DNA from: an uncultured Clostridia bacterium
GTDB lineage: Bacteria; Bacillota; Clostridia; Saccharofermentanales; Saccharofermentanaceae
Assembly: GCA_946537885.1 (NCBI GenBank)
Contig: CAMNGC010000009.1
Span: 21,843-85,842 of the forward strand
Direction: 5' to 3'
DNA: 64,000 bases
The translations under genes were made by a program, and so were the position numbers. Shown in pieces: positions 1 through 64,000 of the stretch; position 1 is the first letter of the stretch; the number at the start of each line of letters is the position of its first letter. A model generated the notes under the pieces. That model was not told where the DNA came from and made no database searches. It worked only from the letters and a program-made list of their open reading frames with translations.

Positions 1-1
1 C

Positions 2-418
2 CTCTACATCACTACCGATGACGGTTCCTATGTCCGTAAGGGCCTTGTTACTGAAGTGATAAGCGATCTGGTTGAGAAGGAAGGCAAGAAATATGATCTG
101 TGCGTTTCCATCGGACCGATGATCATGATGAAGTTCTGCGTAATGACTACGAAGAAGTACGATATTCCTACCATCGTCAGTATGAATCCGATCATGGTAG
201 ACGGTACCGGAATGTGCGGCGCATGTCGTCTTACGGTAGGTGACGAAGTAAAGTTTGCTTGCATAGACGGTCCCGAGTTTGACGGATTCAAGGTTGATTT
301 CAATGAGGCTATGGAGAGAATGAAGCTCTATAAGACCGAAGAAGGAAGACGCCTGCTGGAACTCCGCGAGGGTGATACACACCATGGCGGATGCGGAAAC
401 TGCGGAGGTGATAACTAA
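2..418 (+). CDS. NfnA/SudB-like ferredoxin-NADP+ reductase subunit alpha (FAD/[2Fe-2S]), 5' end outside window
   Basis: Frame open from position 2 (LYITTDDGSYVRKGLVTEVISDL...); DGTGMCGACRLTVGDEVKFACIDGPEFDG is typical of the NfnA/SudB [2Fe-2S] region; stop overlaps the start of the GltD-like gene. Confidence 0.88.
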   Translation, partial: LYITTDDGSYVRKGLVTEVISDLVEKEGKKYDLCVSIGPMIMMKFCVMTTKKYDIPTIVSMNPIMVDGTGMCGACRLTVGDEVKFACIDGPEFDGFKVDFNEAMERMKLYKTEEGRRLLELREGDTHHGGCGNCGGDN

Positions 419-1809
419 TGGCTGCACCCGGATTTGAGAGAGTAGCGATCAGCGAGCAGGAGCCCGCTGTCAGAGCAAAGAATTTCGATGAGGTATGTCT
501 CGGTTATACTGAGGAAGAAGCTGTTGTTGAGGCTGCAAGATGTCTTAACTGCAAGAATCCCCGTTGTGTGCAGGGCTGCCCGGTTAAGATCGATATACCT
601 GCTTTTATCACGGCTGTTAAGGAGCGCGACTTTAAGGGCGCATATGACAAGATTTCTGAGTCCAGTGCGTTGCCGGCCGTCTGCGGGCGTGTTTGTCCTC
701 AGGAGACTCAGTGCGAGGCTCTCTGTGTAAGAGGTATTAAGGGCGACGCGGTCGCTATTGGTAAACTGGAACGTTTTGTAGCGGATCGTGCGCGCGAAGA
801 AGGTATTAAGCCCTCGAAGACTGCCGAGAGCAACGGTCATAAGGTTGCTGTTGTAGGCTCAGGCCCTGCAGGTCTTACTTGTGCCGGCGATCTGGCTAAG
901 ATGGGATATGAGGTTACGATTTTCGAGGCGCTTCATGAAGCCGGCGGAGTACTGACTTACGGTATTCCGGAGTTCCGTCTTCCTAAGGATACAGTTGTTG
1001 CTTCCGAGATCGAGAATGTCAAGTCTCTTGGTGTTAAGATCGAGACCAATGTTGTTATCGGAAAGTCCGTTACCATTGACGAGCTGATGGAGGATGAGGG
1101 ATTTGAGGCTGTATTTATCGGCTCCGGTGCCGGGCTTCCCATGTTCATGAAGATCCCCGGTGAGAATGCCAAGGGCGTTTTCTCCGCTAATGAATATCTT
1201 ACGAGAAGCAATCTTATGAAGGCTTTCCGTCCCGATTCCGACACGCCTATCTTCCGTCCTGCCAAGGTCGCAGTCGTAGGAGGCGGTAATGTAGCGATGG
1301 ATGCTGCCAGAACGGCTCTCAGGCTTGGCGCCGAGGTCACCATCGTTTACAGAAGAAGTGAAGCTGAACTGCCTGCCCGTGTGGAGGAAGTCCATCACGC
1401 CAAGGAAGAGGGCATCAAGTTCGAGTTCCTTACGAATCCTGTTGAGATCCTTGAGAACGAGGAGCATTTCGTAAGAGCAATGAAATGCGTAAGGATGGAA
1501 CTGGGTGAGCCTGATGCTTCCGGCAGACGCCGCCCGGTAGCGATCGAGGGATCTGAATTCGAGCTTGAGACAGATGCCGTTATCATGGCTCTGGGTACAT
1601 CTCCTAACCCCCTGATCTCATCTACTACCAAGGGACTCGAGACAAATAAGTGGAAATGTATCGTTGCTGATGAAGAGACCGGTGCTACTACAAAGGAAGG
1701 TGTCTATGCCGGCGGCGATGCCGTAACAGGAGCTGCCACGGTTATTCTTGCAATGGGCGCCGGCAAAGCTGCAGCTAAGGGTATCGACGACTATTTTAAG
1801 AATAAATAA
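418..1809 (+). CDS. NfnB/GltA-like NADPH-dependent glutamate synthase small-subunit family oxidoreductase
   Basis: 463 aa; N-terminal Cys-rich 4Fe-4S segments, two Rossmann motifs (VAVVGSGPAGLTCA, VAVVGGGNVAMDAAR). Confidence 0.92.
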   Translation: MAAPGFERVAISEQEPAVRAKNFDEVCLGYTEEEAVVEAARCLNCKNPRCVQGCPVKIDIPAFITAVKERDFKGAYDKISESSALPAVCGRVCPQETQCEALCVRGIKGDAVAIGKLERFVADRAREEGIKPSKTAESNGHKVAVVGSGPAGLTCAGDLAKMGYEVTIFEALHEAGGVLTYGIPEFRLPKDTVVASEIENVKSLGVKIETNVVIGKSVTIDELMEDEGFEAVFIGSGAGLPMFMKIPGENAKGVFSANEYLTRSNLMKAFRPDSDTPIFRPAKVAVVGGGNVAMDAARTALRLGAEVTIVYRRSEAELPARVEEVHHAKEEGIKFEFLTNPVEILENEEHFVRAMKCVRMELGEPDASGRRRPVAIEGSEFELETDAVIMALGTSPNPLISSTTKGLETNKWKCIVADEETGATTKEGVYAGGDAVTGAATVILAMGAGKAAAKGIDDYFKNK

Positions 1810-1840
1810 ATCTGACAGCTATAGTCACTATCGATGTCAT

Positions 1841-1878
1841 AAAAGAACCGAAGACATAAAGTGCTTCGGTTCTTTTTT
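1841..1878 (+). terminator. Rho-independent terminator after the NfnB-like gene
   Basis: AAAGAACCGAAG-N9-CTTCGGTTCTTTTTT. Confidence 0.85.
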
Positions 1879-1989
1879 GTCCTGTCACATGTGACTATTA
1901 TTTGTCACTTTACACTGTGTTATCGAAAACATATACTATATTCACAGATAGTAAGAATTCCAGATCCTAGTCTTATAGGAGATATCCGT

Positions 1990-4332
1990 ATGAAAAAAGC
2001 ATTTGCGCTCGTGATGGTTCTTGTTCTTATAACTCTCCCGCTGCTGTCTTGTAAAAGAAATGACGAGGAGACTGCCTCAAAGAAGGGAAGAGTGATCAAG
2101 GCAGATGATCCATGGTATGAAGTTGAACAGATCGATTTTGATAAAGAATACTTTGACCGTATCGGCTATGGAGATCAGGATTACACTTATGTACAGAGCG
2201 ATATTATAGGACAAGTCGGGGAAAATTGGCTCATACACCTGACTCTGTCGCCTGCAGATAATAGTGAGGCTATAGATCTTCTCGAACTTTATAGCTCTGA
2301 CGGTTCCCTGATAAGAACTCTGGATTGTGGTGAATTGCATGTTCAGAACTTGGCAGGTATGACTGATATGGGTTGGTATCCGCAGACTATTCTCATAACT
2401 GACGAATCGATCACATATCAGTTTAATGACGGAATAGTTCTTGAGATAAGTCCCGATCTGACTTATATGATCGATTGTAGGCAGCCGTCCGAATATCAGT
2501 CAGACTTTCTGGAATACATGGGAGAAGTAAGTTTTGACAATATGAGCATAAGCAAGTATTGGGCTTCCGGGAGCAGTAATTCCACAGTGCTTAAGATCGT
2601 GAATGATGACGGCGAGACAGTAACTGCCGACCTCAGGGAGGATTTTCCCTATGATGTTATAGAGCCATATGAAGTAATGCCCTATCATGCCGGAGAGATG
2701 ACATATATACTGCTGGCATCGAGCAACGGCTTCTATAAGATCGATCCCTATTCGGGAAAAGCAAGTTATATGGATGCTTCTTCATTTTCATGGCTGGATG
2801 GTTATGATACTTCTGATCTTGTATATATCGAAGGAGAAGGATGTTTTCTTATGGACACTTCCGGTATTTACAGGGTGGATGTGGACCAGGCAAGTGTAAG
2901 TGAGTATTTCCTTTTCGATGAGTGTAACATCAACAGATACTTGCTGGAGACGCTTGAGCCGTACTATGTAAGCGATACGACTATAATCCTTAAGACTCCG
3001 GCCGATTGGTTTTATTCCGATCAGATTTCATCTGTTGTGACTCTGACAAAATGCGAGACAAATCCGAATGCCGGCAAGACCGTGATTACGATCGGAGGTT
3101 ATTTGTCGGGTGACATATATGAAGCAATAAGGCTGTTTAACGAGAGCGACAGCGGTTGCTTCATAGTTCCTGATGATCGATATTACTACACTGATTATCT
3201 TGATATTCCCGAAGATGTGGATGCATTTGACAGCGGAATATACTACACTCAGGCTGAATCTAAGATGAGCGACCGATTGGCGGTCGACCTGATAAGCGGG
3301 GAGGGGCCGGATCTTTTCTACGGAGCTTCATCTTATCCTCAGCTGATGAACTCGGATCTTTTTATCGATCTTAACGGGAAAGTTGAGACCGATGATTTAT
3401 GGACTAATATCGTGGCAGCATACGAGTCCGATGACGGATGCCTTTACAGCATACCTTTGTCCTTTGATCTGAATGTCATTCTGACAAGCGCCGAAGGCTA
3501 TGGAAATGAGCTCTATGGTATGAGCTTAGATGATTATTCAAGATTTACCGATGAAGTTATGAACGGCAAGAATATTCTGACCTATAACAGGTTGAATTTC
3601 ATCAAGATCATTTTGCCTTCGGTAATCGACTATTGTATCTCGTCTGACGGTAAAGTCGACTTCAATAATGATGCCTTCAGAACACTTTGCGAATACACGA
3701 ATGAGAATATTCATGATACGTCATGGTCTGATCAATCCGGCAATTCTCAGGCGGAATATGTCTATATTACAGCTTTAGGAGCCTATCTTGATTATGCATC
3801 CTATAATATGATGGATCCGATGACGGCTACGCTTCTGGCGACTCCGTCTTACGATGCATCCGGTATAAGGATCAGTCCTTCGGGCGACTCGATCTCGGTA
3901 AGTGCCGTCAATTCGGATGTTGACGGGGCTGTCCGTTTTGTCGAGTTCCTTCTGTCCTATGATCTGCAGATGATACACGCATCCCGATCTGTCGTGGGGG
4001 ATGATCGGGGCCGTAATCTTATTAACATAAGCGCTTTCGAGGATTCTGCAAAAATGGCCATAGATTCATATAATTCCGAGTGTGATTATTACTTAGAGAT
4101 GATGGGTGACGATGCGATCTATAACGGCGTGCCGTCTGTAAAGGTTGATGAGACGGCGCTGACACGCTATGAGGATATCATCAGGACGATAACTGACAAC
4201 AGTTCGGTAGATCCGGCAATAGATGTTATTGTCTATGAGGAGCTGCAGGCTTATTTTGAGGGGCAGAAGACTCTTGATGAGGTAATATCCATTATTAATA
4301 ACAGGGCTCAGCTGGTGATGGACGAGCGATGA
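1990..4332 (+). CDS. Large extracellular solute-binding-like lipoprotein
   Basis: ORF 1861..4332; likely start ATG 1990 (MKKAFALVMVLVLITLPLLSCKR, lipobox); C-terminal half resembles ABC extracellular substrate-binding proteins. Confidence 0.7.
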   Translation: MKKAFALVMVLVLITLPLLSCKRNDEETASKKGRVIKADDPWYEVEQIDFDKEYFDRIGYGDQDYTYVQSDIIGQVGENWLIHLTLSPADNSEAIDLLELYSSDGSLIRTLDCGELHVQNLAGMTDMGWYPQTILITDESITYQFNDGIVLEISPDLTYMIDCRQPSEYQSDFLEYMGEVSFDNMSISKYWASGSSNSTVLKIVNDDGETVTADLREDFPYDVIEPYEVMPYHAGEMTYILLASSNGFYKIDPYSGKASYMDASSFSWLDGYDTSDLVYIEGEGCFLMDTSGIYRVDVDQASVSEYFLFDECNINRYLLETLEPYYVSDTTIILKTPADWFYSDQISSVVTLTKCETNPNAGKTVITIGGYLSGDIYEAIRLFNESDSGCFIVPDDRYYYTDYLDIPEDVDAFDSGIYYTQAESKMSDRLAVDLISGEGPDLFYGASSYPQLMNSDLFIDLNGKVETDDLWTNIVAAYESDDGCLYSIPLSFDLNVILTSAEGYGNELYGMSLDDYSRFTDEVMNGKNILTYNRLNFIKIILPSVIDYCISSDGKVDFNNDAFRTLCEYTNENIHDTSWSDQSGNSQAEYVYITALGAYLDYASYNMMDPMTATLLATPSYDASGIRISPSGDSISVSAVNSDVDGAVRFVEFLLSYDLQMIHASRSVVGDDRGRNLINISAFEDSAKMAIDSYNSECDYYLEMMGDDAIYNGVPSVKVDETALTRYEDIIRTITDNSSVDPAIDVIVYEELQAYFEGQKTLDEVISIINNRAQLVMDER

Positions 4333-4443
4333 TCTTGAAATAAAGATATGACCGCAGTCACTTTTCCGGGTCATGATCTAAAGATACTATTTAGTCATGA
4401 TCGATGATAAGGCGAGACCTTATCAGGAAAGGAAAAGTAAAAT

Positions 4444-5598
4444 ATGTCAAGATTATCGGCGCTTAAATATGTTGCCAATAATAAGAGATCGGTCGGAACG
4501 ATGTTGCTGGCTTTCGCGATATCTTTCATGACTATTTATCTGATCTACTCAATATTAATCTGCACGGTGATTAGTGATAAGGTCATAACGGAGGAGTTAC
4601 CGAGATATACCACATATCTGGATATGTCCGATAAGTCACTCGGAGTTCACCGTGAAGATTATGAATCCTCTGACGACTATAATGAGGCTCTACGGCAGAA
4701 GCGAGAGGAACTGTGCACGAAACTTAAAACGATCGACGGTGTAGATGATGCCTACTATACACAGGTCCTGATGGCAAAGTATCAGGCTATCATGGGGATG
4801 ATCATGTATGAGTTCCCCTTGGTTGAACTTGATAAAGTAGAGCCTTATATGGAGCATCTTGATGCGGAGCTGGTCAAAGGCAGACTTCCTGAGGGAGATG
4901 GAGAGATCGTTGTTGACAGTGTTCTGATGAAGAATCAGAAGTATAAGATTGGCGACTGGTATTATGAAGATTCCTACGGACAGACATTCACAATCGTCGG
5001 TGTTATGGATGCACCATATCCCACCTGTATCGGTACACCGATGGCTTATACCAATTCCGGCTGGTACACAGTGATCCTTAATGATGCTGATCATGCATAT
5101 GTTGAAGAACTTCTTAAAGAGATCGGCATGGAACTCAAACCTGAAGATGATTTTTATGATAAATCGACCTATGAGGAGGCAATGAACGAGATCAGCGGGA
5201 TCATGGACGGGGTCAATATGGCCATAATGGGGGTAGTCGTCATTTTTACGGCATTCTCGGTCTTTATTGCTTATATTTCCCTCATGCGTAACAGGATAAG
5301 CGAATACTGTCTGTACGCCTCCATAGGATACAGCAGGAGCGATATTTATGGCATGATGATAAGGGAAATGCTGATAATAATAGGAGGCGGAATTGTGCTC
5401 GGATCGGGCCTGGCTTTGCTGGGGAGCTGTTTACTGAAGGTCTGCGCAATGGAGCCGCTTGGGCTTATCGGTTACATATGGTACGGTGATCAGTTCTTAA
5501 AGATAATCGCAGCCTTCGTTCTTGTCATAGGCATCCTTCAGATCCCGATACTGGTAACGATGAGCAAGATTAAGACTATTGACGCTATAGAAGATTGA
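4444..5598 (+). CDS. FtsX-like ABC transporter permease
   Basis: N-terminal TM, large extracytoplasmic region, three C-terminal TMs; adjacent to ATPase. Confidence 0.85.
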   Translation: MSRLSALKYVANNKRSVGTMLLAFAISFMTIYLIYSILICTVISDKVITEELPRYTTYLDMSDKSLGVHREDYESSDDYNEALRQKREELCTKLKTIDGVDDAYYTQVLMAKYQAIMGMIMYEFPLVELDKVEPYMEHLDAELVKGRLPEGDGEIVVDSVLMKNQKYKIGDWYYEDSYGQTFTIVGVMDAPYPTCIGTPMAYTNSGWYTVILNDADHAYVEELLKEIGMELKPEDDFYDKSTYEEAMNEISGIMDGVNMAIMGVVVIFTAFSVFIAYISLMRNRISEYCLYASIGYSRSDIYGMMIREMLIIIGGGIVLGSGLALLGSCLLKVCAMEPLGLIGYIWYGDQFLKIIAAFVLVIGILQIPILVTMSKIKTIDAIED

Positions 5599-5615
5599 TA
5601 TAAGGAGTATCGAAA

Positions 5616-6284
5616 ATGTTTAAGATCAAAAATATCAGCATGATATACGACATGAATACCGATGAGAAGCTCTACGCGTTAGGAGGCTTCGATCTGGATC
5701 TTCCTGATAAGGGACTGGTAGGTGTTATAGGACCTTCGGGAAGCGGCAAGAGCACTTTAATGTACTGTCTGTCAACTCTCAAGGAGCCTACGGAAGGCTC
5801 AGTTGAGTATAACGGCAGGGATCTGACGAAGATCACTTCCTCCGAGAGAGAGCATCTCAGAAGAAGCGAGTTCGGATTTGTATTCCAGAAGCATTACTTG
5901 GTGCCTTATATGAGCGCTGTGGATAATGTGATGGTAGCAGGCCTGGGCAAAGATCCGGAGGTCAGGAAAAAGGCAGAAGAGTGCCTTCAAAGACTCGGAC
6001 TTGAGCAGCGCGAGTTCAAAAAGAAGCCGGCGAAGCTGTCCGGCGGCCAGTGCCAGAGAGTTGCGATCGCCAGGGCTATGATAAATGATCCGAAAGTTGT
6101 TTTCGCCGATGAGCCAACTGCATCTCTTGACCATGTGAATGCATTTAATGTAATGAAGATACTGAGAGAATATTCCCGTGACAGGCTCGTTATAGTAGTA
6201 ACCCATGACAGGAGCATCCTCGAGGGAGCGGATATGACAGTGGAACTCTGGGACGGAAACATCAGTAAGATCACAACAGCGTGA
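5616..6284 (+). CDS. ABC transporter ATP-binding protein (LolD/MacB type)
   Basis: Walker A GPSGSGKST, signature LSGGQCQRVAIARA, Walker B VVFADEPTASLD. Confidence 0.95.
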   Translation: MFKIKNISMIYDMNTDEKLYALGGFDLDLPDKGLVGVIGPSGSGKSTLMYCLSTLKEPTEGSVEYNGRDLTKITSSEREHLRRSEFGFVFQKHYLVPYMSAVDNVMVAGLGKDPEVRKKAEECLQRLGLEQREFKKKPAKLSGGQCQRVAIARAMINDPKVVFADEPTASLDHVNAFNVMKILREYSRDRLVIVVTHDRSILEGADMTVELWDGNISKITTA

Positions 6285-6302
6285 CAGGCAGGAGATTAAT
6301 AT

Positions 6303-7397
6303 ATGAAACCTTTATCGGCTTTTAATTATATACGCGCCAACAAGGGAAGATCAGCGATAGTGATCTTTATGCTATTCATGACGATACTGGCTTCCTTCGC
6401 AGGTAACTATATCGCGAGTGTAGACTGGTATTGGGCGAAGGCCATAGAATATGACAAAGAGGCGGTTTTAATCTCGGGCCTGTCCGTGGACGAGGAATTT
6501 GAAGATTATGAAGCAGTCATAGAGGACCTTGAGGCAGATGAAGACCTGACAGTATTACAAAGATCTTCTTACGGATATAGCGGGATCGAATGGATGTGTA
6601 CCATGGGATTTGAGATGGGATCATCATCGTTTGTTTTCGATAATAAGGATGATCTGAAGACCTTTTTCGATCATGTCGGAGTAGAATGTGATTACAGCAA
6701 TATCCATGACAAAAGTGTTGTTATGAGCCGGGCTCTGGCAAGGAACAACGATCTTGAATTAGGTGATGTTGTGGATTACAGCGTTAATCATAATATCTCC
6801 GGTGAATATACTCTGGATGCTCTTATTGATGATGACAGCTTTATCGTTTTTTATGTCGAGAGCAGACCCAATAACAATTATCGTGCTTATATCATGAGTG
6901 AGACGATGAGCGGAGACGAGTTAAGATCTCATATCAGGAGCGTCATCGGAGATCGTAAGGTCAAGATCGAGAGATCTGTTGAAGAGGAAATGTCGGAGGA
7001 GCTTTCCATATTCTACATAATGTTCTTCCTCGGAGTCGTCCTTCTGTCCGTTATGTTGGCAGTTACCGTAAACTCCGTTCTCACCGGACACTATATCAAG
7101 AGGACTTACGAGTTCGGTGTCTATAGAGCCATCGGTCTGTCAAAGAGAAATATCCGTAGAAAGGTCTTTTGTGAGATAATGACAATGGATATCATCGCGA
7201 TCGTGATAGCTGCCACTATGGTGTTGCTTGTTACATTCCTGTTGAACGAGCTGCTGTATCTGCCTAAGGGACAGTACCTGCCGTATTTCTCCGGAATGGG
7301 ACTTGCGGGAGCGGCAATATCGAATCTGCTGGTCATCATTCCGACCATCATCTTTAAGGGACGGAAAATGGCAAAGGCTGATGTGACGGAATTCTGA
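6303..7397 (+). CDS. FtsX-like ABC transporter permease
   Basis: TM/ECD/3TM topology; follows the ATPase. Confidence 0.85.
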   Translation: MKPLSAFNYIRANKGRSAIVIFMLFMTILASFAGNYIASVDWYWAKAIEYDKEAVLISGLSVDEEFEDYEAVIEDLEADEDLTVLQRSSYGYSGIEWMCTMGFEMGSSSFVFDNKDDLKTFFDHVGVECDYSNIHDKSVVMSRALARNNDLELGDVVDYSVNHNISGEYTLDALIDDDSFIVFYVESRPNNNYRAYIMSETMSGDELRSHIRSVIGDRKVKIERSVEEEMSEELSIFYIMFFLGVVLLSVMLAVTVNSVLTGHYIKRTYEFGVYRAIGLSKRNIRRKVFCEIMTMDIIAIVIAATMVLLVTFLLNELLYLPKGQYLPYFSGMGLAGAAISNLLVIIPTIIFKGRKMAKADVTEF

Positions 7398-7415
7398 TAT
7401 CCTCGGAGGAAATAT

Positions 7416-8621
7416 TTGGCAATAGCGATAATAACAGATGCCATTTTGATGCTGATAACGCTCGCAGCCGTCATAACGTCAGGAGAGTCCTATCTGACGA
7501 TGCTGGCTGCGGGCTGCATGCTTGTGTTGGTAACAGCCCGCTTTATGAAGGTACAGTCAGAGCCGGAATCACGAAGTCCCTCTGTGATCGCCGGTCTGAT
7601 CTTATGCTATATTGTCGGGGCAGCCTTTGCGATCTTAAGCGGAAGTTTTATCGGTTTTGTTGTCTTTGCATGTATTCCTTATGTTCCCGCCATTTTTGTT
7701 TTTGTCCCGGCTTGTCTGAGCTATGTGATAATGAGGCTGGCGAGCGGCCATATCGGAGAGCGCAGTATCGCTTTGATGATGCTCGAACTGATATTGATCA
7801 TCTCCCTGATAAGCCTTGTCCTGCTGATAAGATATGTGGTAAACAGGGCGCATAATAAGCAGGAAGAAGATAGTCGTAAACTTATGAAGGCCGGGATCAG
7901 CGAGCTTCATGAGAGAAAGCGTAATCAGGAGCTCCTTGCTTCGAATGTATATGCTGAGAAAAATGCCCGCCTGATCGAACGTGAGAATATAAGCCGTAAT
8001 ATCCACAATAGCGTCGGTCATTCGATCACGGCTGCGATAATGACATTGGATGCTGCGGATATGCTTTACGAGAAGGATCCCGAAGCGGCGCGCGTCAAGA
8101 TGAATGACGCGGGAGTCAGGATAAGAAGCAGTCTTGAGTCGATCAGGAGTGCCGTCAGGGCTCTGGATGAAGAGTCGGATGACAGATCGATAAAGGATTT
8201 TATCTGCTATGTGGACAATATCATTGACAATTTCACGATGGATACGGCCATTAGGGTGAATAAGGTCTATAACTTTTTCGCTGAGGATATGATACTCCCC
8301 GGCCAGCATGCCGAATTCATGACAGGAGTCCTTCAGGAACTTCTGACTAACGGGATCAAGCATGGTTCAGCGACAGAATTCACGGTAGTTCTCGAAGGTG
8401 ATTCCGGGCATATCAAAATGGATGTCGAAGATAACGGTAAAAGCGGCTTTAACGAGGGGAACAGTCAGGAGCTTATCGAAAAAGGCTTCGGACTAAAGAA
8501 GATAATCGCCTATGTTGAACGATATGGTGGAAGCGCGTCCTTTAAGAATGAAGAGGGCAGGGGCTTTAAGGCACAGGTGGAGATAGCCTGGGTATGTAAA
8601 GATAAGGAGCAGGAGGAATAG
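7416..8621 (+). CDS. NarL-group sensor histidine kinase (HisKA_3-like), TTG start
   Basis: Multi-TM N-terminus, ENISRNIHNSVGHSITAAIM H-box, HATPase-like C-terminus; RBS GGAGGAAA before TTG. Confidence 0.85.
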   Translation: MAIAIITDAILMLITLAAVITSGESYLTMLAAGCMLVLVTARFMKVQSEPESRSPSVIAGLILCYIVGAAFAILSGSFIGFVVFACIPYVPAIFVFVPACLSYVIMRLASGHIGERSIALMMLELILIISLISLVLLIRYVVNRAHNKQEEDSRKLMKAGISELHERKRNQELLASNVYAEKNARLIERENISRNIHNSVGHSITAAIMTLDAADMLYEKDPEAARVKMNDAGVRIRSSLESIRSAVRALDEESDDRSIKDFICYVDNIIDNFTMDTAIRVNKVYNFFAEDMILPGQHAEFMTGVLQELLTNGIKHGSATEFTVVLEGDSGHIKMDVEDNGKSGFNEGNSQELIEKGFGLKKIIAYVERYGGSASFKNEEGRGFKAQVEIAWVCKDKEQEE

Positions 8622-8622
8622 G

Positions 8623-9243
8623 ATGTATAGAGTAATGCTTGTAGACGATGAGGATATGCTGCTTGACAGCCTTGAGATCATCCTCTCGCTGAAAGATATG
8701 ATCATAGCGGGAAAGGCCCACGACGGTATGGAAGCCTTGGCTGTCATGGCCGAGAAAGAATGTGATATTGCCCTGGTCGATCTGAATATGAAGGGTATGG
8801 GAGGCATAGAGCTGATCAGCCGCATCCGCGAACTCTATCCCAAGGTAAAGATCCTGGTCCTGACGACCTTTTATGACGATAAGAATATTACGGCCGCCAT
8901 AGGCAGAGGCGCAGACGGCTATCTGCTCAAGGACAGCGGCAAGGATTCGATCTACGGCGCGATCGAACAGATAATGAACGGTTCCAGCGTCCTGGATCCC
9001 AAGGTGGTCAAGCGCCTTACCAGTCTTATCAGCGCCGCCCCCGCTCATAATGATCCTGATATCATGAGCGAACTGTCTGAGCGCGAGAAGGAGATCGCGA
9101 CTCTTCTGGCAGAGGGCCTTAACAACAAGCAGATCGCGGCTAAGCTTTATGTCTCGGAAGGGACAGTCAAGAATTATATATCATCTATCTATGACAAGAC
9201 CGGTATCCACGACAGAGTCAAGTTGGCGATGCTGCTGAAGTGA
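8623..9243 (+). CDS. NarL/LuxR-family response regulator
   Basis: Receiver domain MLVDDEDMLL and C-terminal LuxR HTH LSEREKEIATLLAEGLNNKQIAAKLYVSEGTVKNYIS. Confidence 0.93.
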   Translation: MYRVMLVDDEDMLLDSLEIILSLKDMIIAGKAHDGMEALAVMAEKECDIALVDLNMKGMGGIELISRIRELYPKVKILVLTTFYDDKNITAAIGRGADGYLLKDSGKDSIYGAIEQIMNGSSVLDPKVVKRLTSLISAAPAHNDPDIMSELSEREKEIATLLAEGLNNKQIAAKLYVSEGTVKNYISSIYDKTGIHDRVKLAMLLK

Positions 9244-9265
9244 GGCGAATAAGCAGCGAAGGATC

Positions 9266-11314
9266 TTATTCTGCTCCTTTGAGCTTCTCGCGCCTGATCC
9301 TGCGCCTCTCTCTGATGGATTCGCTTATGGCGGCCCTGGTGCTGTCTGATGTGTCGGCAAGTTCATTAATATGCTGTTCGAGCAGATCCAGAAGCTTGCC
9401 TTCATCCATGAGACCGATTCGGCCCCAGCTTGCATGAGATTCAGCCTGCCTTACGACTTCTTCGCCTGCATTCTCCGGAGTCGCAATATGAGACAGATCG
9501 TCGAGTATTTCTGCGGACATCTTCTCTAGTATCGCGTTGCTGTCTTTTCCTAAGATCCATTCAAGCTCCGTAGACAGTTCATTGCGTGCTGTCTGAACAT
9601 GTCCGGCATCAATTGTTTTGACCTGTTCGTGGTCGGGATCGATATCCCCCTCGTACTTTTCGACGGGGTAGGGCATATGCATACCTGCGTCACGCAGCGC
9701 AAGTATTATTGTCCGGCGGATGGTACCGTTATATAGGAGCTCGCGGGCGCCGGATGTCCTGAGCTTATCGTTGAGTGCGCCTACATGATCCGTCATATAC
9801 AGACTGATTCCTCGAGCCCTGAGATTGTTGTTTAGTATGACAAGTCTTTCGGCGGCGGTTACATCCACATCACCGATGCTTGTGGCGTAGATGATGACAT
9901 ATCGTGTGTCTTCTTTAAGGGCTCCCATGATGTCATTTTCGAGACTGTCTATATTAGCGAAAAAGAGATTTCCGCCGAATCTGTAGATCACTGTATTTTT
10001 TATGGGACGCGCATCACGATAACGCGACAGAGAATAGAAGCCGTCCTTGCCGGGGATGATGCCGACGAACTCTCTTGGCGGCACGACTGCGCGGATGATG
10101 ACAGCCAGAAAGGACAGAAGAACACCGATGATAACGCCGTAGATAGTACCGAATAATAGGACGCCTGCGAAAGCAGACAAGAAGATATAAAACTCTTTCC
10201 GATTAGTCTTGATCAGCTCTGATGCTACGTCGAATTCACAGGCGCTTATAAGTGCTGCGATAACGATGCCGGTAAGGATCGGCACCGGCAGGTATTCGAT
10301 AACGGGAGTCAGGAACAGGAGCACGGCAGCCATGGTGACGGAAGCTGTAACTGACATGAACTGTGAGTTAACTCCATATTGGCGGGCGAGGGAAGATCTG
10401 GATACGCTGCCGTTGACAGGACAGCCGCCGAAAACCGCTGAGGCAAAGTTTCCGAGCGAATAGCCCAGAAGCTCGCGATTGTTATCCATACGACGGTATT
10501 CCCGAAGCTCGATGCTGCCTGATGCAAGCAAAGTCTCTGACATTATTACAATGGCGATCGTCAGAGTGGGGAAGAGCAGATCGACTATCGGAGCGGCCTT
10601 GATGTCCGGGATAAAGAAATCCGGCAGGCCTTTCTCAACATGGGGAAGGAGCTTAACACCGTGATCATCCACATTAAAGCAGACAGTCAGAAAGTAGCCC
10701 AGGATCATCATAATGATCTGAGTGGGGATCTTGGGGCGGATCTTACGAATGAGCAGTATCAGCGCCACGGTAGTTATTCCGAGAAATAACGAAAGAAGGT
10801 TGAGATCGGGGATCGTAGCGATTATGTGGCGGATCAGCTCATAGCCTTCGCCTGTTCCCGATGCCGAGCCGTAGAGTTTGGGGATCTGCATGAGAATGAT
10901 GGTGCAGCAGATCCCCGAGACAAAGCCTGCCATGACAGGTTTGGATATGTAGCGTACTGCATTGCCTGCACGGACAATAAAGAAGAGCATCAGCCAGACA
11001 GCAACCATCAGGGAGATGATCGCGACTGTGTTGATCGCCTCATCGCTCTCAGACTCGATCCCGAGATTTGTAAGGATCGCGCCCACCAGCACGGCAGGAG
11101 CCGCATCCACGCCGAAAACAAAATTACGGGTAGAAGTGAACAGGGCATATACCAATATGGGTATCAAAGAAGCGTAGAGACCGTATTGCATCGGAAGCCC
11201 CGCTATCTGAGAATACCCCATGGAGATGGGGATGGATACCAGAGCAACTATAATTCCGCCGAAAGCATCTTTCAGCAGGCTCTTTCCGGTAAAGTTCATT
11301 GATTGGCTCTTCAT
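9266..11314 (-). CDS. SulP-family anion transporter with STAS domain and about 110-aa charged C-terminal extension
   Basis: SulP signature (GGIIVALVSIPISMGYSQIAGLPMQYGLYAS), STAS-like C-terminal region, extra helical tail. Confidence 0.9.
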   Translation of the reverse strand: MKSQSMNFTGKSLLKDAFGGIIVALVSIPISMGYSQIAGLPMQYGLYASLIPILVYALFTSTRNFVFGVDAAPAVLVGAILTNLGIESESDEAINTVAIISLMVAVWLMLFFIVRAGNAVRYISKPVMAGFVSGICCTIILMQIPKLYGSASGTGEGYELIRHIIATIPDLNLLSLFLGITTVALILLIRKIRPKIPTQIIMMILGYFLTVCFNVDDHGVKLLPHVEKGLPDFFIPDIKAAPIVDLLFPTLTIAIVIMSETLLASGSIELREYRRMDNNRELLGYSLGNFASAVFGGCPVNGSVSRSSLARQYGVNSQFMSVTASVTMAAVLLFLTPVIEYLPVPILTGIVIAALISACEFDVASELIKTNRKEFYIFLSAFAGVLLFGTIYGVIIGVLLSFLAVIIRAVVPPREFVGIIPGKDGFYSLSRYRDARPIKNTVIYRFGGNLFFANIDSLENDIMGALKEDTRYVIIYATSIGDVDVTAAERLVILNNNLRARGISLYMTDHVGALNDKLRTSGARELLYNGTIRRTIILALRDAGMHMPYPVEKYEGDIDPDHEQVKTIDAGHVQTARNELSTELEWILGKDSNAILEKMSAEILDDLSHIATPENAGEEVVRQAESHASWGRIGLMDEGKLLDLLEQHINELADTSDSTRAAISESIRERRRIRREKLKGAE

Positions 11315-11426
11315 GTGAAGATTATAGCATAGAGCCGTCCCCTTTCGGGTGAAATGTAAAGTGGTCTTGATACCTTTCGAGTGCTATAATCAAATTATCT
11401 TTATGAAAGTATGGGGGGATCCTGGC

Positions 11427-13328
11427 ATGAATTATGTTGTTCATTTTGATGTCTGTGCTCTCATACTTACGGCCTTCTCGCTGATCTGCGTCCAGATGAA
11501 GAAGGGCATAAGAAATCACCAGAATCAGTTTTTTGTGTTGATACTCATCTCTAACATCTTCGCGGCATTTGCCGATATCTGTTCGGCTTTGGCCGACATG
11601 GATACCGCCTCTTACGATGTAGGCTATCTGTATTTTGTAAATGCGCTTTATCTCTTCTTCCATCTTATGGCACCGCCGCTTATCTGCTACTACATTTATT
11701 ATCTCTACGGCTTACGTCAGCGCAAGGATCACAGCAAGCCTTTTTTGCTGGCAGGGCCCTATCTGATCTGTGTTGTCATGATATTAACGACGCGCTTGAC
11801 GCATTTTGTGTTCTTTTTCGATGAGGAAGGGGAATATACACGTGGCAACGGGATGATACTCTTGTATCTTGTAACATTGACCTATCTTATGTTTGCCGTG
11901 ATCGTCATGATCAGATACAGGAGGGCGGTCTCTATCGAGAAGCTCACTATGCTGATAGTCTACATGATCCTCGGAACTGTGGGGATGATAGTTCAGTTCA
12001 TCTTCCAGCACTTGCTTCTGGAGCTGTTTATCGAATCCGTCGCATGCTTAGGGGTTTTGTTTACCATCGAGAATTATGACGAAGTCATCGATCCTGACAC
12101 CAAGGCTTTCAACCGCAATGCCCTGGTGAGTGACGCACGTAAATATATCGTTACCCATGTTGAATACAGCCTGATAGTTGTAAGGGTTAAGGAAGCCGGC
12201 TATATCGGCAGTACATTTGGAGTCGAAGGGATCCGTGAGCTGGAGAAGAGGATCGTTGAGTATCTGAGGAGCTTTGACATAGTGACGGTCTACAGATATG
12301 CCGGCGGCTCCTTTGCGCTTATCTCTTTTGATAGAGATAATGTCTCCATGTTAGTCGATTCCATAGCTGAGAGGTTCGAAAGTGAGTGGCAGGTCGGAAG
12401 CGCCAAGGTTTTACTCGGAGCAAGGATCAGCTGCGCCAACTGTCCGGAGGATATTGATTCCGATGATATGCTGGCTGTTATGCTGGATGCTCCGATGGAT
12501 ATCTTGCTGGTGGACAGACACAATGTCGACGTGGTTCTTTTCGAGGATTATTCGCGTGAGATCGAGATAGGGAAAGCCCTTCAGAGAGCCATGGCCAATA
12601 AGACTTTCGAGATCTACTACCAGCCTATTTGCGAGGTAAATGATCACAAGATACACGCTGCCGAGGCTCTGCTTCGCCTGAAGGATGAGGTGCTTGGAGA
12701 CTTAGGACCGGATGAGTTTATACCTGTCGCGGAGAAAAGCGGCTATATAAACGAGATAGGTGAATATGTTACCGAGGCGGTATGTGCTTTCTATCGGGAT
12801 AATGATCTTGGCCGTCTCGGTATCGACTTCATTGACATAAATCTGTCTGTTCTGCAGTGTATGAGTGAAGGCTTCGTAGGAAGGATACGTGACATCGTAA
12901 GACGCTCCGGGATCGAGCCGAGGCATATAAATCTTGAGGTGACCGAGTCTTCGCTTGTCCGGAACAAGGAAGTAATGCATAAGGTGATCGACGAGTTCGA
13001 GAAAGAGGGGATAAGGTTCTCGCTGGATGATTTCGGCACGGGTTATTCGAATTTCTCCTATATTCTGGATTATCCTTTCCACATTATCAAGATAGACAAA
13101 TCTCTTCTATGGAGCGCGAATGCAGCAGAGAACGGCAGCAGGGTATTTGAAGGTATGATGAGTATGTTCCGTTCCATGAATGTGAAGACCCTGGTAGAGG
13201 GCGTCGAGACCGACAGTCACCGCTATCTTGTCGAGACCAACGGCTGCGATTATATACAGGGCTTTTACTATTCAGAGCCGGTCTGTGCTACCGAGTTTAT
13301 CGAATATATAAGTAAGATCAACAGCTGA
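11427..13328 (+). CDS. Membrane protein with degenerate GGDEF and intact EAL domain (putative c-di-GMP phosphodiesterase)
   Basis: N-terminal multi-TM; AGGSF in place of GGDEF; EAL residues AEALLR, LDDFGTGYS, IKIDKS, VEGVET present; ATG 11427 has an upstream purine-rich RBS. Confidence 0.85.
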   Translation: MNYVVHFDVCALILTAFSLICVQMKKGIRNHQNQFFVLILISNIFAAFADICSALADMDTASYDVGYLYFVNALYLFFHLMAPPLICYYIYYLYGLRQRKDHSKPFLLAGPYLICVVMILTTRLTHFVFFFDEEGEYTRGNGMILLYLVTLTYLMFAVIVMIRYRRAVSIEKLTMLIVYMILGTVGMIVQFIFQHLLLELFIESVACLGVLFTIENYDEVIDPDTKAFNRNALVSDARKYIVTHVEYSLIVVRVKEAGYIGSTFGVEGIRELEKRIVEYLRSFDIVTVYRYAGGSFALISFDRDNVSMLVDSIAERFESEWQVGSAKVLLGARISCANCPEDIDSDDMLAVMLDAPMDILLVDRHNVDVVLFEDYSREIEIGKALQRAMANKTFEIYYQPICEVNDHKIHAAEALLRLKDEVLGDLGPDEFIPVAEKSGYINEIGEYVTEAVCAFYRDNDLGRLGIDFIDINLSVLQCMSEGFVGRIRDIVRRSGIEPRHINLEVTESSLVRNKEVMHKVIDEFEKEGIRFSLDDFGTGYSNFSYILDYPFHIIKIDKSLLWSANAAENGSRVFEGMMSMFRSMNVKTLVEGVETDSHRYLVETNGCDYIQGFYYSEPVCATEFIEYISKINS

Positions 13329-13397
13329 TCATGATTATCATTCAACTATCCTCTCGAAAATGCGTTATAATCCTACAAGTTGCTATGGAGGATGAGT

Positions 13398-14510
13398 ATG
13401 GAGAAGAATAGAGAAGGCATAATCGTAAAGACATCGATTATAGGTATCGCCGTAAATGTATTGCTGGCAGGGTTTAAGGCCTTTGTGGGACTCGCAGCGG
13501 GATCCATTGCCGTTATCCTTGATGCAGTAAACAACTTGAGCGATGCTCTGTCATCAGTTATTACTATAGTTGGTACCAAGCTTGCAGGTAAGGCGCCTGA
13601 CCGTAAACATCCTTTGGGTTACGGAAGGATAGAATATCTGTCGGCGGCGATCATATCCGCGATCGTCTTGTATGCCGGTATAACTTCCCTTACCGAATCC
13701 GTCAAAAAGATACTTCATCCGTCGGCGGCTGATTATTCAGCTCTGGCACTTATAATCGTCGGGATGGCAGTCGTTGCCAAGATCCTTCTCGGTCTTCATG
13801 TAAGCAAGGTCGGAAAGAAGGTAAATTCGGATTCCTTGATGGCTTCCGGTAAAGATGCTCTTTTCGATTCCATAATATCCGCATCAACACTGGTTGCGGC
13901 GTTTTTCTCAATAATGTGGGATATCAGTCTTGAAGCATATCTCGGAGTTCTGATCTCACTCGTGATCATCAAGGCAGGCTATGAGATGCTGTCCGATACC
14001 GTAAGCGACCTCCTGGGGCGAAGAGCAGATGATGATCTTGTTAAGCAGATAAAATCGGTGGCTAATGAAGTGGACGGAGTGCTCGGGGTATTTGATGTGG
14101 TGGTGAGTAATTACGGTCCTACGGTAAATATCGCCTCTTTCCATATTGCTGTTGATTCCTCATATGATGCAGCGAAGATTGATTCCATTACCCGTAAGAT
14201 CCAGGCCCGTGAGATGGAGCTAAACGGTATCGCGGTCAGTGCGATCGGAATCTATTCTCATAACACTGATGATGAAGAGATCATTGCCGTAAGGGAGAAG
14301 ATCAGTGAGATCGTAAGGTCACATGAAGGCGTTAAGCAGATACATGGTTTCTATATGGATAAGGACGCCAAGTTCATAAGTTTTGATGTTGTTTTCACGT
14401 TTGATGTTAAGGATCGGAAGACGGTTTTCGCGACGATAAAGGAAGAATTGGCGGAAGAGTATCCTGATTATAGATTCAATATTGCGATGGATCTTGATAT
14501 AAGCGACTGA
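13398..14510 (+). CDS. Cation diffusion facilitator family transporter
   Basis: SIAVILDAVNNLSDALSS and RKHPLGYGRIEYLSA CDF motifs; ORF opens at 13380, likely ATG 13398 (MEKNREG). Confidence 0.9.
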   Translation: MEKNREGIIVKTSIIGIAVNVLLAGFKAFVGLAAGSIAVILDAVNNLSDALSSVITIVGTKLAGKAPDRKHPLGYGRIEYLSAAIISAIVLYAGITSLTESVKKILHPSAADYSALALIIVGMAVVAKILLGLHVSKVGKKVNSDSLMASGKDALFDSIISASTLVAAFFSIMWDISLEAYLGVLISLVIIKAGYEMLSDTVSDLLGRRADDDLVKQIKSVANEVDGVLGVFDVVVSNYGPTVNIASFHIAVDSSYDAAKIDSITRKIQAREMELNGIAVSAIGIYSHNTDDEEIIAVREKISEIVRSHEGVKQIHGFYMDKDAKFISFDVVFTFDVKDRKTVFATIKEELAEEYPDYRFNIAMDLDISD

Positions 14511-14593
14511 TTTTCGATATTTTTGACCGACATTAGGGATAATCCTTCCGTCTGATTGTGTAAAATAATATCAGATCAAAACGGAGGTGTCCT

Positions 14594-17146
14594 ATGAAAT
14601 ATCATGCATTGAGAACTAATGAGATCACGGATCTTGAGAAGCGCAGTTCCGAGGCCGTAAGAGCTTTCGCGGGAGAATGTGCCGTTGTGCTGGAAAACGA
14701 TGGGACACTTCCGATCAGCTCTCCCTGTAAACTGGCCCTTTATGGCAGCGGTGCAAGACATATGGTAAAGGGCGGAACGGGATCAGGTGACGTTAATTCC
14801 AGATATGTCGTAAATATCGAGGAAGGTCTTGAAGAGGCAGGGTTCGAGATCACGACAAAAAACTGGCTTGACCGTTACGATAAGGTCGAAGCAGTATTCA
14901 AGACCGATTATATGGAAATGGTCAATAAAGAATCCGAAGAAAGCGGCATCCCGGTCATCATGGTCATGTTCGAGAAGCCTATCGGTCTGCCGCCGCTTCC
15001 CGCTGTTAGTGAAGAGGATGCAGCTGACGACGCCGATACGGCGATCTATGTAATCTCCAGAGACTCAGGTGAAGGCGGAGACCGTAATTACAGAAGAGGT
15101 GATTATCTCTTAAGAGAAGACGAATTATCCGCTATCTCGTTTATTGCTTCTCACTATAAGCATACGATAATCCTCTTGAATACTGGTGGGATCATTGATC
15201 TGAGTGAACTCAAGAGAATCGACGGTATAAGTTCCATCGTGATCGTAAGCCAGCTTGGTAATATCGGAGGTTTGGTAGTAGGAGATATCATCAGCGGTAA
15301 AGTGGAGCCTTCGGGAAGACTGACCGATACATGGGCCAAGAGCTACGAGGATTATCCTGCTTGGCAGGACTTCAGCCACAATAACGGAAATACCGACGAT
15401 GAGTATTACAAGGAAGGCATATATATAGGCTACAGATACTTTGATACTTTTGATGTGGAGCCGGAATATTGCTTCGGCTATGGTCTCGGTTATACAAGCT
15501 TTGATATCGAGACGATCGATGCTTTTGTCAATGGCAGAGAAATGGGAGTCCGCGTGAAAGTAACCAACAGCGGAAGACTGGCCGGCAAGGAGGTCGTGCA
15601 GGTATATGTTTCTGCGCCCTCCGGCAAGATCAGTAAGGTTTATCAGGAACTGGCGGCCTTTGCCAAGACACCCAAGCTGAATCCCGGTGCCTGCTGTGAG
15701 ATGGAGATCAGCTGGGATGCCGAGAGGCTTTGCTGTTACGATCAGGAATCTGCCCGTAAACTGATCGAAAAGGGTGACTACATAATCCGAGTCGGCAGAA
15801 ATTCCAGAGATACCAAGGCCGTAGCCGTAATAAATGTCCCTGAAGATCTGATACTTGAGCAACTCCGGAATCTTTTCCCGGATAGCAGTAAGTTCGAGGA
15901 GATCAAGTGCGAGGAAAGCAAGAAGCCGTCATTTAATAATGATGCTGTCGATCTTGCCAAAGCGCAAAGGCTGACATTTGACTGCAGTTCGATCATAACA
16001 AAGGTCGCTCAGTATAGCTCAGAAAGAAAGGCACTGGAAGACACCGCCGGCTATAAGGTTCTTTTCGATGATGTATTGAAAGGTAAGGCGACTGTGGAGC
16101 AACTGGCGGCGCAGCTTAGCGTCGAGGAGATGGCCTATCTTTGTGTCGGCTCTTACCAGGAGGGCGATGCGGACGAGAATGTTGTCGGTTCTGCATCACT
16201 GCTGGTGCCGGGTGCCGCGGCTGAGACTACGGATAAGCTTCTGGAATCCAGAGGGATCCCGCCGATGATCCTGGCTGACGGTCCCGCAGGACTCAGGCTT
16301 CAGCCTCATTTCAAGACTGCCGGCGAAGAGGGCAAGCCGATGAAGGGCGGAGAAGTTTTCGGTATAAGCGTTAATCCTTTCCCGGATGACCTGCCGGAGG
16401 ATACCGTGGATTATTATCAGTATTGCACAGCGATCCCCATCGCGACGGCCCTGGCTCAGAGCTGGAATCTGGAGCTGGTGTGCGAGGCCGGAAGAATCGT
16501 CGGTGAGGAGATGAAGAGATATTATGTTCACTTCTGGTTGGCTCCCGGAATGAATATTCATCGTAATCCCTTGTGCGGCAGAAACTTTGAGTACTATTCG
16601 GAGGATCCGCTCCTGTCCGGCAGATGCGCCGCGGCCGATACTGATGGTGTGCAGTCGCTCGGAGGGCAGGGCACGACGATCAAGCACTTTGCCGGTAATA
16701 ATCAGGAAGACAACAGGATGTTCAGCAACTCGCATATTTCAGAGAGGGCATTGAGAGACCTGTACCTGCGCGGCTTTGAGATCGCGGTCAAGGAGTCCCG
16801 GCCTTTTTCGATAATGACATCCTATAATCTGCTTAACGGCACACATTCGGCAAATCATTACGGTCTGATCCAAGGGGCGGCTCGTGACGAATGGGGATTT
16901 GACGGCGTTATCATGACCGACTGGTTCACATCGCAAGATACCACATTTATGGGCTATGCATCCGATATCTACCCCTGGTCGTCGTCGCCTAAATGTATCC
17001 TTGCCGGCAATGACTGGCAGATGCCGGGCTGCGAGCAGAACGTTACCGATATTATTGAGGCAGTAGCCTCCGGCGAGATCGGAATCGCGGATCTTCAATA
17101 CTGCACAGTAAATATCTTGAAGATGGCGGTTAAGTGCTTCAAGTAG
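14594..17146 (+). CDS. Glycoside hydrolase family 3 protein with reversed domain order (GH3_C - Fn3-like - GH3_N)
   Basis: GH3 C-domain-like GSGARHMVKGGTGSGDVNSR near N-terminus; catalytic barrel with KHFAGNNQE and VIMTDWF near C-terminus. Confidence 0.88.
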   Translation: MKYHALRTNEITDLEKRSSEAVRAFAGECAVVLENDGTLPISSPCKLALYGSGARHMVKGGTGSGDVNSRYVVNIEEGLEEAGFEITTKNWLDRYDKVEAVFKTDYMEMVNKESEESGIPVIMVMFEKPIGLPPLPAVSEEDAADDADTAIYVISRDSGEGGDRNYRRGDYLLREDELSAISFIASHYKHTIILLNTGGIIDLSELKRIDGISSIVIVSQLGNIGGLVVGDIISGKVEPSGRLTDTWAKSYEDYPAWQDFSHNNGNTDDEYYKEGIYIGYRYFDTFDVEPEYCFGYGLGYTSFDIETIDAFVNGREMGVRVKVTNSGRLAGKEVVQVYVSAPSGKISKVYQELAAFAKTPKLNPGACCEMEISWDAERLCCYDQESARKLIEKGDYIIRVGRNSRDTKAVAVINVPEDLILEQLRNLFPDSSKFEEIKCEESKKPSFNNDAVDLAKAQRLTFDCSSIITKVAQYSSERKALEDTAGYKVLFDDVLKGKATVEQLAAQLSVEEMAYLCVGSYQEGDADENVVGSASLLVPGAAAETTDKLLESRGIPPMILADGPAGLRLQPHFKTAGEEGKPMKGGEVFGISVNPFPDDLPEDTVDYYQYCTAIPIATALAQSWNLELVCEAGRIVGEEMKRYYVHFWLAPGMNIHRNPLCGRNFEYYSEDPLLSGRCAAADTDGVQSLGGQGTTIKHFAGNNQEDNRMFSNSHISERALRDLYLRGFEIAVKESRPFSIMTSYNLLNGTHSANHYGLIQGAARDEWGFDGVIMTDWFTSQDTTFMGYASDIYPWSSSPKCILAGNDWQMPGCEQNVTDIIEAVASGEIGIADLQYCTVNILKMAVKCFK

Positions 17147-17187
17147 CTGCCGCTCGAAAAGTTTTTTACATTAAGTTGTCCTTAAGT

Positions 17188-17228
17188 GCCCGTACCCTTA
17201 ACTTTTGTTAGGGGTGCGGGTATTTTTT
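17188..17228 (+). terminator. Rho-independent terminator downstream of GH3 gene
   Basis: GCCCGTACCCTTAACTTTTGTTAGGGGTGCGGGTATTTTTT. Confidence 0.8.
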
Positions 17229-17377
17229 CTCCGGGATTACCTCGGGTGTTAACCCAGCTTGGGTTAACCCGGAAGTTAAAACCAAATAATTTGATTTTGT
17301 GTGCAATTGTGCGGGATTGTGACAAATTGTGTGCAATTGCGAGACAATTAGCTCTTGCGATGCGCTACCATTAATGC

Positions 17378-18004
17378 ATGTATAACCGTAGACTTGAAGA
17401 ATTAAAGCTCTCATATTATTATGATCGCCTTGTGAAAATGCCGCATGGCAGTTTTGTCAATGTTAAGGGAAGACGAGCGGTAACTGTTGTTTTCTGCCCC
17501 GATGACCCGAGGGTCACTCACAAGCACAAAAGGAGGTATTATGTTGACTCGGTCAATGGCAGAAAGTGGTCTGAGAAGATTAGTGAGTACATCGCGACCA
17601 AGTCAGAATTTGACAGATTATTGAATAATTGGAGATTAAACTACCGCGGAGCTCCGGATCTGAACTCTTATTCGCAAGAGGTCAATAAAGGCGAAAAGCT
17701 TTCGCCTGCTTTATGGGAAAAATTAAAGGTGGAGTCGAATCCTATGACAAGAGACAGTGACATCGTTTTCCAAGGGCAGCATTTCAGGTCCAAAAATGAG
17801 CTTGCCGCTTGTCAATTGATAGACCGGATGGGCTACGAATTTAAGACGGAAGTAGCGATCCGGATATCGTGAGGGGAAAGACATTATCTTCTTCAGGATA
17901 AGCGGAGGAAAGGATCTGAATATTGATATGCTTGAAGCGATGATCCGTTCTGCGATAATGTCTAATATCCCGTGTTACGACATAATGGCAGGGATCTTTG
18001 CCTG
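17378..18004 (+). pseudogene. Frameshifted/internally deleted nuclease-like gene remnant
   Basis: ORF 17378..17872 ends ...FQGQHFRSKNELAACQLIDRMGYEFKTEVAIRIS; a C-terminal-looking segment (DIIFFRISGGKDLNIDMLEAMIRSAIMSNIP) continues in another frame from about 17880 to 18004. Confidence 0.5.
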
Positions 18005-18071
18005 ATTCTTGCCACTCGCGCAGATGTCCTGCTTATGTTAAACTTAATTGGTTTGTTTTAGTGAGGCGTAT

Positions 18072-19460
18072 ATGGAAGAGATTTACGAGTCGGAGAGCTT
18101 TAATCTTCGATACGACAAAAAGTATAATTCGGTGATCCTGACCTGGAAGAGTTGCAAGAACAGCGAGCAGTTCAGGACTCCTGTAATGCATGCTGCCGAT
18201 ATAGTCAGGAAGCATAATGATGCTATCCTTATTGTTGACAGAACCGTTGCGCCGGAGCTATCGGATATTGATCGTAAATGGCTTAAGAAAAATGTGATCC
18301 CCGGGCTTAAACGTGCCGGACTTAAGAGGATTATATTTGTTTCACCTCTCTACGGCACCGAGACGGATAAGGACGGGGATGAAGAGAAGAAAAAGCATAG
18401 TGTTTATGATGCTTACCCCGAGGCGCTTTTCGCCTATGATTTCAGGGTGGACAGGTATAGCACTGTAAAAGATCTTTTCGATGTGCTGGATCGGGATGTG
18501 AAGAATGAGGCGTCTGAAGCGGTTACGAAGATGACCAGGAAGCAGGCTCTTGAGTATATGGGGCTTAGTGAGACAGCCAACGATTTTGCCATAGATGAGA
18601 AATATTGGCAGTTGTCCAAGCGTTACAGGAGCGAAGAAGGCGATAATGGTCAGAAGCTGGCTGATCTGACTGCGGCTTATGATATTGCGACCGGAAGGCG
18701 CGATACGAGGCAAGAAGCGATCCAAGTGCGCGAGAGGAGCAAGAAGTTCTTGGGGAAGACAGCGGATGAGTGGAAGAATCATTTCGCTTATTCATGGTAC
18801 AAGTATGTCCTTGCCATTATTCTGATTATCGCGGGCAGTAATCTGATCTATAATATGTTCTTTAAGCCCAGATATGATTGTGGAATCGTCTCTATAGGAC
18901 ACTTTGATATTACGGATGATTCGTATTTTGAGACTATACTGACAGACAAGATGGACTTTGATAATCCCTATATCACCTATGTAAATGTGGTGGTGCCCAA
19001 TGATGAGGGGGAGACGGGTTCGGCCTATGAGGACCAGAATGCGACCACGGCGCTCTTGTCGCGCCCTAATGTTATTGTGACGGATGCCAAGACTGCGCCC
19101 TATTATTATGAGCAGCTGATGGATTTAAGTGATGTCTATACAAGACTTGCGACTATCCTGCCGGCCGGCAAGCTAGAGAAGATCACGCCTGTCTATTGCA
19201 GTGAGAGTCAGTATCACAGATTGAGTGATTCCTATGTCAGCGGTCTGTACATCGGCGAGGGCGGTGATGCAACTGAATCGACCTACAGTACCAAAAGAGA
19301 GATGATCGGGCTTATGATCGAAGACGCTGACATTATCGAGCAGATGGGGTTCGAGACACTTTGGGATGAAGAACCGAATCTTGTTTTCGGGATATATTAT
19401 GACAGCAGGGACTTCAGTGAATCGGTTGATATCCTGATAGAGATCCTTAATACCATCTGA
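18072..19460 (+). CDS. Single-TM protein with degenerate J-domain-like segment
   Basis: RKQALEYMGLSETANDFAIDEKYWQLSKRYR...LADLTAAYDIATGRR resembles J-domain helices without HPD; TM YVLAIILIIAGSNLIYNMFF. Confidence 0.5.
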   Translation: MEEIYESESFNLRYDKKYNSVILTWKSCKNSEQFRTPVMHAADIVRKHNDAILIVDRTVAPELSDIDRKWLKKNVIPGLKRAGLKRIIFVSPLYGTETDKDGDEEKKKHSVYDAYPEALFAYDFRVDRYSTVKDLFDVLDRDVKNEASEAVTKMTRKQALEYMGLSETANDFAIDEKYWQLSKRYRSEEGDNGQKLADLTAAYDIATGRRDTRQEAIQVRERSKKFLGKTADEWKNHFAYSWYKYVLAIILIIAGSNLIYNMFFKPRYDCGIVSIGHFDITDDSYFETILTDKMDFDNPYITYVNVVVPNDEGETGSAYEDQNATTALLSRPNVIVTDAKTAPYYYEQLMDLSDVYTRLATILPAGKLEKITPVYCSESQYHRLSDSYVSGLYIGEGGDATESTYSTKREMIGLMIEDADIIEQMGFETLWDEEPNLVFGIYYDSRDFSESVDILIEILNTI

Positions 19461-20183
19461 TCAGACAAGGCCGGTTGCCCGACGCAGAGCAGCGATCTGA
19501 TCCTTGTCCAATTCCATAAGTCTGCCGCTCTTGCCGTCATCAAGCGTGATCGGCCCCAGACTGATCCTTCTGAGTTTTTTTACCTGTAGTCCGAAATGGG
19601 AGATTATCCTTCTTATCTCGTGGGTCTTGCCCTCCGTGAGAGTTATGGTGCAGACATTCTCGCTGATATTATTAAGGATCGCGGGCCTGAGTTTTGTTTC
19701 TTCCTCTTTATCCGTAAGAGTGAGACCTTTTGACAGTTCCTCGGCCTCTGCCGGCCCGAGTTGACCCTTGCCTTCATATTCGATCAGATAAGTCTTAGGA
19801 ATAGCATACTTAGGCGATGTCAATCTGTGGGACATCTCACCGTCGTTGGTTATCAGGAGCAGGCCGGTCGTGTGATAGTCCAGCCGTCCTACGGGGCTGA
19901 GCTTCAAGCCTTTCAGCTCTTGGGGGATGTAATCGGCAACTGTCGGCAGCCTTTTATCCTCCATGGCCGTCAGAACTCCGTCCGGTTTATCGAAAATATA
20001 GTAAAGATATCTCTTGCCCTCTGTCTGTGCGCCATCTACCGCGACGCTGTCACTGTCCTTTACATGCATACCGGGATCACGGCAGATCATGCCGTTCACA
20101 CTGACACGTCCCTTGTGGATCATGTCCTTGATCATATTCCTGCTGCCAAAGCCGGAATTTGCTAACATTCTGTCTATACGCAT
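19461..20183 (-). CDS. RsuA/RluB-family pseudouridine synthase
   Basis: S4 domain N-terminus (MRIDRMLANSGFGSRN), GRLDYHTTGLLLITNDGE catalytic motif. Confidence 0.93.
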   Translation of the reverse strand: MRIDRMLANSGFGSRNMIKDMIHKGRVSVNGMICRDPGMHVKDSDSVAVDGAQTEGKRYLYYIFDKPDGVLTAMEDKRLPTVADYIPQELKGLKLSPVGRLDYHTTGLLLITNDGEMSHRLTSPKYAIPKTYLIEYEGKGQLGPAEAEELSKGLTLTDKEEETKLRPAILNNISENVCTITLTEGKTHEIRRIISHFGLQVKKLRRISLGPITLDDGKSGRLMELDKDQIAALRRATGLV

Positions 20184-20236
20184 GATCAGATTATAACAGA
20201 TAGTGTATAATCCTTTTATATCGAAAAGGGGACTTT

Positions 20237-20575
20237 ATGTATATCATCAATCTCGAGAGCGGACTTCCGGATACGGCCACAGCAATGAGCAGACTCAATA
20301 ATGCTCTATATGCGGCCCGAGCCTCCGGATCCAAATATGCCAAGATAATCCACGGCTACGGATCCAGCGGCAAGGGAGGCGCTATTAAGGCTGCCTGCCA
20401 GCGTGAGTTGAGAGTATATAAGAATAGACGGGTGATAAAGGATTACTGCTCCGGCGATAAGTTCGGCCCCTTCTCGGAAGAGGGAAGAAAGATGGCGGCC
20501 TCAGATCCTTCCGTAAAAAATGATCGTGATTGGGCCAGAAATAACGATGGTGTCACAGTTGTATCTTTCAGGTAA
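20237..20575 (+). CDS. Small Smr/MutS2 C-terminal-domain-like protein
   Basis: KIIHGYGSSGKGGAIKAACQREL resembles Smr motif. Confidence 0.75.
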   Translation: MYIINLESGLPDTATAMSRLNNALYAARASGSKYAKIIHGYGSSGKGGAIKAACQRELRVYKNRRVIKDYCSGDKFGPFSEEGRKMAASDPSVKNDRDWARNNDGVTVVSFR

Positions 20576-20586
20576 TAGGGAAGCAT

Positions 20587-21189
20587 ATGGAGAAAGCTGA
20601 GTTTGAAGCCAGATGGAACAGATTCGAGGATAACTGCAGGCAGTGTCATGCCTGCGGGCTTCGAGACGGAGCGACCAATGTGGTTATCTACCGAGGAAGC
20701 AAAAATGCTCCTTTGATGATCATCGGAGAAGCTCCCGGCGGAGATGAGGATGTCAAAGGTCTCCCTTTCGTCGGAAAATCCGGCATGTTACTTCAAAATC
20801 TTTTGGATCTTTATGATATAGATGAATCGTTATATCACATTTGTAATATCGTCAAATGCCGTCCTCCGGAGAACCGCCGTCCCGAGAGGGAGGAGATTGC
20901 CGCCTGTAAACGTCACCTTGCTGAACAGTTCAGGCTGGTTCGGCCGCAGGTTATACTACTGTGCGGCTCAACGGCATATGAGGCATTCTACGGTCAGAAG
21001 CCGACCATGCGGGATGTGCGCGGCCGTTGGGATAGCAGGAACGGATATCAGATAATGACCAGCTATCATCCTGCCTATGCTCTGCGTAATGAAGAGATGA
21101 AGATCCCCTTTTACGAAGACATCGGCAAGGTGAGAAACAAGCTGGAGGAGTTGGGCTTGGCGGCGCCTCTTGCGCCTCTGTCGAATTGA
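20587..21189 (+). CDS. Uracil-DNA glycosylase, Fe-S family 4/5-like
   Basis: CRQCHACGLRDGATN, GEAPGGDEDVKGLPFVGKSGMLL, TSYHPAYALR. Confidence 0.9.
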   Translation: MEKAEFEARWNRFEDNCRQCHACGLRDGATNVVIYRGSKNAPLMIIGEAPGGDEDVKGLPFVGKSGMLLQNLLDLYDIDESLYHICNIVKCRPPENRRPEREEIAACKRHLAEQFRLVRPQVILLCGSTAYEAFYGQKPTMRDVRGRWDSRNGYQIMTSYHPAYALRNEEMKIPFYEDIGKVRNKLEELGLAAPLAPLSN

Positions 21190-21263
21190 CGCGAATTTTG
21201 ATTTCGGGTATTGATTTAAGCTTTTTGATTTGCTATACTCTTTGTCGTTGATTGATTCAACAC

Positions 21264-21337
21264 TGCCGAATTGTGTAAGGGTAGCACTCCGGTTTCTGGC
21301 ACCGTCTGTCTGGGTTCGAATCCTAGTTCGGCAGCCA
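21264..21337 (+). tRNA. tRNA-Gln (anticodon CTG), CCA encoded
   Basis: Cloverleaf built by hand: TGCCGAA/TTCGGCA acceptor, GTGT/GCAC D-stem, CCGGT-TTCTGGC-ACCGT anticodon arm, CTGGG-TTCGAAT-CCTAG T-arm, G73-CCA. Confidence 0.93.
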
Positions 21338-21343
21338 AGATGA

Positions 21344-21375
21344 TAAAGGTCCGTTAGTCGGGCCTTTATTTTTTT
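21344..21375 (+). terminator. Rho-independent terminator after tRNA-Gln
   Basis: AAAGGTCCG-TTAGT-CGGGCCTTTATTTTTTT. Confidence 0.8.
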
Positions 21376-21506
21376 GCCTTGTCGTGAAGGCCCCGGGAGT
21401 AAGCCTGACAGCTATAAATCGACACTTTTCGATCAAGTTGTTGTTCAGCTGATGCGCCGAAGAAATTACAATCGTCTTAAGAACAGAAAAAGACGGAGGT
21501 GGATCT

Positions 21507-22520
21507 ATGTCACACAATAAGATCTATTTGGTTACAGGCGCAGCGGGCTTTCTCGGAAGCACGGTAGTCAGACAGCTTTTGGACAGAGGCGAGAAAGTAA
21601 GAGCATATGTACTGCCCGGCGACAGATCGGCAGAATACCTGCCCGAAGACGTGGAGATCGTTTACGGTGATCTTCTGGACAAGGAAGCTTTAGAGAGGTT
21701 TTTCGATACAGAGGAAAAGGATGCCGTAGTCCTCCACATTGCAAGTATTGTAACGGTCAATCCCGAGTATAACCAGAAAGTTATGGATGTAAATGTAAAG
21801 GGCACCGAGAATATCATCGAAAAGTGTCTGGAACACAAGGTCAGCAGGCTCGTATATTGTTCGTCGACAGGCGCCATCCCCGAGGAGAATAAGGGCGCCA
21901 TAAGGGAGTGCGACGGAATGATCCCTTTGGATCCTGATCGGATCAAAGGCTGTTATTCTTTGTCCAAAGCTCTCGCCACCAATCTTGTGCTCAAGGCTTC
22001 AGAGGAAGGACTTGACGCCTGTGTCGTACATCCTTCCGGAATAATGGGACCCGAAGATTATGCAATGGGGGAGACGACGAAGACTCTGGTCGAGATCATC
22101 AAGGGTCAGATGCCGGCAGGTATCAGCGGAAGCTTTAATCTTTGTGATGTCAGAGATCTGGCGGCGGGGATAATCGCAGCCTCGGAAGAGGGAAGATGCG
22201 GCCAGTGCTATATTCTGGGAAATGATCCGGTTAGCTTTAAGGACTTCAGCAGGCTTGTAGCAGAGGAGAGCGGCTGTAAGCAGATGAAAGTTTTCATTCC
22301 GATATCTCTTGCCAATCTCATTGCCAAGACCTTGGAGAAGAAAGCGAAGCGGAAGGGGCAAAAGCCTCTGATGACAACATTTTCGGTGTATAATCTTGCC
22401 AGAAACAATAATTTCGATTCAGCTAAGGCAAGGGCAGAATTAGGCTATGTTACCCGTTCCTACCGTGAGACCATCAGAGACGAGATAAAATGGCTTAAAG
22501 ACAACGGAAAGATAGCATGA
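21507..22520 (+). CDS. NAD-dependent epimerase/dehydratase (extended SDR, dihydroflavonol-reductase-like)
   Basis: VTGAAGFLGSTVVRQLL Rossmann motif, YSLSKALAT active-site motif. Confidence 0.9.
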   Translation: MSHNKIYLVTGAAGFLGSTVVRQLLDRGEKVRAYVLPGDRSAEYLPEDVEIVYGDLLDKEALERFFDTEEKDAVVLHIASIVTVNPEYNQKVMDVNVKGTENIIEKCLEHKVSRLVYCSSTGAIPEENKGAIRECDGMIPLDPDRIKGCYSLSKALATNLVLKASEEGLDACVVHPSGIMGPEDYAMGETTKTLVEIIKGQMPAGISGSFNLCDVRDLAAGIIAASEEGRCGQCYILGNDPVSFKDFSRLVAEESGCKQMKVFIPISLANLIAKTLEKKAKRKGQKPLMTTFSVYNLARNNNFDSAKARAELGYVTRSYRETIRDEIKWLKDNGKIA

Positions 22521-22532
22521 CAGGGGGACATT

Positions 22533-22892
22533 ATGAATAATCTTGATAAAGTATATGCAGAAAGTATTGCAAAGGAGTATATGCCCAAGCCTACAAGCAA
22601 GGTAAGGCAGCTTAAGAAGCTTGATAATAAGGCCAGAAAGCCGGCTTTTATTGCGGCGATTACCGCAGGTATCATAGGGATCTTGATATTCGGCACGGGA
22701 TTGAGCTTTGGCCTCGGGGCATTAGGATCGGGAACATCAGCTATGGTGATCGCTATTGTACTGGGGCTGATCGGCGCGGCAATCTGTATCGTAAACTACC
22801 CGATCTATAAGAAGATGCTCAAGAAGGGCAAGGAGAAATATGCTTACGAGATCCTTGAACTTGCCAGGGAGATAACGGAAGGCAATGAATAA
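22533..22892 (+). CDS. Small two-TM hypothetical protein
   Basis: 119 aa, two hydrophobic segments; overlaps next gene start by 8 nt. Confidence 0.65.
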   Translation: MNNLDKVYAESIAKEYMPKPTSKVRQLKKLDNKARKPAFIAAITAGIIGILIFGTGLSFGLGALGSGTSAMVIAIVLGLIGAAICIVNYPIYKKMLKKGKEKYAYEILELAREITEGNE

Positions 22893-23484
22893 GAACGAGA
22901 GCAAGTATTTCAATACCGCCAGGAAGATGCACGAAGCCTTGATCCGCCTGGTCGACAGGAAGGATTTTGAATTCATAAGCGTCAAGGAGATCTGCGTGGA
23001 GGCGGGCGTCAACCGCTCCACCTTCTATCTTCACTATGACAATCCCAATGATCTTCTGACTGAGACAATGGAAGAGGTCTATAAGGACTTTCTGGCGCGT
23101 TTTGAGGAAGCAGGGAAGGGCATATCTTCTCCGGATCTCGAATCGGCGGGACAGGCGGAGCTTTTTCTTATGACGCCTCAATATCTTGATCCTTATCTGG
23201 ATTTTGTAAAGAAGAATCGCAAGCTGTTCAAGATAATGAATCACAAGAGCGGCCTTGTTGGAACTGAGAAGACATATGCCAGGTGGTTTACCGAGATCTT
23301 CGCTCCGATATTGTCCAGATTCGGCGTGCCCGAGTTTGAACAGCCCTACATTATGACCTTCTATCTTAAAGGTTTGATAGGTGTAATAGAAGAATGGGTC
23401 GACCATGATTGTGATTTGTCAAATGCAGATGTTATGGAAATCCTAAAAAAGTGTATTATGACTCCTCCATCAATGAATGTATAA
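22885..23484 (+). CDS. TetR-family transcriptional regulator
   Basis: FEFISVKEICVEAGVNRSTFYLHYDNPNDLL TetR HTH. Confidence 0.85.
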   Translation: MNKNESKYFNTARKMHEALIRLVDRKDFEFISVKEICVEAGVNRSTFYLHYDNPNDLLTETMEEVYKDFLARFEEAGKGISSPDLESAGQAELFLMTPQYLDPYLDFVKKNRKLFKIMNHKSGLVGTEKTYARWFTEIFAPILSRFGVPEFEQPYIMTFYLKGLIGVIEEWVDHDCDLSNADVMEILKKCIMTPPSMNV

Positions 23485-23505
23485 TCATTGGTAGAGGAGT
23501 TTTTA
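23461..23505 (+). terminator. Terminator overlapping the end of the TetR gene
   Basis: ACTCCTC-N4-CAATGA...TCATTG-N3-GAGGAGTTTTT; stop codon lies inside the hairpin. Confidence 0.75.
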
Positions 23506-23559
23506 TATATCTATACCGGAGTCTGAAAGTAGGCAAAGTACTTTGGAAGGCTGAGTCTG

Positions 23560-24327
23560 ATGAAGATCATAAAGAATGATAACAAGTCTTATTATGAATT
23601 AGATTATCCGAAGACCGGGGCAGCATATATTGCGTGGGTCTGTCTTATAGGGATATCTTTAATGATCCTGCCGATAGTTTTATTTACTGTTGCTACTATT
23701 CTGATCAGAGTTAAGGATCATCACGACAGCCCCTTTGTTATCCTTGCTTTTTTGGTGCTCTCCGCCGCTTTCTTCTATTTGTGGTATGGCGTTATATTCA
23801 AGAAAGCCGCCGAGCATCGGATACTCGCGCCCAAACATAACGACAGATACCGTCTTAAGATTACGGATGCTCACCATTATATCAGGATAGAGCCTCTTAC
23901 TGATCACGCCTCGATTACAGATCTTTTCCATAAGGGGGCATTGTACTTTGTAAAGGGCGATGACGGTTTTATGGATTATTGCTATAACCTTTTTGCTGAT
24001 AAAGGACTTATACAAGAAGGTGACGAGTTGGTAATATATGAGATCTCCGGGGACAGCTTCCTTGAGACATTCAGCTATTATGACAAGATTTATTTTAAGT
24101 ATGATCGGATATATGTCCTGCCATACAGCGCTCTTGCCTGTGACAAAGAAAGCTTTATTAAGCTTAAGGCGGATCCGAAAATTTTTCAAAGGTGGATCAA
24201 TTTTTTTGACTACGGTGACCTTGTAATGGGCGCATATAGCGTTGTGGATTATGGCATCGTTTACAGATATAAGGATTATTGGAAACAGGGGGAAGATGAT
24301 GGAAACGATAATACTGGGAGAAGCTGA
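23560..24327 (+). CDS. Hypothetical two-TM protein
   Basis: 255 aa, two N-terminal TMs, + strand operon context. Confidence 0.6.
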   Translation: MKIIKNDNKSYYELDYPKTGAAYIAWVCLIGISLMILPIVLFTVATILIRVKDHHDSPFVILAFLVLSAAFFYLWYGVIFKKAAEHRILAPKHNDRYRLKITDAHHYIRIEPLTDHASITDLFHKGALYFVKGDDGFMDYCYNLFADKGLIQEGDELVIYEISGDSFLETFSYYDKIYFKYDRIYVLPYSALACDKESFIKLKADPKIFQRWINFFDYGDLVMGAYSVVDYGIVYRYKDYWKQGEDDGNDNTGRS

Positions 24328-24934
24328 GGCAAAGAAGGTCCTGATACAGGCGGTAGACGAACACGATCTTGCTGTCATCGAGAATGAATATAAGCTGATA
24401 ACAGAGCCTGTTAAAGAGGACATCTGTTTGATCGCCCTTAAGGTTGACGATTGGAACGATGACTTGTCGCCCTGGCAGTCGGAAGCTGTCTTCGGTCAAA
24501 AGTCCTTCGGCGGGAGGGCTTCTGATACTTTGGAGATCGTAAAGAGTCTTTGTGTGGATAAAGATCGAAAATATTATATCGGGGGATATTCTCTGGCAGG
24601 ATTATTCGCTTTATGGGCAGCATATCAAACGGAGCTGTTCGAAGCAGTGGCGGCAGCGTCTCCTTCAGTCTGGTTTCCGAGCTTTACGGATATGATGCGC
24701 GAGAAGACGATAGGTTGTGACTTTGTCTATTTGAGCCTCGGCGACAAGGAATACAAGGCAAGAAATCCCCTGATGGCAACTGTGGCGGATCGGATCATTG
24801 AGGCTAAGGATATCCTTGAGAGCAAGGGAGTTGCTTGCCGATTTGAATGGAATGAAGGCAATCACTTCAAGGATGCTGATATCAGAACGGCTAAAGCCTT
24901 CGCGGCAGCTCTTCAGTTTAAGACGGATACTTGA
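24299..24934 (+). CDS. Alpha/beta hydrolase (esterase-like)
   Basis: METIILGEAEAKK start; GGYSLAGLFALWAAYQ nucleophile elbow. Confidence 0.75.
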   Translation: METIILGEAEAKKVLIQAVDEHDLAVIENEYKLITEPVKEDICLIALKVDDWNDDLSPWQSEAVFGQKSFGGRASDTLEIVKSLCVDKDRKYYIGGYSLAGLFALWAAYQTELFEAVAAASPSVWFPSFTDMMREKTIGCDFVYLSLGDKEYKARNPLMATVADRIIEAKDILESKGVACRFEWNEGNHFKDADIRTAKAFAAALQFKTDT

Positions 24935-26178
24935 TCTTCTTATCGCGTTTCATTTTGACTGTAAAGTCCTGTCTGGGCGCTGTTCTGATCCCTGCGCTTA
25001 CATATACGCTGGCCGTTTTTGTCACGGCTATGATCAATATGCGCGGCAGCGCTATCGAGATGATAAAGGGCCTGTCAGGGAAAAAGAACAAAATGCTCGG
25101 CTTAAGAAAATCCAAGCTTAACTTCAAGACCAAATACAAGATACGCGCCATGATCGGACATCTGCCCAGAACATTGCTCGTAATAGGCGGTATCGCTCTC
25201 GGAGGGATCCTGGTCGCTTTCTGTTTCTCCTGCACTGATTCTATCCAGCGATATGTTGACAGCAGCGTCGAGAACACAGGTGATTATGAGTATGAGTACT
25301 TCCTTAAGACTATGGAGAACGGCAAGGCCGAAAAGGGAAGTTCTGTTATCGCAGCCTCCTTTGAAGTCGAAAATAATCCGGACCTTGTTACGATGATGGG
25401 CGTTGATGATGACAGACTTCTTAATATCCGTGATGAAGAGGGCAACGACATAGATATCGAAGATGGCAGATTCTATATCTCCCAGATGAGTTCTTATGCC
25501 TACGGCCTTAAGAAAGGTGACAGCATCAAGCTCCTGAATATATCTGATCTTAAGGAGTATGAGATTGAGATAGCAGGCATTTTCGTAAACGGCTCTCAGT
25601 CGCTTATCGTATCTGACAGGGAGACTGTCAACTCGCTTCTCGGTCTGCCATCCGGCAGCTATAACGTAGTCATGAGTACAGACAAGATCGATTACAAGGA
25701 CTCCGAGCTCCTTCGGGAAGTTAGTAAACAATCTTTGGCTGATGCGCTCGATAAGACAATAAACAAGGGTATGCACGGCTTTCTGCTGCCCATTGCCATT
25801 ATAGCTATAGTTATCTCGGCTATAACCACATATCTGATGGTGAATATTCTGCTTAATGAGAGCACGACCGTGGTATCGATGTTGAAGGTACTGGGATACA
25901 GGGACAGGGAGATCAACCGCATTGTTATTAATATCTACCATGCGCTTGTTCCGTTCGGAATTGCACTCGGCATCGTGGCCGGACTGTGGCTTAACCGATT
26001 GAATTTTAACCAACAGGCGGCTAAATACAATTCTTATATCGAAGCTTGTGTGACCCCGAGGTCTGTTCTTATCTGTATTCTGGTCCCGCTTGTATCTTAT
26101 ATCCTGTCGATGATGCTCTTAGGACGCAAGATAAGAAATATCGAGATGGTCGAGAGTCTGAAGGATAACAGAGAGTAA
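24931..26178 (+). pseudogene. 5'-truncated FtsX/MacB-type ABC permease (C-terminal part)
   Basis: Begins at a TTG inside what looks like the last TM of a first FtsX domain; contains the second ECD and FtsX domain; no N-terminal half or adjacent ATPase. Confidence 0.6.
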
Positions 26179-26261
26179 TGTGTTGGTGACTAACCGCTGT
26201 AGATCCAAAAAAATTGCTATAATAGTAATAATCGGATTGTACCTGATACGGAGGTGTTTCT

Positions 26262-26891
26262 ATGGCGAAGGTATTACTGTTAAACGGAAGTCCGCACCCC
26301 AAGGGCTGTACAGCAACGGCCCTTGAAGAGATGATCAGGATCTTTAATGAAGAGGGTGTTGAGACAGAGTTGGTGCATGTGGGAAATAAGGCTGTCAGAG
26401 GTTGCATCTCCTGCGGCTATTGCTCAACTAACGGGAAGTGTGTTTTCGATGATGATCTTGTTAATAGCATTGCTCCGAAGTTCGAGGAAGCTGACGGGTT
26501 GGTAGTCGGAAGCCCTGTATACTATGGTTCACCTAACGGGACGATATTGTCATTTATGGACAGGCTTTTCTTCAGTACGTCATATTCTAAACATATGAAA
26601 GTCGGCGCGGCTGTGGTCAGTTGCAGAAGAGCCGGGAATACAGCCAGTTTTGATGTGCTTAATAAGTATTTCACCATAAGCGGGATGCCGGTTGCATCTT
26701 CGACTTATTGGAATCAGGTGCACGGGCATAGCCGCGAGGATGTTTTGAAAGACCTCGAGGGGCTGCAGACGATGCGCAATCTGGCTCGTAATATGTCCTT
26801 TATGATCAAGGCTTTTGCTGATGCCAAAAAGACATACGGATATCCCATCGTGGAGAAGGAAGTCTATACCAATTTTATGGATGGCAAGTGA
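26262..26891 (+). CDS. NADPH-dependent FMN reductase / iron-sulfur flavoprotein-like
   Basis: LLNGSPHPKGCTATAL, GCISCGYCSTNGKCVFDDD, GSPVYYGSPNG. Confidence 0.9.
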   Translation: MAKVLLLNGSPHPKGCTATALEEMIRIFNEEGVETELVHVGNKAVRGCISCGYCSTNGKCVFDDDLVNSIAPKFEEADGLVVGSPVYYGSPNGTILSFMDRLFFSTSYSKHMKVGAAVVSCRRAGNTASFDVLNKYFTISGMPVASSTYWNQVHGHSREDVLKDLEGLQTMRNLARNMSFMIKAFADAKKTYGYPIVEKEVYTNFMDGK

Positions 26892-26905
26892 GGTATTAGG
26901 TTCTC

Positions 26906-26934
26906 TTGACAGTTTGACATACTATCTATAGTAT
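26906..26934 (+). promoter_or_regulatory. Sigma-A-type promoter for MFS gene overlapping a perfect palindrome
   Basis: TTGACA-17-TAGTAT; CATACTATCTATAGTATG spans the -10. Confidence 0.65.
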
Positions 26935-27003
26935 GAACCCGACTGACGGTCGAATAGTTTGATAAGCACTGACAGTCGATATGCATATAAGGGATAGATA
27001 CAA

Positions 27004-28278
27004 ATGGGAAAAAAGAATAACTATGCCAAGTTCCTCCTGCTTTGGGCGGGGGAGCTGATCTCGTCCATAGGAGGAGGGCTTACAAGCTTCGGTCTCGGAG
27101 TCTATATTTTTGACCTGACGGGAAGTGCTTCAGGGATGGCACTCGTGACTTTGCTTGCATTCTTGCCGACTATAATTCTAAGCGTCCCGGCAGGCGTTCT
27201 GGCTGACCGATATGACAGGCGCATTCTGATGATGCTCGGGGACGGCCTATCGGGCTTGGGGGTTCTGTTTATCCTGATCTGCTTTCTGACCGGCGGCGCG
27301 AATATGCCTGAGATCTGCATCGGCGTTTCTATCAGTGCCGTATTCTCGTCGTTGCTGGAGCCGTCATATAGGGCAACCATTACCGATATCCTGACCAAAG
27401 AGGAGTTCTCAAAAGCCAGTGGCATGGTCTCACTTGCAGGAAGCTCCCGCTATCTGCTTTCTCCCCTTATAGCAGGTTTGCTTTTGACAGTATGTGATAT
27501 ATCCGTCCTTCTTATTATCGATATCTGCACCTTCTTTATTACGATCGTAACTACTGCTGTTGTAAGGAGGGGGATCGAGGCCGAAGCTTGCGGGAATAAC
27601 GAAGACTTCAAGGATAGTATTAAGAGCGGATGGGAAGCTGTGAACGGGCGCAAGGGGTTATCTACACTTATTATTATGTCTTCCGTGATCACTTTATTTA
27701 TGGGTATCCTGCAGGTTCTGGTCGAGCCAATGATCTTATCATTTGAAAGCTCGAGAACTTTAGGCATTGCCGAGACAGTCTGCGCGTGCGGCATGCTCGT
27801 GTCGAGCCTGATCCTCGGTATCGTCGGTATTAGGAAGGGTTATTCCGGGTATCTGGGGATGTCGCTTGCCCTCGCCGGCATTTTCATGATAGGAATGTCC
27901 CTTTTTGAGAATATGATCCTGATCTGCGTCTTCGGCTTTCTCTTTTTCGCCATGTTGCCTGTCGCCAACAGTTGCCTGGATTATCTCACCAGGACTAATA
28001 TTCCCGTCGAAAAGCAGGGCAGGGCCTGGGGCCTTATCGGATTTATATCTCAGATAGGATATGTACTTGCTTATGCCTTCTCCGGTATTGCCGCAGATCT
28101 TCTGGGCAAGATCGGCGACCGGGGAGTCGGAAGAGGCGCCGCCCTCATGATATTTATATCGGGAATACTTTTAATCGTAACATCCCTGATGATCTGCGGA
28201 AGATCTGATATAAGAACTTTGGAAATATCTCCCGGCGATCCGATCGATCAGAATGGGAAGGCCACGGCTTCTTCATAA
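27004..28278 (+). CDS. MFS transporter (macrolide-efflux-like)
   Basis: 12-TM profile, VPAGVLADRYDRRILM motif. Confidence 0.88.
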   Translation: MGKKNNYAKFLLLWAGELISSIGGGLTSFGLGVYIFDLTGSASGMALVTLLAFLPTIILSVPAGVLADRYDRRILMMLGDGLSGLGVLFILICFLTGGANMPEICIGVSISAVFSSLLEPSYRATITDILTKEEFSKASGMVSLAGSSRYLLSPLIAGLLLTVCDISVLLIIDICTFFITIVTTAVVRRGIEAEACGNNEDFKDSIKSGWEAVNGRKGLSTLIIMSSVITLFMGILQVLVEPMILSFESSRTLGIAETVCACGMLVSSLILGIVGIRKGYSGYLGMSLALAGIFMIGMSLFENMILICVFGFLFFAMLPVANSCLDYLTRTNIPVEKQGRAWGLIGFISQIGYVLAYAFSGIAADLLGKIGDRGVGRGAALMIFISGILLIVTSLMICGRSDIRTLEISPGDPIDQNGKATASS

Positions 28279-29135
28279 AGCTTCTTAAGTATTGAGAGGA
28301 AATCTTTGAGACTCTCGCGTGAGTCATTACGATGAGTCAATAAGACGCAGTCAAAACTCTCTTTACACTCAAACGGTATCCACGCGAACTGACCGCTGTG
28401 ATCATTAAGGAAACCCGGCGCCAGACAGATCCCTTTGTCTGCAGCCACATTGACATATGTGGAGTCGTGATCCGGACTGTTAAAATAGCTGATCCTGCCG
28501 CTTGACATCAGCCTTTGTTGGACAGCCCTAAGCGCCGCAGGCGATCCCCCGCCGACCATCAGCGTTCTGCCATAAATATCCTCTTCTGTTATCATATCCT
28601 TGTCTGCCAGTGGATCATTTCTGTTGCATATCAGATATATATGACTCTCGAAAAGCTCATGCACAAGCACACCGGCCAACTGCCTTGTGTGCTCCCGAAG
28701 TGTAAAAAGAATATCCGACTCATTCTTCATAAAGCTGTCCATCCCGCCTTCATACTGAAACATAGGCCTTATCTGAACTCCCGGACACTTCTCGTCAAAG
28801 ATCCTTATTGCTTCCGGCAGAAAGTAAACTGCCTGTCTTACCATTAAGCTGATTGTTATTGTATCGGTATACTTACTGCTGAAATTCTGTCCCTGTTCGA
28901 TCGCTCGCTTCATCTCTTCTCTCATGGTCGTCAGATAACTGATAAACTGCCGCCCGGCAGGTGTCGGTGTCGCGCCCTTGCCGTTCCTGTCAAAGATCGT
29001 AAAGCCGACTTCTTCTTCCAGCAGCTTGATCTGATATGAGAAGGTGGGTTGGCTGACGAACATATTCTCCGCTCCACGACTGAAATTCTGCGTGCGCGCC
29101 AGTTCTATGCAGTAATCGATCTGTTTTGTGTTCAT
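28248..29135 (-). CDS. LysR-family transcriptional regulator
   Basis: LARTQNFSRGAENMFVSQPTFSYQIKLLEEEVGFTIFDR HTH. Confidence 0.93.
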   Translation of the reverse strand: MNTKQIDYCIELARTQNFSRGAENMFVSQPTFSYQIKLLEEEVGFTIFDRNGKGATPTPAGRQFISYLTTMREEMKRAIEQGQNFSSKYTDTITISLMVRQAVYFLPEAIRIFDEKCPGVQIRPMFQYEGGMDSFMKNESDILFTLREHTRQLAGVLVHELFESHIYLICNRNDPLADKDMITEEDIYGRTLMVGGGSPAALRAVQQRLMSSGRISYFNSPDHDSTYVNVAADKGICLAPGFLNDHSGQFAWIPFECKESFDCVLLTHRNDSRESLKDFLSILKKLYEEAVAFPF

Positions 29136-29150
29136 AAAAGACCTCGTGTT

Positions 29151-29165
29151 ATTTAATAATTAAAT
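29151..29165. promoter_or_regulatory. Candidate LysR operator
   Basis: ATTTAAT-A-ATTAAAT palindrome in the LysR/flavodoxin divergent intergenic region. Confidence 0.5.
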
Positions 29166-29252
29166 CGGATATATAAGTTTTCTATTGGATATTTTATTGC
29201 TGTAGGGAGAGAATGTAAATAAGAAAAGCAAAACACCAAGGAGGAAATAAAT

Positions 29253-29774
29253 ATGACTAAGACATTGATCGCATTCTTTTCGAGAGCAGATGAGAACTAC
29301 TTTGGAGGAGCTATGAGATATGTTAAGGTAGGCAATACTGAGATCGTAGCAGAGCTTATGAAAGGCATGATAGATGCAGACAGCTTTAAGATCGAGATGA
29401 AGGACCCTTATTCTCCTGTATATATGACTTGTATCGATGAAGCTAAGAAGGATTTGAGAGCTAACGCCAGGCCTGAACTTGTTTGTATGCCTGAGAGCCT
29501 TGATCAGTACGATACTATTATCCTCGGTTATCCCAATTATTGGGGCACGATGCCTATGGCAGTACTGACCTTCCTTGAGAATTATGACCTCACAGGCAAG
29601 ACGATCCTGCCATTTTGCACCAATGAGGGCAGCGGTATGGGTTCCAGTGAGAGTGACTTGAAGAAATATGCCAAGGGAGCAGAGATCGGACGCGGACTCT
29701 CCATCACGGGAAGCAGAGCGGCTGATTCTGCCGGTGCGGTAGAGAAGTGGTTTACAGCTAACGGACTTATGTAA
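29253..29774 (+). CDS. Flavodoxin-family protein
   Basis: [34 protein letters not shown]. Confidence 0.88.
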
Positions 29775-29785
29775 GGAGAGCGCGA

Positions 29786-30370
29786 ATGGAATATCCTGAT
29801 GGTTATGTATATGAATTAATGGATAAGGGTGGCCCGACGGATAACAGGGAAGGCTACTTTAAGGAAGCGGTGGACGAGATGATGAGGGCTCGAGTTCTTT
29901 GCGCCAAGGCCAATGCCTGTATGCCGGATAATCCGGGCTATGTCGGTTATCTTGAGGAGCTTTTCGAGAGAAAACTTGATGATGTAAGGATCCTGACGCC
30001 CTTTATCTGTGACTTCGGTAATCGGGTCAAATTCGGTAAGGGAGTATTTATCAATCATTCGGCTATACTCTCGGCATCGGGCGGCATTGAATTCGAGGAT
30101 GGCGTAATGTCAGCTCCGGGGCTTAGGATCGCGACTATCAATCATGATATGAACGATCGTCATCGTATCTATACCTACGGCAAGGTTACGGTCAAGAAGA
30201 ATGCGTGGATCGGTATGAATGTAACGATCTGCCCGGGAGTTACCATCGGTGAATATTCGGTTGTGGCAGCCGGAGCGGTAGTTACAAAGGATGTGCCGCC
30301 TTACGCGGTAGTCGGAGGTGTTCCGGCCAAGGTCATTAAATATCTTGATCCAAATGAACAGAAGGAGTAG
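29786..30370 (+). CDS. Maltose O-acetyltransferase-like hexapeptide acetyltransferase
   Basis: Hexapeptide repeats, [41 protein letters not shown]. Confidence 0.88.
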
Positions 30371-30372
30371 TT

Positions 30373-30741
30373 ATGGACGACATAGAGATGATCAAGGGCC
30401 TCTATTACCGTTACTGGGAATATATGATCAGTAAGGATCAGCAAGGGCTTAGAAGTCTAATGGCGGATGATTATTACTTGATGCATATGACGGGTGTTAA
30501 GCAGTCGGCGGACGAGTTTATAAAGGGGCTCTCGGATGGAACATTTAATTATTATTCGGCTTCTCATGACAGCATAGAAGTCAGTATAAGCGGAGATTCG
30601 GCACAGATGACAGGAAAGAGCAGAGTGACTGCTGATGTCTATGGCGGCGGTCGACACAGCTGGAGACTTAGAGGAGATTTTACTCTGCGTAAAGAAAAGG
30701 ACGCTTGGTTATTCACGAGTTCAAGAGCATCAACATATTAA
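30373..30741 (+). CDS. NTF2-like/SnoaL-like small protein
   Basis: 122 aa with NTF2-like pattern, operon context. Confidence 0.65.
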   Translation: MDDIEMIKGLYYRYWEYMISKDQQGLRSLMADDYYLMHMTGVKQSADEFIKGLSDGTFNYYSASHDSIEVSISGDSAQMTGKSRVTADVYGGGRHSWRLRGDFTLRKEKDAWLFTSSRASTY

Positions 30742-30756
30742 TAAGGAGGCTATATC

Positions 30757-31599
30757 ATGGAAAAGATCATCTTAAACAATAAGCTGGAGTGCCCGGCAGT
30801 AGGCATAGGTACTTTTATGCTTCAACCTGCCGATGCGCAGAAAAGTGTAAGGGAAGCCCTCAAGATGGGCTATCGCCTTGTAGATACGGCAAATGCATAT
30901 GTAAACGAGAGAGCAGTAGGGCGCGGAATTAAGGAGAGCGGTATCCCCAGAGAAGAAGTCTTCCTGTCAACAAAGCTATGGCCCAGCGAATATGAGAACG
31001 AGGAAGCAGTCGACGAGACCCTTGCCAGATTGGGCGTGGATTATGTGGATCTGCTCTATATTCACCAACCTGCCGGAAACTGGCTGTCAGGCTACCGACT
31101 TCTGGAGAAGGCCTATAAGGAAGGAAAAGCAAGGGCGATAGGTATCTCTAATTTTGAAGGCAAATATATAGAAGAACTTGAGACAAAGTGGGAGATAGTC
31201 CCACAGTTTATACAGGTTGAGGCTCATCCTTACTTTACCCAGAAGGATTTAAGGAAAACTCTCGAAAAGTATGATATCAAGCTTATGAGCTGGTATCCGC
31301 TGGGACATGGAGATAAGTCTCTGATAAACGAATCGATATTCGCGGAACTTGGAAAGAAATATGGAAAGACTCCTGCACAGATAATCCTTCACTGGCATAC
31401 TCAGATGGGATTTGTGGTTATTCCCGGCAGTAAGAATGTCGATCATATAAGAGATAACCTTGATATCATGGATTTCAAGCTGACAGATGAAGAAATGGAT
31501 AGGATCGCAACACTTGATAAGGGGCAGAGATACTACCATCGCACAGATTCTCAGTTGGAGAGCTTCGCTAATTGGAGTCCTGCATACGAGATGGCGTGA
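30757..31599 (+). CDS. Aldo/keto reductase
   Basis: GYRLVDTANAYVNERAVGRG, VDYVDLLYIHQP, FVVIPGSKN. Confidence 0.93.
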   Translation: MEKIILNNKLECPAVGIGTFMLQPADAQKSVREALKMGYRLVDTANAYVNERAVGRGIKESGIPREEVFLSTKLWPSEYENEEAVDETLARLGVDYVDLLYIHQPAGNWLSGYRLLEKAYKEGKARAIGISNFEGKYIEELETKWEIVPQFIQVEAHPYFTQKDLRKTLEKYDIKLMSWYPLGHGDKSLINESIFAELGKKYGKTPAQIILHWHTQMGFVVIPGSKNVDHIRDNLDIMDFKLTDEEMDRIATLDKGQRYYHRTDSQLESFANWSPAYEMA

Positions 31600-31620
31600 A
31601 TCCGTCAGGGGGCAAGATAT

Positions 31621-31647
31621 AGCGGCTGCGTTTGCGGCCGCTTTTTT
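31621..31647 (+). terminator. Rho-independent terminator after AKR gene
   Basis: AGCGGC-N10-GCCGCTTTTTT. Confidence 0.8.
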
Positions 31648-31867
31648 AGCGGAATTTTAAGCATTGTGATCAAGGCTCGCACGGCTTCGGGTAAGGTTGA
31701 TGTAAAAACGCCGGGATCCATTCCAAAGGATATTCCAAGCTTTCAGTGAAGAAACCGAAAGCCTTTTATTATTCGCCTGCTCTGATTTATCGAGCAGGTG
31801 ATATGGTACAATCTATAGGCAGGGGCTTTTATAAAGCTCCACGGATCGGGAGGATAGAATATAGAAT

Positions 31868-33574
31868 ATGGTAAATGAAGGGAATAAAGTAATCAGTCTT
31901 ATTTACCCGAATTGTAAGGCTGAATATAAGACTATGTCAGATACGGCATGTCACGACCTTGGCCTTGATAATATCGTGGGCAAGATCAGCTCAGATCCTA
32001 AAGAACAGCAAATGATACTGAGGACTTTGTGTAAGATGACTTCTTCTTCGGAAGTCGCTTCCTACAGGCAGGAGATTTTCGATGATTTCCTAAGGCTCCC
32101 CGAACTTAGTGACAAGCTGCTCGAGCTCATGAATCAGATCGAGTATCTGAAGGATTACGGAACCTGGCGTAAGAGCGCTGATGAGAAGCCCGGATTGTGG
32201 GATCTGATGCACAGGCTGGATGAGCTGGTCACATATATAACCTGTATCGAGGCCTTGAGAGACTGCCTTGCAGACGGACGGATAAAGGCTAAGGGACTTA
32301 CGGACCTTAGGAGATATATTGATGATCTTTATGAAGAAGGTCGCTTCGAGGCAATGAAGAAGGATCTGGCGGGGCTTAAGACTGATGCTTCCTCTATTCA
32401 GAGCGTTACCATAGGGATCAATGTCAACTCCAGATTCGAGGCAGAGAGTCTGGGGCTTGTATCGGTCAATGCCAAGCCATTTAAGAAATCAGGCATAGTG
32501 AGCAGTTTTGCAGATGCGTTGTCTTCCGGAGATAAGCTGAATAAGACGGGCGAGTGGGAAGGCGATATGCATTATGAGCTTGCAGATGCGCCCGGAGCTG
32601 ACAGCTTCCTGGATAAGCTTGATAAGACCGCAGGCGCCATGGCTAAATACACCAATCCCGTCTTATCTTCTGAGGCGACACTGGCATCTGTTCCCGATGG
32701 TGACGGGACGGCTAATTCCACTTTCTATCTGTCTAATGTCGCATCCAAGATGATGTCGCTTCTGGTTAAGAAGCTTCGCGCGACTCTGTCTGTGTATTCG
32801 GATATATCTATAGTAACTATTTCCAAGCTGATACCGGAACTTATCTACTATGTGCGTTGCGCAGAGTTTGCTGCCTCTCTTGCCGATAAGGGGATGATCC
32901 TCAGTAAGCCGGTTCTGATCGGGGATGACAGTTCCGGCAAGACGATGGAATCCAAGGGCTTTTATAATCTTAAGCTGGCTGTGAATCTTACTAAGAGTGA
33001 TGAGATCGTCTCAAATGATCTGATCTTTGATGAAGAGAATATGATATATCTTCTGACTGGTGCCAACAGGGGAGGTAAGACCACTCTTACTCAGGCGATA
33101 GGACTCCTTTTTGTACTGGCTCAGGGCGGCATAAGCGTACCGGCAGAAAGTTTCAGTTATAAGCCGGTGGATATGATCTATACCCATTTTCCGGCAGATG
33201 AAGATAAGACAATGGATCTGGGCCGTCTCGGAGAAGAATGTGTGCGTTTTAAGACGGCTTATTCGGATGCGACCTCTTTATCGCTCCTGCTTCTTAATGA
33301 GAGCTTCTCGACCACTTCCTTTGAAGAGGGCTATTATATTGCGGCAGATGCCGTCAGGGCCCTTCTGAAGAAAGGCGTAAGAACGATATTTAATACTCAT
33401 ATGCATAAGCTTGCGGAAGAGATCACGAATAAGGGGGTATCTTCCATCGTCATGATGAGTCAGGACGGAGTCAGGTCCTTTAAGGTCGTAAAGACTGCCC
33501 CCGAAGGCCTGTCTTATGCGCGTGATATAGCCGAGAAATACGGCGTTACATACGAGATGCTGACGGAAGGATGA
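31868..33574 (+). CDS. MutS-like ATPase (divergent MutS family)
   Basis: P-loop TGANRGGKTTLTQAIG; Walker B-like LLLLNESFSTTSFEEG. Confidence 0.8.
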   Translation: MVNEGNKVISLIYPNCKAEYKTMSDTACHDLGLDNIVGKISSDPKEQQMILRTLCKMTSSSEVASYRQEIFDDFLRLPELSDKLLELMNQIEYLKDYGTWRKSADEKPGLWDLMHRLDELVTYITCIEALRDCLADGRIKAKGLTDLRRYIDDLYEEGRFEAMKKDLAGLKTDASSIQSVTIGINVNSRFEAESLGLVSVNAKPFKKSGIVSSFADALSSGDKLNKTGEWEGDMHYELADAPGADSFLDKLDKTAGAMAKYTNPVLSSEATLASVPDGDGTANSTFYLSNVASKMMSLLVKKLRATLSVYSDISIVTISKLIPELIYYVRCAEFAASLADKGMILSKPVLIGDDSSGKTMESKGFYNLKLAVNLTKSDEIVSNDLIFDEENMIYLLTGANRGGKTTLTQAIGLLFVLAQGGISVPAESFSYKPVDMIYTHFPADEDKTMDLGRLGEECVRFKTAYSDATSLSLLLLNESFSTTSFEEGYYIAADAVRALLKKGVRTIFNTHMHKLAEEITNKGVSSIVMMSQDGVRSFKVVKTAPEGLSYARDIAEKYGVTYEMLTEG

Positions 33575-33578
33575 GATA

Positions 33579-34277
33579 ATGATATACGATTGTCTGATAA
33601 TCGATGACGAGAAGATGCTCGCAGATAACACATGCGAATACTTTAATATGTTCGAGGTGAAGACAGCGGCTGTGTACTGCAAGGAAGATGCTATGGCCTT
33701 TCTCAAAGAGAACGGAGTCAGACTTATCCTGCTGGATATCAATCTCTCTGACGGAAGCGGATTCGAGCTTTGTAAATATATAAGGCAGGAGAGTGATATT
33801 CCCATTATCTTCATATCTGCCAGAAATACCGATGACGACAAGATCATTGCACTTAATATCGGCGGCGACGACTATGTGGAGAAACCATACTCTCTGGGAG
33901 TCCTTCTGGCTAAGGTCAAGGTCGTGTTAAGGCGATTTGCCGAGACCTTCGATCGCAATCCGGATGTCGGCAGCATATATGAGGATGACAGGATCAGGAT
34001 CGACAGTGTCAATAAAGAGTTATATGTTAACGGAGAGCTAAAAAAGCTTACGAATATGGAGTTTATGCTTTTGGAATATCTTGTGTCCAACAGAAACAGA
34101 CTCGTAACCAAGACGGAGCTTTTCGATAATGTGTGGAAAGATAAGTTTACATCGGATGGTACTCTTAATGTGCATATAAGAAAGCTTCGAGAAGCGATAG
34201 AACCTGACTCGAGAACTCCCAAGTACATAGTTACCGTATGGAAAGAGGGCTACAGATTCGTGACCGGAGAGAGCTGA
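33579..34277 (+). CDS. OmpR-family response regulator (BceR-like)
   Basis: Receiver domain plus winged-helix C-terminus (LLEYLVSNRNRLVTKTELFDNVW...LNVHIRKLREAI). Confidence 0.93.
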   Translation: MIYDCLIIDDEKMLADNTCEYFNMFEVKTAAVYCKEDAMAFLKENGVRLILLDINLSDGSGFELCKYIRQESDIPIIFISARNTDDDKIIALNIGGDDYVEKPYSLGVLLAKVKVVLRRFAETFDRNPDVGSIYEDDRIRIDSVNKELYVNGELKKLTNMEFMLLEYLVSNRNRLVTKTELFDNVWKDKFTSDGTLNVHIRKLREAIEPDSRTPKYIVTVWKEGYRFVTGES

Positions 34278-35533
34278 TGAAGAAGAGTCTGTTTATAATC
34301 TTACTTGTTGTGACCTTTATCATTGAGGCTGCGCTGTGCTTTGAGCTATATGGCAAGATGTCATCCGTTAGTATGGATAATGTTGTCGTAAACCGACTTG
34401 TTAAGACTATCGAGGCTTCTTACGGCGATGATTTCGTCTATGACGGAGAGTTGGATTATGTGCTTCTTGACGAGGAAGGAAAAGTCCTTATGAGAACTGG
34501 AGAGGGACTTAGCGAGACTGTCAATGAGGCCGTCTCCAATTCTGATATCATGCTTGATGTCCGCTTGCCTTCCTCGCAGAAAGGAATGCTCATTGTAAGA
34601 AATACTACATCAGACAGGATCCAAAGAGTCAAGAATGATATCATCCTCACCGTGATCATCATATCTCTTACGCAGATCATAATAGTAGTAGTTTATTTTG
34701 CCTATATAGACAAATATGTAATCCGTCCTTTTAAGGATCTTCGAGCCTTTGCTGCAAGAGTCGCAGCAGGTGACCTTGATATTCCCATCAATATGGATCG
34801 AAAACACATTTTCGGTGAGTTTACCGAGGGCTTCGATATTATGAGGAGCGAACTTAAGCGGGCCAGAGCTGCCGAGAAGAAGGCCTATGACGACAAGAAG
34901 GAGATGGTAGCCAAGCTTTCACATGATATAAAGACGCCCATTGCTTCCATCAAGACCACATCTGAGATCGGCTCGGTCTTAAGCGAGAATGAGAAGACAA
35001 GGCAGTATTTCGATCAGATCAATATAAAATCGGATCAGATCACCGTGCTGGTAGATAATCTCTTTAACTCGTCAGTAAACGATATCACGGAGATCCCCGT
35101 ATCTCCTGTCGAAAGGGACAGCTCCTTTTTGTCGTCCCTTATCGCTGATTCGGACTTCCTTAAGAAATCATCCGTACCTTCGATCCCTTCCTGTAAGATC
35201 TATGTCGATAAACTTAGGTTACAGCAGGTCATGGACAATATCTTCATGAATTCCTATAAGTATGCAGATACGGAAATCGAGTGCCGGGCAGAACTTAGCG
35301 AGGATTATCTGATCATCAGCGTAAGGGATTTCGGTCCCGGCGTAGAGGAAGAGGAAATCCCTTTGCTTACTGAGAAATATAAGAGGGGCAGTAATACTGA
35401 AGGGAAGGAAGGAGCAGGTTTGGGGCTCTTCCTGGCCGATTATTATATGAAGAATATGGAGGGTAAGCTTGCCCTTGACAAGGCTGATCCCGGCCTTAAG
35501 CTGTCAGTCTATATCCGCAGGGTCAAGAACTGA
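34277..35533 (+). CDS. Sensor histidine kinase
   Basis: TM, HAMP-like, KLSHDIKTPIASIK H-box, GPGVEEEEIPLLTEKY, GAGLGLFLADYY. Confidence 0.93.
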   Translation: MKKSLFIILLVVTFIIEAALCFELYGKMSSVSMDNVVVNRLVKTIEASYGDDFVYDGELDYVLLDEEGKVLMRTGEGLSETVNEAVSNSDIMLDVRLPSSQKGMLIVRNTTSDRIQRVKNDIILTVIIISLTQIIIVVVYFAYIDKYVIRPFKDLRAFAARVAAGDLDIPINMDRKHIFGEFTEGFDIMRSELKRARAAEKKAYDDKKEMVAKLSHDIKTPIASIKTTSEIGSVLSENEKTRQYFDQINIKSDQITVLVDNLFNSSVNDITEIPVSPVERDSSFLSSLIADSDFLKKSSVPSIPSCKIYVDKLRLQQVMDNIFMNSYKYADTEIECRAELSEDYLIISVRDFGPGVEEEEIPLLTEKYKRGSNTEGKEGAGLGLFLADYYMKNMEGKLALDKADPGLKLSVYIRRVKN

Positions 35534-35544
35534 TATTAAACCCG

Positions 35545-35584
35545 ATTTAAGGTTTATTTAAGATTTCCTTAAAGTCATTTAAGG
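35545..35584 (+). promoter_or_regulatory. Candidate response-regulator binding repeats upstream of ABC genes
   Basis: ATTTAAGG (35545), ATTTAAGA (35556), CCTTAAA inverted (35567), ATTTAAGG (35577). Confidence 0.55.
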
Positions 35585-35623
35585 ATATCCTGCGTATGAT
35601 TAAGACAACAGGAGGATAGATCC

Positions 35624-36379
35624 ATGAAAAATATTATCGAAACAAAGCAGTTATCCAAGACATTCTCGAACGGCGGCGTACAGCAGCACGTTCTTCGTAA
35701 CATCGACCTTCAGATCAGGGAAGGTGACTTCACCGTTATCATGGGCGCATCAGGCGCAGGTAAGTCAACCTTACTATATGCCCTATCAGGGATGGATAAG
35801 CCTACTCTGGGCGATGTTATTTTCGATGGCGAAAATATTTCTAAGAAGTCATCCGATGATATGGCTTTCTTCAGAAGAAAGAATTGCGGATTCGTATTCC
35901 AGCAGACTTATCTCGTAGACTCCATGAGCGTCATGGATAATGTCCTGTCAGCAGCGCTTCTTGTTATGAAGGATAAGAAGCAGGCGCTTGCCAAGGCAAA
36001 AGAAGTTCTTAAAGCAGTGGATATAGATGAATCAATGTGGGATAAGTTCCCCACCCAGATCTCAGGCGGTGAGGGACAGAGGGTAGGTATGGCAAGGGCT
36101 CTTGTAAACGAACCGAAACTACTTTTCGCTGATGAACCTACAGGAGCCCTTAACTCGAAAACAGGTAAGGATGTGCTGGATGCTCTTACGGCATTTAATA
36201 AGAGAGGCCAGTCCATCGTTATGGTAACTCATGATATAACAAGCGCCAGAAGAGGCAACAGGATCCTTTATGTTAAGGATGGTGAGATCTCCGGAGAGTT
36301 GGATCTCGGCGAGTATGTTTCCGGTGATAAGGAACGTCATCAGATCCTTCGTGATTTCCTCGGCAGAATGGGGTGGTGA
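35624..36379 (+). CDS. ABC transporter ATP-binding protein (BceA-like)
   Basis: GASGAGKSTLLYALSG, ISGGEGQRVGMARA, LLFADEPTGALNSKTG. Confidence 0.94.
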   Translation: MKNIIETKQLSKTFSNGGVQQHVLRNIDLQIREGDFTVIMGASGAGKSTLLYALSGMDKPTLGDVIFDGENISKKSSDDMAFFRRKNCGFVFQQTYLVDSMSVMDNVLSAALLVMKDKKQALAKAKEVLKAVDIDESMWDKFPTQISGGEGQRVGMARALVNEPKLLFADEPTGALNSKTGKDVLDALTAFNKRGQSIVMVTHDITSARRGNRILYVKDGEISGELDLGEYVSGDKERHQILRDFLGRMGW

Positions 36380-36381
36380 TC

Positions 36382-38727
36382 ATGAATAAAATATTACTTC
36401 TTTCCAAGTCGCACATTCGTAAGAACAAAGGCGTGAGCGTCGGAATGCTGCTGCTTATAATAATCATGACGCTTATGCTTAATTCCTGCCTGATGCTGGC
36501 TTTTGACGTCTACCCCAAGGCAGAAAAAGAGACCGAGAGACTTCACGGCGGAGACGGTTTTTTTCGTGTAACGGGAGACGTCGAGAAACTTGGTGATGAT
36601 GAGATAGCAGATATCTTCGAGGCGGAAACAGACGAGTATTTTGCATATGATTGCCAGGATTTTTTATGTCCCGTAACTTTCGGTAACGGTGAGCTCGTGA
36701 TTGATAACACCTTTGTCGACTCTTCCGCTTTCTCCTATGAAATGGCATATGTTGAACCGACTTTGGAAGATCTTGATATTACGGAGAACTATATCTATCT
36801 GCCTTATCAATTCTATACCGGCGGCGGTTACAAGACAGGTGATGATTTCAGCATCAAGATCAACGGGCAGAACTATGATTATAAGGTAAGAGGCTTTATC
36901 TATACCGGATATATGGGCTGCAACAATACAGGAGACTTTATCTATGTGCTGGATGATGCTTCTTATGAAGAGTTAAAAGCTTCCTACGCTTCTTCCAACA
37001 GTGCCAAGGTAATCATCTATGATCTTGCTGACGGGGTAAAACACGGCAAGTTCAGGATCGATGTCAGTAACAGAATAATTAATGAAGTTCCCAACGCGGA
37101 GATCGGAGGCCTGACGGCTGAAGATAATAACTCCAACAGAGGTTTTATGTCTTTGATCATAGCGGTTTCTTTCGGAGCCGTATCAGCGATAATCATTCTT
37201 GTAATCATAATGATGCTCGCGAACTGTATTTCTAACTATATCAAGGAAGAGATGAAGACTATGGGAGCGCTCAAGGCGATCGGCTATACCAGCAAGGACC
37301 TTAAGACTTCAGTGGTTCTCCAATTCACATCGATAGCATTGATCGGTTCGATCGTGGGATTAATTATATCCTACCTGATGATGCCTCTGTTCATCTCCTT
37401 CTCGGTCAACCAGATGGGTGTAAAGATAAATGTGGATTTTGTGCCGGCTATTTCCATAGCAGTATTGCTTATAGCGGAGATCCTTATTGTTCTTACATCG
37501 CTTGCTGTTACCCGTAAGCTTAAGAAGATCGAACCTATCATTGCCCTCCGTAACGGCGTCGAATCACATAACTTCAAGAAAAACAGAGTAAGACTTGATA
37601 GGAGCAGCTCGAATGTCAATCTTGCTCTTGCCATGAAGACCATGCTCCAGAATAAGAGGCAGAACCTGATAACCTTCTTCGTTACCGGAATGATCATCTT
37701 TATCTGTACGATCGCATTGCTGATGATGGTTAACTTCAATCTTGATCTTAATGTGGATCTTCTTACAACTGAGACCTGTAATGCCGTCATAGTTGTTGAA
37801 CACAATGATGAGACTGAAGTCGAGGCGTATCTTTACGGCAGGGAGGATATCAGAAATATAAGAAGAGTACATGATGTGTCGCTTTTCTACAATTCCGAGG
37901 AGCAGCTTTACGCCACTGTTTTCGATGATACATCAAAGATCAGTAATCAGAATGTATGCTACCAGGGTGATATGGCATCTTATGACAACGAGATCTGCAT
38001 AAGCGGTAAGTTTGCCAGAGACTATGGGTTCAAGATAGGTGATGATATTACTATGCAGTATGGAGATATGGAGGCAACTTATCTGATCACCGGCCTGATC
38101 CAGACATCAAATAACTCCGGACGCGAGGCGATCATGAGTGAGGCCGCCATGGAAAGGCTCATCTCTCCGGACTCTGTCATCACTAGCTACTATTTCGATT
38201 GTGATAAGGCTGATACTGACAGGATCTTAGGAGAGATCGAAGATGAATTCGGGACAAAGATCAAGCAGACTGTAAACTTTGATAAGATCATAGAAGGTTC
38301 TGCGACGACATTTAAGACTCTGTCTTCGCTGATGTTGACCGTCATATGCGTTACGAGTGCAGCTGTGATCTTCCTGATCCTTTATCTCCTGATCAAGTCA
38401 CTTATCTACAGCAAGCGTCAGGACTTCGGTGTATATAAGGCGATCGGCTATACTTCCTCCAATCTTATCTATCAGATTGCAGTGAGCTTTATGCCGCCGA
38501 TCATATTGTCAGTGATAGTATTCTCTTTTGTTTCCTATCATTTGGCTAATCCTTATATGAACATCGTAATGATGTCATTCGGTATCGTTAAGGCATCTTT
38601 TAAGATCCCGATCCCCGGAATGATCCTCATCGGCGGAGTATATATCCTGCTATCCTTATTCTTTGCGATATTACAGGCTCGCAGAGTTAAGAATATTGAA
38701 CCATATAAAATGCTGATAGCCGAATAA
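36382..38727 (+). CDS. FtsX-type ABC permease (two FtsX domains, BceB/MacB-like)
   Basis: 784-aa ORF opening at 36373, likely ATG 36382 (MNKILLLSKSHIRKNKG); two FtsX domains; adjacent to ATPase. Confidence 0.88.
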   Translation: MNKILLLSKSHIRKNKGVSVGMLLLIIIMTLMLNSCLMLAFDVYPKAEKETERLHGGDGFFRVTGDVEKLGDDEIADIFEAETDEYFAYDCQDFLCPVTFGNGELVIDNTFVDSSAFSYEMAYVEPTLEDLDITENYIYLPYQFYTGGGYKTGDDFSIKINGQNYDYKVRGFIYTGYMGCNNTGDFIYVLDDASYEELKASYASSNSAKVIIYDLADGVKHGKFRIDVSNRIINEVPNAEIGGLTAEDNNSNRGFMSLIIAVSFGAVSAIIILVIIMMLANCISNYIKEEMKTMGALKAIGYTSKDLKTSVVLQFTSIALIGSIVGLIISYLMMPLFISFSVNQMGVKINVDFVPAISIAVLLIAEILIVLTSLAVTRKLKKIEPIIALRNGVESHNFKKNRVRLDRSSSNVNLALAMKTMLQNKRQNLITFFVTGMIIFICTIALLMMVNFNLDLNVDLLTTETCNAVIVVEHNDETEVEAYLYGREDIRNIRRVHDVSLFYNSEEQLYATVFDDTSKISNQNVCYQGDMASYDNEICISGKFARDYGFKIGDDITMQYGDMEATYLITGLIQTSNNSGREAIMSEAAMERLISPDSVITSYYFDCDKADTDRILGEIEDEFGTKIKQTVNFDKIIEGSATTFKTLSSLMLTVICVTSAAVIFLILYLLIKSLIYSKRQDFGVYKAIGYTSSNLIYQIAVSFMPPIILSVIVFSFVSYHLANPYMNIVMMSFGIVKASFKIPIPGMILIGGVYILLSLFFAILQARRVKNIEPYKMLIAE

Positions 38728-38733
38728 CAGATA

Positions 38734-38766
38734 GCCCCGAAGTGTTGAATGCTTCGGGGCGTCTTT
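38734..38766 (+). terminator. Rho-independent terminator
   Basis: GCCCCGAAG-N9-CTTCGGGGCGTCTTT. Confidence 0.7.
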
Positions 38767-38822
38767 ATAGGATTTGATATTGTTGTTGATAATGGCAGTG
38801 CTTTGCGCAGTTGCAATTACAC

Positions 38823-39314
38823 TTAGAAGGAAGTCGCGCGCAGCTTGTCGATAAAATCTGAGATCTTCTTTTCCTTCTCCTCGGAAGGGGAAGTCTTGGG
38901 ATCAACGAGACTAAGTTCGGCCAACAGAGAATCCGCCCCGGCAAGGGCCCTCATGTTGTCGGCGCACTTCTTGGAATCACCGCCGGCGCTACTGCAGATA
39001 ACGGCAATATTCTTTCCGGACAGGTCATTATCCTCAAGGAAGGTCCTCATAGGCGGGGTAAAGGATCCCGCCCAGACAGGGCTTGCCAGAATTATCAGGT
39101 CATAATCTGATGCGTTAAAACTGTAACTTTCCAATTCCGGCTTTTTCTTAAACATGACGGCAGAGCCGCCCCAAATAAACTTCTTCATGCCCTTATCAGG
39201 ATATGTCTTAACAGGTTTCAATTCTATAAGGTCGGCGCTCAATCCGGTGGCAACTTTCTCGGCGACGTAACGGATGTTGCCTTGAAGTGAGTAGTATACG
39301 ATTGCTGTTTTCAT
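38823..39314 (-). CDS. Flavodoxin
   Basis: TAIVYYSLQGNIRYVAEKVA, ILASPVWAGSFTPPMRTFLE. Confidence 0.9.
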   Translation of the reverse strand: MKTAIVYYSLQGNIRYVAEKVATGLSADLIELKPVKTYPDKGMKKFIWGGSAVMFKKKPELESYSFNASDYDLIILASPVWAGSFTPPMRTFLEDNDLSGKNIAVICSSAGGDSKKCADNMRALAGADSLLAELSLVDPKTSPSEEKEKKISDFIDKLRATSF

Positions 39315-39358
39315 TTTTGAATACCTCGACAGGGAATTATTAATCTAAGGATATCATA

Positions 39359-39376
39359 CTCGAAAAGCTTTTCGAG
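39359..39376. promoter_or_regulatory. Perfect 18-bp palindrome upstream of flavodoxin
   Basis: CTCGAAAAGCTTTTCGAG. Confidence 0.45.
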
Positions 39377-39561
39377 CAGGAAAGATAAGATATTATCAAG
39401 CACCTGTAATAATAAGGGAATTGTGTGGTAGAATAAATAAGGTTTATGTGAAAAAGAGGGACGGAGTCTGATCATATCTTGAGTGGGGTTTCTTTTTAAG
39501 TACTCTCTTTTTGCCGTTAAATCGCGAGAAAATCGTTATATCAGTAACAACGGAGGATTCT

Positions 39562-41394
39562 ATGAGCAGATTATCAAATGTTAGCTCAACATTGGCTCAG
39601 GAAACAGTTGAAGAGCTCTATAAGGATATAGAGCGTAACATTCAAACCAGTCAGCCCGGCCTTTGTCCTGTCGATCTGGCAGCAGCTTTCCTGCATCTGA
39701 GTCACGCGCGTTCCTGCGGAAAATGCACACCGTGCCGCGTAGGTCTTGGAAGACTTGAGGAACTAATCAATTCAGTACTTGACGGTAAGGCGGATATGGA
39801 GACGCTTGATGTTATCGAGACCACTGCCGAGAGTATATTCAGGTCAGCAGATTGCGCCATCGGATCAGAAGCTGCAAGAATGGCTGTAAAGGCAGTAAAG
39901 GGATTCAGAGACGATTTTGAAGAGCATATTCTTCATGGAAGATGCAAACTTCAGAATTTTAAGTCCGTTCCCTGCGTATCGGAGTGTCCTGCTCATGTAG
40001 ATATTCCCGGCTATATAGCCCTTATTCACGAAGGCAGATATGCTGATGCGGTTAATCTTATTCGCAAGGATAATCCGCTTCCTGCAACCTGCGGTATGAT
40101 CTGTGAGCATCCCTGCGAGGAGCATTGCAGACGTAAGCTGGTCGATGATGCAATTAACATCAGGGGACTTAAGAGATATGCTGTTGAGCACGAGGGCGAG
40201 ATAAAGAAGCCTGCTTGTGAAGAAGCAACCGGCAAGAAGATCGCTATCATCGGAGGCGGCCCTTCCGGTCTTACAGCAGCTTATTTCCTGTCAAAGATGG
40301 GTCATGAGTGTACTGTCTATGAACAGCGTGATAAGCTGGGCGGAATGCTCCGTTATGGTATTCCCAGCTACAGATTGCCTCGAGAAATACTTGATCGCGA
40401 GATCGAGGGAATGAAGCTGACGGGATTTAAGACGATCACGAACTTCTCTATCGGTAAGGATATGTCTTTCGATGAGTTAAGAAAGCAATATGATGCGGTT
40501 TATATTTCTATTGGTGCTCATATCGATAATAAGATAGGCATCGATGGCGAAGATGCAGACGGTGTAGTGTCAGCTGTTGAAATGCTCCGCGGGATCGGAG
40601 ACGGCAAGATGCCTGACTTCAGCGGCCTGAAGATTGTCGTAGTAGGCGGCGGTAATGTCGCGATGGACGTTGCGAGATCTGCTGTAAGACTCGGAGCCGA
40701 GTCCGTTAAGATCGCATACAGAAGAAGAAAGGCAGATATGACTGCTCTTGCAGAAGAAGTCGAAGGCGCTGTCGCCGACGGCTGCGAGATCATGGAGCTT
40801 AACAGCCCCGTAAGGATCGAGAAGAATGCTGACGGGAAGGTTGCTGCCATCTGGCTTAAGCCCCAGATCGTCGGCGAGGTTAAGTGGGGACGTCCTGCGC
40901 CTGTTAATGCCGATGCACCCGAGGTCAGGATCCCTTGTGATCGTGTTCTTGTTGCGATCGGTCAGGGAATCGAATCTGCCCAATTCGGGGAGGCGGGCAT
41001 CCCGCTTAAGCGTAACAGGATCGCGGCATCTGACGAGGGTGACTTCGAGGGTATCGAGGGCGTATTCTCAGGCGGTGACTGCGTAACCGGACCTGCTACC
41101 GTTATCAAGGCCATTGCCGGAGGTAAGGTAGCCGCGGCCAATATTGATGAATATCTCGGATTCAATCACCTTATCACGAGTGATGTTGAACTTCCTCCTG
41201 TCAGATTTGCTGACAGAGAGCCTATGGGCAGAGTCAATATGACTGAACGTCCTGCAGGGGAGAGAATAAAAGATTTCTGCCTCATGGAGAATTCCATGAC
41301 AGATCAGGAAGCATGTCAGGAATCGGCAAGGTGTCTGCAGTGTGATCACTTCGGATGCGGACTTCTGAAAGGAGGCAGAGAGTTCAAATGGTAA
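39562..41394 (+). CDS. NuoF C-terminal-type 4Fe-4S domain fused to GltD/NfnB-like NAD(P)H oxidoreductase, hydrogenase partner
   Basis: SCGKCTPCRVGLGRLEEL (NADH_4Fe-4S) then GltD-like region (IAIIGGGPSGLTAAYFLSKMGHECTVYEQRDKLGGMLRYGIPSYRLP); directly upstream of the hydrogenase. Confidence 0.85.
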   Translation: MSRLSNVSSTLAQETVEELYKDIERNIQTSQPGLCPVDLAAAFLHLSHARSCGKCTPCRVGLGRLEELINSVLDGKADMETLDVIETTAESIFRSADCAIGSEAARMAVKAVKGFRDDFEEHILHGRCKLQNFKSVPCVSECPAHVDIPGYIALIHEGRYADAVNLIRKDNPLPATCGMICEHPCEEHCRRKLVDDAINIRGLKRYAVEHEGEIKKPACEEATGKKIAIIGGGPSGLTAAYFLSKMGHECTVYEQRDKLGGMLRYGIPSYRLPREILDREIEGMKLTGFKTITNFSIGKDMSFDELRKQYDAVYISIGAHIDNKIGIDGEDADGVVSAVEMLRGIGDGKMPDFSGLKIVVVGGGNVAMDVARSAVRLGAESVKIAYRRRKADMTALAEEVEGAVADGCEIMELNSPVRIEKNADGKVAAIWLKPQIVGEVKWGRPAPVNADAPEVRIPCDRVLVAIGQGIESAQFGEAGIPLKRNRIAASDEGDFEGIEGVFSGGDCVTGPATVIKAIAGGKVAAANIDEYLGFNHLITSDVELPPVRFADREPMGRVNMTERPAGERIKDFCLMENSMTDQEACQESARCLQCDHFGCGLLKGGREFKW

Positions 41395-43121
41395 ATGTTA
41401 CTATTGACGGTAAGAAGATAAGTGTACCCGAGGGTACTACAATACTTAAGGCGGCCAAAGAATTGGGGATCAACATTCCCACCCTCTGCTACTGGGAAGG
41501 TCTCAACGAGATCGGTGCCTGCAGAGTTTGTGTTGTTGAGGTCGAGGGCAATATCCGACTCCCCGCAGCCTGCAATACTCCCGTAGAAGAGGGAATGGTT
41601 GTAAGAACAAATACCAAGAAGGTAAGGGATGCCCGTAAAGCTAATGTCGAGCTGATCCTTTCAGAGCATAACAGTAACTGTACAGCTTGCGTCAGAAGCG
41701 GCAACTGCTCGCTCCAGAAGCTGGCCAACGAGTTCAATGTGGGAGAGATCCCTTACCGTAAGCACCTTCAGGAGAAGAAGGGAAATACATCTTTCCCTCT
41801 TATCCATGATTACACCAGATGTATCAAATGTATGCGCTGTATCCAGGTGTGCGACAAGATCCAGGCTTCAAGTATCTGGGATCTTGTTAATACCGGATCA
41901 AGATCTACAGTTGATCTTGCTTCTTCTTATTCACTTGAAGAATCCAAGTGCGCTCTCTGCGGTCAGTGCATCACTCACTGTCCCGTCGGCGCTCTTAAGG
42001 AGAGAGATGATACGGACAGAGCTATCGATGCCCTTGAGGATCCGGATAAGATCACGGTTATCCAGATCGCGCCATCTATCAGAACTGCATGGGGTGAGGC
42101 CTTCGGACTTTCTCCCGAGGAAGCAACTGTCAACAGGCTTGCGGCTTGTCTTAAGGAGATCGGATTTGATTATGTTTTCGATACGAATTTCTCTGCTGAC
42201 CTGACCATTATGGAGGAGGGAAGCGAGTTCCTCTCAAGGCTTGGTGACAAGGAGAACAACAAGTTCCCCATGTTCACATCATGCTGCCCCGGCTGGGTAA
42301 GATTCGTAAAGGCCAACTATCCTGAGTTTATCGATAATCTGTCTACTGCCAAGTCGCCTCAGCAGATGTTTGGTGCAGTTACAAAGAGTTATTTTGCCGA
42401 GCAGATCGGTGTAGATCCTTCAAAGATCTGTTCTATCTCGATAATGCCATGTCTTGCTAAGAAGCACGAGTGCGCTATTCCCGTCATGAATGATGCATGC
42501 GGTGATCCGGATGTGGATATCGTTCTGACGACAAGAGAAGTTGACAGATTGATCAAGTCTGAGCATGTCGATCCCGCTAACCTGAGCGATATCGAGCTGG
42601 ATTCACCTCTTGGCATCGGAAGTGGTGCCGGTAATATTTTCGGTGCAACAGGCGGTGTTATGGAGGCGGCGTTAAGAACTGCGTATAATCTCGTTACCGG
42701 CAGTAACCCTGATCCTGACGCCTTCAAGGCGGTAAGAGGTCAGCAGGGCTGGAAGGAAGCTGAGTTTGATCTGGCCGGCTCTACTCTTAAGATCGCGGTT
42801 GCGAATGGCTTGGGCAATGCGGCCAAGTTGCTTGATGCACTTAAGAAGGGCGAAGTGGAGTATGATTTTGTTGAGATCATGGCCTGCCCCGGAGGTTGTG
42901 TCGGCGGTGGCGGACAGCCTATCCACGAGCAGTGTGAGATGGCGCCTCTCAGAGCTCCGGTGCTCTATCAGCAGGATGCGGATATGAAGCTTCGTTTCTC
43001 TCATGAGAACCCCTCGATCACAAAGATCTATGAAGAGTATTTTGGCAAACCTTTGTCTGAGAAGTCTCACCATCTGCTGCATACGGACCACCACAAGTGG
43101 ACTATGCCTAACGGTAACTGA
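41388..43121 (+). CDS. [FeFe] hydrogenase catalytic subunit
   Basis: N-terminal [2Fe-2S] and 4Fe-4S domains, H-cluster motifs TSCCPGWVRF, MPCLAKKHE, MACPGGCVGGGGQP. Confidence 0.95.
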   Translation: MVNVTIDGKKISVPEGTTILKAAKELGINIPTLCYWEGLNEIGACRVCVVEVEGNIRLPAACNTPVEEGMVVRTNTKKVRDARKANVELILSEHNSNCTACVRSGNCSLQKLANEFNVGEIPYRKHLQEKKGNTSFPLIHDYTRCIKCMRCIQVCDKIQASSIWDLVNTGSRSTVDLASSYSLEESKCALCGQCITHCPVGALKERDDTDRAIDALEDPDKITVIQIAPSIRTAWGEAFGLSPEEATVNRLAACLKEIGFDYVFDTNFSADLTIMEEGSEFLSRLGDKENNKFPMFTSCCPGWVRFVKANYPEFIDNLSTAKSPQQMFGAVTKSYFAEQIGVDPSKICSISIMPCLAKKHECAIPVMNDACGDPDVDIVLTTREVDRLIKSEHVDPANLSDIELDSPLGIGSGAGNIFGATGGVMEAALRTAYNLVTGSNPDPDAFKAVRGQQGWKEAEFDLAGSTLKIAVANGLGNAAKLLDALKKGEVEYDFVEIMACPGGCVGGGGQPIHEQCEMAPLRAPVLYQQDADMKLRFSHENPSITKIYEEYFGKPLSEKSHHLLHTDHHKWTMPNGN

Positions 43122-43138
43122 TAAGTTGAATCCTTTTG

Positions 43139-43166
43139 AGGGACTGTCCGTCGGACAGTCCCTTTT
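43139..43166 (+). terminator. Rho-independent terminator after hydrogenase
   Basis: AGGGACTGTCCG-T-CGGACAGTCCCTTTT. Confidence 0.85.
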
Positions 43167-43237
43167 AGTATCAGCGAAAAGCTTTGGAACTCGCCGTAAG
43201 CTACTGTGCCAAGCGCTACTCCTAATGCCTTAGCGTA

Positions 43238-43561
43238 TCTTCACGGAAAGCTTGGGATAAAGATTTAAGCAAAGGCTTAAGCATGTTGCTTAAGGTTCTG
43301 CTTAAAAGTGGCGGTTTTTCACACAAGGCTTCACCATGATGCTTAAGGATCTGCTTAAATTCATGACCACAGAGACAGCAAATCTGTTGACGGCGAGGGC
43401 GGCGACAACTCAGGCGACAACGATTCCGCTTTTTTGTTGTCGCTCCCGGTGTTGCGAGCGCTGATTCGAAGGCAACGACAACTCAGGCGACAACGATTCT
43501 GCTGTTGACGGCAGCCTTGATCATGACCACAGAAAAGTCAGATTTCTCATTCTCTGTGGTC
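43238..43561. repeat. Composite intergenic repeat locus A (TCTTCACGG / GCTTAAG / CGACAA-TTGTCG / GACCACAGA modules)
   Basis: 22-bp and 20-bp blocks identical to locus B; internal 24-bp direct repeats at 43403 and 43476; several hairpins. Confidence 0.75.
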
Positions 43562-43776
43562 AATGTGCTTCGGTACATCTTTCGAGACGGAGCCAAGAGT
43601 CCAAAAAACTCACATCAGCCAAATCTGTCGGGGAGAATTCCTAGGATTCCGCGAATACCCATTTTTATTACAATAATCACACATTTTTCGCCAGAATCCG
43701 ATATTAGTTATCCTTCTCGAAAAGTATAATTACATACATCAAGTGAAAACTGCTCCCGCAGAGAAAGTAGGTAGCT

Positions 43777-44391
43777 ATGACTGAGAAAGAGAAGATGCTG
43801 GCAGGGAAGATCTATGATCCCGCTGATTCTGTACTGGCAGAACTGAGAGCAAAGGCCCACGGGCTTTGCATGAGATATAATCAGATCCCGGAGACGGACA
43901 ATTCCCGTAATGAGCTGCTTGCTGAGCTTATTCCGGAGCTTGGGGAAAATGTCAATCTTCAGGGACCGATACAATTTGATTATGGCTGCTTCACGACTAT
44001 AGGCGACAATACTTATGCCAATTTTAATCTTACAGTATTGGATGTATGTCCCGTTAAGATCGGAAGTAATGTCTTTTTCGGCCCGAATGTGTCAATACTG
44101 ACGGCTGTGCATCCGATAAGATATCAGGATCGTAATGCTTATTTCAGACCTGACGGAGTTATGACGGACAAGGAATATGCCAAGCCGATCACCATAGGTG
44201 ACAACTGCTGGTTCGGCGGAAATGTAACGGTTCTTGGCGGAGTTCACATAGGCGAAGGCAGTGTAATCGGTGCCGGCAGCGTTGTGACCCATGATATTCC
44301 GGCCGGAGTTGTGGCAGCAGGTGTTCCTTGCAGAGTCATCCGTGAGATCAGTGATGCGGATTCTCTTGAGAATCATCCTGAATTATTCTGA
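43777..44391 (+). CDS. Maltose/galactoside O-acetyltransferase
   Basis: Hexapeptide repeats, NFNLTVLDVCPVKIGSNVFFGPNVSILTAVHP. Confidence 0.92.
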   Translation: MTEKEKMLAGKIYDPADSVLAELRAKAHGLCMRYNQIPETDNSRNELLAELIPELGENVNLQGPIQFDYGCFTTIGDNTYANFNLTVLDVCPVKIGSNVFFGPNVSILTAVHPIRYQDRNAYFRPDGVMTDKEYAKPITIGDNCWFGGNVTVLGGVHIGEGSVIGAGSVVTHDIPAGVVAAGVPCRVIREISDADSLENHPELF

Positions 44392-44472
44392 AAAAAGACC
44401 AATCACATTTGGCGGTGAAGCAGCCTGATATAGTATAATTAAAGGGTACTTATGGCACGGAGGTTTATGACT

Positions 44473-44670
44473 ATGGAGAATTATACTATCTGTAATTGTA
44501 TGCAGGTTACACGTTTTGATGTCGAAGAAGCAATGCACGATCATGATAATTTCGGCAGTGTAGAAGAGGCTTTCAAGGAAGTTCAGGCGCAGACACAGTG
44601 CTCTACCGGCTGTGGCGGTTGCTACAGCAAGATACTTGACGCAATCTCGGACGTGATGCACGGCTATTGA
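44473..44670 (+). CDS. BFD-like [2Fe-2S]-binding protein
   Basis: ICNCMQVT ... CSTGCGGCYSKI; ORF 44452..44670, likely start at MENYTICNC. Confidence 0.8.
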   Translation: MENYTICNCMQVTRFDVEEAMHDHDNFGSVEEAFKEVQAQTQCSTGCGGCYSKILDAISDVMHGY

Positions 44671-44718
44671 TGCTGCTAATCCAAATGAATCTAAATGAAA
44701 TCAAATGAAAGAAATTGT

Positions 44719-44747
44719 TTGACAATGAAATTAGCACTTGCTAATAT
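44719..44747 (+). promoter_or_regulatory. Promoter of DeoR-family gene, overlapping a palindrome
   Basis: TTGACA-17-TAATAT; ATTAGCA-CT-TGCTAAT between/over the elements; only 8 nt from -10 to the ATG. Confidence 0.7.
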
Positions 44748-44755
44748 CAGAATGT

Positions 44756-45529
44756 ATGATTAATTTGGAACGCAGAAAACAGATACTTGAGATTTTGGCT
44801 GAGGAAGGCTCGATCAGGACGAACGAGCTGTCGCTCAGGCTCGGGGTTACGGGCGCTACGATCCGTACTGATCTTCGAGACCTTGAGAGAGAAGGTGCTA
44901 TCGAGCGCTTCCACGGCGGTCTTCGTTTGCCTGAACAGCACAGGATCGAGATCGGCGAGAACTATATGGTCCGCTCGGTCATGAATGTTGATCTTAAGGA
45001 TAAGATCGGAAGAGCCGCCGCCCAGTATGTTAAGAGTGGTGACACGATCTTTATGGATGCAAGTTCAACTGCTTTTCATATGATTCGCTATTTGAAGAAT
45101 ACAGATGATGTAACTGTTATAACCAACGGCATTCATACGGCTATGGAACTTCAGCGCAATAATAATTTCAAGTCGATCATCTTGATAGGCGGTATGTTAA
45201 GACCTCACTCGGGTTCTATCGAGGGGGTAGTCAGCCGTGAGATGTTGAGCCGTTTGTCGGCCGAGTCCTATTTTGTATCCGGCAACGGATTTACTGTCGA
45301 GGGCGGACTCTCGGGCAATAACTTTTTCGAGCTGGAACTTAAGAGGATCTGTGTGGAGAGGAGCAAGAATATCGTCGCTCTCGTAGATTCCACCAAGATC
45401 GGTCACAGTTCGGCTTCCGTCTTTATCAGTACAAATCGTATAGATACTTTGATCACCGATGACGGCCTGTCCGCGGAGAATCGTTTGGCTTGCCGTAAGG
45501 CGGGGATCAATCTGGTAATAGGTAAGTGA
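44756..45529 (+). CDS. DeoR-family transcriptional regulator
   Basis: ERRKQILEILAEEGSIRTNELSLRLGVTGATIRTDLRDLEREGAIERFHGG. Confidence 0.93.
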   Translation: MINLERRKQILEILAEEGSIRTNELSLRLGVTGATIRTDLRDLEREGAIERFHGGLRLPEQHRIEIGENYMVRSVMNVDLKDKIGRAAAQYVKSGDTIFMDASSTAFHMIRYLKNTDDVTVITNGIHTAMELQRNNNFKSIILIGGMLRPHSGSIEGVVSREMLSRLSAESYFVSGNGFTVEGGLSGNNFFELELKRICVERSKNIVALVDSTKIGHSSASVFISTNRIDTLITDDGLSAENRLACRKAGINLVIGK

Positions 45530-45582
45530 GATCAGCCGAAGCCACGGCAATTATTTGGCAACCAGAGCTAATCTACGTATTT

Positions 45583-46512
45583 TTACTTGCTTCCGTATCT
45601 TAGCTTATATTGCTTCGGTGTCATCATACGGCGTTTCCTGAACTGGGCGATATAATAACTGGTATTCGAATAGCCGACCGCCATTGCAATGTCTGCTACG
45701 GGCATGTCGGTGTTACGAAGGAGAACCTCACTCTCATCGATCCTTTTGCGGTTAAGATATTCGGAGAAAGTAAGGTTCATGGTGTTTTTGAAGAATCTCG
45801 AAAAGTAACTGTAGCTCATGCCGGCAATTTCCGCCATTTCTTCTGCCGTCAGATTGTCCATATAGCGCTCATTAACGATCTCGAGAACGTTCCCGATCCT
45901 TGATATCCCGGCTCGATCTGCAACCTTGTCGCGAGTCAGTACGTTCGCATCCTTCCACTGACGCAGGATATAAAGCGACAGGAAGGCGAGATGAGATCTG
46001 ACGGCCAGCTTATAGAATCTGACCTGTTCAGTACATTCCTCCACAAGACTATCGAAAATAAGCGAGATGTCACGAGCGCTGTGATGTCTGGAATTAGGAT
46101 TACCGCCGTGGGTATAAAAATTCTTCATCCTAAAGACACGGAGCTTATCGCCGGGAAGGATATACTTCAGATCGTCGCTGGAAAGGGCTGAGGAGAAGAT
46201 ATAGTTCTGATCAAAGTCCAGGAGGATATATTCGCTGTCATCAGATGCGGGAATTATCTCGTGATGCTCTCCCGGAAGGATTATGATAAAGTCCTCCTTG
46301 TCGAGCTTGTAACTGCTGCTTCCAATAGTAACTGTCAGATCTGAACTTAGCGACTTAACCATCTCAACATAATTATGGTAATGCCAAGGCATTTCAGAAC
46401 TGCTTCTTATGCATTTGAACATCTCGCCGCAGTCATTACGGATATCTTCAAATACCGCCTTGGGGCGGTTTGTAATTGAAACGAATGTTGCATTTGTACT
46501 ATTGTTTGTCAT
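45583..46512 (-). CDS. AraC-family transcriptional regulator
   Basis: Cupin-like N-terminus, double HTH (LTAEEMAEIAGMSYSYFSRFFKNTMNLTFSEYLNRKRI...VADIAMAVGYSNTSYYIAQFRK). Confidence 0.93.
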   Translation of the reverse strand: MTNNSTNATFVSITNRPKAVFEDIRNDCGEMFKCIRSSSEMPWHYHNYVEMVKSLSSDLTVTIGSSSYKLDKEDFIIILPGEHHEIIPASDDSEYILLDFDQNYIFSSALSSDDLKYILPGDKLRVFRMKNFYTHGGNPNSRHHSARDISLIFDSLVEECTEQVRFYKLAVRSHLAFLSLYILRQWKDANVLTRDKVADRAGISRIGNVLEIVNERYMDNLTAEEMAEIAGMSYSYFSRFFKNTMNLTFSEYLNRKRIDESEVLLRNTDMPVADIAMAVGYSNTSYYIAQFRKRRMMTPKQYKLRYGSK

Positions 46513-46679
46513 AATACTCCTGTTTATAGTGTTTTAGCTCACTAAAGTGCAATGGTCAAAATTGTTGCACATTCCTATAATAATAGTGAATTTTTGCAGT
46601 TGCAAGTGTATGCGTGAAAAATTTTCGATATGTATGTATAATTAAAATGTTTTTTTATAGCTATTAAGAGGTGTTGAAT

Positions 46680-48953
46680 ATGCAGGTGAATTCCATCACG
46701 TTACCGAGTTGGCTCGGGAACAAGGCCGTTTTCCAGCAGGGAGTGCCGTTTTATATTGACGGTAAGGCTGCCCCCAGCGCCACTGTCACCCTTGAGATAG
46801 TCAAGGATCCGACTGATGGAAGGCGAGTATCCAAACTTGATGCTGACTATGGTGTTATCTTAAGTCTTGAGACGACTACATCTGCCAAGGGCAATTTCAG
46901 ATTCAATGTTCCTGCCTATAAGGCCTCTTCGGATACTTATACATTCGTTTTCAAGTGTTTTGGGGAATCGGTCTCCTATAACGACATCAGATGCGGTGAT
47001 GTCTGGGTCTTCTTAGGTTCCGGACTTCCGGCTATTCCCATGAGCCATGCAAATGCACCGGCGGCTCCTCTTAAGAGAGGGGTAATGAGTAATCTCAGAT
47101 TCTTTACTCCGGCCAGATCCGGTCTTGAGAGTCATGAAGAGGATATTGCTTTTGAGCCCAAGGAGCATTTCAGCGAGGCGGAGTGGATAAGGATCGAGGA
47201 CACCAAAGCTCTGTCTAATGTATCATCCACCTGCTTTGCTTTCGCTTATTCATTGGCTGATCAGATCCAGTATCCGGTGGGTGTTGTAGATCTTTCTGCC
47301 GATAATTCCACGATCCTTAATTGGATCTCCGATGATGCCATTGCCAATCAGACGGCTCTCAGGGATTATATCGAGGAACTGGGGCTTCTTACCGATGAGG
47401 CCAGATATCAGTCTCTGATCGCGGGGGACCGTAAGAAGAGGAAGACCGCTAAGCTTGAGACGGAAGTGTCTCAGGGCAAGAGCTTCTTTGATTTTGATCT
47501 GGAGAAGAGCGACGAGCTTAATAAGCTTCACGGCGAAGATACTACGGCTGAAGCGTTGGCGAAGATGGGAGATCTCGATTTCCCCTCGTCAAGCAATTCC
47601 ACGATGCGAGGCAAGCCTGTTGCTAACGAGAAGAAGGAGACGACGGTCTCTGCCAGCAGCGCCATGAATCTTGACTTCGGAATGATCTCTGAGATCAGAG
47701 TCAAGACTGACAAAAAGGCGGAGGATTCGCGCTTCATCAAGTTCAAGTATCGTCCTTCGGTTTACTGGAGATCCAAACTCTATCCTGTGAGGCAGATGAC
47801 GATCCGCGGTATCTGCTATTCGCCTGATACTGATGAGAGTATGTTCGGAAGATATGACCTGCTGCTTATGGGATTGCTGGAGACATTGGCTTCCAACTTC
47901 GAACCCAGAGAAGTCTACGAGGATGAGCTTATGCCATCCATGCTCTTCGTTGCAATGCATCCGGGCAGCGTGGATTACGAACATCCCTATAAAGTCATCG
48001 AGTTTAATGAGAATCTTACGGCCTTCACGAGAAGACTTGCCATGCCTACGGGCATCATCAGTCTTCATGATCTTTTATTGCCCGATAAGACAAAGAGCTT
48101 TACCTTGGGAACGAGGCTTGCCGTAATTGCTCTTGGTATTCATTTCACGCCTAAGATGCCTGCTTCATGCCCGGAGTGCATAGGTGTTGAGAAGGCCGGT
48201 AACAAGTTGATACTTAAGTTCAATAATCTGGGCGACGGTCTGCGTCTTGCCGAGGGTGAGACAGAGCTTCGTGGCTTTGCCGTCTGCGGTCAGGACAGGA
48301 TCTTCTATCCGGCTCAGGCCAGGATCCTTCACGGCGTCCGTGTAATGGTCTGGAGAGATGATATCAGTGATCCCGTATCGGTAACTTACGGTTTCCAGCC
48401 TTTCCCGCATGAGGCCACATTCCGCAATCTGAACGATCTGCCTGTACTTCCTTTCAGATTTGACAGGGAGCCTGCGTTTTATTCGCCGGATCTTTTCTTC
48501 AATAATTGTGACAAGCTGGAATTTGTCGGAATGAGACATGCCGGAGATGAGTTCGAGAAGCTCAAAGTCTACAAGACATTTAAGGGCAACGGTGTAATAA
48601 CCGAGGATACTTTGAATAAGACAGAGGGAAGCGCTTCTCTTCATATCAGATACGAGACTGAGAACTCTCTTTACGGTTTTGAGCCGAATCTGGAGTATGC
48701 GTCCCTTTTCGCTCCGATAACAATTTATGGTAAGAATAAATTGCTGGTTGATGTGTTTAATCCCGAGCAGAAAAAGAAGAAGCTTAAAGTGGATTCTTTT
48801 GGTGAATGCGAGATAAGACAACAACTGACATGGCAGACGCTGACTCTCGAATACAGGGGGGAGGGTGATATCGTGATCGATCACCTGAGATTCCTTATCG
48901 AAGACAGTGACAGGAATGGCGAGATATACATAGATAATATCCGCTTTGAATAG
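46680..48953 (+). CDS. Sialate-O-acetylesterase-like protein lacking catalytic motifs (putative pseudoenzyme)
   Basis: VFQQGVPFYIDGKAAPSATVTLEI, CGDVWVFLGSGLPAI, YPVGVVDLSADNSTILNWIS align to the sialate esterase framework but the GQSNM block reads GSGLP. Confidence 0.65.
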   Translation: MQVNSITLPSWLGNKAVFQQGVPFYIDGKAAPSATVTLEIVKDPTDGRRVSKLDADYGVILSLETTTSAKGNFRFNVPAYKASSDTYTFVFKCFGESVSYNDIRCGDVWVFLGSGLPAIPMSHANAPAAPLKRGVMSNLRFFTPARSGLESHEEDIAFEPKEHFSEAEWIRIEDTKALSNVSSTCFAFAYSLADQIQYPVGVVDLSADNSTILNWISDDAIANQTALRDYIEELGLLTDEARYQSLIAGDRKKRKTAKLETEVSQGKSFFDFDLEKSDELNKLHGEDTTAEALAKMGDLDFPSSSNSTMRGKPVANEKKETTVSASSAMNLDFGMISEIRVKTDKKAEDSRFIKFKYRPSVYWRSKLYPVRQMTIRGICYSPDTDESMFGRYDLLLMGLLETLASNFEPREVYEDELMPSMLFVAMHPGSVDYEHPYKVIEFNENLTAFTRRLAMPTGIISLHDLLLPDKTKSFTLGTRLAVIALGIHFTPKMPASCPECIGVEKAGNKLILKFNNLGDGLRLAEGETELRGFAVCGQDRIFYPAQARILHGVRVMVWRDDISDPVSVTYGFQPFPHEATFRNLNDLPVLPFRFDREPAFYSPDLFFNNCDKLEFVGMRHAGDEFEKLKVYKTFKGNGVITEDTLNKTEGSASLHIRYETENSLYGFEPNLEYASLFAPITIYGKNKLLVDVFNPEQKKKKLKVDSFGECEIRQQLTWQTLTLEYRGEGDIVIDHLRFLIEDSDRNGEIYIDNIRFE

Positions 48954-48963
48954 GAGTAAATGA

Positions 48964-49947
48964 ATGTACGACGAACTGGTTCCCGCTATTGAGGATTACA
49001 TGATCGCCACTTCGGGTGCTATCCCGGTCGTTTTCGAGGGGCTTTCTCATACCCTTGAGAAGACTGCGCCTGATGTCAAGGTCAGCTCCCACACATCCCA
49101 CGAGCTCCTTTATGTCCGCAACGGCAAGCTCGATGTCATGATCGAGGGGCACAATATAGTCATCGAAAAAGGCTCGACTCTCATAATCCGTCCTAACTCT
49201 GCCCACTCGGTTAGAGTCACATCAGGGACGGCGGATATCTTTGTGCTTTATTTCGGCTTCTCGCGCGATGCCGGCGCCGTTAATACGATGCTCGGTATGG
49301 TAAGAGAGGTAAAGCCCAAGAAGGCACCCGGTCCAAGCATTGTGATACCGCCCAGCATGGATCAGACATCCGTCGAGAGCTTTCTGGATTTTGCTTCCGG
49401 AAGTGACAGGGATGAGCTTCAGAAGGCTCCGTATCTGACCATATCAGGTGGTTATAAAAAGAGCATCAGCAATATAGTCGAGAGGATCGTTGAGGAGAAT
49501 AAGGACAACCTTTATTCCAAAGAGGTAATGATGCAGATCCTGACACTTGAGCTTATGCTTACTCTGGCTCGCGCCATGAAGAAGGAGTGGGAGGAGAGCC
49601 TTCGCGTTCGTAACGGCAAGGCCCGTGAACTGGTCCTGATCGCCAGAGATTATATAGACCAGAATTACGAGAGAGGCATAACAATAGCAGATGCTGCTTC
49701 CTATGTATTCTTAAGTCAGGGCTATTTTACCAGAGCATTCAGGGATGAATTCGGTATAAGCCCCATGGGATACCTGATGAAGAAAAGGCTGGATCGTGCA
49801 TGTGAGCTCCTGGGCAACGACGGGATCAAAGTCTCCGGAGTTGCTTCCCAGTCAGGCTTCTCAAGTCCTCAGCGTTTTAATGCGGCTTTCCGCAAACAGA
49901 TGGGGATGACGCCTATGGAATATCGTAAACAGATACTCAGAAAATAA
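48964..49947 (+). CDS. AraC-family transcriptional regulator
   Basis: Cupin N-terminus, C-terminal AraC double HTH. Confidence 0.93.
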   Translation: MYDELVPAIEDYMIATSGAIPVVFEGLSHTLEKTAPDVKVSSHTSHELLYVRNGKLDVMIEGHNIVIEKGSTLIIRPNSAHSVRVTSGTADIFVLYFGFSRDAGAVNTMLGMVREVKPKKAPGPSIVIPPSMDQTSVESFLDFASGSDRDELQKAPYLTISGGYKKSISNIVERIVEENKDNLYSKEVMMQILTLELMLTLARAMKKEWEESLRVRNGKARELVLIARDYIDQNYERGITIADAASYVFLSQGYFTRAFRDEFGISPMGYLMKKRLDRACELLGNDGIKVSGVASQSGFSSPQRFNAAFRKQMGMTPMEYRKQILRK

Positions 49948-49968
49948 TTCTTACGGGGGATAACAAAA

Positions 49969-50592
49969 GTGGCATACGATTATGCAAACGACAACAATAT
50001 ACCTGAGGAGAGCCGCGCCAATATGGATCTGCCCAAGATCGAAGCGGCAGTAAGAGACATCCTTGAAGCGATAGGAGAGGATCCTGACAGAGAAGGTCTC
50101 CTCGAGACCCCTTCGAGAGTCGCAAGGATGTATGCGGAAGTCTTCTCCGGCATCCACAGAGATGTTTCCAAAGACATCAAGATCTTTAATGAGCCCGGAA
50201 ATGATGAGATGATCCTTATAGGTGATATACCTTTCTATTCTATGTGTGAACACCACCTTCTGCCTTTTCACGGCAAGGCTCATGTGGTTTATATTCCAAA
50301 GGACGGCAAGATCTTCGGTCTCTCCAAGGTTGCCCGTATAGTAGATACTCTGTCCCGTAAGCCGCAACTTCAGGAACGTCTTACATCGGAGATTGCAGAC
50401 AGTATCGTTAAGAGCATCGATCCTACGGCTGTCTGTGTGGTTATCGAGGCTGAGCATCTCTGCATGACCATGAGAGGCATTCGTAAGCCGGGCTCCAGGA
50501 CTGTTACTTCAGCCATGAGAGGCGGCTGCAGAACCGACGCCCGTACACGTAACGAGGCCCTGGCTCTCATCAACAGACAGAGGACTTCCTGA
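49969..50592 (+). CDS. folE: GTP cyclohydrolase I
   Basis: [51 protein letters not shown]-like motif. Confidence 0.96.
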
Positions 50593-51443
50593 TGATTATC
50601 GAAAAGCGCAGCGGCACTCTTGATCTTCGAGGCAAAAAGATCGAATACGGACACAGGACCCTTATAATGGGAATCCTGAACGTAACGCCGGATTCTTTCT
50701 CTGACGGCGGGAAAAACTATAAATTAAGCGATGCTCTCTTTGCAGCCGAGAAACTTATCCGTGACGGAGCCGATATTATTGATGTCGGCGGCGAATCGAC
50801 CCGCCCCGGATATACCATGATAAGTGTTGATGAGGAACTGGAGAGGATCGTGCCGGTGATCGAAGCTATTAATGATGCTTTCGATACGATAATCTCGGCA
50901 GATACCTATAAGGCAGATGTGGCCGAAGGCGCGCTTAAGGCCGGAGCGCATGTGATCAATGATATCTACGGATTTATGTATGACCCGAATATGGCTTCCA
51001 AGGTTGCAGCCTATAATGCCGCGGCAGTCCTGATGTTCAACTGCCGTCGTAATGGAGAATGCCTTAATGAGAGTATAACAGGACGTGCGATACGGGAGCT
51101 GTCCGGGAGCGTGGAGCGAGCCAAAAATGCAGGTATTAAAGATGACAGCATCATCCTTGACCCGGGGGTCGGCTTTGGCACATCAAGGGCACAGGACCTT
51201 GAGTTGATCAGGGATATGAACAGGCTTTCCATGAGTGGCAGATATCCGGTCCTTCTGGGAGCATCTCGTAAGAGGATCACGGCAGATGTCCTTGACTATG
51301 ATACTGTTCCCTATGAGCGGGATTATGTGACCGGGGGCATCCATCTGGCAGGAGTTATGTGCGGAGCATCGATCTTGAGAGTCCATAATGTTAAGGCTGC
51401 ATATGAAGGCCTTAAGGGCTTCGAGTCTGTTATCGGAGGTTGA
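50592..51443 (+). CDS. folP: Dihydropteroate synthase
   Basis: IMGILNVTPDSFSDGG, DVGGESTRPGY, ILDPGVGFG. Confidence 0.96.
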   Translation: MIIEKRSGTLDLRGKKIEYGHRTLIMGILNVTPDSFSDGGKNYKLSDALFAAEKLIRDGADIIDVGGESTRPGYTMISVDEELERIVPVIEAINDAFDTIISADTYKADVAEGALKAGAHVINDIYGFMYDPNMASKVAAYNAAAVLMFNCRRNGECLNESITGRAIRELSGSVERAKNAGIKDDSIILDPGVGFGTSRAQDLELIRDMNRLSMSGRYPVLLGASRKRITADVLDYDTVPYERDYVTGGIHLAGVMCGASILRVHNVKAAYEGLKGFESVIGG

Positions 51444-51444
51444 T

Positions 51445-51804
51445 ATGGCTAAGATCAGAATGTGTGATATGGAGTTTTACGGTTACACCGGCTGCCTTCC
51501 CGAAGAAAAAAAGCAGGGACAGACCTTTATCGTAACTGTTGAGATGGATTGCGAGAATCTTGTCGGCTGCATCAGTGACAGACTTGAAGACACAGTAGAT
51601 TATTCCAAGGTCTATGATATCGTTAAGAACATAGTTGAATCCTCCCATTGCAATCTGATCGAGCATCTGTGCTTCAGTATTGCGCGCGAGGTTCTGGATT
51701 CCTCTGATCTTATAACTGAGGTGAAAGTAACGGTGTCTAAACCAAATGCGCCTGTCAACGGAAGATTCAGGACTATGGAGACGGAGGTAATACTTCGTGC
51801 ATAA
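51445..51804 (+). CDS. folB: Dihydroneopterin aldolase
   Basis: FYGYTGCLPEEKKQGQTFIVTVEMDC, VKVTVSKPNAPV. Confidence 0.93.
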   Translation: MAKIRMCDMEFYGYTGCLPEEKKQGQTFIVTVEMDCENLVGCISDRLEDTVDYSKVYDIVKNIVESSHCNLIEHLCFSIAREVLDSSDLITEVKVTVSKPNAPVNGRFRTMETEVILRA

Positions 51805-52270
51805 GATATATCTGTCGGCGGGGAGCAATATGGGTGACAGGCTTGAGACCTTGAGAACTGCCGTCAATTTGCTCATATCGAAGGCCGCCCTTCAGAAGGT
51901 CCGTATATCGGGTGTCTACGAGACTGAACCGGTCGGCTACGACGATCAGCCCTATTTCCTGAATATCTGTATAGAGGCAGAATCCGAGACAGATGCTTAT
52001 GATCTTCTAAATGTGATCCACAATATCGAGAGGGAACTTCACAGAGAGCGTAAGATCCGGTTCGGACCAAGGACGATAGATATCGATATATTGCTTTTCG
52101 ATGATGTCAGATCGGATGATCCGGTGTTGACACTTCCGCACCCGAGGATGTACGAGAGAGCCTTTGTTCTACGCCCTTTATCCGAGCTTATCTCCCTTGG
52201 GGAAGATGTGATCATACCGGAAGATAAATCGGTAGTAAGAATCGGGGATTTCCCGGGATTTGAAGTTTGA
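51797..52270 (+). CDS. folK: 2-amino-4-hydroxy-6-hydroxymethyldihydropteridine pyrophosphokinase
   Basis: YLSAGSNMGDR, GPRTIDIDILLFDD, LPHPRMYERAFVLRPL. Confidence 0.95.
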   Translation: MHKIYLSAGSNMGDRLETLRTAVNLLISKAALQKVRISGVYETEPVGYDDQPYFLNICIEAESETDAYDLLNVIHNIERELHRERKIRFGPRTIDIDILLFDDVRSDDPVLTLPHPRMYERAFVLRPLSELISLGEDVIIPEDKSVVRIGDFPGFEV

Positions 52271-52330
52271 TACTCGAAAATATATAATCATATGGTTAAG
52301 TAACAGTACATATTTTAATCGGAGGAAGCG

Positions 52331-52837
52331 ATGGCTGACGATCAGAATAAGAATGCAAACGCAAATGCAAATGGCGGAAACAACGGTCAGCGCCAGGGTG
52401 GCGGCCGTAACAACCACAGAAGGAGAAATAATCGCAATCGTAACTACAATGGCGGTGAGCGCCAGGAAAGAAACAGCGAGCAGGGCGGCGAGAATATAAA
52501 CTCCTCCGGCGAGATGCGCCTGCAGAATCGTAATCGCAATAACGACCGCAATCGTGACCGTGACGGCCGCGAGCAGGGAGGAAGGAATAATCAGTCCAAG
52601 AAGAATAATTTCAAGGATAAGCAGGATAATCGCGAGAAGAATCCCGGTGAGGGCGGACAGCAGAAACCCTTCAGGGAGAAGCGTAGCCGCAACAACGAGC
52701 GCAGGGAAAGAAAGCCCCGTGAGTTCACCCCTGTAAAGGTTGAAGAGACGGCTGAAGATATCCGCCGCGAGAACGACAGGATCGAGAAGGAGATCTGGCT
52801 TGATATTGCCGAGATCCATACTATAAAGCTTGAGTGA
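52331..52837 (+). CDS. Arg/Asn/Gly-rich low-complexity protein
   Basis: 168 aa, N/R/G/E/Q-rich with a structured C-terminal tail; ends just before tmk. Confidence 0.7.
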   Translation: MADDQNKNANANANGGNNGQRQGGGRNNHRRRNNRNRNYNGGERQERNSEQGGENINSSGEMRLQNRNRNNDRNRDRDGREQGGRNNQSKKNNFKDKQDNREKNPGEGGQQKPFREKRSRNNERRERKPREFTPVKVEETAEDIRRENDRIEKEIWLDIAEIHTIKLE

Positions 52838-52844
52838 CGAGAAG

Positions 52845-53480
52845 ATGGAGAAGGGACTGTTCATTACTTTCGAAGGGATCGACGGCTGCGGCAAGAGTAC
52901 GCAGCTGAAGATGGTTGCCAGCCGTTTTGAAGAAGAGGGCAGGCAGATCATGCTGGTCCGTGAGCCCGGAGGGACTGTGATCGGGGAGAAGATCCGCGAG
53001 ATCTTGCTCGACCGTAAGAATGATTCCATGGTACCGATGGCAGAACTCTTCTTATATGAGGCTGCAAGAGCCCAGATCACGGAAGAAAAGATAAGACCCT
53101 TCTTAGAGGCCGGCGGAGTAGTTCTCTGTGACCGTTTCTATGATTCCACCACAGCCTATCAGGGTTACGCAAGGCAGCTCGGTTCTGATATCACAACGAC
53201 TCTCAATGAGATAGCAACGGGGGACCTTAAGCCTGATATTACATTTATTTTCGATATTGATCCCAAAGAGGCTCTTAAGAGACGGATGGAACGGGCAGAA
53301 GAGCCGGACAGGCTCGAAGCTATGGGAACGGCTTTTCAGGAGAAGGTAAGAGACGGATATCTCAAGTTGGCAGAAGCTGACAAAAGCGGCAGGATCGTGA
53401 TCATCGATGCTTCCGGAAGCAGAGAAGAGATAGCTGAGGCGGTAAAGCTTGCTATCGCATCTAAGACCGGAGACAGATGA
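52845..53480 (+). CDS. tmk: Thymidylate kinase
   Basis: LFITFEGIDGCGKSTQLKMV, DRFYDSTTAYQGYAR. Confidence 0.96.
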   Translation: MEKGLFITFEGIDGCGKSTQLKMVASRFEEEGRQIMLVREPGGTVIGEKIREILLDRKNDSMVPMAELFLYEAARAQITEEKIRPFLEAGGVVLCDRFYDSTTAYQGYARQLGSDITTTLNEIATGDLKPDITFIFDIDPKEALKRRMERAEEPDRLEAMGTAFQEKVRDGYLKLAEADKSGRIVIIDASGSREEIAEAVKLAIASKTGDR

Positions 53481-54490
53481 TCGTTATGGCTTTCGGGAAG
53501 TTTATCGGACAGAAAGAGATAAAGAGAAGACTGTCGGTGATGATGCAGGGTGAACCGTCGCAGTCTTTTCTTTTTACGGGGCCTGTAGGATCAGGCAAGC
53601 GAACGATCGCAGGGGAGCTTGCCAAGGCTTTGGTTTGTGAGAATCCCACAGCTGACGGTGCCTGTAACAACTGCAATTGCTGCCGTTACTACGATGCAGG
53701 GACACTTCCGGATGTGGTAAGGCTCGACGGCGAAGAATCAAATATCAAGGTGGCAGATGTCAGACGTACTGTCGTTTCAGGATCTGCCATGCCTCCTCAG
53801 ATCGCGCGACGTAAGGTTTTTCTGATCGACTGCGACAAGCTGAACGAAGAGGGACAGAATGCGATCCTTAAGTCCGTGGAAGAGCCGCCTGCCGGAGTCG
53901 TATTTATACTTATGGCAGCTGACAAGTCACACCTTTTGCCGACGATCTTATCGAGGGTTATCGAATTTAAGCTGGTTGGTTATAGCGAAGAGGAGATCCG
54001 CTCTATCGTTAAGACGAGATACGGCGATATAGATAACGGGAGACTCGAGTTCATCACTGATTTCTCGGCAGGCCTGCCCGGTAAAGCTATTGCCATGTGC
54101 GAGGACGAGGAGTTCGGGGAGCTTCGAGATAAGATATTTGATATCATGATAAAGATGCCCGAGAAGTCTTATACTGATATACTCTATGATGACTTTGCAT
54201 TTTGGGACGAGAATAAGAGCAGGGTGGATGATCTCCTCGTCTTTATGCTCTGGGTCATAGGTGATATTGCCATGATGCTCAAGGCTCCGGATTCGGCTGA
54301 TATAAGATATAAGGACAAGAAGGATGAGATAAGGGGAATGATATCACGCCATAGTTATCTGTCCACAACAAGACTGGGAAATTGTGCCACTGCCGTGAAT
54401 GAGATGATACGTGGCATGAATGTAAATGTTAATTACGAGAGCGCATGCTGCAGCATGTTGCTTAAAGTACATAAGGAGTTAAGACAATGA
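53477..54490 (+). CDS. holB: DNA polymerase III delta' subunit-like
   Basis: SFLFTGPVGSGKRTIAGELAKALVCENP, Zn-binding CNNCNCC, NAILKSVEEPPAGVVFILM. Confidence 0.92.
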   Translation: MIVMAFGKFIGQKEIKRRLSVMMQGEPSQSFLFTGPVGSGKRTIAGELAKALVCENPTADGACNNCNCCRYYDAGTLPDVVRLDGEESNIKVADVRRTVVSGSAMPPQIARRKVFLIDCDKLNEEGQNAILKSVEEPPAGVVFILMAADKSHLLPTILSRVIEFKLVGYSEEEIRSIVKTRYGDIDNGRLEFITDFSAGLPGKAIAMCEDEEFGELRDKIFDIMIKMPEKSYTDILYDDFAFWDENKSRVDDLLVFMLWVIGDIAMMLKAPDSADIRYKDKKDEIRGMISRHSYLSTTRLGNCATAVNEMIRGMNVNVNYESACCSMLLKVHKELRQ

Positions 54491-55425
54491 CCAAGATAGT
54501 AAACGTCCGTTTCAGAGAGGCGGGAAAGTTATACAGATATACATGTAATGGAATGAACCTCAGCATCGGGGATGCCGTAATGGTAGATACTCAGTTGGGT
54601 ATCGATCTGGCACATGTAGCCGAAGAACCTTATGAGACTGATGTTGAGATGGAAGAGGACAGTGAGCTTCAGCCTGTCCTTAGGATGGCTGATGAGAAGG
54701 AATTGGACAGATATCAGCTTAAGCTTGAGAAGGAGAAAGAAGCCTACGACAAGTGCCTGTCCCTTATCGAAAAACACGGCCTGGACATGAACCTGATCGA
54801 GGCAGTTTTTGCCTTTGACGGTAAGAAAGTAATCTTCTTCTTCACATCCGAGAACAGAGTTGACTTCAGAGAGCTGGTTAAGGATCTGGCAGCCGCCTTC
54901 CGTGCAAGGATCGAACTCAGACAGATAGGCTCCCGTGATCAGGCCAGATTGGTTGGCGGTATCGGTGTCTGTGGACGCGAACTCTGCTGTTGCTCTTTCT
55001 TGAATCATTTCGCTCCTGTTACACTTCGAATGGCCAGAGATCAAGGTCTGTCACTTAATCCGACCAAGTTAAACGGCGCATGCGGCAGACTTATGTGCTG
55101 CCTTCAGTTCGAGAAAGATGCATATAATGACGCCCGTAAGCGCATGCCCAAGGTTGGCCGTAAGATCAGGACTCCCAGGGGGATCGGTACTGTCTGTGAG
55201 GTCAACCTTATCGAGGAGATAGTGGCAGTTAAGTTTATACAGGATGATGTTCAGGAAATAGAGAAATACGAGTGGGCCGGACTCGAACCTTTGAATTCCG
55301 ACTTTAAGCCCGGTTGCCCTGAATACTCCTGTACGACCTGCCCAGGATGCGCCAGTAAGTTTGATTCCAACGGCAAATATACCGGCAACAACGCTGACAA
55401 ACGAGACGAGCGCGAGGACGTGTAA
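54487..55425 (+). CDS. PSP1-domain protein (YaaT/RicT-like)
   Basis: RVDFRELVKDLAAAFRARIELRQIGSRDQARLVGGIGVCGRELCCCSFL. Confidence 0.94.
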   Translation: MTKIVNVRFREAGKLYRYTCNGMNLSIGDAVMVDTQLGIDLAHVAEEPYETDVEMEEDSELQPVLRMADEKELDRYQLKLEKEKEAYDKCLSLIEKHGLDMNLIEAVFAFDGKKVIFFFTSENRVDFRELVKDLAAAFRARIELRQIGSRDQARLVGGIGVCGRELCCCSFLNHFAPVTLRMARDQGLSLNPTKLNGACGRLMCCLQFEKDAYNDARKRMPKVGRKIRTPRGIGTVCEVNLIEEIVAVKFIQDDVQEIEKYEWAGLEPLNSDFKPGCPEYSCTTCPGCASKFDSNGKYTGNNADKRDEREDV

Positions 55426-55551
55426 GCGCCGGTTTCTAATATAGAACGTTGTTATAAATTAAAAGATTGTTAATGTGCTCGCGAATTGAATTGACTTTTC
55501 GCGCCGATATGTAATAATCGAATCAGTACATTTGAAAGGGAGGTATTATAT

Positions 55552-55722
55552 ATGGCTTATGTAATTTCCGACTCATGCATCTCTTGTGGCGCTTGCGCTG
55601 AGGGTTGTCCCGTTTCAGCTATTGCTGAGGGCGAGACACAGTACCAGATCGATCCTGAGGTTTGCATCTCCTGTGGTGCTTGCGAGGCTACTTGCCCCGT
55701 ATCTGCGATTGCCGAAGAGTAA
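55552..55722 (+). CDS. 2[4Fe-4S] ferredoxin (56 aa, missing from ORF track)
   Basis: MAYVISDSCISCGACAEGCPVSAIAEGETQYQIDPEVCISCGACEATCPVSAIAEE; RBS AAGGGAGG. Confidence 0.95.
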   Translation: MAYVISDSCISCGACAEGCPVSAIAEGETQYQIDPEVCISCGACEATCPVSAIAEE

Positions 55723-55746
55723 TTTGAGCAAAGAGATGAGTTAAAT

Positions 55747-55777
55747 GAGAGCTGTCCGGAAGGGCGGCTCTCTTTTT
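55747..55777 (+). terminator. Rho-independent terminator after ferredoxin
   Basis: GAGAGC-N14-GCTCTCTTTTT. Confidence 0.8.
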
Positions 55778-55782
55778 GTGGT

Positions 55783-55896
55783 TCTTCACGGAAAGCTTGG
55801 GATATAGCGTGAATGCTTTAAGCAAAGGCTTAAGCAACGTGGGGGGCGACAACAAAACGACATAGTAAAAGATTTACTATGTCGAAAAATTGTCGC
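55783..55896. repeat. Composite intergenic repeat locus B
   Basis: TCTTCACGGAAAGCTTGGGATA and TTTAAGCAAAGGCTTAAGCA shared with locus A; nested hairpin GCGACAA[CGACATAGTAAA-AGA-TTTACTATGTCG]TTGTCGC. Confidence 0.75.
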
Positions 55897-56098
55897 TCGG
55901 CCCTTTTGACCTGCATATTTAAAAATCCGGAAAGCATCGACGCCTCCTGCGCGCGGCGGCCGCATTTCTTACAAGCCGACAATTATTCTTTTCTGATTGT
56001 GTTGTTTCCTATGTCGTATGTCGCCGGGGGCCTCGCCGATTTGTCCGCGCTCGCCCGATGTGAGATAATTGCTATAGCAAATTGACGGAGGACGGAAG

Positions 56099-56878
56099 AT
56101 GCCGGATATCACAGTTGAAGATCTGGGAAGAGGAGATCTAAAGCTCAAGCAGCTTAAGGATGGCTTCAGATTCGGTACTGACAGTGTGCTGCTGGCATGG
56201 TTCACGGCGTCCTTTGTCAGGCAGAATGCCAAAACGCGCCTTCTTGAGCTCGGTAGCGGTTGCGGGGCGGCGGCACTCCTGGTATCAGCCCGGGCCGGCG
56301 CTTGCTCGATAGACTGTTGTGAAGTTATGCCGGAGCCTTACGAGATACTTAAGCAGAATATAGATGAGAACAATCTGGCGGGAAGGCTCAGAGCCTTTAA
56401 TTGCGATATCAGACAACTGCCGAAGGAAATACTTGGGCAGCAGTATGATCTGGTCTTATTTAATCCGCCTTTCTACAGAAGAACTGAAGGCCCGGCTGTG
56501 GACTGTAAGAAGGCAAACCGGTTGGCAGGAAGGTTCGAAGAGCACGGCGGACTGGAAGACTTTGTCAAGGCTGCTTCGGCGAGACTTAAGCCGTCTTCGG
56601 GTTATGCGGTGATGGTTATGAAGAGCGAGAGACTGGGCGAGGCCGTGAAGCTTTTCGAGGATAATGATCTGAGTCCGGTAAGGCTTATGACAGTGCATCC
56701 GGCGGTTGATAAGAATGCGACGCTTTTTCTTCTGGCCGGGCGTAAATGCGGGCCAAGAGGGCAGATGCGCGTGCTCCCGCCCTTGATCACTCATTTTCGA
56801 AATGCAGATGGTGATATAATCGAGACAGACAAAATGATCGAAATATACAATAAGGAGCACAGAGATTGCTTTATCTGA
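56099..56878 (+). CDS. tRNA1(Val) (adenine(37)-N6)-methyltransferase-like
   Basis: FRFGTDSVLLAWF, LLELGSGCGAAALLVSAR, LVLFNPPFYR. Confidence 0.9.
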   Translation: MPDITVEDLGRGDLKLKQLKDGFRFGTDSVLLAWFTASFVRQNAKTRLLELGSGCGAAALLVSARAGACSIDCCEVMPEPYEILKQNIDENNLAGRLRAFNCDIRQLPKEILGQQYDLVLFNPPFYRRTEGPAVDCKKANRLAGRFEEHGGLEDFVKAASARLKPSSGYAVMVMKSERLGEAVKLFEDNDLSPVRLMTVHPAVDKNATLFLLAGRKCGPRGQMRVLPPLITHFRNADGDIIETDKMIEIYNKEHRDCFI

Positions 56879-57696
56879 TTGGAACACCGATAGGAAATTT
56901 GGGCGATATCAGCCCGAGAGCGACAGAGATGCTCGCTGCTGCCGACATCATCGCCTGCGAGGATACGAGACGAACGGGACTTTTGTTGCAGCAACTCGGC
57001 ATTGAGGGCAAACTTTTCTCTTATCATGAGCATAACAAGGTTGCCAAGGGCCGGGTGCTTATCGAAAAGATGAAGGAGGGTGCTACGGTCGCTCTTGTAT
57101 CTGATGCGGGCATGCCATCTATCAATGATCCGGGGGAGGACTTAGTAAAGCTCTGTATCGAAAACAATATAGACATCTCAGTCGTTCCGGGCCCGGTTGC
57201 CGCTATCACGGCCTTGGTCATGAGTGGACTTGACACGACCCGTTTCCATTATGAGGGCTTTCTGCCTTCGGAACAGAGCGAACGACGTAAGAGGCTGGAA
57301 GAACTTAAAAGAATCCCTGAGACGATCATCATTTACGAGGCCCCCCACAGGCTTAATAAGCTGGTGGCAGAGCTGGCAGAGAACGGTTTCGCTGATTGCC
57401 GCGCTGCTTTCTGCCGGGAGCTGACAAAGAAATATGAACAGGTAGTCAGGATGACCGTGGGCGAAGCGGTTGACTATTATAAGGAGAATCCTCCGAAGGG
57501 CGAATTTGTAATCTGCCTTGAAGCCCTGCCTTCGGTATCTGATGTTCAAGAATACAGCGACAGCGATGTAGATGCCCTTATATTAAAGCTTGCAGCTGAT
57601 GGAAAAACGACAAAAGAGATCGCTTCTGAGCTGGCTTCTGTTACAGGACGACGCAAAAAAGAAATATACGAACATGCTCTAAACATGTTAAAATAG
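56866..57696 (+). CDS. rsmI: 16S rRNA (cytidine(1402)-2'-O)-methyltransferase
   Basis: LYLIGTPIGNLGDISPRATEMLAAADIIACEDTRRT, SDAGMPSINDPGEDLV. Confidence 0.96.
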   Translation: MLYLIGTPIGNLGDISPRATEMLAAADIIACEDTRRTGLLLQQLGIEGKLFSYHEHNKVAKGRVLIEKMKEGATVALVSDAGMPSINDPGEDLVKLCIENNIDISVVPGPVAAITALVMSGLDTTRFHYEGFLPSEQSERRKRLEELKRIPETIIIYEAPHRLNKLVAELAENGFADCRAAFCRELTKKYEQVVRMTVGEAVDYYKENPPKGEFVICLEALPSVSDVQEYSDSDVDALILKLAADGKTTKEIASELASVTGRRKKEIYEHALNMLK

Positions 57697-57740
57697 AGAA
57701 TATCAAATATGAGGCGTCATGCCTCTTGCGGAGAAATAGT

Positions 57741-60224
57741 ATGGACGGCATTGATGGCGATTTTCTCGTTAATCGGGAAGAGATGCTAAAGCTCATAGAG
57801 GAGTTGGAATTCAATGATATCAGGGATGTTCTCTCTGATACTGTTCTTGGCGCTGTTATAATCGATCCTCGTGAGGAGAGGATGTATTTCTCTGACAGCA
57901 TGCAGAAGATCTTGGGTGTTGCTGCCACACAGGACATGCTTTTGTCCTCTTTTCTGCAGTTTGTTCCCGAGTTCAGAAGGCTGGAAGTAAGCAACCAGTA
58001 TCAGGCTTGCGTCAGGGATATGGCTATCGGCGAGAGAAATTTCTGCAGTGTCAAGCATCCGATTACGAAGGGTGACATGAGTACTTACGATATTGAAGTT
58101 CGCCTTAAGACTATCGGAGATGACGTCAAGACAAGGCTTCTCGGCGGCATCGTGCTCGACCGCACCCGTAACATCGGAGAAATTTCCGGCAACCAGCTCT
58201 TCAGCGCCGCATCCAATGCATATCTGTTCACCTATGATCTCCTCGAGGACCGCTGCTATGTCAGCAACAAGTTCGTCGAGGATTTTGATCTTATGGGACC
58301 CGTTGTCAATCGCTTCTCCCAGGAGGCTCCGAGATTCCTTCAGACGGATGATATCCTGGCTTTAAGGCGTGCGCTCGGGGCCTATCTTGATACACATGAA
58401 TCGGTTCAAGAGCTGATCCTCCGTTTCCTGACACCTGCAAGGGGCGAGCTTTACTTAAGGCTTAACGGTTTCTCTGATTCGGATAAGGACGGCAATCCGG
58501 GCGGTGACAGCCGCTTTGTATCGGGCGAATGTGTTGACGTTACCGAATATGTACAGAGTGAATCGCTTAGAGAGAATCTTATCGACGGCTCTTCGGCTAT
58601 AACCTTCTATGCGGATGCTTCAGAGGGCTGTATCTTTTTTTCGCAGAATATAAGCGACATCTATCCTGAAGCCAGGACTGAGATCCGTGGCGATATCGTA
58701 GAGGAACTGGCTCAGCTGGTCATCCCCGAGGATAAGAAGCGTTTCCGTAATGATATGCACAGGGTAGTAAATGAACCGAACTCCAAGTTCGCGATCGAGA
58801 TCAGACTGGCGCTTAAGAATAATCGCACCGTGTGGATTGCATGCCGTGGTAAGTCCTACTTCGATACGGCGAGACACAGCACTATCGTTGTCGGAACAGT
58901 TTTCGATCTGACACAGATGAATGAGGTTCGTGAGAATGTCGAGAAGAATGCGGCATGCCATGAGCTGACCGGCCTGCCTTTAAGAGAGAAGCTCCTTCAT
59001 GATGCGGGTAAGCTCTTAAGAGATCCGAATCTGTTGTCTGCCGCGCTGGTGTTGGTGGACCTTAATGATTTTAAGTCGTTTAATGACCGTTACGGGCGTT
59101 CTATCGGTAATGAGCTCCTCATATCGATGGCATCATTGCTGAGCAAGGATCTGCCGGCGGAGGCTATGCTCTATCATATCGGAACGGATACTTTCGCTCT
59201 CCTGTGGCCTCATGCTTCGCAGATCAAGGTTACCGAGTTTATGAATAATCTGCAGGAGAGAGGCAATCAGCCTTTCGAGATTAATAATGGTGAATATTTT
59301 GTAAGCTTCAGTGTGTCGGCGGCATTCTATCCCTTAAGCTCCAATGTTGACGAGCTGCTGATAAATGCCGAGATCGCGCTTCATAAAGTAAAGCAGAACA
59401 AGAAGATGAAATATGCGATATATTCGCCCGTCGATAAGAATGAGCTGAAGGAGAGACTGGACTTTGAGCTTCAGATCACTCAGTGCATCCGTAATAATAT
59501 GGAGAATTTTCAGATGTATTATCAGCCCCTGATCGATGCTCGTACCGGCTGCCTTGCAGGTGCTGAGGCGCTTCTAAGGTGGCAGTCTCCTTCGGGAGAT
59601 CTGGTCAATCCGGAGAAGGTTGTCACGGCTCTGGAGAATACCGATCAGATGGGTGCGGTCAGCGAGTGGATCCTGGATCAGGCCATCTCACAGTGCGCTT
59701 CATGGATCAATCATGGCGCACCCGCAAATTTCTATGTGCATATCAATGCGACGGCTGATGACCTTATCCGTAAACATTTTGCCGATCATGTTACAGAGCT
59801 GCTTCAGAGCTATAATCTTAAGCCTGAGAATATCCTCATAGAGATTACGGAGACATCCCTTGTCAAGAATATGGCTGTCTGCCGTAAGAACCTGCATGAA
59901 CTTCAGAATGCCAATATCCGTACTGCCTTGGACGACTTCGGTTCGGGCTACTCGTCATTCAACTATCTGAAGGAATTGCCTGTCGATGAGATCAAGATCG
60001 ATAAGAGCTTCGTTGACGACATGGATACGGTAGAATTCAATCGTTCCTTCATCTCGGCTATTACGATGCTGGCCCATTCCATCGGCAAGAAGGTCGTTGT
60101 AGAGGGTGTAGAGACGGAGAGTCAGGCAGATGCCATCCGTAAGATGGGCGCAGATATCTTCCAGGGCTACTACTTCGGCAAGCCCATGTCAGTATTCGGT
60201 TTCTCGAATAAGTATTTTACTTGA
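57741..60224 (+). CDS. PAS-like/degenerate GGDEF/EAL protein (putative c-di-GMP phosphodiesterase)
   Basis: YHIGTDTFALLW at GGDEF position; GAEALLRW, IEITETSLV, LDDFGSGYSSFNYL, VEGVETESQ intact. Confidence 0.88.
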   Translation: MDGIDGDFLVNREEMLKLIEELEFNDIRDVLSDTVLGAVIIDPREERMYFSDSMQKILGVAATQDMLLSSFLQFVPEFRRLEVSNQYQACVRDMAIGERNFCSVKHPITKGDMSTYDIEVRLKTIGDDVKTRLLGGIVLDRTRNIGEISGNQLFSAASNAYLFTYDLLEDRCYVSNKFVEDFDLMGPVVNRFSQEAPRFLQTDDILALRRALGAYLDTHESVQELILRFLTPARGELYLRLNGFSDSDKDGNPGGDSRFVSGECVDVTEYVQSESLRENLIDGSSAITFYADASEGCIFFSQNISDIYPEARTEIRGDIVEELAQLVIPEDKKRFRNDMHRVVNEPNSKFAIEIRLALKNNRTVWIACRGKSYFDTARHSTIVVGTVFDLTQMNEVRENVEKNAACHELTGLPLREKLLHDAGKLLRDPNLLSAALVLVDLNDFKSFNDRYGRSIGNELLISMASLLSKDLPAEAMLYHIGTDTFALLWPHASQIKVTEFMNNLQERGNQPFEINNGEYFVSFSVSAAFYPLSSNVDELLINAEIALHKVKQNKKMKYAIYSPVDKNELKERLDFELQITQCIRNNMENFQMYYQPLIDARTGCLAGAEALLRWQSPSGDLVNPEKVVTALENTDQMGAVSEWILDQAISQCASWINHGAPANFYVHINATADDLIRKHFADHVTELLQSYNLKPENILIEITETSLVKNMAVCRKNLHELQNANIRTALDDFGSGYSSFNYLKELPVDEIKIDKSFVDDMDTVEFNRSFISAITMLAHSIGKKVVVEGVETESQADAIRKMGADIFQGYYFGKPMSVFGFSNKYFT

Positions 60225-60226
60225 TC

Positions 60227-61093
60227 TCAGCTTTCTATTGTCTTGGTGATCTCAATGCCGTGTTTACGGAATTCATCGATGATTAGTTCTGCTTCTGTCT
60301 CGCTTCCTGCCAGGAAATGTTGTTCTTTGCCCTCTTCAACGGTGGTTACCCAGTAACGGTTTGCCACCGGATTTGACGAAGGCTTTTTGATCTCGTGCTT
60401 AGTGATATGAGCGCTGCTGACCTTCGAGAGCAGGCCAAGGTAGCACGTCTTCTTGCTGTAGACGATGTAATAACTTATTCCGATGACCATCATTCCCTTG
60501 AATAGGGAGTAGGCTCTTCCTGACATAAAATCAGTGTTGACTCTTATAGGGTCTTCCCGGCGTTTGGCGATCTCGAGCTTAAGGTCTTCGGGACGCTTAA
60601 ATGACATGTCTTCTCGAAAAGCCCCCCTGCCGAAGATGATCATAAGCAGAGAGACTCCTGCCATGACAGGGAAGAAGATCCACCAGGGAAGGTCGGGCTT
60701 GATGTCGTGAGTCTTGATCGTGATCGCGGCAGATGTGGCAAGGATACCGATTGCCAATATGATCCAGACATTTTTCTGACTTAGCAAGCGAAAAGCCCTG
60801 CAGACTTCATACATATCTTTGCCCTTCGCTATAGAAGAGACAGTTCTTATAGAGGCATCCGTGTCGTCTGACTTGCTCTCGCGAAGCTTGCGCCGGTAAT
60901 AGATATTACAATAGATCGCAAAACCGGCGAATAAAACAGTAATTGCTATGCTGCCGAATAATGCGGCATTAGCCTCCCGCTCAATGATATACATTCCGAT
61001 AGTTACTGCGATCAGTGCCAAAGTACATATCAAAGAAAACCGCGCAGCGCTTCGAAGTGATCGAAGTCTTTTGTTCTCGTTATTCATGATCAT
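60227..61093 (-). CDS. Hypothetical membrane protein
   Basis: 288 aa, multiple TM segments, PH/YcxB-like C-terminal segment. Confidence 0.65.
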   Translation of the reverse strand: MIMNNENKRLRSLRSAARFSLICTLALIAVTIGMYIIEREANAALFGSIAITVLFAGFAIYCNIYYRRKLRESKSDDTDASIRTVSSIAKGKDMYEVCRAFRLLSQKNVWIILAIGILATSAAITIKTHDIKPDLPWWIFFPVMAGVSLLMIIFGRGAFREDMSFKRPEDLKLEIAKRREDPIRVNTDFMSGRAYSLFKGMMVIGISYYIVYSKKTCYLGLLSKVSSAHITKHEIKKPSSNPVANRYWVTTVEEGKEQHFLAGSETEAELIIDEFRKHGIEITKTIES

Positions 61094-61198
61094 CCCTCTG
61101 CATTCCTAAAAATGTTTTGATGATTATAGCATATCGAAGTATTAATTGGAATGTACATGCGTGTGCTATAATGAGCAAGGATATAAGGGAGGAGAGAA

Positions 61199-62128
61199 AT
61201 GGCATTCGTACAGGCAAAATGTGTTAACTGCGGCGGGATCCTTACCGTTGATTCAGATCTTAAGACGGCCAACTGTCCGCACTGCGGCGTGACCTATGTT
61301 GTTGAGGATTCCATTAATTACTACAACACTGTCACCAAGGTCGAACATCTGCATGCAGATGTAGTAAATATTGCAGACGAGAAATCATCGGAGGGCCTTC
61401 TTAAGGCGGCCGATGCCTATGTTAAACTCGGGAAATTTAAGCTCGCTCGTGACAAATATGAGCAGGCGACGACACTGGCGCCGCAGAACTGGCGCGGCTG
61501 GTGCGGACTGATCGTGGCTACCACTCACAACTTCGAGAAGAGGATACAGTCGAGAGGCACACTTATGATGCTGGAAGACTATGCCCGATCGGCCGAAGCT
61601 TTCGCAACAGACGGAGAGTGCAACAAGTTGATCAAGCGATTTAAGGAATATGAGGCTGCTCAGAAGGGACTGAACAAAAAGGAGATATCTGAGCTTCGCG
61701 ATTCTGTCAGGGAGACTGAGAATAAGCTTCAAGCCCTCGGCGTGTCCGAGAGAGATTGCAGAGCCTTTATAGAACAGGCTCATGTCGATAAAGATGTCAC
61801 GGAAAAAAAGATCTACAAGCTTCGTCAGAGTCATACAAGACCTGTGGGACGGGCAGTTATCGGAGCGGATATTGTTATAAGCATTTTCGTTAAGATCTTC
61901 ATTAAAGGGTTATTCGGACTAAAGGCACTTTTGCTGCTGCCGGCTATATCTCTCGCGGGAGTTCTTATTCATTCTCATTTATCGGAGCATAAGCTTACTA
62001 GCGCTCTTCGGGATATTGACAGCAGATTGCCTCAGTGGTCAGCATCAGTCGATTCCATAAGGAAGAATAAGATCAGCATCGAGCATGAGAAGGAAGCGCT
62101 GTTGGAGACACTAAAGGCGTACGAATAA
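61199..62128 (+). CDS. Zinc-ribbon/TPR-like protein with C-terminal TM
   Basis: CVNCGGILTVDSDLKTANCPHCGVTY zinc ribbon, TPR-like LAR...KYEQATTLAPQNWRGW, TM segment. Confidence 0.75.
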   Translation: MAFVQAKCVNCGGILTVDSDLKTANCPHCGVTYVVEDSINYYNTVTKVEHLHADVVNIADEKSSEGLLKAADAYVKLGKFKLARDKYEQATTLAPQNWRGWCGLIVATTHNFEKRIQSRGTLMMLEDYARSAEAFATDGECNKLIKRFKEYEAAQKGLNKKEISELRDSVRETENKLQALGVSERDCRAFIEQAHVDKDVTEKKIYKLRQSHTRPVGRAVIGADIVISIFVKIFIKGLFGLKALLLLPAISLAGVLIHSHLSEHKLTSALRDIDSRLPQWSASVDSIRKNKISIEHEKEALLETLKAYE

Positions 62129-62217
62129 GTCTTTCGAAAAGCAACCGTCCGGGCGGTCTGCATCCTTCTATAGATGTTTTAGTATCTTGAGTTGTTGATG
62201 ACAAAAAACTATCCTTT

Positions 62218-62364
62218 GACAAACGACACGGAAACGACACTGTCAAGGAGGTTTTTTATTGTCGTTTTGTTGTCGTTCGGGCTTTGAGAGGGTGTTTTCG
62301 GCCAAACGACACGGAAACGACAATGCCTGGCAGGGAATCCGTTGTCGTTTTGTTGTCGCTCGGT
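62218..62364. repeat. Composite intergenic repeat locus C: two tandem hairpin units
   Basis: AAACGACACGGAAACGACA at 62221 and 62304 each followed by TTGTCGTTTTGTTGTCG(T/C)TCGG at 62259 and 62342. Confidence 0.8.
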
Positions 62365-62384
62365 CGTATGGTGTTATAATTAAA

Positions 62385-62635
62385 ACAGCTATAGGCACAC
62401 AGAATTCTATATTGAAGATGTTACTGTATACCGTCTGTCCGGGAATGAACCCTGGTTGATCTATGATTTTGATGCATTAGAGACTGAGATCTATGCAGAA
62501 TATGATAAATGGTATGAGGAGACTTTCGGTGAACCTTCTCCAGGCTGCGATGGATATAATGTCATCAGGACAAGTGTCAAAGACATCAGAGATAATCCTG
62601 AACCTCCGAGTAGTACAGATTATCAAAGCCGCTGA
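62385..62635 (+). pseudogene. 5'-truncated gene remnant
   Basis: Open frame without ATG: NSYRHTEFYIEDVTVYRLSGNEPWLIYDFDALETEIYAEYDKWYEETFGEPSPGCDGYNVIRTSVKDIRDNPEPPSSTDYQSR*; starts right after repeat locus C. Confidence 0.45.
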
Positions 62636-62686
62636 ATCTTGTGACACGGTCGCGCACAAACAAATGTTTCTTTTTGCCGGGATTAA

Positions 62687-62695
62687 TGTTATAAT
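62687..62695 (+). promoter_or_regulatory. Extended -10 promoter of small toxin-like mRNA
   Basis: TGTTATAAT, no strong -35 (TGnTATAAT class). Confidence 0.65.
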
Positions 62696-62769
62696 CACAG
62701 TCTGAGATATTACCATAAACGGTAGGCGGTTTGGCCTCTATCCCCGAAGGGAGATAGGAGGTGATGCTT

Positions 62770-62859
62770 ATGAGTGATTATGAGATACTGAGCCTTGTGC
62801 TCACTGTTGATCTTCTGATCGTTTCAGTTATAGCACTTTGTCTTAAGGGCAAAGATTAA
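62770..62859 (+). CDS. Putative holin-like type I toxin (29 aa, missing from ORF track)
   Basis: MSDYEILSLVLTVDLLIVSVIALCLKGKD, strong RBS AGGAGG 8 nt upstream; matches the MSxYExLxL...TM...K pattern of the TxpA/BsrG/holin-like toxin group. Confidence 0.8.
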   Translation: MSDYEILSLVLTVDLLIVSVIALCLKGKD

Positions 62860-62933
62860 GCCGCCCCGACCAAGGATAACGGCTTAATTATCTTTATCCT
62901 GAGGCCAACCGTCGACCGGTAAGGTCTCTTTCT
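62850..62933 (-). ncRNA. Putative antisense antitoxin RNA (3' end unknown)
   Basis: Near-consensus minus-strand promoter aimed at the toxin 3' region; overlaps hairpin TTAAGCCG-N16-CGGCTTAA. Confidence 0.5.
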
Positions 62934-62939
62934 ATATAG

Positions 62940-62968
62940 ATTTTAGCATCAAGGGATTTAAGCGTCAA
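62940..62968 (-). promoter_or_regulatory. Sigma-A promoter of antisense RNA
   Basis: Minus strand TTGACG-17 nt-TAAAAT. Confidence 0.7.
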
Positions 62969-63032
62969 ACAAAGAATCTTAATCTGCGTTTTGATGTATA
63001 ATTACGTATATCCGTCCCGGGGAGGCGTCTTT

Positions 63033-64000
63033 ATGAGATCTCGAAAGTTTATATGCGCATTACTTACAGCCGCGTTCATCGCCGGTTCGTTTGCATTCTC
63101 ATCCGGCTCGAAAGTCGCATCTCTTGATCCCGCATCCACGACCGTCAACGCTGCATCGTTCAACGAGCAGGGAGTGACAGATTTTGTTACCAGACTTTAC
63201 GATATCTGTATTGGAAGAGCACCCGATGCAGCAGGACTCGCAGACTGGACAGGCCAGCTTAAGAACGGCAAGGCAACAGGTGTATCAGTAGCCTATGGAT
63301 TTATCTTCTCTCAGGAATTCCAGAACAAAGGCTATACCAACGATGAGTATGTGGAGATCATGTATAACGCCTTCTTCGGAAGAGCATCAGATCCCACAGG
63401 CAAATCTAACTGGCTCAACAGCATGAACGCAGGAATGACCAGGGAAGAGCTCTTTATGGGTTTTGCAAATTCAACAGAGTTCTTCAACCTCTGTAACGAG
63501 TACGGCATCACTGCAGGATGCCACATAATGGGAAGAGATTTCACACAGACAGCACAGATTAATCTGTTCGTTGAGAGACTTTACAACGTCATTCTCGGAC
63601 GTCCGTGTGATCAGTGGGGTATGCAGGACTGGTCAACGAGACTCGCGAGCAGAGAGATAAGCGGAGCAGAAGCAGCCTATGGTTTTGTCTTCTCTCCTGA
63701 GTACAGGAACAAGAATAAGTCAGACAGTGATTTCCTCGAAGATCTATACAATGCTTTTATGGGCAGAGCATCTGATCAGGGCGGAAAAGCATACTGGCAG
63801 AACCAGATCAACATTGGAAGGACAGACAGGGATATCTTTAACGGCTTTACCGGTTCTCAGGAGTTTATTGGTATATGCAATGACTATGGAATCGATAAGG
63901 GCGGAGATATCACGACCGGTCAGACATCTGCCAGAGCAGGCAGATCTCCTGCTCCTACAGAGCCAGCTCCTACACAGCACGTACATAATTATGTTGTAGT
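63033..64000 (+). CDS. Secreted protein with tandem DUF4214-like repeats, runs off the window end
   Basis: Open frame with no stop to 64000 (absent from ORF track): MRSRKFICALLTAAFIAGSFAFSSG signal peptide; repeats FVTRLYDICIGRAPDAAGLADW, YVEIMYNAFFGRASDPTGKSNW, FVERLYNVILGRPCDQWGMQDW, FLEDLYNAFMGRASDQGGKAYW. Confidence 0.85.
   Translation, partial: MRSRKFICALLTAAFIAGSFAFSSGSKVASLDPASTTVNAASFNEQGVTDFVTRLYDICIGRAPDAAGLADWTGQLKNGKATGVSVAYGFIFSQEFQNKGYTNDEYVEIMYNAFFGRASDPTGKSNWLNSMNAGMTREELFMGFANSTEFFNLCNEYGITAGCHIMGRDFTQTAQINLFVERLYNVILGRPCDQWGMQDWSTRLASREISGAEAAYGFVFSPEYRNKNKSDSDFLEDLYNAFMGRASDQGGKAYWQNQINIGRTDRDIFNGFTGSQEFIGICNDYGIDKGGDITTGQTSARAGRSPAPTEPAPTQHVHNYVV

Follow-up and report, generated by a model that had tools for sequence, protein, structure and literature searches.

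A conserved sialate O-acetylesterase homologue without catalytic residues, encoded beside DeoR and AraC regulators in Saccharofermentanaceae

The window analysed here is a whole stretch of 64,000 nucleotides from an uncultured Clostridia bacterium (order Saccharofermentanales, family Saccharofermentanaceae). The gene under study encodes a homologue of sialate O-acetylesterases in which the catalytic blocks are replaced, and it is referred to below as the pseudoesterase. Its neighbours and the parts of its product are as follows.

44738..45529, plus strand: DeoR-family regulator, with a 4-nt overlap into the pseudoesterase in some relatives without the divergent AraC gene
45583-46512, minus strand: divergent AraC regulator, found in the family's other genera and lacking in most of the genus
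46680..48953, plus strand: pseudo sialate O-acetylesterase CDS (757 aa; ATG start; ribosome-binding site; PDB homology)
46680..46994, plus strand: N-terminal beta domain with the family-specific insert KDPTDGR-VSKLD-xYG (alignment; beta strands in the model, block pLDDT 50-84)
47016..47030, plus strand: block I, GSGLP instead of GQSNM, with Gly115 for the nucleophile Ser (alignment)
47292..47327, plus strand: block II, LSADNSTILNWI instead of ..GG(S/T)xIxxW, Gly-Gly lost (alignment)
47397..47714, plus strand: poorly conserved charged linker in the SGNH domain, residues about 240-345 (alignment)
47808..47837, plus strand: block III, GICYSPDTDE instead of GxxWYQGESN, residues 377-386 (alignment)
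48066..48092, plus strand: remodelled and shortened His loop HDLLLPDKT, HPxxK absent, H463-D464 invariant in the family (alignment)
48468..48950, plus strand: C-terminal all-beta domain, residues 597-757, faintly CBM-like (model and Foldseek)
48964..49947, plus strand: AraC regulator (cupin and HTH_18), 10 nt past the pseudoesterase stop; found behind the gene in almost all family loci examined
49969..50592, plus strand: folE, the first gene of the folate operon after AraC

Both the intact full-length frame and its position between two AraC regulators agree with what a sequence-only reading of this DNA had described. The frame comprises 757 amino acids plus stop and ends at 48953. Its ATG at 46680 is preceded by a good ribosome-binding site (AAGAGGTG, about 46666-46673), and an in-frame alternative start, GTG, is found at 46671. 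Neither a hydrophobic N-terminus nor a signal peptide was seen in the window protein, unlike in the ordinary relatives L211 and L212, which have a hydrophobic N-terminus. Cytosolic localization is the best reading of this sequence.

The framework peptides that had been aligned with SGNH sialate esterases are all present in the protein. A phmmer search against PDB chains yielded three sialate O-acetylesterases, 9ega (E=1.9e-21), 9h4u (7.2e-21) and 7kmm (1.4e-17), with residues 64-232 and 356-596 of the window protein aligned directly with 9ega. Positions 4-502 of the order-wide family profile (686 positions) match 9ega from residue 21 to 644 (E=4.7e-70), nearly the whole solved chain. These alignments support homology over the SGNH core and membership in the SGNH/SASA family, a relationship which rests on sequence and not on a model; the full-length AlphaFold model from 19 genus sequences is poor (pLDDT 43, pTM 0.24). 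A Pfam search with the window protein gave nothing significant, including no match to SASA (PF03629), whereas 13 of the 23 members of A2 matched SASA at E<=0.01; an NCBIfam search gave nothing meaningful. Compared with SASA/PF03629 SGNH hydrolases (9ega, 9h4u, 7kmm, 8f9o), the window protein has the SGNH homology in common, but it lacks Ser, GG, WYQGE, HPxxK, a signal peptide and the PF03629 match, and contains an extra N-terminal insert, a linker and a C-terminal beta domain. Neither a catalytic paralogue nor any other family match could be found in the window's own genome (assembly 88% complete).

The loss of the catalytic blocks, which had been the central claim of the sequence-only reading, was confirmed block by block. 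Gly115 takes the position of the nucleophile Ser, where the PDB alignments show GQSNM (9ega, 8f9o), GQANM (8f9p) or GQXNM with a non-standard residue X (9h4u). The Gly-Gly of block II is gone, GICYSPDTDE stands in place of the WYQGESN block, and the His block is approximately 15-20 residues shorter than elsewhere in the order. In the window's family (f1 in the anonymous family and genus codes, f and g, used here; five genera, 65 sequences) Ser, GG, WYQGE and HPxxK are absent from every sequence. E. coli NanS and other Ser-His sialate 9-O-acetylesterases belong to the same SGNH superfamily; catalysis by NanS needs Ser and His, as determined by mutagenesis (PMC10017367), and the window protein has neither. 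The same two residues are needed in the SGNH lipase SrL, also by mutagenesis (PMC10779480). That the window protein has lost catalysis is well supported by these comparisons. Pseudoenzymes have been mentioned as possible in the GDSL/SGNH superfamily (PMC10779480), which would likewise have an SGNH-type sequence without catalytic residues; what differs here is that the loss is fixed family-wide, repeated in the order and tied to a regulator locus. No precedent for SGNH or carbohydrate-esterase pseudoenzymes, nor for pseudoenzyme-AraC pairs, was found in the open-access papers searched.

A CBM-like domain had been proposed for the C-terminus. The model of the C-terminal 162 residues is indeed all-beta, and its top Foldseek matches are CBM29, CBM4, CBM11, CBM28 and CBM6 (E about 1e-4). 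However, with a mediocre model (pLDDT 60, pTM 0.61) and TM values of 0.37-0.48, the likeness to a CBM is only weakly suggested. A sequence search with this domain gave no match.

A full-length orthologue was recovered from 81 of 85 genomes of the genus by the order-wide profile search, the exceptions being G018 (only a fragment, L081), G022 and G033 (weak matches) and G034 (none). Order-wide, 178 of 188 genomes matched. Orthologues at 56-71% identity occur throughout the genus; the titles of matching contigs name Saccharofermentans sp. MAGs as well as KHP2, a cultured isolate in which the locus is found (L033). Outside the order, within the same class, the best matches weaken to E about 1e-65 and represent different SASA-type proteins, several encoded by frames of much greater length; judged from these searches the family is order-specific. 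No internal stops were found in the listed full-length orthologue frames, and close genus pairs exhibit dN/dS ratios of 0.018-0.08 (pairwise Nei-Gojobori; median 0.053), with dS near saturation for many genus pairs and the closest pairs giving 0.018. Within the genus, 15-residue windows at block I and at the His loop (block V) reach the 95th and 93rd conservation percentile, and those at blocks II and III the 73rd and 43rd. Parts of the remodelled pocket region, namely GDVW-F-x-G, F(S/A)P and HDLLLPDK, are highly conserved. The pseudoesterase gene is under purifying selection and not decaying, and it combines lost catalytic residues, an intact gene and selection across species, as a conserved pseudoenzyme does. 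The earlier suggestion of a retained pseudoenzyme holds: had only this copy been decaying, its orthologues would have kept the triad, and instead Ser and His are lost in 65 of 65 family sequences.

Seven residues (R104, C105, P382, H463, D464, H488 and H577) are invariant in these 65 sequences. Four of them, C105, H463, H488 and H577, mostly differ elsewhere in the order, whereas D464 does not. In the window His463-Asp464 are encoded at 48066-48071 and His577 at 48408-48410. The seven residues mark a likely new site.

Beyond the window's family, the catalytic state varies considerably, and Ser and His are both kept in only a few lineages of the order. L112 and L115 are examples of relatives within the order whose motifs are intact (GQSNM..HPLAK). 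In f2, Ser is present and His lost in g2, g8 and most of g5, with L118 exhibiting the reverse. Ser is replaced by Asp (GQDNM) in g15, g21 and g23 of this family, among which only g23 retains HPxxK, and by Ala in g22. In f3, GQSNM, GG, WYQGESD and HPxxK are apparently intact in three of four g13 sequences and in g30; g6 and g29 retain Ser and HPxxK with some block changes, and the motifs are lost in g3, g16 and one g13 sequence. In f4, GQDNM occurs with WYQGESD and HPxxK in g9 and g10, Gly in g14, and GQSQM with HPxxK in g25. GQSNM is also the reading in L210-L214, relatives from outside the order. A maximum-likelihood tree was computed with the catalytic columns left out; it gives good support to 55 of 77 inner branches, leaves the deepest splits unresolved and has several flagged long branches. 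On it the parsimony minimum is seven changes for Ser, seven for His and four for the pair. Since Ser survives in one part of f2 and His in a different part, a history of losses only would require about seven losses on our reading of this tree. The stem branch of f1 is long (0.78 changes per site), and both the move of the locus and the complete erasure of the active site fall on it.

The Ser to Asp replacement recurs in L120, L124, L127, L128 and L147-L156 (f2) and in L121, L123, L125 and L126 (f4). These are apparently separate lineages with otherwise well-kept motifs; both WYQGESD and HPxxK are retained in g9 and g10 of f4 and in g23 of f2. The replacement could be a sign of altered chemistry.

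The genus also contains a second, shorter sialate-esterase-like family (L069-L078 and L082, paralogues of about 527-560 aa), no copy of which was found in the window's own genome. FYQGE is retained and HPSDKK usually, and the Ser of GQSNM is G, D, T or R in all members seen. The His of the HP block is lost in L070, L072, L074 and L075 (LFPSDKK) and kept in L071, L073, L076 and L082 (MHPSDKK), which suggests further loss in some members of this family.

In f1 the gene occupies a conserved locus that differs from its place in the other families, with the gene order DeoR, divergent AraC, in g17-g20 an XRE-like HTH gene, pseudoesterase, AraC, FolE, FolP and FolK. DeoR was not seen beside the pseudoesterase in the g18 and g19 loci. 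The divergent AraC gene was found in g17-g20, in the window and in a few close relatives, and most of the genus lacks it. Among the loci where it is absent, 13 show a 4-nt overlap between DeoR and the pseudoesterase; as some of these represent one genome counted twice, fewer of them are independent. The start of the downstream AraC gene lies mostly 7-16 nt past the pseudoesterase stop. The DeoR, pseudoesterase and AraC arrangement in f1 is operon-like. The XRE-like HTH gene (90-105 aa) is conserved between divergent AraC and pseudoesterase in g17-g20 (L216:2405-2704, L221:8791-9060, L224:5224-5541 and others) and had no match in the window or in the genus loci searched. In f2-f4 the gene resides in a housekeeping cluster of Pgi, a radical SAM N2 protein, DUF2344 and/or RNase E/G and the family gene, followed by ValS in f2 and some f3 and by KsgA in f4. 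Compared with the sequence-only reading, new observations are that the catalytic loss is genus- and family-wide and recurs in the order, that no export signal is seen and that the gene is co-operonic with DeoR and AraC in the family.

Cupin-AraC and DeoR proteins commonly respond to sugars or sugar phosphates. We lean, by a modest degree, towards the cytosolic pseudoesterase now being a sugar-ligand-binding or regulatory partner. In this view a sialate O-acetylesterase scaffold of the SGNH/SASA type was inherited as a core gene of the order. From it the Ser nucleophile, the block II Gly-Gly, WYQGE and the His loop would have disappeared in the ancestor of the window's family, the remodelled pocket region being kept afterwards with parts of it highly conserved. 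Ester hydrolysis would no longer be performed. Instead, a cytosolic sugar or one of its derivatives may be the ligand of the pocket and/or the C-terminal beta domain. Towards the regulators encoded with it, and most likely the AraC downstream, the protein may serve as sensor, buffer or scaffold. Nearly every bacterium of the genus retains the gene next to sugar-type regulators, so a sensor or scaffold is the probable outcome rather than a broken enzyme.

Pseudoenzymes often serve as scaffolds, and the protein might instead have a structural or assembly role, for example as a subunit stabilising another enzyme, with the linked regulators merely controlling it. The operon may indeed reflect nothing but regulation of the pseudoesterase gene, and in f2-f4 the gene has no sugar regulators beside it but lies in the housekeeping cluster (pgi, radical SAM, DUF2344 or RNase E/G, followed by valS or ksgA). 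However, blocks I and V of the remodelled pocket rank among the best conserved parts of the protein in the genus, and we consider a structural or assembly role rather unlikely.

Still less probable is that the protein remains an enzyme with relocated or different chemistry, in which invariant residues such as H463-D464 or H577 could form another catalytic site instead of the SGNH Ser-His. The invariance of H463, D464, H488, H577 and C105, all of which except D464 mostly differ elsewhere in the order, would fit such a site, as would the acidic residue (D or E) found in place of Ser in many sequences of the genus and, within GQDNM, in further families. Yet this position is Gly in the window protein and V, N, R or K in g18-g20, the Gly-Gly of block II is gone too, and no precedent for such an enzyme was found in the open-access papers searched. 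A pseudogene in progress, to which the missing catalytic residues might point, can be ruled out by the lack of internal stops in the listed frames, a dN/dS of about 0.05, family-wide conservation and conserved synteny.

The window protein is a new form within a known family, non-catalytic and well conserved, and we infer a non-catalytic function for it. A caution follows for annotation: these core genes in rumen and gut genomes should not be annotated as sialate esterases. A wider and more speculative proposal, which we put forward tentatively, is that this order-wide cytosolic esterase family has lost catalysis repeatedly while being a near-universal core gene, and that therefore its important role may never have been mainly catalytic; in one family, a DeoR-pseudoesterase-AraC operon unit would use the dead sugar esterase as a cytosolic ligand receptor for one-component regulators. 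As a single order with conserved gene order offers a clean natural series from apparently intact esterase to fully remodelled pseudoenzyme, comparison of intact and dead orthologues makes the role of an esterase scaffold after catalytic loss directly testable.
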